A stretch of DNA of 64,000 bases from Pelodera strongyloides. Taxonomy: Eukaryota > Nematoda > Chromadorea > Rhabditida > Rhabditidae. Below the pieces are notes generated by a model. That model made no database searches and was not told the origin of the DNA. It saw nothing but the letters and a program-made list of their open reading frames with translations. The DNA is taken from NCBI GenBank assembly GCA_036852015.1, contig JAANDG010000211.1, positions 124,001 through 188,000 on the forward strand, written 5' to 3'. The translations under genes were made by a program, and so were the position numbers. Positions 1 to 64,000 of the stretch are shown here, one piece after another (the stretch's first letter is position 1; the number at the start of each line of letters is the position of its first letter).

Positions 1-142
1 ACACCAGCACTCTTATGCAGCATATGTAAATGAATCTAAATTTGAATAAAAAATCGAGCTCACTTCGAGAAAATTAGCACAAATACGTTAGAAATCAGTT
101 ATCCACGATGCGTTTTGAGGTCCGGCCGATATTTCGCTTTAA
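1..142. mobile_element. TTAA-flanked MITE, AGCGAAAT family, cut by window edge
   Basis: The right end reads CCGGCCGATATTTCGCTTTAA. The interior (a CTCTTATGCAG... and TCGAGCTCACTTCGAG segment) matches the full copy at 14823-15004, so this is the right part of the same nonautonomous element. Confidence 0.7.
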
Positions 143-331
143 CTTCATTTGCACAGTTTGTTATCACTTGTTCTGGTTTATGAAGTTACTGGTTGCCATT
201 GCCACATGTATTTTTTTTTCATAAGTAATTATAGGGACGAATATAACGAACCTTCGTTTGTCTCTTTTAAGATTTTCCTTTTTGAAGATGTCGCTATAGT
301 ATGTGAGTCGTGCATCTTTAGCTACTTTTAG

Positions 332-3300
332 GTGTCTGCGCAGTTCACGCGGCCTGACCAGTTGGAGAAATTGCCCGAATTAAAGAAGCGAGCTGACAGG
401 AAGAAAGTAAGTGGTGATGTTCTTTTATTAAAGCGAAATGCTAGCCCCTTTGGAAAATTTGCATATGATAAGCAAATCCTATGTATCCTATGCTAATTTT
501 GTACGATCGTCCACGGCAATCGTACACAATTAGCATAGGATACATAGGATTTGCTTATCATATGCAAATTTTCCAGAGAGGCTAGCATTTCGCTTTAACT
601 ACATTTTTATCAGGAAATCATCGAAATGTGGTGTTTTAACTTAAGTTTTGATTCGGCCGTTTTCGTTGAGTTGAATATCATAACATGGTGCAATTTTATC
701 AGTAACATCGGGACTTTCGATCTAAGGAAGTTGCCCCTATGAGTCGTCACTACTCCGAGGCCGTATTCACCGGCACGCAGGGATCGCTCCGTGGCCTCCC
801 CAGGGAGCTAAGTAGTGTGAGATCAGAAGAGATTCATAGTGCTCGTGAGCCCCCTGTGTGTTGGTGAAGACGGCCTCTGCTCGTCAGCCGCGGAGCGCGG
901 AAATGCGTAGCCGCGGTTACGCACTTGCGCGCTGCGCTGCGCGCATGAGAACATACTTTAGGGTATGTTGTAGAGTCTTTTTTTTTAGTCCGACATTGAG
1001 CTGTGACCTTATGTGCAGATACATTCGTCGCAACAATTGTATCATTTATTTCTTATTCTTTCATTTCCAGGCAGCCGTGGAAGCTATGCTGAGGACGGGA
1101 GTTCAGTCGCAACTCGAAGGAATTCGAACTGCAATCGCTCATTTGCATACGGCTTCTGAGGATATTATTGCGATTGAAACGGGGCTAGTCTTTTTTCGAT
1201 GTCCTTTTCCTATTTTCGGTATTTTATAACATTTAAAGCATTTCGCCCTTCGCCGCTATGGTCGTTGTAAGTAAGTAGAAAATACCTCATTATTCAGATT
1301 GGACGCTATCCGCACACGTCTTATACCGTTTCCTCAACTGAAAGTCCGAATGGCGGAGTTGCGAGATGCGAATATCCTCCATGGGCAGTACGCGGCAGCC
1401 ATGGAAAACTTGAAGGTGAGCCCGGTCGGGCGGTAGTTATGCCCTGTCCCTGTCGCTTGTCCTTTTATTGGGTTTAGAGCTTTGGAGAGCTAGTTGTATG
1501 CATATATTCTCTAGACTACTTAGCGCTTGCTGACTTCTTGTAAATAGTGTTCTCAATTTTCAGCACATTTTCAACATAAACAAAACGCTGGATGAGACGC
1601 GAGAGGCGATTTCAAATGGTCATTTGTTGATCGCACACAAGAAGTGGGTTCATGTTTTTGTTTTGTTTGGTGTGCAGTTAAGTTGTTAGCATTAAAGCGG
1701 TATGGTACGTGGTTTTGTGAAAAGCACGGTGAACAAACGCATTCCCATATATTATGTGCCAATTGTCTTTCGTGCCGGCGCATTGTGAAACTATGGTGCA
1801 CCATTTTTATACAATACATGGGAATGCAGATATCCAGCATACTTTTCAAATCCATGTGCCATACCACTTGAATGTTTTTTTATGAGTTGTGTTTATACGA
1901 GCGGGGCAGGTGGCGCAGTGCCGAACTCGCTGTCTCAAGAGCAGAGCAGGCACTGCGGCTCTTCGATTCGACTCCTACCCCGGCCGGGCAGACCAAGCCT
2001 TCTCATCGTTCCGTCTTTGTTTTTGGTTAATTTATGCGATTACTAATAGTAGTTTATTGATAATGAAACAAGACAAAATGTTTGCAGTATTATGGATCTC
2101 GAATTATCCCGGGACGAGTTGCTGTTTGAAGTTCACAAATTGCCCACTGGCAACACGGAATTGGACAAAAACGTAAGTTCTTACTTATTTTTTTTGTCGT
2201 TTTTTTTTTTGGTTTGTGGCTGCACTGTTGCGTACATTGCTAGTCTCTTATTGCGCTAATATATAATTGTCTAAATGACTAGTTTCCCATTCCCTTCAGA
2301 TTTTCGTGTTGCATACGTGTTCTTGTCTGTTTGAGACTTGCTATATCCTTGTTTTTTTGTCTTCTTATGTGTCGAAGATATTTTGTCAAGTGTCGAAGCT
2401 ATACTTAAGTGAAGATAACCCACATAACGGTATCGCTTTTGTTCTTTCTCAAAATAAAGTATTCAATCAAATATAAAGTGCCGACGTGCTCATTAATCCC
2501 AACCATCTGATGCCCTTGTTAGGGAGACTAGTTTATCCAACCTTGAAGCGTTCTGCTCTGCAAGCTTTTCTTTTCTTTGTCGTTTCTTTGCTAGCATGCT
2601 AGCGGCGACCGCTCGTATTGTCCTATTCTGAGTACTGCGTGAAGTTGTAAGGCCTATATTAATAATTAATCCTTAGCTGATTTTGAGAATTTAATTAGTA
2701 TTTGACAAAGTGGGGATCAGTGGAGTACGGTAGATTTGGTAGGGTCATAAGTTAAATGTAAATTGTAATTAGTTTAGTAATCGGCAGTTGAATAGCTGAG
2801 TTGTTTCAATGTTCGATGTGTGGTGCTGTTTGTGTAGTCATAAGCCCCCCGTTATTTATATCTCTTTGAAACTTTGAAGCATGTGGATGAGGGTAAAACT
2901 GTGTCGTAAAAATAGAGTGTACAACGCAGTGCATTTTGGAACAAATGAGTTATGTGAAAAATGCGCACTATGATGGGCACGGCTTTGTTACTAGTGGATA
3001 AGGCCCCGAGTTATTATCCTTCATATATGAAACATGTTGCATTCTAGGTTTAGTGAGTTTCTACTTCTTGTTTCTTAATACGTAATCTTGATGAAAATAA
3101 GAAAGAGACTGAGCAGATTGGACATTAAGTACAAGTTTTGTGTTGATTATTTAAAAATACGAAAAGCTAAGCGATCAACAAAACCAGGAAATCGAGAAGT
3201 ATTGAAACTCTTACACTCTTACGGTAGTTGTTGTTTACTTGGATTAGGAGCACTTTGGTCCCCTAACAAAAGGAATGTGATTTAGGGGATTAATGATGTT

Positions 3301-6300
3301 TCTTTTTTTTCCTGAACATTTTTAGGTGTTTTCTGACAGGATCGGCTTTAGGTTTCATGCAAATTAGAGATGAAATTAGCGATTTTTGCCACATATCACG
3401 AGCTGTTTGTATACAAAACAGCTGGAGAGTGTGTGAGGTCTCTCTCTCTTAATCTCTATGTCTCCCTTTATCCCTCTCTCTCTATTTTTTATCCAAATTT
3501 AGCAAACTAATCTCAGTAAGAACAACGGGGATTAAATGATTAAATGATTGTTGTGATTTCTCGTACTGGTGTGCTAATCACGAGACGATAAATAAACAGT
3601 GAAGTTGATTTAGATTTAGTGATTGGGGAAGTTTTGTGATAATTTGGTAATGATGCGTGAGGGTTATACTATAGGGTTATACAATAAAACTGCGTGAGGG
3701 TTATACCATAAAACTGCAGATTTCAAAGCTATATATGCAAATTTTAATCGCATTGTAATTTCACGATAAATTTGCATAGACAACAAGGATATTTGCGGTT
3801 TTACGGTATACATATACGTTGAGCGCATCGGAAAAAGTTCTCCAGTGTGAATGTAGGTGAAATTTAGTTTGTATATATTGTAATAAAAATGCTTGATAGT
3901 CATTATGAACGTATCGTAAATATAGGTTTAGTTTGATGGGCCCGTCCCTTTAACGGTATGGCACGTTGACAGGTGCACGTGGGTTTGAGATATAGCTGCT
4001 AGTTTTTGAAACGTGTGTTTGGCAGAGGAGAGGACAACTACATTCCCATATGTTGTATGCAAATGAACATAATTAAGTATAGGTTAAAAAGATCCCCCAG
4101 TTCTTTGCGTACAGTGGTATGGTATACTACATAGGAATACACGCCACATCATCCAACATACGTTTCAAAAACCTGTTGTTATACCGTTTTAAAGTCGAGG
4201 CTAGAACTTTATGTACCCTGGCTCGTTTCGTTGACCATTGACCAATCACCAATCTATTTCCATTCTATGTATACGCACCCACCGGCATCCGCTACTTACT
4301 TATAATTAGCTAATTGTACAATTTGTAAGCATTATCTGTGGTCTGTGTATATCAAGTTTTATCGTATATTGACGTGTTTTTGTGTGCTTGGCTTGCACGA
4401 CACCATGTTCGTTTTATTTTGCCTTTGCTTTTTTTGCTGAGCTCAGGTGATATCTGCGGCTTTTAGGGGATTAATTACCAACCTTTTTATTAAGAAAAGC
4501 CAAAGCGATCGCTCGCAAATGAAAAAAAAACGAATAGTGTGACTTTCTTGAACAACTGGAACTGGAGAAAAATGTCGCTTCTGGCTTCTCTGATAGGATA
4601 GAGCTCTTTCAACAATTAAAATGAAAGGGTTTTCTAAAATGAAAGGTTTTTTTTTAAACTACTGTAATTAACGAGAGACGAGAAATCGGGAAGGGAATAG
4701 TTTCGTGAACTATCTCTATCTTCTCTGATCCATAACACACTAGAATCAGCTACCATTAAACGACCACGGGGGGGGGGGGGGGGGGAGAGAAAGGTCTGCG
4801 AATTTTTTTCTCTAAAATGACGATTGATTTGACGATTGAAAAACTGTAGGTGAGTAAATTTGAACCTTTGCGGTCGTTTATTTATGCTTGTAGCTTGTGC
4901 CATCGTTTATGTGGAGGACGCATACCAAATTAATGGGGAATAAGATATTGGTTTTTGAAACCTGTGTTGCACCCAGAATCCCCGTGTAGCGTATGCAAAT
5001 AACTGAGCGATACTGCACCATAACACCATTGTTTAGTCTATTATGTTAATTTGCATACATCATATGGTAATGATATGTGTTCAACATATGTTTCAAAAAA
5101 TCGTTGATATTTTTTCGAGATTAGGGAGCTGACCATTTGAACTTCAATATTTCGCTTTTCCTAGGAATTTAGAATTCACTTCCAAGTTTACCCATTTATA
5201 GAGACTGAGATAAAAGACAATGTGCAACGTGCAACATGAATCTAAATTTAAGCATTTATTCAGCGCACATGTAGCTGACGTAAGTGGAATCCTAATTCTT
5301 CGTTTTATTTTTATAAAATGGAATGGTGGATTACTGCGTTATTGCTTTCATGCTTTTGTTGAATTTTTGAATTGAATAGAGGTTGCGAGAAAAGGTAAAG
5401 GTAAAAAGTGAATGGTAAAAATCTGAGCAAATGTGCATGTTTTTTTGTTTTTTTTTTGAAAAAATATGGTTTTGTTTTTGGGGGATTTGGTAGATATAGA
5501 TAGTAAATAAGTAAATATCCTGGCCTGGAAGCGGTATATGTGATGTGAATTTGAAGTTTAGTTTATCCAAATACCATGTTTAATTATTATATTCAGTTAA
5601 TGGACCATGAGCAATTTCCTGATAATTGTTAGAAGAATAGTCAGGTTGACATTTGCCCATACCTTTGGTGTAGTAGTAATGCTATCAGCTATCACCAATT
5701 TAAGTTGTAGTTGAATGCATTTATCCAAAATACATCTAAAAATACAGCTGCTAAGAAGCAAGTATTGTCAAAAGAATTAGCATATTCAACATTCGATGTG
5801 TAGTTCTCTGAGTTACCTTTGTAGCTTTTTTTGGTGAAGCCATCTTTCCACCAAACAGAGTTACGTATTTAGTATACTGTATGGTTCAAAAATAGGTCAC
5901 ATCCGCTGTAGTGCATACTGCATAGTGCAACTCTGATTCTCTATAAGTTTGTGTATATCTTTGTTTTTTTTGGAGATTAAGCGATGTCCTCAGTTCTCTC
6001 ACAATTGTTTATTTAACACAAACAAGATTAGCTGATAAGTGCACGTGCCGTGTAAACTTTTTTCCTATTCTATTTATTGCCGATCAGGAAAGAAACAAAG
6101 AAAAATGAGAATACGATTTCTTTGCCGAGAAAAAAATGTAGTTTCGGGATATGTGATGTAATTGCATGAATTGGATCCCTTTTCTTTGCGAAGGGATTAT
6201 GGCGTTGTTAAGAATTTTATTGTCAAAAATGTGTGTGCAAGTTTTTTGCACATGATGATGTTCTGTTTTCGGTTGGGCTCTATTGATAAAGTTGAAAACT

Positions 6301-9300
6301 TGCCATTTTCGAGGTATGTTTTGGTGTCATTGGAGATTGATGATATTATTGAAATTGCCTGAAGGAAGATTTGCAGAAACTTAGTAGGATATGTGTGGAA
6401 TAAGTGGGATTGAAGAATGGGTACAGTATAATATAATCTCATGTGGGGGGGGGGGGGTCTGGTTATGGTACGTACTATGGTGGTCGTTATACATATGGTT
6501 CTGTTTTGGACTTGGAACAAGTAGCGTGATCCTTTTTGTCCCTTTTAGATGCTTTGTGTTGTAATTATCTGAATAATATTTAGAACATAGTATTGGGAAA
6601 ATGTTTTGCGTTAAGTGCGGCATCAGCGGGTAAAATGGTGACGAAAGTAGTGGTCCTAGTCCAATAACCACCGTAACCCTATCACAATTGTCCCATATGG
6701 TCATGCGGAGATTGACTCGACTAACGCGGGCATTATAAAAAAAATTGTGGTGCTTGGTCTGGGGGCATCTTTTATCCTCGGTGAATTGCTCGGTGATGAC
6801 TCGGTTATGAATCAGTTATATCATTTTTTTTGTTGATTTTTTGGCACTATGTTCCGCTATTATTCAGATAATAAAAACACAAAGTATACAAAAGGACAAA
6901 AAGGTGACCGCGTCCCTTTAAAGGATCGCAGTCACTACAAATTCGTATTTTTATTCTCTTTTCATTAAATATTCAAATATTTGAAAAAACTACGATTCCA
7001 GCACCAAAGTACGGCAAAAAGAACTCAGGGATAGAAATCCCCGTGTATGAGTTTTACTAGTATACCGTAGTTTATAACTGCCCGTCTAGAGTTTCATAAT
7101 AAATACCCTGCAGTGATAAACCACGCGCCAGGTGTAACACTGCAGGCTATTCACTCTCCAAGTACTCCTGGCAATTGCATATATATACACCGGCGACGGT
7201 CACTTACTAAAACCCATTTTCATTGATTTCTCGCCCTGAGTTCGCTTTTCTGTGGATCTTTACTGGCTGCATATTGTTTTATAAAACTTCTTCCATCTAA
7301 TAAAAAACAAATAAAAAAGTTGAATTTGAAGTGACTGCCTTCCTTTAAAACGCTACGCAGGTGGTTTATGAAGCTTATTTTGGACTAATGTTCACAAAGA
7401 TTACATGGAAGGGAACCACATCCAGTTAGCTTAATAATACACATAAATATCTATGATGGAATGGTTTAAAAATGATCATTTCGGGTTGAAATGTGTAATT
7501 TACTGAGATAGTGATGTTATCAGATTGATCAGATGTTATCAGTAGTCTCATTTCTCATCATAATATTATAATCTCAAATCTCTTACATGAACAGATAATC
7601 GGTGGATTTTTCGTTTGTGAAATAAGCCGTTGTGTATGTCTGTCTGGACTACGGTAACCTTGCAAGTCCCCTTGTCGAGTTTATTGTTTGTTATTAGCAT
7701 CCGTGTTACGTGGTACTCTCAGTTTTAGGGGGGAGGGGGGTGACGATTCTTATGCGTTACGTTATCAGCTATATACAGAATGTGATCTGGCTTGATTGAT
7801 TGCTGCAATGTACACTGTAGAAAAAAATGCAGTGGAGTACACTGATCACAGCATGTAGTGCATGAACCCGAAGCAAAAAAAAAAGAATAATCCGCGAAAA
7901 AAGCTGGATTTTAAAACCCAGATATAATCACTTGAATATTAATTAATTTTATTAAAAGGGATTTAACTTGAGGAAAATTGTTAGAAAAAATAACGACTAT
8001 CGTTTTGCAACGTTTTTCCCTGAGCACTCACTGGAGATTTATTGTAGTTACTTTTGTTTTTTGAGGAGTGAATTGAAAATTAAAATTATTTTGAGGTTAT
8101 GAGGGTCAGCGTCATGCTGAGAAAAAAAAAGAAATGATTAGCTGAGAGTTTCAAACCTATGCGAATAACGACTACAGAATACTACCATTAACACATGAAA
8201 GGTGCAGCAAAATGCACCAAATTTTTCAGTGTTCCTAGTTTAAATAAAACAGTTACGAGTCGATTCTTTTGCCACTTTTGGGAGATGACTGATGAGAGAT
8301 GAGGAAGCGTTCTCAGACCTCAGCCTTTAAAATAGCAACATTTGGGTTAAATTCTGATGGTATTCTTTTTTCAGTTGCTAATCAAGTTCTTCAACGAAGT
8401 CGATGTGTTGGTGCAGCAATTGGGGCAGAACATGTGGTTCATTATTGGACGATCTCTCGAAATGGTTAAAGGAAATCAGGTAATTTGATTGTGTGCGTGT
8501 GCGTGGGTGTGTGTGTGGGTGTGCGTGTCAGTGTGTGTGTATGTGTGTGGGTGAGTGTGAGTTTATGTGTGTATGTGTGTGTGCATGTGCGTGTGTGAGA
8601 GAGAGAGAGTGCGTGTGTGGAAGTCAGAGTTATAATTTTTTTGTTTAGGTGGGCGGCGGTCCCCAAGAATTGGTTTCCTGTCTAAGAATTGTGGAGCGAG
8701 AAGAGCGGTGCGTCTTTGGCCTTTACTGTATCATACGTTTATCTTTATCTTTATTCGTGAGGTCTGACTAATAGTAGAAGTAGATACTTCAGTAGGATTC
8801 TGGCCAATTCTGGGTATATGTTGGTGCGTAAATACACGCACGAACCAGCTCCGGATTGGCTTGGAGCATCTCCGGAAGCAATTCCAAATTTATATATTTG
8901 AGCGAAACGTTGTTTTATGTGATCGTAGCACAAAGCTAAACAAACGACCTCCAAACATCTCCAGTCGCGCACGGAAATTATACACTGATTGGTTTATATA
9001 GGGTTAGGGGTATGCTTGAACCGAGCTTTTGGGACTCCTGGGTGATTTTTTGGGTGAGGACAAGTCGTTCGTATCTTTATTTTATCATATCGGTTTATTA
9101 TCGATTTGGATTTCTGTATTGCTTTTTACGAAATGTCGGGACAAAGTCGGGACTTTTGTCCGGGACTTTGGGGAATACGTAGTCAATGGAAAGGGAGCGA
9201 ATGTGCTCGGGTAACCAGAACCAACATGGTTTTTTTTACTCCGTTTTTAACTTTTGTGAACTTGTGCTCTTTTTAGGATCGACAAGTATTATTTGGAGCG

Positions 9301-10651
9301 ACAAAATGTGTCCAATCCCTTCATGCCACCTGGCCGGCCACGCGCGTGGCGCAAGAAAACTATGGAGGTGATTAAAAAAAATCATCTTGTTGAATTTAAA
9401 GGGAATGTCAGAGTCTTTAGCACACCAGAGGCCACATTCACCACTCTGATTCCTTCGGGGAAATAGTCCCTTGGGACAGAAAATGGCATTCTAATGTGAG
9501 ACACCGACACGCGGAGAAAAAGACGGGGAATTCCCCATGGCCCATGGGAAATTGAGTTCACCGTGAATATGGCCTCAGAGGGTGACTTGTAGGCTTGTTG
9601 GTTTCTGTGTTAAACATACTTCCAGTACGATAAGTGTGGGCAGTGTCTTTATGTGATCGTGACTTTGCTGTAGTATAAATTGCTTATTTATCAGGTAATC
9701 GAAAAAACTGTGATCGGACGTGTGGAAGGAAATCAACTGGAAGACCGTAGTATAAGTCGACAGTGGTTAGCGAGGTACGGTAACTTTAAGCTTGTATTTT
9801 TGTAACTTATACCTGCATACCTGCTAACCTAATCAGTTGTTATGAACTTAAATAACGTAACTTAGTGCCCACTGTTTACGTTTTGGTGCACTTGCAGGCG
9901 TGGTTGCCGGTATTTATTAGATACTTAACTTTTGAGTGAAAATACGGTTTTACCAGAAGTGTTGTCTATTCTTTCAATCTTGGTGTTTTATCCTAGACAA
10001 CGGATGCTCATCAAGTGTTGTGCAGCTGAACTGTAGCTATATGTAACCGTTGAAACATCCTTTGTCATCCATATGTTGAACGTCTGTGGTTGGTCGACTA
10101 AATGTTGTGGAACGGACGGATTAGTTAAAACGATATAACGACCGATTTTTGAAACGTATCTTGGACAACTATGTTGTATGCAGATGAATATTATTAGACC
10201 AAAAATCGCGCAGTGATTTGCATCCGTTACATTTGCATAGCGTCCAACATACGTTTCAAAAACCGCGTGTTATGCCGTTTTAAATGGGGAGGGACAGAGC
10301 CAGCGCCAGGTGTGTGTGTATGTTTGAATTGAAAGTACCCTTTTTCCAGATACCTCGAAGTGTGTCGCCGCGTTGTACTCGAAGATCTGCAAGTGGCCCG
10401 TACTGCGTCAACCTCCTGTTTTCCGCCGGAATATCAAATATATGACCGATTTGTTAGTAAGTCCCTAATTTATTCTAGATTAGTTTCGTAATCATTTGTG
10501 TGTCTCAACTGAGCATGCTGACGTTACGCGGAGGAAACGATGTAGCAACTGCGTTGGTTTCTTTGGGTAAGTACTTAGTTTCCATCTGATTGAGACTGAA
10601 CATTAATAGTTCTAGAAAATTAGTTTAACTTTTAGTTTAAGTTTAAGTTTA

Positions 10652-10701
<50 letters not shown>

Positions 10702-12325
10702 AGCAAAAAAAAACGGGTGCCCGAAAATGGGTTTTGGGATGTTTCATTGATAGTTTACAACAAATGTGGAAATGTGGCCACAATTATAAAGCCGTGTTCG
10801 AGTTGGGGAAAAGTTGGCGGATTCCGGAATTCCACCGTTCGAGTTGGACGGAAAAACGTGTGTGGAAAAGCAAAAATACCGTAGTGGAATCGTTGTGGGA
10901 TTATATTTTTGACAACTGCAAGAGCCAAAAATGACGCTTGACCCCGACGGTTGGGGTTAAATAGCGGAAAAACATTTACGTTTCCGGTGCCCCATCTCGA
11001 ACGGTGGAATTCCGGAATTCCACAACTTTTCCCAACTCGAACGCGCCTTAAGAACACTGGAAATGCGGCTACAATAGCCCGTATTCTCGGGTCGACGGGA
11101 ATGTTCCGTTTGGGAAATCCTTTGTATGCAAATTTCTCGACTATCTAGACTAGCTGGAGGAAAAATTTGCATACGAATGAGCTCCCAAACGGAACATTCC
11201 CGTCGACCCGAGAATACGGGCTAATATTTTCACAATTAGTTCGATCGACCAAATGTCTATCCAAATATCTGACATAAACTTGACAGAGTGACGTTACCTT
11301 TTAGAACACCTTATGGACTGACTCGTTTATGGTTTTTTTTTAATGACTTTATCTGCGCACGGGGGTCTTTTCAGTTGATTTATTGTGTTTCACTGAAGAA
11401 TGTTAATCTTGAATCTCATTCGGACCCTTATTTCTCACTTTAGGGGTCCAAGTGAGGAATAGGGGTACAAATGAGAAATATTGGGTCCAAAAACCTTTTA
11501 GGGGTCCAAATGAAAATTAAGGGTCTTTTCAGACATGTACCACCGTGCGCTATCGAATCGCCTTCGACAAATAGCCAATGACGACCTGCAGAAGAATGAA
11601 TTAGTACAGTTGTTGAGCTGGGTTCAGGCATACCCGTGAGTTTTGATTTTGGTTTTCGATATTTAGTTTCCGTCTGTGGTCTGTTTAAAGAATTGTGAAC
11701 AATATCAGGGCATACAGCTCGTCGGGAAAAACTCAAAACCACCATCCAAATATATGCACTGTTTCCGATACTTGCATCTCTTTATGATACGTTTCTGATT
11801 TTCACCATACCTAATATTCTAATCCCGACGTGGTATGGCTACAAGCTCAAGACCACCGTCTAAATTTATGCAATATGCTAATTCGGATGGTGGTTTCGTC
11901 GGGCAGAGCGTCAACGAGTTTATGCCATGGAACAATTACGAAGAAAGTTTGCGGGGTGACGTTTGCGCGTATGTGATTTAAGTTAGATTGGATAGAATAT
12001 CCGCTTTTTTATGTATGTGCTGGGTCGTTGTGTTATGAGACGAATAAAGAACTTTTTAATTCAGTGGTGAAGAAATGCTCGGCAACCGTCGGCTTCAAAT
12101 TAACGCGACGGCAATGCTACAGGATATGCCGCTTTTGTCGAGGAATACCATGGAACATTTGTATGATGAGTGAGTTATTAGTTATTAGCCTTTTCCTTTT
12201 ATGTTGAGAGTCGAGATTTGTTTTATGGGATAGTTTGATAGAGAAAACTATTTCACACAGTGAATGAGTGATGGTTGTACGTTGTACCTAAAGGTCCTAA
12301 AGCGAAATATTCATCTGTTGGAAAG

Positions 12326-12360
<35 letters not shown>

Positions 12361-15278
12361 GAAAGAGAAAGTATGGAAATAGTTATGCTGTTTTTTTTAG
12401 GTTTGTGGACATGACACGCCGTGACATGCGAGAATGGCTGAGAAAGACTGTTGATCAGGAAAAAGATGTAAGATTAGCTATTTTAATTTTATTCTTGCCA
12501 ATGATTAATGCTCGGTTCTTTGCTCGGGCGCACGAGTAATTAGCCAATTAGAGGTAAATATGTGGTATGGACTTGAATGTGCTACTGTGTTGCAAGGGTG
12601 TGTTACTGTGGGCGGCGGGTTACGGTATCTCTAAGACATTTCCTGGCAATTACGTGGTATACAATCTTGGATGAATAACTGATAATTAACTGATAATCAC
12701 CAACCAAATTTACACTTTTGAGGTGAGTGGTTTTCAGTTAATTCGTGTTTACGGCTTATCTTCCCAGAATAACTGCAGTAGTAATGCATCGCCCCAACTT
12801 TTAGAATTGCATCAAAATTAAGGTGATGTGTCATATAACTCAATTTATGTACTTTCATGATTGTCCTTATATGCGCACGTACTTCCTGTCGCGAGGCGCG
12901 AGGTCCTGATTTTTTTTTAGCATTTAACATGTGCAAAGAACTAAGAACTACACAGCAGCATGCAAGATCGTAGCTTGTGATGTTATGTGGGAATTATGAA
13001 TAATAGTCGCTTAGATAATTAATCACATCCACGCTGCTATACTGCGTAAAATATAGAAAGATAAGCCGGAAGCACTAAGCACACGTAGCTTATTTGTGTG
13101 GTTTTAATCCGTTTTTTTTAATGTTTTCCAGAGTAAGGAGGATTGTAGGGTAGGTGGATTTCTTAAATTATTATAGTGTATTATTAGCGTATTAAACGTA
13201 AACTATTAAATCGCCGATCCCCCGCAAGTTGAGATTTGAGAGTTGTTTTGATATGGATTTGGTGATTAGAATATAATATGGTGATATGAATAGTGAGTCC
13301 CAAAATACGGGGAGATTTTTTAGGTTTGGACTGTCCGCGTATAGTACCACCAGAAGAATAAGCACCTGCTGAGCTTTTAGATCTCACAAGTTTCTCTCTC
13401 TCTCTCTCTCTAAAAAAGATAGGACAAGACTTTATATATCTTTATTGTGAAACCACCTAGTGATCGATGTTTCGGATACAAATCCATAAGCAGGGAAAAA
13501 GTGGGCAAATCAATGCGTCATGGTAAAAAAACCTCAAACTTGAGTAACTAAACCAGTATCGTATCCCTGTTTTAGGACTGGTATAAACACGTGAGGCCCG
13601 AAGAGGATGGTGACGGATATATGTACACACAAATGCCGAGTATTTTATTCGGAATGATTGAAGATACGGTATGTTGATGATGAACAGATTACTGTAGCAT
13701 ATCTGTATGTCCTACATGTTTGAAGCGCCCGTTGTGTTAATGTCCGTCAAACTTTTACTTTTCATTTGTTGCGTATGCGTGAAATTAATAACGAATAATG
13801 TGTTATGTGTAGTTGTAGCTTGTAGCGTAGGAACTTTGTGGGGCAAAGTCTTCCTCCTCCGGCGGTGAGTTATTGGATTAGTTTGTGTACTAGTAACGAC
13901 TTAAGCCTAATCCTAAGTATCTCGAAGATAGACCGTTTTCGCTTTTTAACCTAACCTAGTATGTGTGGTCGAATATAAACGACTTTTTTAAGGTTGCGCT
14001 TTGCAAAGAGATCAGCACTGAGCTGATTCCCCGTGTGATCAACGTGAGCATTGAGGAGTTTATTGGATTTGCTGATCATTATAGAGGTAGGAAAAGGGAG
14101 AAGGTGAAGGTTTGAACTGCTTAGAAGAAACTACGATATTTCTTATACGGTATGCTATTCACATGCATGGGCCAACATGTACGGTATAGTTTATTTGTGC
14201 TAGTGTGGTGGATCGGTAATGGTTTTCTTGTCGCAATGTCGCAATAGTAGATCGCGAGCTCACTGTCTTATGTTTTTGTGTGAACTTGGTTCTCTGTTCG
14301 TCAGATCAAATGTTGAAAAGAACTATTCAAATTCAGATGCTGCCATGGCGTATAGAGGAAAGTACTTTGAAGATCGGAGCCGCTTCAAGGAATTTACGTC
14401 AACAATGGTTTGTTTGTTTTTGTTTTTTATTTCGCACCCGTTACCACGTGCATTACAATGTAAGAGCATTGCGGAACTGAAACTACATGTGCGTGTCTGT
14501 TTTTGGTCCGCTGGGTAGATAGCGATAGCGAGGTAACTAGGTAACTAGGTAACTTCCATTTGGATTTTTGTGACCTTCTAATAATTACTCCCTTTTTTTT
14601 AGATTGCAATTGCCAACAACCTGCACACATGTGTTGAGAACACCGACAAATATATGAAACACATTCGATTGTCTATGGAAGGTGAGATTAACATTAATAT
14701 TTGGTTTATCAAAATGAAGTACTATGTACTACAGTACTACTTTATTCATCAGATACAGCATTACTCAAGTGTATGGAACGAGATTGGAGAACAACAGTAA
14801 AGAAAAAATCAGTACTTGAGAGTTAAAGCGAAATACCGGCCGCTTTTTGAAACACATCGAGTACACCAGCGTTCTTATGCAGCTCATGCAAATGAGCATA
14901 AATTAGAATAAAAGATCGAGCTAAATTCGAGCAACTTTACATAAATACGTAAGAATTCAGTTGGCCATGATGTGTTTCAAAAACCGGTTGGTATTTCGCT
15001 TTAAAGCGAATGTCAAGCCTGATTCACAGATATTCTATAACACGCTGTCACAGCTACCGTAGTTTACACAATTTCTCTCGCGCTCTCCTCTTTTTCTTTG
15101 CTGACTTAAACAAATTTCTCTCGCGCCCTCCTCTTTTTCTTTGCTGTCTAACAGCAAACGGTCCTGCGGCAGAAAATAGTTCTGATTTTGTCCACACGAC
15201 TCGAATCCCATACTGAAGGAGTTTTTTGGAGGGGTTTGAAATTGTTTTTCTTCTTACATGAAAGTTTTTGTTTATTTT

Positions 15279-15319
<41 letters not shown>

Positions 15320-18300
15320 AGCCCAACATGCAAAACCGGCTTGACATTCCCTTTAAAGAGTAACAAAATTACCCCTACAATTGGGAGCCCACGAAACTGT
15401 GCTTTGCAATTACTGACTTATAGAGATATCCGATCCAGTACCTTATCTGGTGGATGTATGGATTGTTATTCTATTGCCAAAACATTGCATATTTGCATGT
15501 TTTTTACCGCGAGTCAATGAGTGAAGGCGTGGGTATCTTGACGTGGCGTATTTAACTAATTGCAATTATTTCTCAAAAAAATACCTCACTATCTACCGCG
15601 AGTACCAAGAACGCACATACACGTAATTGTGTTGTATATTTGCTTGTTGAAACCCAAAAAGCTTGGCCCGGACCTTAGGTTTCATCCAGGGGCCCACATA
15701 GTGGTACAAAACACCTAGCATACCATTTCGATTCTATGTTGATTATGGGTTTAACCTTAAATTTATAAAAAAAAATCAACAGCCAGTTTTAGGAGAGAAT
15801 GAGCCGGGAAGTGCTCGGTCTTCCCGCACAAGTCGTCGTGAAGTGATCGACAACATTGACAAGTTGAATGCCAAGTGGAACGATGTCATGTTGAGGGTGT
15901 AAGTACAGTACTTGTATAAGTTATGTAGGATGGACTGTTCCAAAAATAGGTCTACATTAGCTTGGTGAATTCCATGCCAATGCCAGGGTAACTAGTGCTT
16001 TCAAATTCATCGAAATGGCTAATAATGCAAAAATGCACTGCTGGATGTCGAAGTAAAGCATGATATTGTATTGTTAAATGCCCTTACTTTTCTTGTACAT
16101 ACAAAGGTACAATTGCCTTTGTTTCTCAAGTAATTGCCGGCAATTACACTCATTGACTACGGTAGATTATCCTGTTTATAAAGTTCGTAGTGAACTTCTC
16201 GTGCCGAAATTAAGAACAATGTGTATGTTTGAAGCGAGAGTGTTAGTTAAAGGGGTTGTAAAGGAGTACCGCAAAGTTGAGTGACTAAAAAGAACCCTTT
16301 TGTTGAATTTAATTGTTAACGTTCTTTTGTCTTCAGAGTCAATGCTTTACTGGAAGAGGTCGTCGCAGACATCGCACCTTATCTCGCGGAGATTTTCACC
16401 AAGAAATGGTATGTTAAGATATTATGTATTTATTTATTTTTAATACACCGTGATGTAACTAACGAATGTGAATATGATAAAGGGAAAACAATGTATAAAA
16501 CATTGATACTGTCATTGGCCCATTGATTATCATCCTGATGCCGTAACCGTGATACATACCGTAGCCCTAGTTTACATATACCTGACCGAAAAGTCTGTGA
16601 ATATTGCTTCTTGACCTATGGTTACTGTGCTCCTTTTTTGCGGCCCTGGTTCTTGATGTTTGTTCTGTTGTTAGTTGTTTTCCTCGTACCTCTCCTCACA
16701 AAGTACAACTAAAAACTCTACATAAAAAGTGGATTGGGTGACTTTTCAATTTTAATTTTAATTGCCACCGATCATGATCAACTATGGACATTTTTCTATG
16801 TTTATTCTTCGTGGGTTTGTACTTTTTGCTCCATGATTCTAATTTCTAATCAAGCTTTTGTGAAAGGTCGTAACGAGATTAGTATGATTGTATATGATTG
16901 CATGATTATTGATGTTTCGGGAATAATTGTGTGTTTAAGTTTAAGTGGGGAAGTAATAAAGGAAGTGCAAACAAAAAGGGAAGTTAATTGGAATTTGGAG
17001 TGTGAATTGTGTGCGGTTGTTAATGTAACGTACAAAGAAATTCTTTAGTGAAGTAAAAATGATTTTAAAACGGACAGTGAAGTGGGAGGAACTATCATTC
17101 CTTATGTAGCAGACTATAATGGGAATTGTATAATAACTCTTTCTATTGTGATTTAGGATCGGATTGGAAATTTGTAGAACTAGAGCCGGCATGTGTAGTG
17201 AGAGTAGTATTTAGTGGTATTTGGCGTGTTCATTCAAGCACCAGGGGTTTTCCTTTTCTGAAAAAGATTTTGGTTTTCTTTTCAGATGCTTAGTTGTTTG
17301 TCAGGATAAAATAAGTATATGAGAGTTGCATATTGATTGAATCGGAGTTGGCCACTGGTTTTACGGAGTGAATCTGATTTTGTTTAGGTTTCTGATAAGT
17401 TTCTCGTAACACCACAGGGGTTCGCATGCCTAATATCTATTCGGAAGATGGTTCAGCCATGAGCACTCTAAAATATGCAATATTCTAATTCCGGCGGCGG
17501 TGGTTCGCCGGTGAGCTCACAGGCGGTCTTAGGCTATGCTGATCTGATCCCTTGTTTAGGTTGGTGAATTCGACTGTTGTCGAGACTGTGTGCATAACAC
17601 TGCATGATTATCACTCGGACCATTCCCACTTACGACCGTATATCCAGAATACTTTGGTGTCCGAGATTCAGTTCAAGGTGATAGGAGAGTACATCAGAGC
17701 GGTGGAGGCAAAGTAAGTTGTCATGACCATTAAAGGGATCAGAGGCCATAGTCAGCACTCCGATTCCCTCGGGGAAATAGTCCCTGGGGATAAAAAACGG
17801 GGAATTGATTGGTGAATATGGCCTCTGGCAGTGTACTTTGGAGGAAAACTGTAAATATGCAAATGAAGCTTGCGCCTGTGCAGACCTATGTAATGTGAAT
17901 AATGGGTACATGCTAGTAGCGTAATTTATCAGTCTCTTGTTGTGCAGTGCTAGGATATGCAAATTTCGGACTTTATATCTACTGTATTACCGGTGAGGTT
18001 TATGCTTTGCGCTCAACGTGATGGCAGAACCAAAAACTCTGTAACTCTGTTAACTAGTGACGGGATATATGTACATGTATTAGTTGAGTAACTGAGAGTT
18101 TGCATATTAATTATCACTTCCCTTATTTCAGGCGACTCTCGTTCTCTAACGTTGACGAGCGTACTCTGGCGGGAAGCCGTCTGCACTCTGACGCTGAAAA
18201 GTACGAGAAACTGTTCTCTGGACTTCTGGTTGATGCCGAGTCACAGGTTGGTTTTAATGTCAGCGTCGGATGTGATTAATAAAAAAATAGTTACGCTGCT

Positions 18301-20306
18301 AGTCAAGGGCAATGATGGTGCAATGCCGCGATCAATGTTTGTATCTATTTTTATAAATAATGTTTAACGCTTCAAGAGACTTGTCCCGCAGAGGTCCTGA
18401 GCATTAGACCGTTAGACGACGAGTTCCAGATGACAAATTGTTCGACGATGTGAAATTTTCTCTCAGTGCATGAAACAGTAATCTGACAACGTAGTACATT
18501 AGTACGTAGATGTAGTTTATCGGTAATAATTGGTACATTGTTCACAATAAGCACAAAATGTCATTTTTTTTTTTAATTGGAAAAAAATGAAACTTGTTTA
18601 TTTTGTCTGTTTTTGTTCCCTTTGTGCATATTGCACATGCTCCTTACTTATAGTGCATGTAATGCTTAAATTGGATTAAATTTGAAAAAAATCGCAGAAA
18701 TTATCATTATTTTCGCATGTTGTTGGCTTCCAATATGCGATTATACTCACAATTTGAGCAATTTTCCAATATTTGCCTAATCTTTTCGTCCTTACGCGTC
18801 TATAGGCGATCAAGCACTTTTTTTAGTTTTGCACTTTTTTGTCTTGTAAATGTAAGATGTAAATGCATATTGCTGGTTTTGTTCAAGAAAAATGCTGTAG
18901 AAAAATGAACAGAAAGCGTGACTCTGTGAATGGCTTTAGCTTATAAAATGGTAGATTAATTTTTGAAATTAAAAAGGCATTGAAATTTAGTGGGAGTTTA
19001 ATAGGTGCATGAAAATCATGTGGGGGTTTTCTTTCTAATGAATTTAGTTTAAAAAGGAGGATGAGAGGGACATGTAAATTATTAATACTTATTGTTAGAG
19101 GGACCAAGGGATATACCCTGATATTAGTGGGTTTCCAAGTATCCCAAAAAATATGTGTTATTCTGTCAATGTCAATACTACTGTATTTTTGCACGAAACT
19201 GCATATGTAATATGAAAATTTAAAAAAGTATTCTCGTATAGTATAGTTCCAAAATACTGTAAATTTTCAGCATACTTGGAAACCCCATCATGAAACGAAT
19301 TGTTGATGTCATGTTTCGGATTAAAATTAAAAAGTCTCATTTCTCTAGGACTACATCTGCGGACTAAGTCGTAAACTTTAGGGCACTATATTGAAGAGCC
19401 CTAAATAAGAAGGCTAAAGGAGCGTAGTTTTTTTTTTATATAAAATGACAATAACTGACTTGTAATATTTTTAGTTCACTCCCATTCATGAGATTTTGCC
19501 AAAGATTGGTGATGTGATCTCGCTGCGGGATAAGAGTATCTTGTCGCTCGAAGCCACCACATTTGGTAGAAAGTACCCAGATGTGGGCTCCGAGTTTTTG
19601 GCCGCCGTGCTCGCGGCGCGCGAGGATGTGGGCAGGACGGAAGCGAAGTGGGTTTATGGTTTATGAACTGAGAATTTAAATTTCATCAATCTTACTTAGC
19701 GAAACGCAGGTGTCTGACTGTCGTTGCGTAACATTTTTGGTCGCGAAAATGTCCATGCTTTTGTAAAATTATGTAATTTGTTTTTACAGATCGCTTTCTG
19801 AGGAAGTGATGTCACACGTACAATTTCACCCGCGTGAAGAAGCTATTCAGAGGTATTTTTTTTTCTTGACCTAATTTTTCCACTATTGAGGATTAGGCGG
19901 CGAAAAGGCGGCGCACCGTCCAACGACAAAGTGAAAATCTATGCAGAGACGGATAAAAAGTGTGCACGCAGCTTTTGCCCAATCTTCGCCTGGTTTTCGC
20001 GAAAGGCAGTTAGTGCACTCGATCGGATCTGGCGAGGGTCCGGCGAAGCGAAGTGCGCGGCGGAACCTGGGCGTACCCCCGTTTTTTTCGCCGCGCACGC
20101 GCCGAGCTGGAACCGAGAAGGTTGTAGACGATTGAAGGTTTCGGACTTTTTGTAGTACCATTAAATTGTACCATTGTACTCTTTGCAGGCTGTTCGATTG
20201 CGCGCGTGAGGGTGCCCAAGGATGGAGCATTCCATCTTTTGATATGGGAAATGTACTGCAACAATTTATCACCAAGGGAGCTTCGACCCAGGAGAGCAAT
20301 GCGTGA
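332..20306 (+). CDS. sec-6: Exocyst complex component Sec6/EXOC3 (24 exons, 5' end not found)
   Basis: Sec6 is a subunit of the octameric exocyst that tethers secretory vesicles to the plasma membrane. Exons: 332-406, 1071-1183, 1298-1415, 1564-1643, 2088-2172, 8375-8479, 8649-8707, 9277-9367, 9695-9774, 10350-10456, 11533-11635, 12065-12169, 12401-12467, 13576-13668, 13993-14087, 14305-14407, 14603-14681, 15793-15898, 16337-16408, 17560-17712, 18132-18246, 19475-19647, 19790-19852, 20189-20306 (stop TGA). They join to 785 codons, close to the family length of about 750. Family-like stretches are RPDQLEKL near the start, [17 protein letters not shown]-like MPPGRPRAW, and EIFTKKW. Only the first 15 or so residues seem missing; no convincing start exon lies in 1-331. 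Intron 2 appears to use a GC donor (1184). Intron 15 keeps frame only if one boundary G is retained. The intron at 2173-8374 is 6.2 kb and full of foldback elements. Confidence 0.93.
428..598. mobile_element. Near-perfect palindromic TTAA element in sec-6 intron 1
   Basis: The two arms, about 80 bases each, are almost exact reverse complements around a spacer near 509-520. Ends are TTAAAGCGAAAT and ATTTCGCTTTAA, shared with the 14823-15004 family, but the interior differs. The TTAA at both ends is the target duplication typical of piggyBac-type insertions. As RNA it would fold into one long hairpin. Confidence 0.8.
757..877. mobile_element. GAGGCC...GGCCTC short inverted-repeat element
   Basis: Ends are GAGGCCGTATTCACC and GGTGAAGACGGCCTC, an imperfect terminal inverted repeat. 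The interior has CACGCAGGGA and CCCCAGGGAGCTAA, shared with the copy at 63060-63193. Related copies are at 9428-9576, 17742-17825 and 23365-23495. Confidence 0.6.
1689..1868. mobile_element. Degenerate inverted-repeat element in sec-6 intron 4
   Basis: Begins AAAGCGGTATGGTACG and ends with a CATGTGCCATACCAC-type inverted copy; internal CATTCCCATAT and TGGGAATGC are also inverted. It resembles the 3950-4192 element and is probably an old member of that family. Confidence 0.4.
1903..1985 (+). other. tRNA-like sequence (pseudo-tRNA or SINE head)
   Basis: TGGCGCAGTGCCG resembles a pol III A box and GATTCGACTCC a B box about 50 bases later. GGGGCAG and CTACCCC could pair as an imperfect acceptor stem. 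A clean anticodon loop is not visible, so it is more likely a tRNA-derived fragment than a working tRNA gene. Confidence 0.3.
3690..3953. mobile_element. Right half of TTAA foldback element (GGGACAGGCCC family)
   Basis: From about 3700 to 3953 the sequence is nearly identical to the right half of 63257-63653, ending GGGCCCGTCCCTTTAA. The left arm is missing and replaced by copies of GAGGGTTATAC. Confidence 0.7.
3950..4192. mobile_element. TTAA element sharing its target site with the neighbour
   Basis: Begins TTAACGGTATGGCACG at the same TTAA that closes the previous element, and ends TTATACCGTTTTAA. Subterminal TTTTTGAAACGTGTG and ATACGTTTCAAAAAC are inverted. The same architecture occurs at 10125-10283. 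Confidence 0.65.
4913..5113. mobile_element. Degenerate TTTTTGAAAC inverted-repeat element
   Basis: Contains GGTTTTTGAAACCTGTG and, inverted, CATATGTTTCAAAAA, with inverted internal tracts around TATGCAAAT and ATTTGCATAC. The outer ends are no longer recognisable. Confidence 0.5.
8484..8610. repeat. (GT)n-rich microsatellite in sec-6 intron 6
   Basis: An irregular GTGTGT/GTGCGT tract begins just after the donor of exon 6 and ends in a short GAGAGA run. It gives no credible coding frame. Confidence 0.9.
9428..9576. mobile_element. GAGGCC...GGCCTC element with CCCCATGG interior
   Basis: Ends GAGGCCACATTCACCACTC and TCACCGTGAATATGGCCTC. The interior (GATTCC.TCGGGGAAATAGTCCC, AGAAAAAGACGGGGAATTCCCC) recurs inverted at 23365-23495 and shortened at 17742-17825. 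Confidence 0.65.
10125..10283. mobile_element. TTAA element, TTAAAACGATATAACG family
   Basis: Ends are TTAAAACGATATAACG and TTATGCCGTTTTAA; subterminal TTTTTGAAACGTATC and ATACGTTTCAAAAAC are inverted. It shares the GGTTTTTGAAAC core with the AGCGAAAT elements, so the families are probably related. Confidence 0.7.
10623..10699 (+). repeat. TTTAAG repeats followed by poly(A) of about 40
   Basis: Four TTTAAG-like units run directly into a long A tract, as at the 3' end of a retroposed sequence. No source gene is recognisable upstream. Confidence 0.7.
10780..11052. mobile_element. Foldback element with GTTCGAGTTGGG arms
   Basis: The left arm near 10797-10843 (TTCGAGTTGGGGAAAAG, GGAATTCCACCGTTCGAG) is repeated inverted near 11005-11047. 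The right end is GCGCCTTAA. The apparent reading frames inside come from this structure. Confidence 0.65.
11078..11222. mobile_element. Second foldback: CCCGTATTCTCGGGTCGACGG arms
   Basis: Left arm 11078-11145 and right arm 11160-11222 are near-exact reverse complements (GGGTCGACGGGAATGTTCCG; AAATTTGCATA). It lies right after the previous foldback, suggesting nested or sequential insertion in sec-6 intron 10. Confidence 0.7.
12328..12357. repeat. (AG)n microsatellite
   Basis: About 14 AG dinucleotides in sec-6 intron 12. Confidence 0.9.
13533..13554 (-). other. SL1-like 22-mer (20/22 match) inside a sec-6 intron
   Basis: On the minus strand this reads GGTTTAGTTACTCAAG then TTTGAG, differing from nematode SL1 at two positions. 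It is followed by GT, like an SL exon and donor, but no Sm-site-like AATTTTTGG follows within the next 100 bases. It lies about 20 bases before the acceptor of exon 14 and is antisense to sec-6. A relic of an SL gene or of a retroposed trans-spliced mRNA is possible. Confidence 0.4.
14823..15004. mobile_element. Full-length TTAA MITE, AGCGAAAT/CCGGCCG family
   Basis: Ends TTAAAGCGAAATACCGGCCG and GGTTGGTATTTCGCTTTAA with subterminal TTTTTGAAACACATC and ATGTGTTTCAAAAAC inverted. 182 bp, no coding capacity. Other copies: 1-142, 21947-22114 (inverted) and 31771-31859 (deleted). Confidence 0.85.
15278..15319 (+). repeat. Poly(T) of about 40
   Basis: A T tract in sec-6 intron 17; on the minus strand it would be the poly(A) tail of a retroposed sequence. 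It generates several spurious Phe- or Lys-rich frames. Confidence 0.9.
17742..17825. mobile_element. Short GAGGCC...GGCCTC element
   Basis: Internally deleted copy of the 9428-9576 element: GAGGCCATAGTCAGCACTC, then GATTCCCTCGGGGAAATAG, then TGGTGAATATGGCCTC. Confidence 0.6.
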
Positions 20307-21946
20307 TAGGGAACATATATGTGATTAGGAATTATTATTAAACATATGATACGTGTGATACGTGTGTGAAAGTGGTACAATTACAACTCCCGTTGGCGAA
20401 CTTATGGCACATCTACAGCGCTCTGTTCAAAAAGTGGGCACGTAGTCTGGAATTGCAGACCTTTTCGCGCACCGCTGACTCTTTATGCGCGACAATTGCG
20501 CAGAGTTTCATCAGAGTAAGAGTGTGTGATATGAAAATTTGCATAATTTTTATTTTTGCTTGTATTTGTTGAATATCTGGCAATAAACGCGCTTTTGTGA
20601 TAAGGAATATTGTTTTGATAGTTTGTGCACCTTGAGAATGCTTGATCGAGACCTTTGTAAATTGTTTTTGTTTGTGAAAAATCATGTGCTATTGTAATTT
20701 ATTGTAGTCCGATACTTTGTGCATCGTAGGCATATCATGAGGAGCCGTTCTCTGTAGCTGTTTTTAATCTGTGATAATGTTATTATGTAATTGGCCTAAA
20801 CGTTACCGATGCCTGTATATTACTTACTTATTATGTGGCTGTTGTCTTAATAAAGAGCTTTATTCTTTATTGTAATTATTTGACTTTTACTTTGTATATA
20901 TAGCAAGTATTTTTACTTTGTTTAGTTTTAGTTTATTTATTAAATACACCGAACGGCATGTAAATTGTTGAGCAAGAAAATAATTTGTTTATTGCACAGA
21001 AAATTTGCGTGAAAGACGTATGGAAAGTTCAGATTCGGGTAGGATAAGCTCTTATTTAGTTTTTGGTAAAATTGATGAAATTGTTGGGAAAGTAAATATG
21101 AGAAATGGAATCGTTTTATTTGGACATGATATTAGTAAGTCAGATAAATGTTCATAAAAATCGGAGAAGAATGTGAAATAAAAATGTAGTAAAGCATAAA
21201 TTAGTCACAAATAATATGTCGTACAGTAGTACTATAGCCGCTGTATAACAAACATTGGCGCATCAGAAAATGCTTCCATTTTACATAGCGACTTAGGAGT
21301 TTCTGATTTTATGGATTCAGTAGATAATGTAAATTACGTTGTAGATTTAGTAGATTCAGTAGATGATGTAAATTCTATGCCAAAGGAATATTAGTATAAC
21401 CTAGGGTTGAATGTGTGGGGCTCTCTCTCAGGGTAACTCGGTAGGAGTTTAGAATTCTAGAATTTATGCTCGTATGTCTGCTTCTGATAATCCAGAACCC
21501 TCCTGGAGAAATTCGTCACTATTTGTATTTGCAGATTGGTCATCGACGTTCATCATTAGGGAAGAGGATCTCTATAAAAAGAAGCTGATTTCGCCGGTTA
21601 ATTCAAAACGGAAAACGCTGCAGAGTGTCTTGCGCAGTCGCCGCACGATGCTGGGAGGTCCACCCGGGCAGCGCGCGGCGCCCCATTTCGCGGATAGGGT
21701 GTGCGCGAAAGGTAGGCGCTTCCGTATGGCAGACTATTTTCCTTGATTCTTCCGATACACTTTTAAAAGCGCGCCAAATGAGCGCGAGGCTGTCGCCGCG
21801 CAACCGCTGGTTTTAACAGCATATAAGTAACACGAGTGACTCACATGTTTCATACTCTTGTACTTGTGTCTTGTTCGCAAATGTCGACTTCTGGGGCTCA
21901 TTTCTTTGGAGAATACACCTTTACGATCGGAACTGAAATCCTTAGT
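20307..21946. other. Intergenic, includes sec-6 3' region
   Basis: AATAAA signals near 20582 and 20852 could end the sec-6 transcript. A GC-rich block at 21600-21800 has no supportable gene. Nothing else is recognised. Confidence 0.6.
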
Positions 21947-22114
21947 TTAAAGCGAAATGCCGGCCGGTTTTTGAATCGCATCGTGGCCAACTGAACTTTT
22001 ACGTATTTATGCTAATTTAGCTCGATTTTTATTCTAATTTATGTTCATTTGCATAAGCCGCATGAGTGCTGGTCTGCTCGATGCGTTAAAACAACCGGCC
22101 GGTATTTCGCTTAA
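21947..22114. mobile_element. TTAA MITE, inverted copy of the 14823 family
   Basis: TTAAAGCGAAATGCCGGCCG at the left, CCGGTATTTCGCTTAA at the right. The interior is the reverse complement of the 14823-15004 element (CGTATTTATGCTAATTTAG, GTTCATTTGCAT). Confidence 0.85.
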
Positions 22115-22270
22115 ATCGTTTGGGTTAACACAGAAATGGTAAGGACAGATCCATAATCAGTAAAGAACTGAAATCTGTGTGTGTCACAGGCTTGCAATAC
22201 ACGATGTTGCGTTGCATCACATTTTGTATTTGTTTGCACAAATCTATGTACATAAGCGGGAAGTTAAAAA

Positions 22271-22471
22271 TTACTCGATGTCCAGGCTTGGGTCGGTTGT
22301 GTAGAAATCCTCTAGTGGCCCATCGGGAGTGACGTTGTCCACGGTGTTGTGGAGAAGTTGCTGGAATTTCCTTAGTCCTAGTTAAAGTTTTATCAAAATG
22401 AGATAAAAATTGGAAAGGTGAAACTGAACTCGTTGTCAGTGGAAATGTTTATTTTTATTCATGCAACTTCT

Positions 22472-22517
<46 letters not shown>

Positions 22518-23671
22518 AAGATTCTCAAACCAACCACTTCCTTGCGATGCTTCTCCTCTTGAATTCTTAGGTTCGACTCGGCCTTTTCTCTTTCAACTTG
22601 TTTCCGAAGAATCTCCTTTTTTAGTCTTTCTTCCTCCTCCTCAAATTGATTGACTTTTTGTGATATATTGATCATGAAGAGTAAAGTATAGTTTCGTCAC
22701 AGTACTTGTAGAAGACGTCCTGCTATCAACTATGAAGTAACGAAAACCACGTTACGATGGGAAAATAAAAAATCGTTTTTCTTCACGCCTGACTAGTTCA
22801 GTCGTTCAATGTGAGGGCTCACTTCATACTAATCTCGGCTGGAACGGGCAAGCCTTACTATAGTGTTTCTGACTACATCAGAAGGTTATCTAAACCCTAA
22901 GATACTGAGCTTCATACATCCGTAGCATAACATCGACAAGCTGCCAACTTAAACTTACATGCAATAACTGAAGTCGGTGTCTCTCGGCCATTAGTCGTGT
23001 CTGTTCCCGCCTATGTTTCTCTACGATTCCTCGAATCATTCGGTTCATTTCATTCAACAACTCGTCGGAGTCCTCTTGCTCCTGAAATTTAGTGTACGGT
23101 ACCTTTTTTCATCACCAGTGGCCGTATGCACGAACACCGGGAATAGCTCTCAGCTCCCAGTGGGAGGTTCGAGAAAGACAGGGATCCGAATCAGAGACGC
23201 GTATAGACAAATTTTCCCAACCGGGGAGGCTCCCATATTTTATGCTTCAAAAGCGCGCTGCTTTATTCAACGATGGCTTATACAGTGTACGCCGCTTATA
23301 ACTTGCTCCGCAGAGGCACATTCGATCATTATTGATTATCGAACGTGCTCACAGTCAAGTACAGCGGCCATATTCACCACTCAATTCCCCATGGGGATAT
23401 CCCCGTCTTTTTCTCTGCGTGTCTCACTTTAGAATGCTATTTTCGGTCCCTGGGGAATATTTTCCCGAGGGAATCGGAGTGGTGAATGTGGCCTCAGTAG
23501 TGTTTCTATATACTTCCCTTCCGCTTTCCTTCTCCATTCCCTTCTTCCTACCACCGCTCACTGTTAATTCCTCACCTTGAAAGATTCCACATTATTTCCG
23601 GTGTCTTCCACATCGATCACTTTAGTGGTCGAACTTGTTGCGTCTTCAGGACTTCCATTGGTTTGGACCTC
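22271..23671 (-). CDS. Small coiled-coil protein, unrecognised (4 exons, start not found)
   Basis: Exons on the minus strand: 23576-23671, 22959-23081, 22531-22653, 22271-22377 (stop TAA). They read EVQTNGSPEDATSS, then EQEDSDELLNEMNRMIRGIV, then a highly charged stretch with EEEEERLKKEILRK and EEKHRKEVVG, and end TTDPSLDIE. The middle is a strong coiled-coil candidate; the tail is acidic. The second-to-third exon junction keeps frame only with one extra boundary G, so either that acceptor is wrong or the intron is unusual. I do not recognise the family. The intron at 23082-23575 carries a GGCCTC element. Confidence 0.68.
22472..22514. repeat. (CT)n microsatellite
   Basis: CTCTCT tract in the last intron of the coiled-coil gene; read antisense it gives a false RERERE extension. 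Confidence 0.9.
23365..23495. mobile_element. GGCC-type inverted-repeat element, inverted copy
   Basis: GGCCATATTCACCACTC at the left and GAGTGGTGAATGTGGCCTC at the right. The interior is the reverse complement of 9428-9576. Confidence 0.7.
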
Positions 23672-24890
23672 CTAAGATAAGCAGTGGGATGAAGTTTGAT
23701 AAAAGGAGAACACTACCGTACCCCACTGAAGCATACTTACTACTATAACTGGAAATAAGCTACTTTTTTTGTGAGGGAAGTATTTTGTAGGGAACGAAAT
23801 AATATCCTCCCCCTTGGCTTAGAATCATTGGTGTGCGCTCACAAGTGGCCACCAAGTTCAGATTGATGTGAACATATACCCACCTACTCGTGGGTGTGCC
23901 ACATGTGTGCCAAGAGTGCGCGAAAATACGGCAGCGCGGAAATGATTTTGTTTGCACACCCTTGCCCTTGGCACTCAGGGTGCGCCGGCGCCCTACTAAT
24001 TTAGTCCCGATAATGTCTTTTTCAAAAAATAAGTTTTAGAAAGCCCACGCTGTATGTGTTTTTCGCCTTTTTGATTTTCAATCTCAACATCATTCTTTTG
24101 GATTTACAGGAACAATTACATGCAAATGCAATTGCCAATTGCCTGAGGTTCTCTGTGCAATAATTGTTCGCACGATTATTTATCGAATTTTTCTGGAACG
24201 TAGGCAAACCCTTTTCGACCTTTTCGAAAATTAACTCACGAATAAATTAGCTTACAAATGACGCTATTTAATGCTACACTTGTAATCACTCAAGCAAAAT
24301 CCGGTGATGACCACAGCTTGAGACTTGATGTATGTTGTTTTCATCTATTTGTGTTTTGTACGCATCATAGCTCTCACTCTTCGGTAAACTTTTTCAGTAT
24401 GTTTGTTGTATGTATACTCTTTTGCTTAATACTTACAAAGTTGCATTTATTGTATTTTAGCTGCAACCAAAGGAGGTGAAGATGCTGCTGACGTTTTAGC
24501 TGCTCAGCTCTGTAGCTCGGGATAAATCCGACTGAGGCTCTGGTAGTCTACAGGGTTGGTCAGTTCTTTGTTTTGGAAGTAAGTCATCTCTCTCTCTCTC
24601 TCTTTTCCTCCTGATTTTCTGTTTCTCTTTGTTTTTTTCCTCTCCCTTATTCATATTCCTTATTCCCTCTTTACAGTCCTCGTAACTACAGTACCTCCCT
24701 CCATAACTACAGTAATAGGGTACAGGTACAGTAATACTTGCAGTTGTAGTTTCCCATCATGTGCATTTCCCACATAATCAATGCAAAGTGTCCCATTAGA
24801 ACCTTTCATCACATGCAATTAGCATAAACATTAGCAAGCGATAATTTAGCCAAATTAGCATGCGAAAAGGTCTGCTGAAATATTTGTGAT
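23672..24890. other. Intergenic, no gene recognised
   Basis: May hold the first exon of the coiled-coil gene, but no ATG-bearing exon with matching phase is convincing. An exon-like segment after TTTAG at about 24461 (GCAACCAAAGGAGGTGAAG) may be the first module of the downstream array. Confidence 0.4.
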
Positions 24891-26185
24891 ATGCTAATAT
24901 GGAACCTCACACGTGCAAAAGTTGTTGATCTGTATATTTTGTACACATCTGTCCACTCTCATATGTCCGCTATTCATTTCATGCATTTAACATTTTCCGT
25001 GATAAATTCACTCTGTCCTGATATATTTTGGGCTTCGAATTTGGCTAATTTTCTCAACTATTTTCTTTTTCGATACCTTATCCATAATGCTTTATGTCTC
25101 TTAACTATTTTCTTTTTCGGTACTTTATCCATGATGCTCTTATTTCATGTTTCTTCGTTTTTTAGGTTTGATGAGTGTCTTTGACGACTATCCAGGAACT
25201 GGTTGGAGGAGTACCAGCTCCAGCGCGAGCACGACAACGAGTACCATGACCACATTATGCTCAAGGACAAGGAGCGGAGTGTGGGTCAGTTCTTTATAAA
25301 ATATAATTACAGTAACCATTGTATCATTAGCTCTATCCTCTATATATTACGTGAATTTTCGATATTGCTAATTAGCATAAATATTAACATGAGAAAATTT
25401 ATCCAAATTTGCATGTGAAACGTTTCGTTAAAATTTATGCTAATGTGGAATCTCATGTACGCAGTCTTCGGTTAGTCTATGCAACATTACTGTTGTTCAC
25501 ATTTTTTTCTCATATCAGTAACAATTTATCTCTTTTTTTTTGGTTATTGAATCAACTAGCAAAAGGAAATGATCCCATTCTGTATATTTGCAACGCTGAA
25601 TTGATCTCTTTTTGTATATTTAGTCATAACAAAAACGCGAAAATGACTGTAGATTTAATATGCTTGACTGACTAATACTAAGGCTTCTAGGTTTAGTAGC
25701 AGCATCTTTTAACGTAACTTGACGTGCGAAACCCTTTTAGATTTAGAAAATTACTCTTTACGGCTTTACTACTGCACATACTTTTATTCTATGGTTTGTT
25801 TAGCATGTTAGGATCAATCCGCTGAGTTACTTGTTTTTTTCCCTCTAATAATTCTTGGTACATTTTTCTGGATTGAATTACAATTCTCCTTTGTTTTAGG
25901 TTTGAAGATAGCTACGTGGTGGTCTGCCAGTCTGTGAGGTCTTGATCCAGTGACTGGTTGGATGTCCACTACGAAAAGAAGGAGCTCTAGGATGCGAGCG
26001 AGCACGAGGAGGAGCATAAGTACCAGGACGATGTGGAGCTCAAGGACAAGGATGTAGAGTACGCGGTCAGTGTTGTATTATATTAGGCAAAAATGATCAC
26101 GTATCATGCGCTCTTTCTCTGTCTCTTTTAGATTAGCACGCCGCAATATATAGAATTGTGAATAGTCCAAATTTTGTTTGATGCC

Positions 26186-26334
26186 AGTGGGTGAGTACCC
26201 CGGTGGGCGAGTACCCCGGTGGGCGAGTACCCCGGTGGGCGAGTACCCCAGTGGGTGAGTACCCCATCGGGCGAGTACCCCATCGGGCGAGTACCCTGGC
26301 GGGCGAGTACCCCAGTGGGTGCGTACCCCAGTGG
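26186..26334. repeat. 16-bp minisatellite, GGGCGAGTACCCCGGT units (about 9)
   Basis: Each unit contains GGGY-GAGT-ACCC, a 4-bp stem with a 4-base loop. Units drift from CGGT to CAGT across the array. Confidence 0.95.
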
Positions 26335-26875
26335 TTCTTTCCCTTTGCGCTCGCTTTGAACATTCTTACAATTAATCGTTGTCCTCTTGGCATGCGGTGT
26401 ACCTGCTAGGGTTGGGGTGTAGATTTCGGTTTGTCCTAACTGCTTTATCTTATTTTACCTTATTTTACCTTAGCCTCTTATCGTACATGATTTGCCTTTT
26501 TTATGCATCTTCGTCCATCGAACTCTAATGGATTCCCGTGAACGGCTACAGGTTTGGATTGGATCACGTCGTCGACCTAACGGTATTTTTAAGAAACTTT
26601 TGGACATTCGCACCACTGGACCTTTTGGAATTTACCAAGTCTGTCTAGTAGTCAATATTGGCATTATGAGGCTTAATCCGAATGTGTGTGAGATTCGCTT
26701 CGGCTACCAAAATTAGAAGCCGCTTTCAAAAATAAGCACTAAGGGCGTTCAATTTGTAGAAAAAAAGAGTAGTTTCCGCTCATTTCTCCTCATCTCATAT
26801 TTTCACAGTGGTTTTAATATTACCTTGAATTTCTCGTGATTTACATGGGAAACATGATTTACATGACTGCATGAT

Positions 26876-27026
26876 TTGCGTGATTCGCCCCGATTCTGGC
26901 TCAAACAAACTCGATTTCGCCCCGCTCAAGCCCCTCAAAAAACCGGGGCTTGATCGGGGCGAAATCGGGCCTTGATCGAGGCAAAATCGGGGTATTTTGA
27001 AAGAATCGGGGAGAATCGGGGGCTTC
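26876..27026. repeat. G-rich GGGGCGAAATCGGG repeat
   Basis: Irregular units of CGGGGCGAAATCGGG and its complement, with at least four G4/G3 runs on the plus strand (about 26943-27020). Related to the larger array at 29735-30056. Confidence 0.8.
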
Positions 27027-28373
27027 ACTTTCCTGTTTAGCTGACTATTTTCTTTATTACTTCTCTTCTATTATTTTTTGATACATCGATAATGTTTATT
27101 ATTATTTTTAGGTTTGATGAGTCTGTTTACCAGTTCGTAAAAACTACCCATGAATTGGTTGGAGACCAAATAGTCCCAAGGAGGACCAGCTCTATGAGGG
27201 GTGAGCACGAGAAGGAGCTCCAGGACTACATCGTGCTCAAGGACAAGAATCGGTGTGCCAATTTGTGAGTGCTTTATATAATCAGAAATAGCATTACAGT
27301 AACCAGTGTATCATTAGCTCTCTTCTGTTTCTTCACGCATTTGCCTTCGTTTTCTTTTCTGCTTTTCTCACTCTTTTTTCTCTCATTTTTTGTCCCCTTG
27401 CACTCCTGTCTTCGCAACATAGCCCCATAACTACAGTAATACGGTTTCACAAAGAACTTTTCATATAGAGCGTGCCGGTGAATTTTCGATAATCATATTA
27501 GCATGCGATAATTTATCCAAATTTGCATGAGAAAAGTTTGAGTTGATCTCTTTTATATTTGGACAACTAAAAACCGACATCAACTGTTTTTACTGTAGGT
27601 TTGATGTGCTCCTCTCGACTAAGGATCTCATTGCTTAGAAACATCCCAGAACGTACATTGGCGCGTGAAATTTTCATGCCAACTTATATTCTTTTATGAA
27701 ATAGCCCTATGCCCATGTATACCTTGCGCCCATACTTGCATTTTATTGTTTGCTAAGCATGAGATCAATCCGCTGATTTACATAAAAGATGGGCGAGCCC
27801 ATGTCGATACGGTTTACTGTTTTTTTAACGTGCCCATTTGGTGATAGCTCGTGACTAACTCGTGACCAAGTTTAGCCGGAAACCGTCGTGAGTTGGTCAG
27901 TTAAGAGATGGCTTTTTCGGCAAAAAAACATTTAGTGATGGGCCAACGACGTTTTTCGTGGTTTCGGCAATTATATCGTTTTCCTGTGTACTTGCTATCT
28001 CCCCGCTCGCCCATTCCCGTCTTCTTTATAAGTTTTGATACATTTATTTTATAAATTACAATACTCTTTTTTTAGGATCGATCAAGACCACCAGTGTGTG
28101 AGGTCCTGATCCTATGCCTTGATGGAGTTGGAGATCCACAACAACGAGTGAGCTCTAGGATGCGAGCGAGCACGAGAAGGAGCATGAGTACCAGGACGAT
28201 GTGGAGCTCAAGGACAAGGATGTGGAGTATGCGGTAAGTGTTGCGTTATATTAGGCAAAAATGATCATGCTTTATTCGCGCTCTATCTGACTTTTTTACG
28301 TTAGCACGCCGCAATGTATAGAATTTTGCGTGTGAATGGTCCAAATTTTGTTTGATGCCTATTGCGTTAGTAC

Positions 28374-28626
28374 CCGGTGGGTGAGTACCCCGGTGGGTGA
28401 GTACCCCGGCGGGCGAGTACCCCGGCGGGCGAGTACCCCGGCGGGCGAGTACCCCGGCGGGCGAGTACCCCGGCGGGCGAGTACCCCAGTGGGCGAGTAA
28501 CCCAGTGGGTGAGTACCCCAGTGGGTGAGTACCCCAGTGGGTGAGTACCCCAGTGGGTGAGTACCCCAGTGGGTGAGTACCCCAGTGGGTGAGTACCCCA
28601 GTGGGTGAATACCCCAGTGGGTGCGC
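28374..28626. repeat. 16-bp minisatellite, second array (about 15 units)
   Basis: Same unit as 26186-26334: the left part has GGCGGGCGAGTACCCC, the right part AGTGGGTGAGTACCCC. It sits at the homologous place in the second copy of the duplication but has more units. Confidence 0.95.
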
Positions 28627-29734
28627 ACGCAGTGCTTGTTTCCCCTTGCGCGTAGCCCAGTTTGTGTGTCAGTTTTCGGTTTGTCCTTACTGTATTAGTT
28701 ATTGTACTTGATGTATTCTTTTTAATGCATCTTCGTCCATCGAACTCACATGTGATTCCTGCGGACGGCTACAGATTTGTATTGGATCTGTGGATTGGGA
28801 CATGGATTGGATAGAACGGTATGATTTAAGGAGCTTTTGAATATGCGAAACATTGGGACTTTCGAAATTTACCAAAGCTGTCTATTACTCAATTTCGGCA
28901 TTCTGGCGATTATTCCGAATGAGTGCGAGATTCGTTTTAGGATACACATTGGAAACCACTTTCAAAATAAGCACTAAAGTTTCCACTCATTTCTCAGTAA
29001 ATCTTGTAAGAGTTTTTTTTAATGTAAAAACAATATTCTTTAGAAGAGCAACATACTCTGGAAACTAAATGGTAATTTCTCGCAGTTTGTGTTGTACCAA
29101 TGAGTCGATGCGGCTCTTCAGTAATCTCGGAAGGGGAGGTCCTCTTTGACAAGGTATCCCCTTTAAATATCGATTTTTTTAAAGCTTTTTTTAAGTTGTA
29201 GTCATTTTGTATCCGAGTTGCTGAGAAATGAAATCAGCTAAGTCTGATCCTAAGCCCCTGATTCCAGGTCAGAAACTGAGTAAGTTGTAGTCATTTTGCA
29301 TCCGGGTTGGGAAGAAATGAAAGCAGCTAAGTCTGATCCTATGCCCCTGACTCCAGGTCATGTCAGAGTTCAGGTCACACCATATCAGGTCAGAGGTAAA
29401 TCAATTGTAACTATTCTCTTTTAGGGGATGCACAATACCCCGGCTGACCCACACAGCCGCTGTTCGTCAGAAAGTTACGGTGTAATTGCTGGATGCTAGC
29501 TGGATCGTGCAATTGCTGGTTTGCGTGGCATCAGATGCGTGTTCGAACTTCGAATTCCTAGCTCAAGCAGGGTAATCTCGCGGTTAAATTTTCGCCTTCG
29601 CCGCGTTCGCTTTGATTTGTTAAGCCGAATTGCGGATCTTGCATATTAGCAGTGTCAACACTGATTCTATTTTGTAACAATATTTCCGTAAAACCAAAAA
29701 CTTTTTTTAATTACATCATGGGAAACTAAAAACC

Positions 29735-30056
29735 CCGATTTCGCCCCGATCAAGTCCCTCAAAAAATCGGGCCGTGATCGGGGCGAAATCGGGGTTTTTC
29801 GACAAATGATCGGGGCGAAATCGGGGTTTTGGGAAATAATCGGGGCGAAATCGGGGTTTTTCGACAAATGATCGGAGCGAAACCGGGGTTTTTTAAAAGA
29901 ATCGGGGCGAAATCCGGCCTTGTTCCCAATTATGCCCCGATTATTTGTGATCGGGGCGAAATCGGGACGTGATCGGGCTTTTTGTGGGGTTTTTTGAAAG
30001 AATCGGGGCGAAATCGGGGTTTTTTGACAAATGATCGGGGCGAAATCGGGGTTTTC
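29735..30056. repeat. G-rich tandem repeat, GATCGGGGCGAAATCGGGG units
   Basis: About 8-10 irregular units of roughly 32 bp (TCGGGGCGAAATCGGGGTTT plus TCGACAAATGA). G4 runs are frequent on the plus strand, so G-quadruplexes are plausible. Confidence 0.9.
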
Positions 30057-30591
30057 ACTTTCCTGTGTACAGTAACTGCGAAGCCTCAATATAAACCTGT
30101 ACTATAATAACTTTTTTTAGGGAATGCACAACAACCAGCTGAACCAATACAGTGTGCACCGTGCCTCTTCTTCTTGAAGTTCCAAATTTCCTGATCGTAG
30201 TTTGCGTGGCCTCAGATGAGTCGGCCTGTCGGTGCTCCAACTCCTAGCTTAATCAAGGTAAGTAGGAGCAAAAGGCACATTTTGACTTATTAGATTTGCA
30301 TTGGTACGTAGCCAAGTTGTTTGGGAAGGAATTGTGGAGCTAACAATACGGCTGCGCTTACGGCTAAGCCTAAGCCTAAGCCTAAATACAAATCATTGTC
30401 TACACATTGGTATCCCCAATTTAGTTCTAAATTCTATGTTATTTTAGGCGATGTTCAACACTCAGCTGATCCAACACGGTGCACAATTAAGAACGAACGT
30501 TACCTCCTTCAACAAGTTGCAACGCTGTTTGTGTGGCCGAAGATGACGCGTACTGTTCGAACTAATAGCTCAATGAGGGTAAGCCAGAGCA

Positions 30592-30993
30592 TTAAAGGGT
30601 CAGGCCCATTTCAGGTATCCCCTAGTTTTATGACTCCATCTGATTCTCCGTATCAAATATAGTAGGATGCAATTTGTTTCCAATTTTCCGGCTTTTTCAC
30701 GCAGTATTCAGGAATTTATCATGGCCAGTCATACCTAAAAATCGGGTTGTCACGCCCCTTCGCGCTGATTGGCCAGTATGCTATATTGGGCGTGGCAATT
30801 GCTTTGTTGGCGAATCAGCACGGAGGGGCGTGCCAACTGCGATAGATTGTTGGGTCTGACTAGCTATGCTAAATTGCTGAATACTGCGTGAATGTTGCTT
30901 GCGCCGAAAGTTCCTGCTTCCTACTATATTAGACGGAGAATCAGACGGAGTCATAAAAAGTAGGGGTTATCTGAAATGGGCCTGACCCTTTAA
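30592..30993. mobile_element. TTAA foldback element, GGGTCAGGCCC family, 402 bp
   Basis: Begins TTAAAGGGTCAGGCCCATTT and ends AAATGGGCCTGACCCTTTAA. Arms of about 80 bases include GACTCCATCTGATTCTCCG and its inverted form. It lies just after the donor of C module 3. Its interior has a second inverted pair around CACGCCCCT and AGGGGCGTG. Confidence 0.85.
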
Positions 30994-31770
30994 AAACATT
31001 TTGGCCTTTGACCTATATTATAATCGCGTTCGTGCGTAGCTTTCATCCCATGTTTTGCACGAGTTTTTGGAAAGAAAGCAAACCATAAGTCCGAGCGTAC
31101 TAATATGCGGTTGAGCCTAAATATAAACCTTAGCTGTAAATTATAACCTTAATTTTAGGGGATGTACATCACCCAGCTGATCCAATATTGTGCACCACAC
31201 TGCACTGTGAAGAAGGAACTTTATCTCCTTCGTAAAGTTACAACGTAGCTTGCGTGACCGAAGATCGCCATCCGACAGCGTCGTTCGAATTCGCAGTGCA
31301 ATCAGGGTGAGGTCCAGCTCAATTTAGTTCAGCTCAGTCCAAACAAGGTCCAGCAACAACAAAAGTATTTTCGGCTAGCCTATTATCTCCAAGTTGCACG
31401 TAGTTTTCCTCTCGTTTTCATTTTGCATAATGTGTGGGAACGCACTAATTATACATTCGATCGTTCGACTTAGCGGCTAAGCCTAACCTGAACTGAAAAT
31501 TACGACTCTTTCATTTTAGGGGATGTACAACGCGTTGCAAAGTGCACGTGAGGAGGGACGTAGTCTCTTTGGAAAGATTCAATTCTCTGATTGTAGTTTG
31601 CGTGACCTCAGATGCGTCGTCCTTCGATGTTCCAAACTTTCGCACCATCAATCTAATCAAGGTAAGCAGGTAGGTGCAAGAGACACATTTTGGCTTTTTA
31701 GCGTTATATCAGAGATATCATAGGGGTCTGGGAAGAAATGGAGAAGGAAACCGTAAATCTGAGCCTACAG

Positions 31771-31859
31771 TTAAAGGGAAATACCGGTCGGTTTTTGAAT
31801 GCTTATGCAACTGAACATAAATTAGAATAAAAAATGAACCGGCCAGTATTTCGCTCTAA
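31771..31859. mobile_element. Internally deleted AGCGAAAT-family MITE
   Basis: TTAAAGGGAAATACCGGTCGG at the left (trimmed here to the diagnostic part TTAAAGGGAAATACCGG) and CCGGCCAGTATTTCGCTCTAA-type right end. Internal CATAAATTAGAATAAAAAAT matches 14823-15004. Confidence 0.7.
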
Positions 31860-32762
31860 GTGGCTGATACCAAAATATAAACAACATAGGCCCCTCATTG
31901 TTACCTCCAAATTGGATGTACATTTTATCTAATTATGCCATCTTATTTTTATTTAGTAACTTATTTTAGGGGAGGTATGGCATGGTGAATCGCAGAGGGA
32001 ACCCCGATGGCTGATGATGTTAATCCCGGTATACATGGTATGAGCTGGCCCGCCTGCGCTGCTCAAGGTCATGATCAAGGCCCTGTGTAATGCGTCCCCC
32101 GCCCTTCATTGATTATGGGATGTTGTTATTGATTTGTTTGATGTGCAGCTTCCCCAAAATAAAGGTTCCAATGGGAAGCTGGCACGTCAGCGCACCAGAG
32201 CCAGTGCTGCCGAGGTGTTTATTGATTGAATTGTTGTTATTATTGATTGACCGTGTTTGTCGGTCTGTAGATTGGGACCATTTTGTGCGGTGTCACCGGT
32301 GTCAGTACCATTTTGTGCTTATGGTATGTCTGGGTCTGGTTTTTACACAGTTCTTGAAAATGTTGAGAATTCGGTATTTTCTGTACTTGTATGCTTCATG
32401 TGTTCCATTTTTTGCAAGGTGATTTGATTCAAGTTATGGTTCATGCGTTCATGGGCCCCAATCATGACTGAAGTGGGCGACATGTTTTAGATAATATGTT
32501 GGGCAAAAGCTAACGTAAGCACCGTGCTATGGGTTTAAAACCTTTCTATCCGCTTTGATACTGTTTGAACAAACGCCCCAGGCCACACAAGTTTTCTGAT
32601 TAGTCCAACAATTTGGGTGGGTGCAGGTTAAAAGCTCGAAATACCATACACTAAGTTTCTGACCAGACGTACCTTCTGTGAGAGCAGCATCATAAGTTGC
32701 ACGTCATCTAGTGGTAAACCATTGAGAACACGGCCACGAATTGAGTCGCTGAAATTATTGTT

Positions 32763-32836
32763 TTATTGATCAGTTTGATCAGATCAGTTATTGATCATTG
32801 ATCAGTTTATTGATCATTGATCAGTTTACTGATCAT
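32763..32836. repeat. Cluster of TGATCA palindromes
   Basis: About seven TGATCA sites, several as TTGATCATTGATCAG doublets, lie within 75 bases. Confidence 0.85.
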
Positions 32837-33303
32837 TTACTCTATTTATTCCTTTTCGGGAGGTTCTCTGGGAGATCCGTCCCTGGGGAGGCCTCCCTGC
32901 GTGTTGGTGATTACTGCTTCGGCTCTCGTGGTAACCCCAAAGTGAAGTAGCTATCTGACACGGTCTGACAGGTCAACTATAATTCGAAGTAATTAGTAAA
33001 TATGGATGTAGGTAGATTATTAGTAATTAATTAATTGTGACGTACAGTAACGCTTTGCGAAGCGGTGTGTCAGGGAGTGTGGTTGAGGCTGAGAACTCGG
33101 AGGTTGGAGGGTATTCTGCAATTAACGAAGGTTTAGATTTTGCTGGCCAGAAGTAGAACATGGAGTAATAAAAGTGTGAAACGGATTAATATGAATGGTA
33201 AAAGGAAAACCCCGATTGAATATCAGTTTATTAATTTACCAAACTGATTCTCTGTCTGCGTCTAGTCTCTTGCATGGTGTATAATCAAAAGAACTCGTTT
33301 TAC

Positions 33304-33541
33304 TAAAGCGTCCTGACGGTCGGTTTTTGAAACATGTGTGAAACGGATTAATATGAATTTTAAAAGTGTGAAACGGATTAATATGAATAAAAAAATTAAT
33401 ACGGATTAATATGAACGACGGCATTCCCACATGCAAAATATAATTAGAGTAAAAATTCGCCCAATATCCCGCTGTTACATATACTGTAAGGGAAGACAGT
33501 GTCGAACTTGCATTTCAGGACCGGCTGTTATACCGCTTTAA
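33304..33541. mobile_element. Degenerate CTAAAG...CTTTAA inverted-repeat element
   Basis: CTAAAGCG..., GGTCGGTTTTTGAAACATGTG at the left and GGACCGGCTGTTATACCGCTTTAA at the right (shown here in parts). A GTGTGAAACGGATTAATATGAA unit is repeated three times inside and near 33175. Confidence 0.5.
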
Positions 33542-33744
33542 GCCAAGCCTGCCAAGTTCGTGGTTCTGGATCTGGATTGATGCGAACTATTTTACTTTAT
33601 TACCTGTAGTAGTGGTCGTTTGGATACGATTTAGCAACTTCGATCGTCGTTGCTGAGCGGATTGCCGTGACTAAAAAGTTCAGCTACATCTCGTAGGCAC
33701 TTGTTTGGGTAGAAAACTAAACTCTTATTTACTCTGATGGTAAT

Positions 33745-36428
33745 TCAACAAATATGGTACAATATGAAAATAGTAATTTTAACACAAGAAATAAGTTTCC
33801 ATATCTCCCCCACCTCTTCCAATATGTGGTTGAGTATCTCGCGATCCTTGATATCTTTCTTGAAGCCCTGATCTTCATCGGCAAAAAGTTGGTGTCCGAG
33901 AGAAATTGAACCCTGGACCCATTCTCCTGCTACGTCGCCATCCATGATACCCTGGAGGGTAAAATTGTTATAGAAATGTGTTGTTTGTGGGTAGCGCTAT
34001 ATCACATCCTACCGTATCCGCACCAATATTCGAATGCCCGCGCTCTCACGATTGTTATAGAAATCCATGATACCCTGGAGGGTAAAATTGTTATAGAAAT
34101 ACATCATGTTCCCAGGTTCGAGAAGTCTTATGTGGTGCTACTTAATTAATTAATAGGGCAGGGAGTTTCTATGTAACCGAAACTATTTACTCCCTTATCT
34201 GTTACGATCGCCCGGTTTGTCATCTTGACGAAATCTATTAACTTGCCTGAAGTGCAAGATCATCCACAGCTTCCTTCGCTGATGACTTCACTGGACGGGG
34301 AACGCTGCGATGAGGCATCCGTACATTATGCACATCTTCTGAAATACAAAACAATTGTTGACTAAATACCCACTAAACACACAAAAAGATGAGACGATCT
34401 AGTGACAGATTTAACCCGAAATTATGATAAAAAATGTAGATATATCGATAGGACGGTTAACTCAAAGTGTGAGAAAGCATTATCAGTTGAAACGTGGAAC
34501 CGACCGCGACTAGTCAGATCTAGAACGGGAACAGTCCTGGGCAGCATCCTGGTCGTTGCCCTCGTAGTGGTCGTGGTGGGTGTCGTCGTGGTCGTCGTTG
34601 TCGTTGTAGTGGTAGTGGTGGTCGTGGTTGACGTCGTCCTCGTAGTTGTCGTGGTCGTCGAGGACGTCGTAGTGGTGGTAGTTGTCGTCGTTGTAGTTGG
34701 TGTCGTCGTAATTGTCCTCGTCGTGGTCGACATAGTCGTAGTTGTAGGAGGCGGTGTCGGTGAGATCGACGTAGTTCCTCGAGTCGTTACTGTTTGCCTC
34801 GGAGACCTGAAAGTTACACAGCTTCTTTCAATTCGTATTATTTTTCATATATATATATATTGTTGCTTCCACGACAAACACTAAATGATGACAAGTATCT
34901 TATCGTTGTTGTCGTCCGTAACCCAAACAGTTTAGGGTATTTTAAGCACAAAAAAAAAAGACTAAAAAATTTGAAAACCCACGAATGTACAATTGCCCGG
35001 GGTGTTGGTCTTGTTGCTCGCATAAAATTCCTCAAAAATTCTCGATTCACTGAATTTACTCTAGCCGGCGGCCGTCTTTGGGCCACAGAGACTGGCCGAC
35101 GGTTCGATATTACTCTGAAGAGAAATAATGTAACAATAGACTGTTAAGTACATAATCTGCATTTTGGGCAGGTCACTAACCATCACAAGTATTGCGAAAA
35201 TGAACCAATGGTACGCTAACAATAAGGCTGCTTGCATGCTAAATACGATACCGTCAATTTACTAACTTATCTATGTAACTGCGAATGTTAAGTCGCTCAC
35301 GCAAATAATCAAGGGTGCCACCCTCGGTATACGATATAACTTCAGTACTTCAATGCGTACCTGCTTGGTGTCACAGTTGGGGATTTGGGGGCCAAAGTTT
35401 GTCGGTTAATAGCAGGCCGTCTCGATGCGCTGGTATGAGCAAAAGGTGTGAGAACCCTTACGAAAGGTGCACGCGCACTCTTTGCCTCTAAAAAATGTAC
35501 CGTAAAAGCGCAACCGAGCAGTGCACGTAAACTTGAATAAAGCTTATAGATAGCACTGTAGGTAAAAAAAAATGATGATGCAAGGTTAGCTCAATTGTCT
35601 AAACAAGACTGTGTGAGGATGAAATAGCGAATATACCTAAATATTCTGACTTTTGAAGTAGCAAAACATACTTGGATCGTCGTATATGTTGACGTACTCA
35701 TCAATGCACAGTTCGGGGACTGAAAAAAATAAAATGAATCCTTTATCTCAACTTTTGCTCTAGAATCTAGGTAGCTGCGCCCATAATTGCCACATTTTCA
35801 TATTATTATAAATGATTGGACCAAATTATCACAAATTTAATTACTTGGAATACAGGTGGCTGCGCCCATAATTGTGGCGCATGCCCTTCGAGTATGGATC
35901 GGATTTCCACAATTGCAACGTGTCGCTTCACTGCGGGACACAAAATGAGTGTCCATTCGAAATGGAAAGGAAAATTCAGCGGCGCCTGGAAAAGAAATAA
36001 CAATTTTTACCAAAAGTTTAGAAACAGACCCTATTCCCTCCCTATTCTCCATCCTATTTATGTTAGACCCATGCAGAAACATATAGGCGACTCATTGCTG
36101 CCAGCGCCCCAAAGGAAAAGGTACAACGACGCACGGCCGCACCTCATGTTGCCAAATTTGTGCGGCTGTGGGGAACCGTGCGGCGTCCCGGCACACTCTA
36201 ATAAGATTGCGCGGCGCGAAGTGAATTTTTTAGTCGACGTGGAGAGAAAGTACGCTGAGGCGATTTAGATTAACTATAAAATGAAACGACGACAACTTAA
36301 ACCATCTCACATAAGTAGCTGTTTTGCTCAATCCACGCGTAAATATTGGGCGGTTTCGAACGAGCCTTCACCCTTGGCATCCAAGATATCAGTGTGAATA
36401 GCAGAACAGATGGGAACCATAATATCAT
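33745..36428 (-). CDS. Secreted mucin-like protein of unknown family (8 exons)
   Basis: Minus-strand exons: 36311-36428 (ATG at 36426-36428), 35845-35985, 35672-35719, 35361-35487, 34983-35114, 34505-34806, 34247-34338, 33745-33951 (stop TGA); together 389 codons. The start MILWFPSVLLFTLISW is a clear signal peptide. A cysteine cluster follows (CNCGNPIHTRRAC, ATCIPIPELC), then a basic Pro/Ser/Arg stretch, then about 80 residues that are mostly threonine. In that exon the ACN frame varies mainly at the third codon position, which argues that threonine is what is selected. The C-terminus has HILEEVGEIWKLIS. Exon 7 uses a GC donor (CAG|GCAAGT). An Asp/Tyr/His/Asn-rich reading of the threonine exon with other splice sites (34991 and 34527) also keeps phase and cannot be excluded. 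I recognise no family. Confidence 0.65.
33941..34101. repeat. Direct repeat of 38 bp duplicating the exon 8 acceptor
   Basis: CCATGATACCCTGGAGGGTA plus AAATTGTTATAGAAAT occurs at 33942-33979 and 34062-34099. Each copy contains, on the minus strand, an acceptor CCTCCAG followed by GGTATCATGGAT. The distal copy would give a short alternative C-terminus ending after about 20 codons. Confidence 0.8.
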
Positions 36429-37125
36429 TGGCCCTCAGACCGAAAAAAAAAACTAATTCAAATTCAGAATAGTTCCACATGAAATTCAGAATTCAGAGTA
36501 TACAAAGATTTGACTACTTCAAATATACTAATGATAATAATTTATTGACCCATTATCTATAATATAATGTAAAATGATGACGAGAAAGTTGGCAAATTCA
36601 GCCACATGTAACGATAAACTTGAGGTTCCTTTATAAGAAAAGAGTAACAGCTTGCTGCAAATCAATTCACCAATAAGCTTGAGTGTTTCGCCATTGTAAA
36701 GATTTTGAATTTTCGTGCATTACCTCAGGAAATAAACAAAGAACAGAGAGTAGCATAACAAAGAGGATTTTGTGAACATTACTGAAAGCGTAAGCTAATT
36801 TTTAATACCATAAGCTTCAAAAACAAGCAACATTTATTGTGTGTTGCTAGAGATAATGACAGTCAACGAGTGAAAATGATCAACAATTATTGGCTTTTCC
36901 TTGCATGGAACAACAAAAGTAAACGATAAATTTCAACGGATCATAATCAACGGTCTCTTGTAAGGTAAGAGTGTAATTATAATTCGTGTTTTTTTTTCGA
37001 GAACACATAATTAAAAGGTACAAAGCAATGCAGGGATTTCCTTAGCGGAATTTTATGCTTTCTTAACTTTTGCAAACTAGACGAAGACATCAAGATACAG
37101 AGAGAGATAGAGAGGGATTAAGAGA

Positions 37126-37168
<43 letters not shown>

Positions 37169-38975
37169 TAGCTCATGAACGACTTATTACAAAGTAGTTT
37201 GAGATCTTATCTTGATAAAAAGTCGGCACAATCGAACGGGATTGAAATGAGAGAGTCAAAATGCAGTCCATTACTAGTTTCTTGACACACTTTCATTCGC
37301 ATTCTCATATCTCTGTGATCAAGCACTGAGAGTTCGACAGTAGTGAATTTCACTTGCAAGAGATTTCCAAATCTTCTTATTATATAAAGGAGAAGAGTTT
37401 GAAGCCTTGGATGCTCGCAACGAAGTTCCCACAATCAAATTAGAATATCTAAAGCTATAAAAGAAGAGTCGGAGATGTCTTGAGCAAGCGAAATCGAATC
37501 TTATTGCATGATTTAATTTTTTTTTCAATGTACGTTGCAAAGGTTCCAAATAAGTGTGCTCATTGTTCCTGCATTTTCATGAGAAAAAAGGTTTCCTCAA
37601 TTACTGGCTCAGCATGTCCGGAATTTAAGAAATATTACTGTGGAAACCGCATTTCTTTACACCTAGAACTCGCAGAGTTATTCTCCGGCAAACTGTTCGG
37701 TCAGGTACCGTAGTCAGAATCAATTTTTGCGCTTTTCGGGCAAGTATTGGAAACGCCTTGCTATAAACGTTGAAAGGGTCTTCATTAGTTTAATCATTAC
37801 TCTGTAAATGAAGAATACAAATGGGCCGATATAGACCGTAAAAACGTATTTTGACGTTTCTGACTACGGTACCTGACCGAAAACAATTCGCTGGGGAATA
37901 ACTCTGCGAGTGGAAGATATACGGGAATTCAACACATCAGCAAATCTACCATCACCTACAGTATCCAACTGAACATGTTAAAATTTGCAGGGGAACATGA
38001 AATATAGCTTATTTATTGTTGAAATACAATGTTCCTTACCGGTAGGCTTCGTAGCTTCATAGTTAGAAGCCTTATTCAATTTTCCAATATACCCCGTATA
38101 CGTTGTACGGGGTATTTCAGTTCGACTCGACGTTTACTCTATAAAATGTGTACCAACTGCAGTTTTAAAAACACCACTCAAAAGACCATCTATCAAAAAG
38201 GAATCCTTCTATCCGTTTACGGGCAATGATAAACCATCCGCAATCAATTACCGTATCACCATCAAAGCTAATTATATGTCTGTACTAATGCTCAATCAGC
38301 GAGCTCCCGCTCACTGGCCAGAATTTCCCAGTTGTTCAAGCAATCATTGACATGATCACTGCTCAACCCAATTGACTAACGCTACGAATTGCAAATTCAT
38401 ATCCTACATCCCAAAAGAAAACAACCCACCATTACACATTTTGTTTCTTATCATTATAACGTACGAAACAAATTTAACTTCACACAAAGGCGAGCTGGAA
38501 ATTAAAATATTTATTAAAAATCAAACAAGCAACATGCATCCCAAACAAAATCAACAAAATATGAAACTAATTCTGAAAATAACGCAAGATCATTAGATCA
38601 GATTAACAACGTACGCCGGGTAGCAAAGGAAAAGGGCTAACAACTAAAAAAAAAGGTCATAAAATGTGAATAAAAGACTAAAACGTTTCCGAAAAACATA
38701 ACAAATGTCGGAACAGCACTATACAATCGGGAAAAGCGAATTACCGCGCTGCGCGCCTGACAACGTCGTATAGCTAGCTCACTTTATATCGTCCCCTAAG
38801 AGTTCAGACAATAAATCAGTAAAGGCCGTTACCAAATTGTTATGAGCTTTATTTTGAATTGGGGAAGCAAAACAACTAAATAGATAACATCATACATAAA
38901 CAAAGAACATGAGCACATACGTTCAAAGCTTAACCACATGTACATCCAGGACAATATACCTAGACTAAAAATGGA
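36429..38975. other. Intergenic, no gene recognised
   Basis: Holds an (AG)n microsatellite at 37130-37165. Some short frames exist on both strands, but none has supporting splice sites or recognisable similarity. Confidence 0.5.
37130..37165. repeat. (AG)n microsatellite
   Basis: About 18 AG units. Confidence 0.9.
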
Positions 38976-47206
<8,231 letters not shown>

Positions 47207-48256
47207 CTAAATTAAGTGGTAGGGAATTGGTAAGGAAGATAAAAAGGTAGTAAAAACCGGAAAGTAGAATAACAACAAAGCGGGAAAAACTACAAAAATT
47301 ACGTGCCGACAGGAAAACATCATTGGTTCGCTAAATTTCTGGTTCTTGATGCATTCTCGTATAATATTAAAACATAATACAACCGAATACAACTAAAACA
47401 CATAAAAAAACATATAACTAAAAACTAAAAATATCATCAATAATTCATAAATCACCAAATTTAGTGGAATCGATTAAATATCGATCGTTATTTAAACGCG
47501 GTCGTCTTTTCTTTGAATATTGTCCATATACGGTACACTGCGCGCTTTATTGCAACCGCTGTTCTTGAGCTGTTCCTTTTTGGTTGTTGTAAAAGGCAAA
47601 ATCAGCCAGCTTCATCACCAGCTAACTCAGTTGACAAGCCTTTTTTTTGTAAGCCTGACTAATGTAGGAACTAATCGTCGGGAGGGTATAAATCATTTGT
47701 GGACTTCCCATTCCCAGTGCAATAGGTGCTTATCACAATTACTTATTTTTAGTTTGTAGTGGAACAAATGCATGATATAACAGTGTGATAATGATAACCA
47801 AGTATATAACACAAGTTGCAGAGCTCATTGCGACTACGCAGCGATTATTTGGGGGTAAAAGCCCAAAATAGTTTATATTTCCACTATGTTACACTTTTCA
47901 CTATTTTTCGGTACGCTGTATCTAAGATATCACAAGAAAAATGAACTTTCCCGAGTCCCCGGAAAGACTATGCTAGCCTATCGGGACGTCAAATGTTTTC
48001 CATAAAAAACTGTCATAGAGTTCGTGTCCAAATAATAACTTCTGCTTTGAGTTACTACTGAAGGTCAGAGTTTTGGATGTTCAGCGTGTTTAGATGTCTT
48101 ATCCAATAGATTTCTATGCGATGTGCATGTATAGATAAATTATACGTGGAAATGTTTATTGTCGTTTTTTATAAACATATATAACAAGAGAGCAATGGCG
48201 AAAAGATGTAGTAGGTACAGATTCCATGACCATGTCGAAAGTCCTAACGATTTTGT
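47207..48256. other. Intergenic upstream of glh
   Basis: An acceptor-like TTAATTTAG ends at 47207 on the minus strand, right before the first glh exon, and could be an SL trans-splice site or a normal acceptor. No other feature is seen. Confidence 0.4.
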
Positions 48257-48876
48257 TCACTTTCCCATTATTCGAGAGTTTCTCCGCCAATATAGTGCAG
48301 GTACTTTCCCAGCAGTGTATAAAGCGCTCAGGATAGAGGGACCTTCTGAAAACATAAGTTAAATACACAGTCAGGTACAGATCGGAAGGAAAACGAAATG
48401 TTAATATACAATTATAGCTTAAATAATGAAATCTTCTACATTGTGTCCAATTCGACTACTTTTGAAAGGTGGAACACACCATTTTGGAGGAAAGTACGAA
48501 AAGGCTCTGGAACGAACCGTGGAGAGAAACGAAGTCCGCGCACGTCTGTAGTCCATATTTTCAGATGCCTAAATGAAAAAAAAAACAGAACATAAAGTTC
48601 GTTACTTTGCTATAAGAAAGCTAATGCAATCGTGAAATTTCATTTCAAAAAAGGTCAGAGCTCTTTTTGAGCTTTCTGTTCAACCCACACACTTGGAAGT
48701 AAACCACTAAACATGTCACTCAGTGTTGCAAAGAAATTTTCATAAAATCAAATAATGGTGCACACTAACCAAAACTCAAAACTATGCAGCAGAAGATGGG
48801 ATTCCTCATTGGCGACAAACGGGATGGGATCTTACGTCGAGAAGATGCATCGAGGCCTCATCGTCCAACGAAGTCA
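48257..48876 (-). CDS. Tentative small gene or 5' exons, three exons
   Basis: Minus exons 48836-48876 (TSLDDEASMHLLD), 48460-48568 (ASENMDYRRARTSFLSTVRS...), 48257-48345 (GPSILSALYTAGKVPALYW..., stop TGA). Acceptors TTTTCAG, TCATTTAG and GTTTTCAG and donors GTAAGA and GTAGTC fit, and phases agree. Start and family are unknown. Reading the last exon one frame over, with one extra boundary G, gives a longer open frame of about 64 codons (RSLYPERFIHCW...). It could be a separate gene or 5' exons joined to glh. Confidence 0.35.
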
Positions 48877-48989
48877 CTGAAAACAAGGAACAGCAGAACA
48901 AAAACGGCAAAGTACTAACTCTCGCTCTTTATCCTACTTCTAACTAAACCCCAAAACATAATAACTAAATCTCAGATGCATCTCGACTG

Positions 48990-50830
48990 TCAGCGTTCAC
49001 CCTCAAACATCAACGATCACCCTCAAACAATGCCAAAAACTCAAGCTGCCCCAATGCCAATTCCTCGAGAAGCGGCGGTTCTCGGGGTTGAGCATGAGAG
49101 CACCCCAAGTCTCAACATATTTCTAAGCTCAAACCCATGCGACGTTCACCCTCAAACAATGCCAAAAACTCAAGCTGCTCAAATGCCAATTCCTCGAGAA
49201 GCGGCGGTTCTCGGGGTTGAATATGGGAGCACCCCAAGTCTCAATATATTTCTAAGCTCAAACCCATGCGACGTTCACCCTCAAACAATGCCAAAAACTC
49301 AAGCTGCCCCAATGCCAATTCCTCGAGAAGCGGCGGTTCTCGGGGTTGAACATGGGAGCACCCCAAGTCTCAATATCTCGAGAAGCGGCGGTTCTCGGGG
49401 TTGAATATGTGAGCACCCCAAGTCTCAATATATTTCTAAGCTCAAACCCATGCGACGTTCACCCTCAAACAATGCCAAAAACTCAACTGCCCCAATGCAA
49501 TTCCTCGAGAAGCGGCGGTTCTCGGGGTTGAACATGGGAGCACCCCAAGTCTCAATATAGTTCTAAGCTCAAACCCATGCGACGTTCACCCTCAAACAAT
49601 GCCAAAAACTCAAGCTGCCCCAATGCCAATTCCTCGAGAAGCGGCGGTTCTCGGGGTTGAATATGTGAGCACCCCAAGTCTCAATATATTTCTAAGCTCA
49701 GACCCATGCGACGTTCACCCTCAAGCAATGCCAAAACCTCAAGCTGCTCAAATGACAATTCGTCGAGAAGCGGCGGTTCTCGGGGTTGAATATGGGAGCA
49801 CCCCAAGTCTCAATATATTTCTAAGCTCAAACCCATGCGACGTTCACCCTCAAACAATGCCAAAAACTCAAGCTGCCCCAATGCCAATTCCTCGAGAAGC
49901 GGCGGTTCTCGGGGTTGAACATGGGAGCACCCCAAGTCTCAATATATTTCTAAGCTCAAACCTATGCGACGTTCACCCTCAAACAATGCCAAAAACTCAA
50001 GCTGCTCAAATGCCAATTCCTCGAGAAGCGGCGGTTCTCGGGGTTGAATATGGGAGCACCCCCTCGGGGTTGAATATGGGAGCACCCCAAGTCTCAATAT
50101 ATGTTTAAGCTCAAACCCATGCGACGTTCACCCTCAAACAATGCCAAAACCTCAAGCTGCTCAAATGCCAATTCGTCGAGAAGCGGCGGTTCTCGGGGTT
50201 GAACATGGGAGCACCCCAAGTCTCAATATAGTTCTAAGCTCAAACCCATGCGACGTTCACCCTCAAACAATGCCAAAAACTCAAGCTGCCCCAATGCCAA
50301 TTCCTCGAGAAGCGGCGGTTCTCGGGGTTGAACATGGGAGCACCCCAAGTCTCAATATAGTTCTAAGCTCAAACCCATGCGCCGTTCACCCTCAAACAAT
50401 GCCAAAAACTCAAGCTGCCCCAGTGCCAATTCCTCGAGAAGCGGCGGTTCTCGGGGTTGAACAAGGGAGCAGCCCAAGTCTCAATATAGTTTTAAGCTCA
50501 AACCCATGCGACGTTCACCCTCAAACAATTCCGAAAACTCAAGCTGCTCAAATGTCAATTCCTCGAGAAGCGGCGGTTCTCGGGGTTGAATATGGGAGCA
50601 CCCCAAGTCTCAATATATTTCTAAGCTCAAACCCATGCGACGTTCACCCTCAAACAATGTCAAAAACTCAAGCTGCTCCAATGCCAATTCCTCGAGAAGC
50701 GGCGGTTCTCGGGGTTGAACAAGGGAGCGCCCCAAGTCTCAACATATTTCTAAGCTTAAACAAATACGAAGTTCACCCTCAAACAATGCCTAAAACTCTA
50801 GCTGCTCCAAGGCCCCTCAAAATATGCCTA
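48990..50830. repeat. 129-bp minisatellite, about 14 units
   Basis: Units recur every 129 bases (for example GACGTTCACCC at 49141, 49270, 49708, 49837, 49966), with some truncated units near 49370-49530 and 50050. Every unit contains CCTCGAGAA-GCGGCGG-TTCTCGGGG, a 9-bp stem with a 7-base loop. The 43-codon plus-strand frame is open through many units, but differences between units mostly change the amino acid, so coding is unlikely. Confidence 0.93.
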
Positions 50831-50849
50831 ACCTCAAACTCCTAATACT

Positions 50850-51278
50850 TTCAATGAAGTGATGCAATTACGAAACGTACCGGATTTGTTGATCTGCTTC
50901 CTCCTTTCTACGATTCTACGTGGAGTTGGGGAACAAACGAAATGAAGCATGCTTGCATTCCAGAGGCAACTGAAAGTTCAACAGTAAAAGAAGTCCACTG
51001 AAAGTGGAACCCAAATACGACGATAGTTTTCATTCAGCACAGTTTATATGTTAAATACGTCCATTTTCATAAGTCATTTATTTATTACCAGAATGGATCA
51101 GATGTTAGTGTACGTTTTGTATTCTAGGTATGTAGTTGATGTTAGTGTACTTTTTGTATTATACGTATGTAGTTGGACGTTGGACGCTTGTGTGTATCTC
51201 TGTGTGTTAGCGTGAGTGTGTCTGTTTGTGTGCGTGTTTAAGTGTGCGTTCGTAGGTCGACCGAGACACCAAAACTAG
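50850..51278. other. Spacer with GT-rich tract, no gene
   Basis: A GTGTGTCTG/GTGTGCGTG-like tract at 51185-51255 precedes the inverted repeat. Confidence 0.5.
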
Positions 51279-53207
51279 GCATTTGGCCGGGAGCCAAAAA
51301 AGCATTTCGTCTCAAGGAGAAGTGCTGAATACTGTAGGATTTGCTACGAATGGTGTACCAAACAATAAATTATTTTTCTTGAACTGATTTGCGACTTTTT
51401 CTTCATTAAATAGTGTTTATTTTATATTCCCTCACATATATATTTGTCAGTTTGTCATTATCATGTTCTTTATGTGCTTTAGTGCCTGTTCAGTGCTGGC
51501 TGGCTTTGTCCCATTCTTCTTGAAAGCTTTTAGCCGTGATTATTATTATTTTTGTACGGATGAAGGTTCACGCTTACTATGAACCATGTTTGCAGAATGC
51601 AATTCTTCTGCTATGTACCACGAGCGGTCGAAGACGTTCTCGGACCAATGCAGCAGGCAAGAACTTGGAGGGTGAGTACAATTTCCTACACTGAATATTT
51701 TGTTGCTCAAATTTTCTGTCTGTCAATGTCACTGTCCTATCTAAGTAAAATAGACATTACATTCTTTCACTTAAGTTATTTAACACGCGAAACACCTTAT
51801 GCAATCTGATTTTCCATTGTAAACCAGTTGTTAATTCTGTCCACCCTCAGGTTGAAGCCAAGCGATGACGACACGGCTTTGGGGAGTAATTATAAGAATA
51901 ACGCGGCACAAATTTAAGGACAGGTTCGTATATTAAATGTAAAAGCCCTAATTATCAGAAGCAGGATACACGTTACCTCTCTGGTTTTTTTTCCTAACGG
52001 TTTCACGGCCCATATCGACTATCCATAAAGATGCCTCATGAAGCGAAGCTACTTGAATAAAAACTCCGCAATCCACAGCTCAGTACAGCTTGGGTAAAAT
52101 TATTAATTGTGCTTGGCTTCAGGTGACGGAGAACAGGATACGCGGGGCAGATCATTGGAAAATTCGACCGCAATGTACCAAAGAAATCTTTTTTGTTTTG
52201 GGAAGCCAATTTCACACTCTTTTACATTATCAACAGTTTGCTTGTTGTCTGCACATATAAATAAATAAATGTGTGTTAAATAAATACAAATGACTTTATT
52301 GTTTCTATTGTTGACAATTATTCATTTTCCTTGCCGGCGCTTTGTGCAATAAATCCTGCCCGCAGAGAAGAAAATAAAGTCAGTGATTGTTCTCGATATT
52401 CGTTCGGATGACGACGGTCTAAAAAAAAACGACTTGGTTATTCTGATCATTGAGTTGATGTTGAACTATCAGAAATTTCTTACACAAACCGTAGGTAACC
52501 GTCATCCCACCATCGTGCCTTTCTTTATAAACGCGCGCAACATTAACGTAATTTTGGACCCAAGCAAAGTTTTGGACCCAAGCAAAGCAACGTAATTTTG
52601 GACCCAAAGCCGTGTCGTCATCGCTTGGCTTCAACCTGAGGGTGGACAGAATTAACAACTGGTTTACAATGGAAAATCAGATTGCATAAGGTGTTTCGCG
52701 TGTTAAATAACTTAAGTGAAAGAATGTAATGTCTATTTTACTTAGATAGGACAGTGACATTGACAGACAGAAAATTTGAGCAACAAAATATTCAGTGTAG
52801 GAAATTGTACTCACCCTCCAAGTTCTTGCCTGCTGCATTGGTCCGAGAACGTCTACGACCGCTCGTGGTACATAGCAGAAGAATTGCATTCTGCAAACAT
52901 GGTTCATAGTAAGCGTGAACCTTCATCCGTACAAAAATAATAATAATCACGGCTAAAAGCTTTCAAGAAGAATGGGACAAATCCAGCCAGCACTGAACAG
53001 GCACTAAAGCACATAAAGAACATGATAATGACAAACTGACAAATATATATGTGAGGGAATATAAAATAAACACTATTTAATGAAGAAAAAGTCGCAAATC
53101 AGTTCAAGAAAAATAATTTATTGTTTGGTACACCATTCGTAGCAAATCCTACAGTATTCTGCACTTCTCCTTGAGACGAAATGCTTTTTTGGCTCCCGGC
53201 CAAATGC
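51279..53207. mobile_element. 605-bp inverted-repeat pair around 720 bp
   Basis: Left arm 51279-51883 and right arm 52603-53207 are reverse complements of equal length. Differences are rare: one in the region coding VEDVL against VVDVL, and one in GGCTGGCTTTG against GGCTGGATTTG. Outer ends are GCATTTGGCCGGGAGCC and its complement. Each arm carries an exon-like piece (MNHVCRMQFFCYVPRAV...RTWR before GGTGAGT). No transposase is seen, and no clear target duplication. A nonautonomous element with long terminal inverted repeats or a very young inverted duplication both fit. Confidence 0.85.
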
Positions 53208-55671
53208 GTGTGTGTATTGAAGAAGTTTTCGAAAAAGTAAACGTACAGTAATAACTTTGATCCTCACAGCTCCTTGTCTGACCGCGCCTTTCTTCTATAG
53301 TTGATCATTCCATCCTATTTTTATAGATATCGATACATGGACAAGATTAGTTGATCTCATTTTCTGAAATCGGTGTTTTAACAAACCCGCACTATGTAAA
53401 GCGATTTAAATGGAGAAATAAAAATCGAACAGATGTAGGAACTGTAGATAGCAAAGACACAAATAAAGTACAGCGAGAGGAGTCTTCCCTCCCTGCTTTC
53501 CCTTGCTATTTTTCTCTCTCTATTTTCCCCTCTCTGTGTTTCTCTGTCTGTTTTCACTCTGTATTTCACTCTCTCAATTCTCACTCAGAGAAATACGGGG
53601 AGAAACAGAGAGAGAGAGAGAAAACACAGACAGAAAGAAGAGAGAGAGAGAGAGTGAAACAGAGAAGCTAAACACCCGATGAGACACAAGATACCTGGAC
53701 TTCATGGAACTTATGTAGTTTATTTTTATTTTTATTTTTATTTTCACACTCGAAATTGAACATACAGAGATTCGAACCTACCAACATCTCTGGCTTCATA
53801 GTTCGAATTCGAACCTACCAGAGGCCGTATTCACCACACAGAAAAAAGTAGACGGATTGAAACGGAGAGAGGGTCGAGGGAACAGAGAGTGAAACAGAAA
53901 GAGAGAGAGACAAAGGAGGAAGATAGAGAGAGTGAAATACAAAGAAAGAAGTACAGAGGGAAATCAGAAAATAGAGAGAGATAGAGATAGAGTGAAAACA
54001 GACAGAGGAACACAGAGAGGGAAAATAGAGAGAGAAACATAGCGAGGGAAAGCAGAGAGGGAAAATAGAGAGAGAAACAGTGAGACGGAAAGTAGAGAGA
54101 GAAATATTCCCCCTCTCACTCTGTTAGAGAAAATGTCTATGATATTCGTTTCCGAGCATTTCCCGCGAAAAAACCAGCTAGGTTATTACTAGTTTCCTAC
54201 TCGGTTTTTAGTTCGGAAAAGCTCGGAAAACGAAAGTTTGTCGGGAAATGCTCGGAAACGGACAAACAGACGGCTCCCGAGCTCGGCCCGCCTATTTTCC
54301 GAGCTCGGCCCGAGAACCTCAAAGGTCGGGCTTTTTCCGAGAATATTCTCGGAGAATACTCGGAGAATCCGCGGAAAATCATCGGAAACGCAAAGTTTCT
54401 CGGAAAATGCTCGGGATTCGTTAACGGAGGAGAGAGCGGCCCTGCGACGTCGCGCGCGGCGGGGCGGCGTCGCAGCGATGCGCCCCACTTCTAAGGTTGC
54501 ACTTCATGAAGTACATGAACTTCATGAACTTCATGAAGTATGCTTAGAAATATCATGGAACGTTACAAAATAGAGAACTCATATTTGGGCGAGCCCGGAG
54601 TGAGTAAGTAGTGAGTAGTGGCACTGTGAGTACGGCTAGGAAGGAGTAAGGGGCGCGGCTGACCCCGGTATGCTGATTTTCTTGCCTGAGGCTAGATTTG
54701 GTCTCTATGTACGTGTGTGTGATTTGAATCTAAATTAGAATTTGGGGGAATTGCAGCAAAAGGAAAAGGTATATTACTGGAAGAGAACAAACGCACAAAC
54801 AATAATTGGCTACGAAGTAGTATCTGCAATGGCAACTTATATTTCTAAGAAATATCTCTTCAAATAAAAAGAGAGAGGAGTGGAGAAAGAAAGTAAGAAG
54901 CACATGGTTTACATTCTAGTTGAGTAATTCAACTATAACCTAAGATGTAAGTGGTTCTTGTATGGCTAACTTTTGAAGAAAGATTTTTTTATAATTAGAC
55001 GATTCTGACTTTGAACATTGGCGCTAGAAAGAGATGGTGTCGCAGCTCGCAGCGCAAACAGGTCAAGTTTATTGTAGCCATACAGTAAGCTATGGTATAC
55101 GTTACTAGAATGGGAGCCCTAATTACTGATATAAAAGGGCGGGGCTTAATCTATCTATGTCTGGATAATACTATTTTACCTATAGTGCGATATAATTCTC
55201 TTAATTCTACACATTCTATATCATAATGCATATTATTATTCAAATATTGGGCGCGAAAGAGCCGACGTCAGTTTTTTGTGACAGTTCGAGCAACGGAAGT
55301 GTAGGGTTTTCCTCTGTACTCCTAAGGCCTCGGTGGGAGAGGGTGCGGACCCAACAGGGTCTATATCAAGGGTGTAGTTAGGGGTCGCGCCGACCGTGAC
55401 GGTTTTGAAAAATGTGTGGTCACGTCCACTTTCACGACGAGGCTGCGGGCGAGGCTTCAATCCAACGACCGTGTAACGCGGGGTGTGACGAGGCTGAAAA
55501 GACACGTTGCGCCTTAGCCCCTGGCGCGTCGCCTGTCGGCAAAATTTAAATTTCGCCAAGTTTTTTTGATTACCCAAACCCTTATTATATTATTTTGTTG
55601 ATATGTGTGCGTTCGTTTGTTGTTGTCATATGATAGTCTATGTATGCTACTTTCATCTGTTTGACATTTAG
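53208..55671. other. Low-complexity intergenic region
   Basis: Contains AGAGAG-rich purine tracts (53590-53660, 53860-54100), a CTCGGAAAA-type GC-rich repeat (54200-54430), a TTCATGAA palindrome cluster (54505-54540) and a GC-rich block 55255-55540 with one 113-codon minus frame of no recognised similarity. A GAGGCCGTATTCACCACA fragment at 53821 is half of the GGCC element. Confidence 0.5.
54505..54541. repeat. CTTCATGAA palindrome cluster
   Basis: CTTCATGAAGTACATGAACT and then TTCATGAACTTCATGAAG: three TTCATGAA palindromes in a row. The spacing does not fit a heat-shock element exactly. Confidence 0.6.
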
Positions 55672-56475
55672 GTGCATGTACCAGCGGAAGAATGCTTTAT
55701 CTATTAGACAACACTTTGGACAAAACCGAAACAAACGGAAAGGTAACTAGTTTAGGTATTTGAAAAGAGATACTTACGGGAGTGGCTCTGTAGTTTCCTC
55801 TCATTCTTAACTTTTAGCCACTCCATCCCAGAACGAGCGAGGAACCTCGAAAACGAACTGAATATGAGGCGAAGATGCGGAGTACACGTATGAGAAGGGA
55901 ATGCTGATGCTGTCTGTGAATTCAATGTGGTCAGAGGTCAGACCAATCTCGGAAGGTATGTATATTTTAATAGTGCTTGATTATTGAAAATGTAATGGAA
56001 ATACTTGTATTATTATACTATTCTGCAAGTATCATTGTAGGGGCGGAAGAAAACACGAGCTACGTTCGGGACGTTCCTTGTACCTGGAATTTATCACCCG
56101 GAATTTATGATTCATCCATGATGTAGAAGGTTCGTACAAGCTTTACAATTGCGCTTCATTTTAGTCTACAATCTACGCTGGTCCACTAGTCATACGCGGT
56201 GTATGCGTTTCGTAAGCCCTAGTTAAATTTTTGGGAAATTGACATAATACTTCTGTTTGCTGTATACAAACTATATTGTGCGATTCGAAACTACAACTGC
56301 TAATGTATTTATTTTGGCACCGGATTTCCTCACATTTACTTCTGCTTTAGGGTCGGTATCCTACCGTTGGGAAGGATTACAATTTTGGATTCGCGGCCGG
56401 CCCATCCGTCGACGAATATGCTATTTTTGTTGTTGCTGTGATTATTTTTTGTCTATATGTAATAAAGAATATTAA
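55672..56475 (+). other. Probable spliced noncoding or decayed transcript (4 exons)
   Basis: Exon-like pieces 55672-55742, 55819-55956, 56042-56130 and 56351-56475 have good acceptors (ACATTTAG, CTTTTAG, TTGTAG, GCTTTAG) and donors (GTAACT, GTATGT, GTTCGT), and AATAAA sits near 56462. No frame stays open through the junctions. It resembles the A/B/C modules in having splice signals without coding. Confidence 0.35.
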
Positions 56476-56649
56476 ATTTTCCCGGTTTCTGTGAATATGG
56501 CACGAAATGGTGTGCACCATGCCATGTGGGGGTACAAAGAACTGTAATTGGAGAAATACCACTGATTTGAATGAAGGTTGAGAAAGCTGCAGAAGTGAAA
56601 GACAGCTGGAGCGGTTAGATATGGAGAGGCGTAGACGGTTTGAGATGCC

Positions 56650-56760
56650 ATATCACGGGTGCGGGCGAGGCTCAATATCGGGGTGCACCACGGTAAAATC
56701 ATCATATCAAGGGCACGGGCGAGGCCCAATATCGGGGTGCGCCACGGTAAAATCCGTCAC
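56650..56760. repeat. Two tandem 56-bp units
   Basis: ATATCACGGGTGCGGGCGAG and ATATCAAGGGCACGGGCGAG start two units that both continue with AATATCGGGGTGC.CCACGGT. Confidence 0.85.
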
Positions 56761-57937
56761 CCTCGCTGCACTGGTAAAAATAGGGGTGTATCACCGACAC
56801 TGTCTCGCTTGATAAGAGTTGGGCCCGCAACCTTGCCCATCTTGCCCTGAGTCCCTTACGGACCCCCTTACGGACTATGGGACCCTGTGCTCTATTCATG
56901 TGTACGGTAGATCAGAATACCTGGCTTTTCGGTTCTGTGCGTTCAAATTTGTGTACTTTGACATCTTATCAGAACGCGAGACCCCTAAGAACGAACTGAA
57001 AAGCCTTTCTCGGACATATAAATTTTCTTTTCCTTCTCTGTATTTACTGATGCAATATATTTGTGTGCAACATGGTAACATGATTCAAGAGGACAACATT
57101 TAAAGAGATGAATCAAACCTAATGTATAACGATGACGGATGAACGTCGCCACTGAGCGTGTACAGTCATAAATTGTTCTCTTTTACTGCTTGCACAGCTA
57201 TGCAAGAAACTATGCATCCGATTCGTGGAAAAATTTCTTAATGATTACAGCTCGTTAGAGTCTTTTCTGCCGATCTTATTACCAGGCGGACGAAGAGCAC
57301 TTGCGGGCTCTTCTCCGACTTGAGGTAGGATCGGCCTACGGCGTTCGCTGAAAAGTTGCCATTCCTAATTTAAAATCCTGAAACGTAAAAAAAGTAATGT
57401 CGGAGCTGTTTATCTTGCTACAAAACTGAGATTCCTCTCTCCTTTAACACCCGAAAGGCCATAATAGGGCTTTTGTAGAGGATCGGGGCCATATCGGGCC
57501 TTGTTCCCGATATGGACCGGATTGGTTTTCACTTTCCCGTGGCCTTCACTAACCTTCTAAATTAACAAAAAAAAATTGTTGAAACAGTGGTAAGTAGTAC
57601 GCCTATAAAAATTACTTGTATAAAAATGCAATTTAGCACACTAAAAATTTTTTTTTTTTAATTTAACGTACCCAAACAGCACCGAACGCGTGGATTTTGG
57701 ACCCGCCTACCAATCCGTAGCTGTTTTCTCGGGGAGGGCTCGCTAGGCTCGCGGCTCGCTGGATGAGTAATTTTTGCTCCAGTGACGCTGAGCTCTACTG
57801 TTTTTTTTAAGCTTTTGTGTGTATCTTGTTTGGTTTGGCTGTTTGCTTATCATAGTCTGCTCCTCGCTTCGCCTTGGTTAACATGTTCAGGAAGACCAGG
57901 TTCAAAATCCGTTGCTCAGTTACACGGCTTCTTTTTA
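56761..57937. other. Intergenic, no gene recognised
   Basis: Holds a single GGGGCCATATCGGGCC fragment near 57483, related to the G-rich repeats, and no supported coding region. Confidence 0.5.
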
Positions 57938-58084
57938 TATATAAATACTTTATTCACACATAAAAACATGCAAAATAAAGTGCTCTGAAGAGCAGGAAGA
58001 CGAAAAGGTAGGTTTTTATACCCGAAGACAAACAGTAAGAAACAAAACACGAACAATGAGAGAATGTTAGATAATATTATGAGA

Positions 58085-60955
58085 TCAAGCACCAATGTGA
58101 AGGTCTGCCTGGTCACTCAACTCAACGAGATCTAGCGCGTCAATTTTCGACTTGAACGATTCTATCGTTGAGCTGCGGACAGTCGCTTCGTCAAGGAGAT
58201 TCCAAATTCTAGTGACTCGATGTTTAAAAAAAGATTGGGTTTGTAACGTAGAAACCCTTTCCTGCCGTATATATAAAGAGTTACCATCTCTCCTCTGTCT
58301 ACCACCTAAAATGAACATACTATCGAGCACTCGGTGTTTATGCAACCCAAAACCTCGGACAATCTTAAAACATTCAACGAGATCGTACACAATTCTCCTG
58401 TGTTGTAGAGATTTTAGACTGAACACTGTTAACCGTTCCTCTTTAGTGAAGTTATGATACATTTCATAATCGATTTTATTGAGTGCAATTTTAGTGAAAC
58501 GATTTTGCACTCGTTCTACCAAGAGGATTTCGTTTTTAGAATAAGGAGACCAAACAGTAGAAGCGTATTCCAAGATTGGACGGACATAAGAAGTATAACT
58601 TTTACGATAAACAGAGAGGTTTGGCTGAACAATGGATTTTAGGATACGATTTGCAGTTACCGTTGCAGACCGGACTATTTTCTCAATATGCGAACTGAAA
58701 CTTAAGTCCGATGAGACCATAATACCGAGATCGCGAATAATATTTGTTTTAGGGATGACAGAGCCATTGATTTCCAGAGGGAATTCCCACTGATCACCAA
58801 GTGCAAGGTGCTGGCATTTTGGCTCGGAAATCTTCATTTTCCAAGTGTTTGACCAATTCAGTAAATTTTCCAGCTCCTGACACATTTGATGATATGCAAC
58901 AAGAGGGTCAGCCTTTTCCATCACACGTGAGAGCTTTACATCATCAGCGTACATCACGATGGAGCTTCCCCCCAAGCCGCACAAATCAATGTCGTTAATA
59001 TAAATTAGGAAAAGAATTGGTCCAAGAATGCTGCCTTGTGGAACACCACTAGAACATGGGAGAGATTTTGAGACAGCATTCTTGTACCTCACCTGGAAAG
59101 TACGACCAGACAAATAAGACGAAATCCACTCACAAACTAGAGAAGAAATACCATACATACTAAGCTTATGCAACAAAAAACGATGATTAACAATATCGAA
59201 AGCCTTCGCAAAGTCAATATAAACACAATCCACTTGTTCTCCGTTTTCTTTAGCCTCAAACCATTCGCTCATGCACGTTAAAAGTTGAGTTGTGGTGCTT
59301 CTTCCTTTGAGGAAGCCGAACTGGTTCGAGGAAAAGAGGTCTCGAGAAAACATGTGATCCATAATAGAGGTCTTTAAGACATTTTCAAAAACCTTACAAA
59401 TGGAAGAAGTTAAAGAAATAGGACGATAATTTTCGATTTGAGTATGAGGTGGTTTTTTAGGCAACGGAGCAACAAACGCGTGCTTCCATTCTTCAGGCAA
59501 GACAGAGAGGAGGAGAGACTTGTTGAAAAGCTTAGCTAAAATGGGGACTAGAACAATACGCAGATTTTTTATAACAAACGAGGAAATACCGTCCGGCGTT
59601 TGCGAGTGCTTATTTGGCAGTTCACGAATGGCAGAGTCAACCATCGATTCAGTAATCAAAAAATTGCACTGCGCAGGGTCAGGATCGGGAAGAGAAAACG
59701 GGGGAATAGGAGAACCATCATCGGGCACATAAACAGAGTGAAAGAAATTTGCAAAGAGATTAGAAATCTTAGTAGGATCAGAGACGTGAACAGTGGAAGA
59801 TCCGGCGGGGACAAAAAATGATTGAGAGACAGCTGCGGGGTTTTTGCTTTTCGAGTTTAAATAGGAAAAGAATTTTTTGGGATCATTCGCATTTACCGCT
59901 CGCCTCTCGATATTTGCCTCGTAACTTCTGCACATCTTACGATATTTTTTGTCGGCAACTGCAAAACGCTCCTGTCCACCGGGCTGGTCTATGTTAGAAA
60001 AAGCTTTTTCCATACTTAACTTAGCCCAGCCTATGTGGTGAGGAAGTTTATTAGAGCAAGGCTTTTGAGGAATGAGAGAGATAGAGGATTTGATGCACGT
60101 AGCAAGGAAAACGTAATCCTCTTGTATGGTTGAATTTCTCGTACAAAAGGAACGGAAATCAGTGTCAGCGATTTTACTACTAATACAAATGAAATCGTCC
60201 GGGGTTAAGCGTTGAAAATTACCAGAAACTTGCTCGATAGTAGATTCCAGCACAAGGTCGAAGACAAGGGAGAGGTGATCGCTCTGTGCAATGGGAGCCA
60301 CAGTTTGAATGTTCTCCACAACGTCGAAACTGTCTGCAACAACAACATCAAGAATTTTTAAAGTATCTCGGAAAGTAGGCTGCTTATTCAAAAGAAACAT
60401 ATTGTTGCAAGAAAGAAAATCTCTGAACCTTTCAGCAGGCCTACCAGAAAACGAAAATTGATTACAAAATTGAACATTAAAGTTTAGGTCACCAAGAATA
60501 ACATTTGTATCACGATCTGTAAGATAAGTTTCTATACAATCCAAAATTTCATCTGTGTTATTTATGGAAATATCAGGAGGTCGATAACAGAGTACTATGC
60601 GAATACTAATAGAAGCATGAATGTCTACAACACATAAATTACAATTGCTAACGAAACCAGAGAAAATTTCATTTGAAGAAAAACGCTTATCAATGAGGAG
60701 ACAAATGCCGGCGCCTCTCACCTTACCACAATCTGTTTGTGGTCTGTCATTTCTGTAAATTACATAATTTCCACATGGGTCTAGTAAAGAAGAACAAACA
60801 TTCGAGTCGAGCCAAGTCTCACAGATAGCAATAACCGAGTATTCCACTCTGCGGGTCATGGTCTGTATTACGTAGCGTCTGTTGTGACTGCGAGACAAAA
60901 TTGAATGGGCATTAAAACTGATACACGACAGACGCTTGACTTTGGGAGCGGCCAC
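58085..60955 (-). CDS. LINE ORF2: endonuclease and reverse transcriptase
   Basis: 956 codons without a stop. N-terminal APE-type endonuclease: LSCISFNAHS, CETWL (about residue 45), GDLNFN (about 153), SDHLSL (about 228). Reverse transcriptase: YRPISLTS, FGFLKGRSTTTQLL, YIDFAKAFD, GVPQGSILGP, and the catalytic YADD near residue 668. No ATG precedes the endonuclease: the frame is open from 61006, and the nearest start-like codon is GTG at 60955. It lies in the -1 frame relative to ORF1, so frameshifting or reinitiation is likely. Confidence 0.93.
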   Translation of the reverse strand: MAAPKVKRLSCISFNAHSILSRSHNRRYVIQTMTRRVEYSVIAICETWLDSNVCSSLLDPCGNYVIYRNDRPQTDCGKVRGAGICLLIDKRFSSNEIFSGFVSNCNLCVVDIHASISIRIVLCYRPPDISINNTDEILDCIETYLTDRDTNVILGDLNFNVQFCNQFSFSGRPAERFRDFLSCNNMFLLNKQPTFRDTLKILDVVVADSFDVVENIQTVAPIAQSDHLSLVFDLVLESTIEQVSGNFQRLTPDDFICISSKIADTDFRSFCTRNSTIQEDYVFLATCIKSSISLIPQKPCSNKLPHHIGWAKLSMEKAFSNIDQPGGQERFAVADKKYRKMCRSYEANIERRAVNANDPKKFFSYLNSKSKNPAAVSQSFFVPAGSSTVHVSDPTKISNLFANFFHSVYVPDDGSPIPPFSLPDPDPAQCNFLITESMVDSAIRELPNKHSQTPDGISSFVIKNLRIVLVPILAKLFNKSLLLSVLPEEWKHAFVAPLPKKPPHTQIENYRPISLTSSICKVFENVLKTSIMDHMFSRDLFSSNQFGFLKGRSTTTQLLTCMSEWFEAKENGEQVDCVYIDFAKAFDIVNHRFLLHKLSMYGISSLVCEWISSYLSGRTFQVRYKNAVSKSLPCSSGVPQGSILGPILFLIYINDIDLCGLGGSSIVMYADDVKLSRVMEKADPLVAYHQMCQELENLLNWSNTWKMKISEPKCQHLALGDQWEFPLEINGSVIPKTNIIRDLGIMVSSDLSFSSHIEKIVRSATVTANRILKSIVQPNLSVYRKSYTSYVRPILEYASTVWSPYSKNEILLVERVQNRFTKIALNKIDYEMYHNFTKEERLTVFSLKSLQHRRIVYDLVECFKIVRGFGLHKHRVLDSMFILGGRQRRDGNSLYIRQERVSTLQTQSFFKHRVTRIWNLLDEATVRSSTIESFKSKIDALDLVELSDQADLHIGA

Positions 60956-60966
60956 CTTGGGACCAA

Positions 60967-61737
60967 CTAGACGGGGTGTGGCCCTCCCGGCGGGTGAGGA
61001 AAATCCTCATCCGTCAGGACGGAACCCCGGCTGTTTGGCGATTCCAAGACGGCGCTGTTGAAAGGATCATACGCCGGCACTGTCAAATCATTGTCCTCTG
61101 GGACGTAAGTCTGCAGAGTGTGCCCAAGTACTACACTAGAAATTGGACTCACAACATCAGCTGTCTGATGTGGAGCCGGGGTGTTGGGCAAACTAGAGGC
61201 CTGCACTGGAGTATGGGACTTAGGGCTCACTGGCGTGCGGACCTTTTTGGGCTGAGGGGTTTTACGGTGGGCCTTCTGCTTGGCCCAGTGGGGAGGGTGA
61301 TCGTTCATGTAGGATGAACGATCAGCCTCGTCAAGAGAAGGCCTACAGTACAACCAATTGTAAGAACGACCCAACAACGAAGAATACAAACGAGGAGTAT
61401 TAATAAAACGAATGAATTCACGGGCATGATGAGAAGACTCAAGTACTACTTTTAAAGGGCGAGGGGAATTTGGGTCGTAAGGACCCATACGAAAAGCATC
61501 GATGAGAAGGCCATCCGATCGCATAAGGCCAAGGAGATAATAAATACGAGATATTTCGGCACCACGTCTCATGGCAGAGGGGCATACACCAAATTCGGGG
61601 AGATTGAACAGGACAGCACTGTGCTCCTGTTCGTAAGGACGGTAAGCGGCCGTATACTGGAGGAATACATACGGATTTAACACATTCGGGTCGCACAGCG
61701 GGAGAGCGACGTCTGGAACGAATCGCTTGATCTTCAT
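60967..61737 (-). CDS. LINE ORF1 protein
   Basis: From ATG at 61735-61737 (MKIKRFVPDVALPL) to TAG at 60967, 256 residues. It has no zinc knuckle or clear RRM; the second half is rich in Pro, Lys and Ser (PHWAKQKAHRKTPQPKKVRT), suitable for nucleic-acid binding. The frame also opens upstream over the GTCGTGTGGTG repeats, but those are probably 5' UTR. Its end overlaps the ORF2 frame by about 40 bases. Confidence 0.8.
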   Translation of the reverse strand: MKIKRFVPDVALPLCDPNVLNPYVFLQYTAAYRPYEQEHSAVLFNLPEFGVCPSAMRRGAEISRIYYLLGLMRSDGLLIDAFRMGPYDPNSPRPLKVVLESSHHAREFIRFINTPRLYSSLLGRSYNWLYCRPSLDEADRSSYMNDHPPHWAKQKAHRKTPQPKKVRTPVSPKSHTPVQASSLPNTPAPHQTADVVSPISSVVLGHTLQTYVPEDNDLTVPAYDPFNSAVLESPNSRGSVLTDEDFPHPPGGPHPV

Positions 61738-61964
61738 CGCGAAAAACCACACGACGAGCACACCACCAACGGGCTCACACACGACGAGCACACCACACGA
61801 CGGGCTCACCACACGACGACACAGGGGAGAGAGGGCACGTCAGGCACACGGAATAACAAGGCCACGGCACACTTCTTATCGGCTCTAATAATAGATAGGG
61901 AGGTCGAGCTCTTCTTTCCAGGAAACGCCTGTAAACATGAGGCCCCAAGAGAGAGATTGGGGTC

Positions 61965-61986
61965 CTCAAACTTGGGTAATTAAACC
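61965..61986 (-). other. Nematode SL1 spliced-leader sequence, 22/22
   Basis: On the minus strand the bases begin GGTTTAATTACCC and end TTTGAG, identical over all 22 positions to the SL1 leader known from C. elegans and other nematodes. It is followed by GACCCC, not GT, so it is a mature trans-spliced 5' end, not an SL RNA gene. It is the first sequence of the LINE. Confidence 0.93.
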
Positions 61987-62160
61987 TATTTAGATTTCAA
62001 AACAGTGACTAATTCCTTTGTGGATTAACATTATCATCCCGATCATAGTATAGCGTCTGCGCTTTTCTTATGTTTCTCTGGCGCAATAATTTTGGATTCG
62101 TCTACATTTTTTGAACATATTGGCTATTTTTTATACTCGAGTGACTTTCATTCATTTATT

Positions 62161-62173
62161 TTTTCTATTCTAG
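62161..62173 (+). promoter_or_regulatory. Candidate trans-splice acceptor of cortactin
   Basis: TTTTCTATTCTAG directly precedes a 10-base leader and the ATG. In a species with SL1 this spacing is typical of trans-spliced genes; a cis acceptor of a 5' UTR intron is the alternative. Confidence 0.4.
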
Positions 62174-63847
62174 CTAGTCAAAAATGGCTATGTGGCGGGC
62201 GACAATTGGGGCGAAACCAGTGAATATTGAACGTGATGACGATGACTGGGACACTGACCCAGATTTTGTTGTGAGTCTTTGTTTTGCGATGGCCGCCAAT
62301 TTATGCTTAACCTAAATGTCTGTTTTTGGATTGCATATACCCAGCAGGTAAGCTTCAAAGTCAAAGAGTCACTTGTATTTTTTTACCCTCGCTGACGAGT
62401 TATATGTATATATGAATACACTTTATTCAGTGTCCCGAGTTTAGGTTTAGGGCGCGTTCGGGATTGATTTTCCGAAAGGAAACCATGCAAATTTATCGTT
62501 CGGGATGGACATTTGGAAACGTTCTAATGCTTGGAGAAAACAAAAAAATACAGTATGAATCAGCCAAACCATGAACGCGCCCTTAATTAAGAATCGTGTG
62601 CTTTGTTCGTCCGATCATCCCTCGGACTTGTCTTTTATATTAATTAAACTCATGTATTTTCAGAATGATGTCACAGAAAAGGAGCAACGATGGGGTTCTA
62701 AAAATATCGAAGGGTCTGGACACCAAGAATCCGTGAATTTGTCACAACTTCGAAATAATATTGTAAAGGTATGTGCATCTACATTTGGTTTTTGTCTTTG
62801 ATGAGTAGAAGAGTCAAAAGTGTCGTCGTAAATAGGACCTATTTACTTTCGCTCCACTATTTTAGTATTTATTTTGGGCCATGTGTGAAACTATACCTTG
62901 ACGGGTTCTGGCATTTTTTCGTGCATCTTAATTTCTTAATTTAAATTAAGTGTTAGGTGTCTTGAGACGTCAAGCTGTGCCTGTGTCTATTCTGTCTGTG
63001 GTGTATTCCCTCTGCAATGTGCTCACTTATCATTATTGTTTGTGGAACTAATGATAAATCCAGAGGACGCATTCAGCAACACGCAGGGAGCCCTCCCTGG
63101 CCTCCCCGGGGAGCTAAAAAGATATTCAGAGCGCTCGTGATCGTGACCCTGACTGAGGAGGGCTCCCTGTGTTTTGGTGAATACGGCCTCTGGAATACTG
63201 AATGCATTGCTCGCGAGATGCAGAGAAAATTCATAAAAAAATATTTTTTAATTTATTTAAAGGGACAGGCCCATCAAAGTAAACCTATATTTACGATACG
63301 TCCATAGTGACTATCAAGCATTTTTATTACAATATATACAAACTAAATTTCACATTTATTTGTCATGGAAAACTTTTTTCCGATGCGCTCAGCTTAAATG
63401 TATACCGTAAAGCCGCAAATATCCTTGTCGTCAATGCAAATTTATCGTGAAATTATAATGCGATTAAAATTTGCATATATATCTTTGAAGTCTGCAGTTT
63501 TATGGTATACATATGCGTTGAGCGCATTGGAAAAAAGTTGTCTACGGCGAATAATGGTGAAATTTAGTTTGTATATATTGTAATAAAAATGCTTGATAGT
63601 CATTATGAACGTATCGTAAATAGAGGTTTATTTTGATGGGCCTGTCCCTTTAAGTATGCACATTTTTTCTCAATCAATATTTTCAACATTTAGGCTGACG
63701 TTGTTGCCCAGGAACGAACTTTGGCCCAAATGCCCAAAGCTAGCGATGGCTATGGCGGGAAATTTGGCGTTCAAACAGATCGCGTTGACAAAAGTGCCCT
63801 CGGTTGGGAGGAAAAGAGTGCCGTGGCCCCACATGAAAGCCAGACAG
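62174..63847 (+). CDS. CTTN: Cortactin, first three coding exons (continues past window)
   Basis: Cortactin binds and activates Arp2/3 and stabilises branched actin at the cell cortex. Exons: 62184-62270 (ATG), 62664-62768, 63694-63847. The start [11 protein letters not shown] leads to the acidic Arp2/3-binding motif [12 protein letters not shown]. Then come [20 protein letters not shown] and the first actin-binding repeat, [20 protein letters not shown]. All phases agree. The ATG lies 10 bases after TTCTATTCTAG, a good SL trans-splice acceptor. The SH3 end is beyond the window. Intron 2 carries two mobile elements. Confidence 0.93.
62447..62586. mobile_element. MITE with GGGCGCGTTC ends
   Basis: TTAGGGCGCGTTCGGG at the left and CATGAACGCGCCCTTAA at the right form a short inverted repeat in cortactin intron 1. 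Confidence 0.55.
63060..63193. mobile_element. GGCC-type inverted-repeat element
   Basis: CCAGAGGACGCATTCAGCAACACGCAGGGAG-type left end (first part CAGAGGACGCATTC) and GGTGAATACGGCCTCTGG right end; the interior has GAGCCCTCCC and GGAGGGCTCC inverted. Confidence 0.7.
63257..63653. mobile_element. Full-length TTAA foldback element, 397 bp
   Basis: Begins TTAAAGGGACAGGCCCATCA and ends TGATGGGCCTGTCCCTTTAA. Each half is close to the reverse complement of the other, including CTATCAAGCATTTTTATTAC and its complement. No coding capacity. The partial copy at 3690-3953 matches its right half. Confidence 0.88.
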
Positions 63848-64000
63848 GTATCTATCTATTTATAATAATGATATTTATTAATACCATAAATATCCCAAAA
63901 GGTTATAAAAACACAAACTGTACTGAATGGGACCTTTTCCATCGATTTATTCCTTTATTATTGATTCCGTTTCGGTCTCACGTCTCACTTCGAATATGAT

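Follow-up and report, generated by a model that had tools for sequence, protein, structure and literature searches.

The SL1-headed LINE in the window

The window analysed here is a stretch of 64,000 nucleotides (G000:C211:124001-188000) from the worm's own genome, whose assembly comprises 160 Mb in 1171 contigs. It carries on its minus strand a retroelement copy, placed in a family here called A, with the following parts:

57936..61986, minus strand: whole family A LINE copy, about 4.05 kb; 3′ limit approximate, 5′ end taken from the genome-wide comparison of copies
61965..61986, minus strand: SL1 spliced leader forming the 5′ terminus of the LINE, 22/22; other insertions start likewise
61941..61964, minus strand: 5′UTR hairpin CCCCAA ... 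TTGGGG directly 3′ of SL1, from a fold of the window copy and alignment
61929..61935, minus strand: TTTACAG, splice-acceptor-like 5′UTR motif, from alignment
60967..61737, minus strand: ORF1, 256 aa counted from an ATG at 61737, with homologues in the ORF1s of families B, C and D
58085..60955, minus strand: ORF2, 956 aa, open, endonuclease and reverse transcriptase, from domain search

Domain search of ORF2 returned an RVT_1 match (1.3e-31) and, N-terminal to this reverse transcriptase, an Exo_endo_phos_2 match (3.1e-9, residues 118-229), identifying the element as a non-LTR retrotransposon (LINE) with an apurinic-type endonuclease. Assignment to the PAO-type LTR elements was rejected, since endonuclease plus reverse transcriptase in ORF2 is a LINE architecture and no LTR was present among the direct repeats at the element. 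Comparison of ORF2 residues 1-500 with a protein collection gave six remote matches, which were uninformative. The window copy has a short TATAT tail after AATAAAG, and its 3′ end GTGTGAATAAAGTATTTATAT is common to eight other copies; this tail shared by nine copies, together with matches at C12 and C145 that begin inside the element (5′ truncation), is dispersal typical of LINEs. ORF2 is also open in at least two near-complete family A copies elsewhere (C776, 99%, and C401, 90%) among the 48 of 1400 candidates that were scored.

The exact SL1 sequence GGTTTAATTACCCAAGTTTGAG occupies positions 61965-61986 of the minus strand (22/22) and is the only exact copy in the window; 100 shuffles of the sequence yielded no SL1 match at up to three mismatches. 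Site search and open reading frames thus bear out the original prediction of a perfect SL1 followed directly by LINE sequence. Arrays of SL1 RNA genes were located at C857, C26 and C644 (by Rfam SL1 matches, none of the 32 reaching the gathering score), the C857 array being accompanied by U2, U5 and 5S genes, so the host very likely makes SL1.

Three further features of the window were recorded. A second SL1-like site with two mismatches lies at 13533-13554 (minus strand) and is followed by GTTTTTTTACC. Positions 51279-51883 and 52603-53207 form a perfect 605-nt inverted repeat with a spacer of 719 nt, and tandem repeats at 48929-50855, mostly spaced by 129 nt, contain long in-frame open stretches with a 43-aa unit.

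SL1 as the 5′ end of family A copies across the genome

The first 600 nt of the element, including SL1, were searched against the whole assembly. Among the family A-type records (the family and close relatives reaching SL1), all 21 of the 5′ ends read start within SL1, at nt 1 in 12 records, nt 2 in one, nt 3 in five, and nt 4, nt 5 and nt 8 in one each. The upstream flanks of 20 of these 21 copies were compared (1000 nt, same strand only, C104 left out) and share nothing at the junction except for the duplicated locus C584 = C1007; the only other hits were three weak matches, all more than 450 nt from the junction. The proposal that SL1 is the exact 5′ terminus of the LINE therefore holds for the genomic copies, and neither of the two findings named in advance as fatal to it was made in family A: no conserved sequence upstream of SL1 is common to the copies, and SL1 is not an abutting piece of host flank, given that the same joint recurs in different surroundings. 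An origin by chance, or by a LINE landing beside an SL1 gene fragment, might be entertained on the grounds that SL1 is not rare (460 sites with at most one mismatch in the assembly); the shuffles, the recurrent 5′ ends and the flank comparison rule it out, as the same joint stands beside different flanks in dozens of insertions, and the probability that we leave to it is negligible.

The exact SL1s of the assembly give a corresponding picture. There are 22 that lack a following GT, and 16 of them stand at the very start of a LINE from these families (11 in family A and its relatives, five in family B). Another 15 are followed by GTC or GTG, five of which are LINE 5′ ends (C40 of the family A sister group, one of family D and three of family C). 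In an alignment of 10 of the 21 family A-type copies from three lineages, from which C698 with its one SL1 substitution was left out, SL1 nt 5-22 is invariant while the following stretch differs at many positions, a contrast that fits either renewal or constraint of the leader. Single changes within SL1 were seen as one substitution each in C698 (family A) and C344 (family D) and one lost base in C794 (family B).

The stem of the hairpin that follows SL1 is kept in the family A sister group and in C152, where the CT-rich loop is longer. Beyond the hairpin, all 10 aligned family A-type copies carry TTTNCAG (N being A, G or C), which looks like a splice acceptor; its use would remove an upstream ATG (element nt 49) ahead of the ORF1 ATG (nt 250). 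As the family A SL1 joint this motif was rejected: none of the exact SL1s listed for the assembly is followed by GCG, so that TTTNCAG, if used, has left no visible mark in the RNAs that retrotransposed.

Target-site duplications, proposed to lie immediately outside SL1, did not emerge above the mismatched-pair control in nine family A copies, among which short ones are possible. The longest words shared by the two ends of a copy were 4-7 nt; in mismatched pairs the mean was 5.4 and the maximum 9. Ten stretches had been fetched for this comparison (C638 had none), of which C140 and C971 missed the 3′ end, so that eight and the window copy were used.

Four LINE families with SL1 at the 5′ end

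The 160 Mb assembly contains four LINE families, A to D, with related ORFs that start with SL1 in different surroundings. The joint reads SL1/GACCCC in family A, with SL1/GTCCCC in its sister group and a third lineage at C152; it is SL1/CAGGTACC in family B, SL1/GTGTCAACG in family C and SL1/GTGCCGCTG in family D. Over the aligned parts, families B, C and D are 28-35% identical to family A in ORF1 and 32-57% in ORF2. The sequence after SL1 is unlike among A, B and C/D, C and D being alike by eye near the start of ORF1, and copies with a 22/22 SL1 exist in all four families.

The 5′ ends that were read and extend to the junction number 39, and 38 of them have SL1 or at least a 3′ part (A 21/21, B 12/12, C 3/3, D 2/3); the figures are 37 of 38 when C584/C1007 is counted once. 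The exception is the family D copy C46, which starts at the junction (within 1 nt) without SL1; the family B copy C576, counted as having a 3′ part, keeps just the last 6 nt. The upstream flanks in families B to D differ on reading, the computed flank comparison being that of family A. Left out of the counts were C943, whose match goes no further than element nt 88, the limit of the retrieved stretch; C174, a 68-nt match from SL1 nt 12; C242 of family C, which starts at SL1 nt 3; and the matches that do not reach the junction, namely C12 and C145 in the family A search, C501 and C101 in the family B search, and C1156, C282, C29 and again C501. The follow-up that had been suggested, a look for SL1 at other LINE copies, thus reveals a feature of four families and not a one-off.

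Junction variants in family B

The 12 family B copies display three kinds of joint: SL1/CAGGTACC in nine, SL1/GTACC in two, and SL1 separated from GTACC by 67 nt in one. The first two are the pair expected if splicing were to use the tandem acceptors NAG/CAG/. The SL1/GTACC copies, C228 and C794, differ from the SL1/CAG copies C21, C122 and C53 by 0-0.31% over about 640 nt. This suggests that the family B joint is usable as a 3′ splice site, at any rate in copies with CAG directly after SL1; alternatively, SL1/GTACC could be a 3-nt deletion of SL1/CAGGTACC.

In the third kind of joint, at C49, SL1 is followed by the 67-nt segment GCTTTTTTC...GTGTGAG and then by GTACC. This segment was found once more, at C189, with one mismatch, where TTATTTCAG precedes and GTTCGT follows it; apart from the segment itself, C189 has no match to the family B LINE. 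With TTTCAG before it and GT after it, the C189 segment is bounded like an exon, making it a candidate exon to judge by its borders, and the C49 joint falls, by motif alone, at the 3′ splice-site motif TTTCAG of this source. C49 is most simply explained by trans-splicing of SL1 to a host exon, which would then have been joined to CAG/GTACC at the 5′ end of the LINE. No unspliced source of the family A joint was found.

Copy C7 has two full SL1s flanking 16 nt of other DNA, a spacer with no second occurrence in the assembly. Such a doublet would be expected to arise when transcription started outside a copy, upstream of it, and a new SL1 was joined at an AG shortly before the one already present. 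Neither for the C7 doublet nor for C49, with its 67 nt, does the assembly contain a parent copy. C49 shares an insertion with C576 and not with C228 or C794, and the C7 doublet groups with C421; because C228/C794, C49 and C7 are thus grouped with different relatives, the putative marks of splicing lie in three sub-lineages.

These joints also bear on the possibility that the reverse transcriptase jumped from the 5′ end of the LINE RNA onto SL1 RNA. Other LINEs are known for such jumps to snRNAs, the snRNA-L1 chimaeras being the example. A jump onto SL1 RNA would be expected to bring in the SL RNA intron or to leave variable joints, whereas the joint is the end of the 22-nt exon in every SL1-bearing copy read, and at C49 an exon-like segment with two splice-like borders stands between SL1 and the LINE. 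We regard a jump onto SL1 RNA as highly improbable, and trans-splicing as by far the best account of the SL1 terminus. At the C49 joint to GTACC, with AGGT on both sides, a microhomology jump is formally possible and would need to meet the exon border by chance.

Other SL1-bearing sequences in the assembly

Several other kinds of sequence with SL1 were noted. Eight loci (L001, L007, L010, L011, L013, L019, L022 and L023) are short repeats whose similarity runs from at or near SL1 (locus position 1501, SL1 orientation). They have CTGAWGATG...CGAAACG...AATAAA after SL1, resembling a hammerhead core, and some are palindromic by eye; no Rfam hammerhead match up to E 0.1 was obtained in these eight loci. 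Another repeat (L002, L003, L005, L014-L017, L020 and L030) has its SL1 some 280 nt inside the usual right end and is conserved up to 1.5 kb upstream as well, with 77-95% identity between copies; it could be an element that uses SL1 as a start site.

L004, L021 and L024 are dispersed copies resembling SL1 RNA genes (SL1/GTTAGCACTAACCCCGAGAC) with about 600 nt in common, and tandem repeats lie at L026-L029 (G000:C22:447869-448242) and at C153:109122-109416, with units of about 88 nt that in most cases include an exact SL1. SL1 heads sequences in varied contexts at L070, L072, L076, L109, L110, L117, L119 and L123, with ATG directly after it at L072; these are perhaps retrocopies of trans-spliced host mRNAs. 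At L069 (G000:C53), of family B, the flank repeats tagccttgcaatatctattaccca beside SL1-like letters, as if the 5′ joint had been formed by microhomology or a template switch.

Probable origin and proposed renewal of the SL1 terminus

From the SL1 5′ ends of several families with their differing flanks, the alternative junctions, the doublet and the exon-like insert, we infer splicing as the cause, along with the sequence of steps, the ends of the RNAs and the relative weight of inheritance and renewal described here. We consider it likely that the full-length RNA of these LINE families begins with the SL1 of the host, acquired by trans-splicing and occasionally renewed. A LINE transcript would at some point have been trans-spliced to SL1 like a host mRNA, and reverse transcription that ran the whole way, or stopped just a few nt short of the 5′ end, would leave a new copy with SL1 as its first 22 nt. 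In DNA, the junction of SL1 and element would then be a usable 3′ splice site. Transcripts that enter a copy from its upstream flank could acquire SL1 anew at this junction or at an AG just before it; alternatively, SL1 could be spliced to a host exon, and this exon in turn to the junction. RNAs re-spliced in these ways would retrotranspose as well. Most cycles probably just transmit SL1 along with the copy, and it would be renewed only sometimes.

How often renewal takes place may be judged from the family B joints. A CAG acceptor should be preferred over GAG, and yet nine of the 12 family B copies keep SL1/CAG, which disfavours regular re-splicing, as this would give SL1/GTACC. The mixture of junctions and the persistence of SL1/CAG therefore favour inheritance with occasional renewal. 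For family A, in which no alternative junction was seen, renewal is suggested by analogy with family B. The original prediction, that a trans-spliced LINE RNA had been reverse transcribed to its very end, is upheld as regards the SL1 terminus, which extends to whole families; the addition of SL1 to the window copy in its last cycle is conjectural, as the parent may already have carried it. The translation advantage and the promoter role also suggested there for SL1 are putative. Its question of a one-off event or a regular step of the life cycle is answered in part: SL1 is a standing feature of these LINE families, and renewal in each cycle is disfavoured by SL1/CAG persisting beside SL1/GTACC.

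Several of the same data could be read as a single ancestral capture of SL1, whose 22 nt are now kept by selection as a transcription start or 5′UTR without trans-splicing today. The family A joint lies at one position in all 21 read ends, and SL1/CAG persists in family B though CAG looks the better acceptor. SL1 might also be retained as a promoter element, as it is reportedly an internal promoter element of the SL RNA gene in Ascaris. Against a single capture, the C7 doublet, the SL1-exon-LINE arrangement of C49 and the two SL1/GTACC copies are most simply products of later splicing in different sub-lineages, and SL1 is 22/22 in copies of all four families though the sequence following it has diverged in A, B and C/D. 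We consider a single capture unlikely, if clearly less so than a jump onto SL1 RNA, and prefer a trans-spliced terminus with occasional renewal.

A more far-reaching version of renewal may be proposed. The nematode acceptor consensus is TTTCAG, which is resembled by the last bases of SL1, TTTGAG, so that SL1 itself might re-create an acceptor. TTTGAG in the DNA would then be the 3′ splice site for the next SL1, and a copy transcribed from outside would receive a fresh, exact and capped SL1 start. This self-regenerating end is a tentative idea that we are inclined to doubt. If true, the LINE would leave the making of its 5′ terminus to host splicing and would escape loss or mutation of its 5′ end, incidentally being able to pick up host first exons.

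Relation to known systems and significance

Spliced-leader tags on retroelements are already published for flatworms and Brugia, and the general idea is known. In Brugia malayi, SL1s within 1 kb of PAO LTR elements (60 of the 120 non-array SL1s) were explained by trans-splicing and integration (PMC7181701). The Pelodera LINEs share with these the integration of SL1 at retroelements of a nematode; the Brugia elements are of the LTR type, with SL1 counted when it is within 1 kb of either end, unlike the exact terminal joint, putative alternative acceptors and apparent exon capture seen here, as far as the consulted part of that report extends (PMC7181701). In flatworms, partial leaders were recorded at 597 discarded loci, most of them in LTR and LINE elements (PMC12582326), and for Schistosoma mansoni six SL-bearing transposable elements have been described (PMC5832876), with the same proposal of integrated transcripts of trans-spliced retrotransposons. 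The flatworm loci were noted as discarded and assembly chimaeras were offered as an alternative in Schistosoma; the parts of the two reports drawn on here contain no family-wide fixed 5′ end or junction analysis (PMC12582326, PMC5832876).

In dinoflagellate retrogenes, according to the portion of the source used, DinoSL relics are integrated with the cDNA and re-spliced, and tandem relics mark repeated cycles (PMC12014239). The likeness lies in a leader integrated with cDNA, a re-spliced relic and tandem relics; the difference is that host genes and not an autonomous element are concerned, and that the DinoSL relic is cut inside the leader (PMC12014239). A pattern of this kind, SL1 followed by a TTTGAG relic, was rejected for the present assembly, in which the sole exact SL1 followed by T reads SL1/TTTAGAG. 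Among the annotated repeats of trans-spliced repetitive genes in Heterodera glycines, one of the LINE/CR1 type is the most frequent, again a case of nematode LINE sequence in SL-bearing transcripts, at the RNA level only and with no SL in genomic copies in the sections consulted (PMC6362198). In the open-licence literature that we searched, LINE families with SL1 as a constant 5′ terminus were nowhere described, nor were junction variants or captured exons that would indicate re-splicing.

A LINE copy starts at whatever point reverse transcription stopped, and full-length RNA must be made from it; here the host supplies the 5′ end as an exon that has its own cap pathway. The genome keeps an apparent record of splicing in the choice of junction, the doublet and the captured exon, a record that would amount to a genomic read-out of the acceptors used by the trans-spliceosome on retrotransposing RNA. 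These families are a natural case for asking whether SL1 in DNA acts as an acceptor or a promoter, and the captured 67-nt segment suggests a route by which a LINE may move host 5′ exons.
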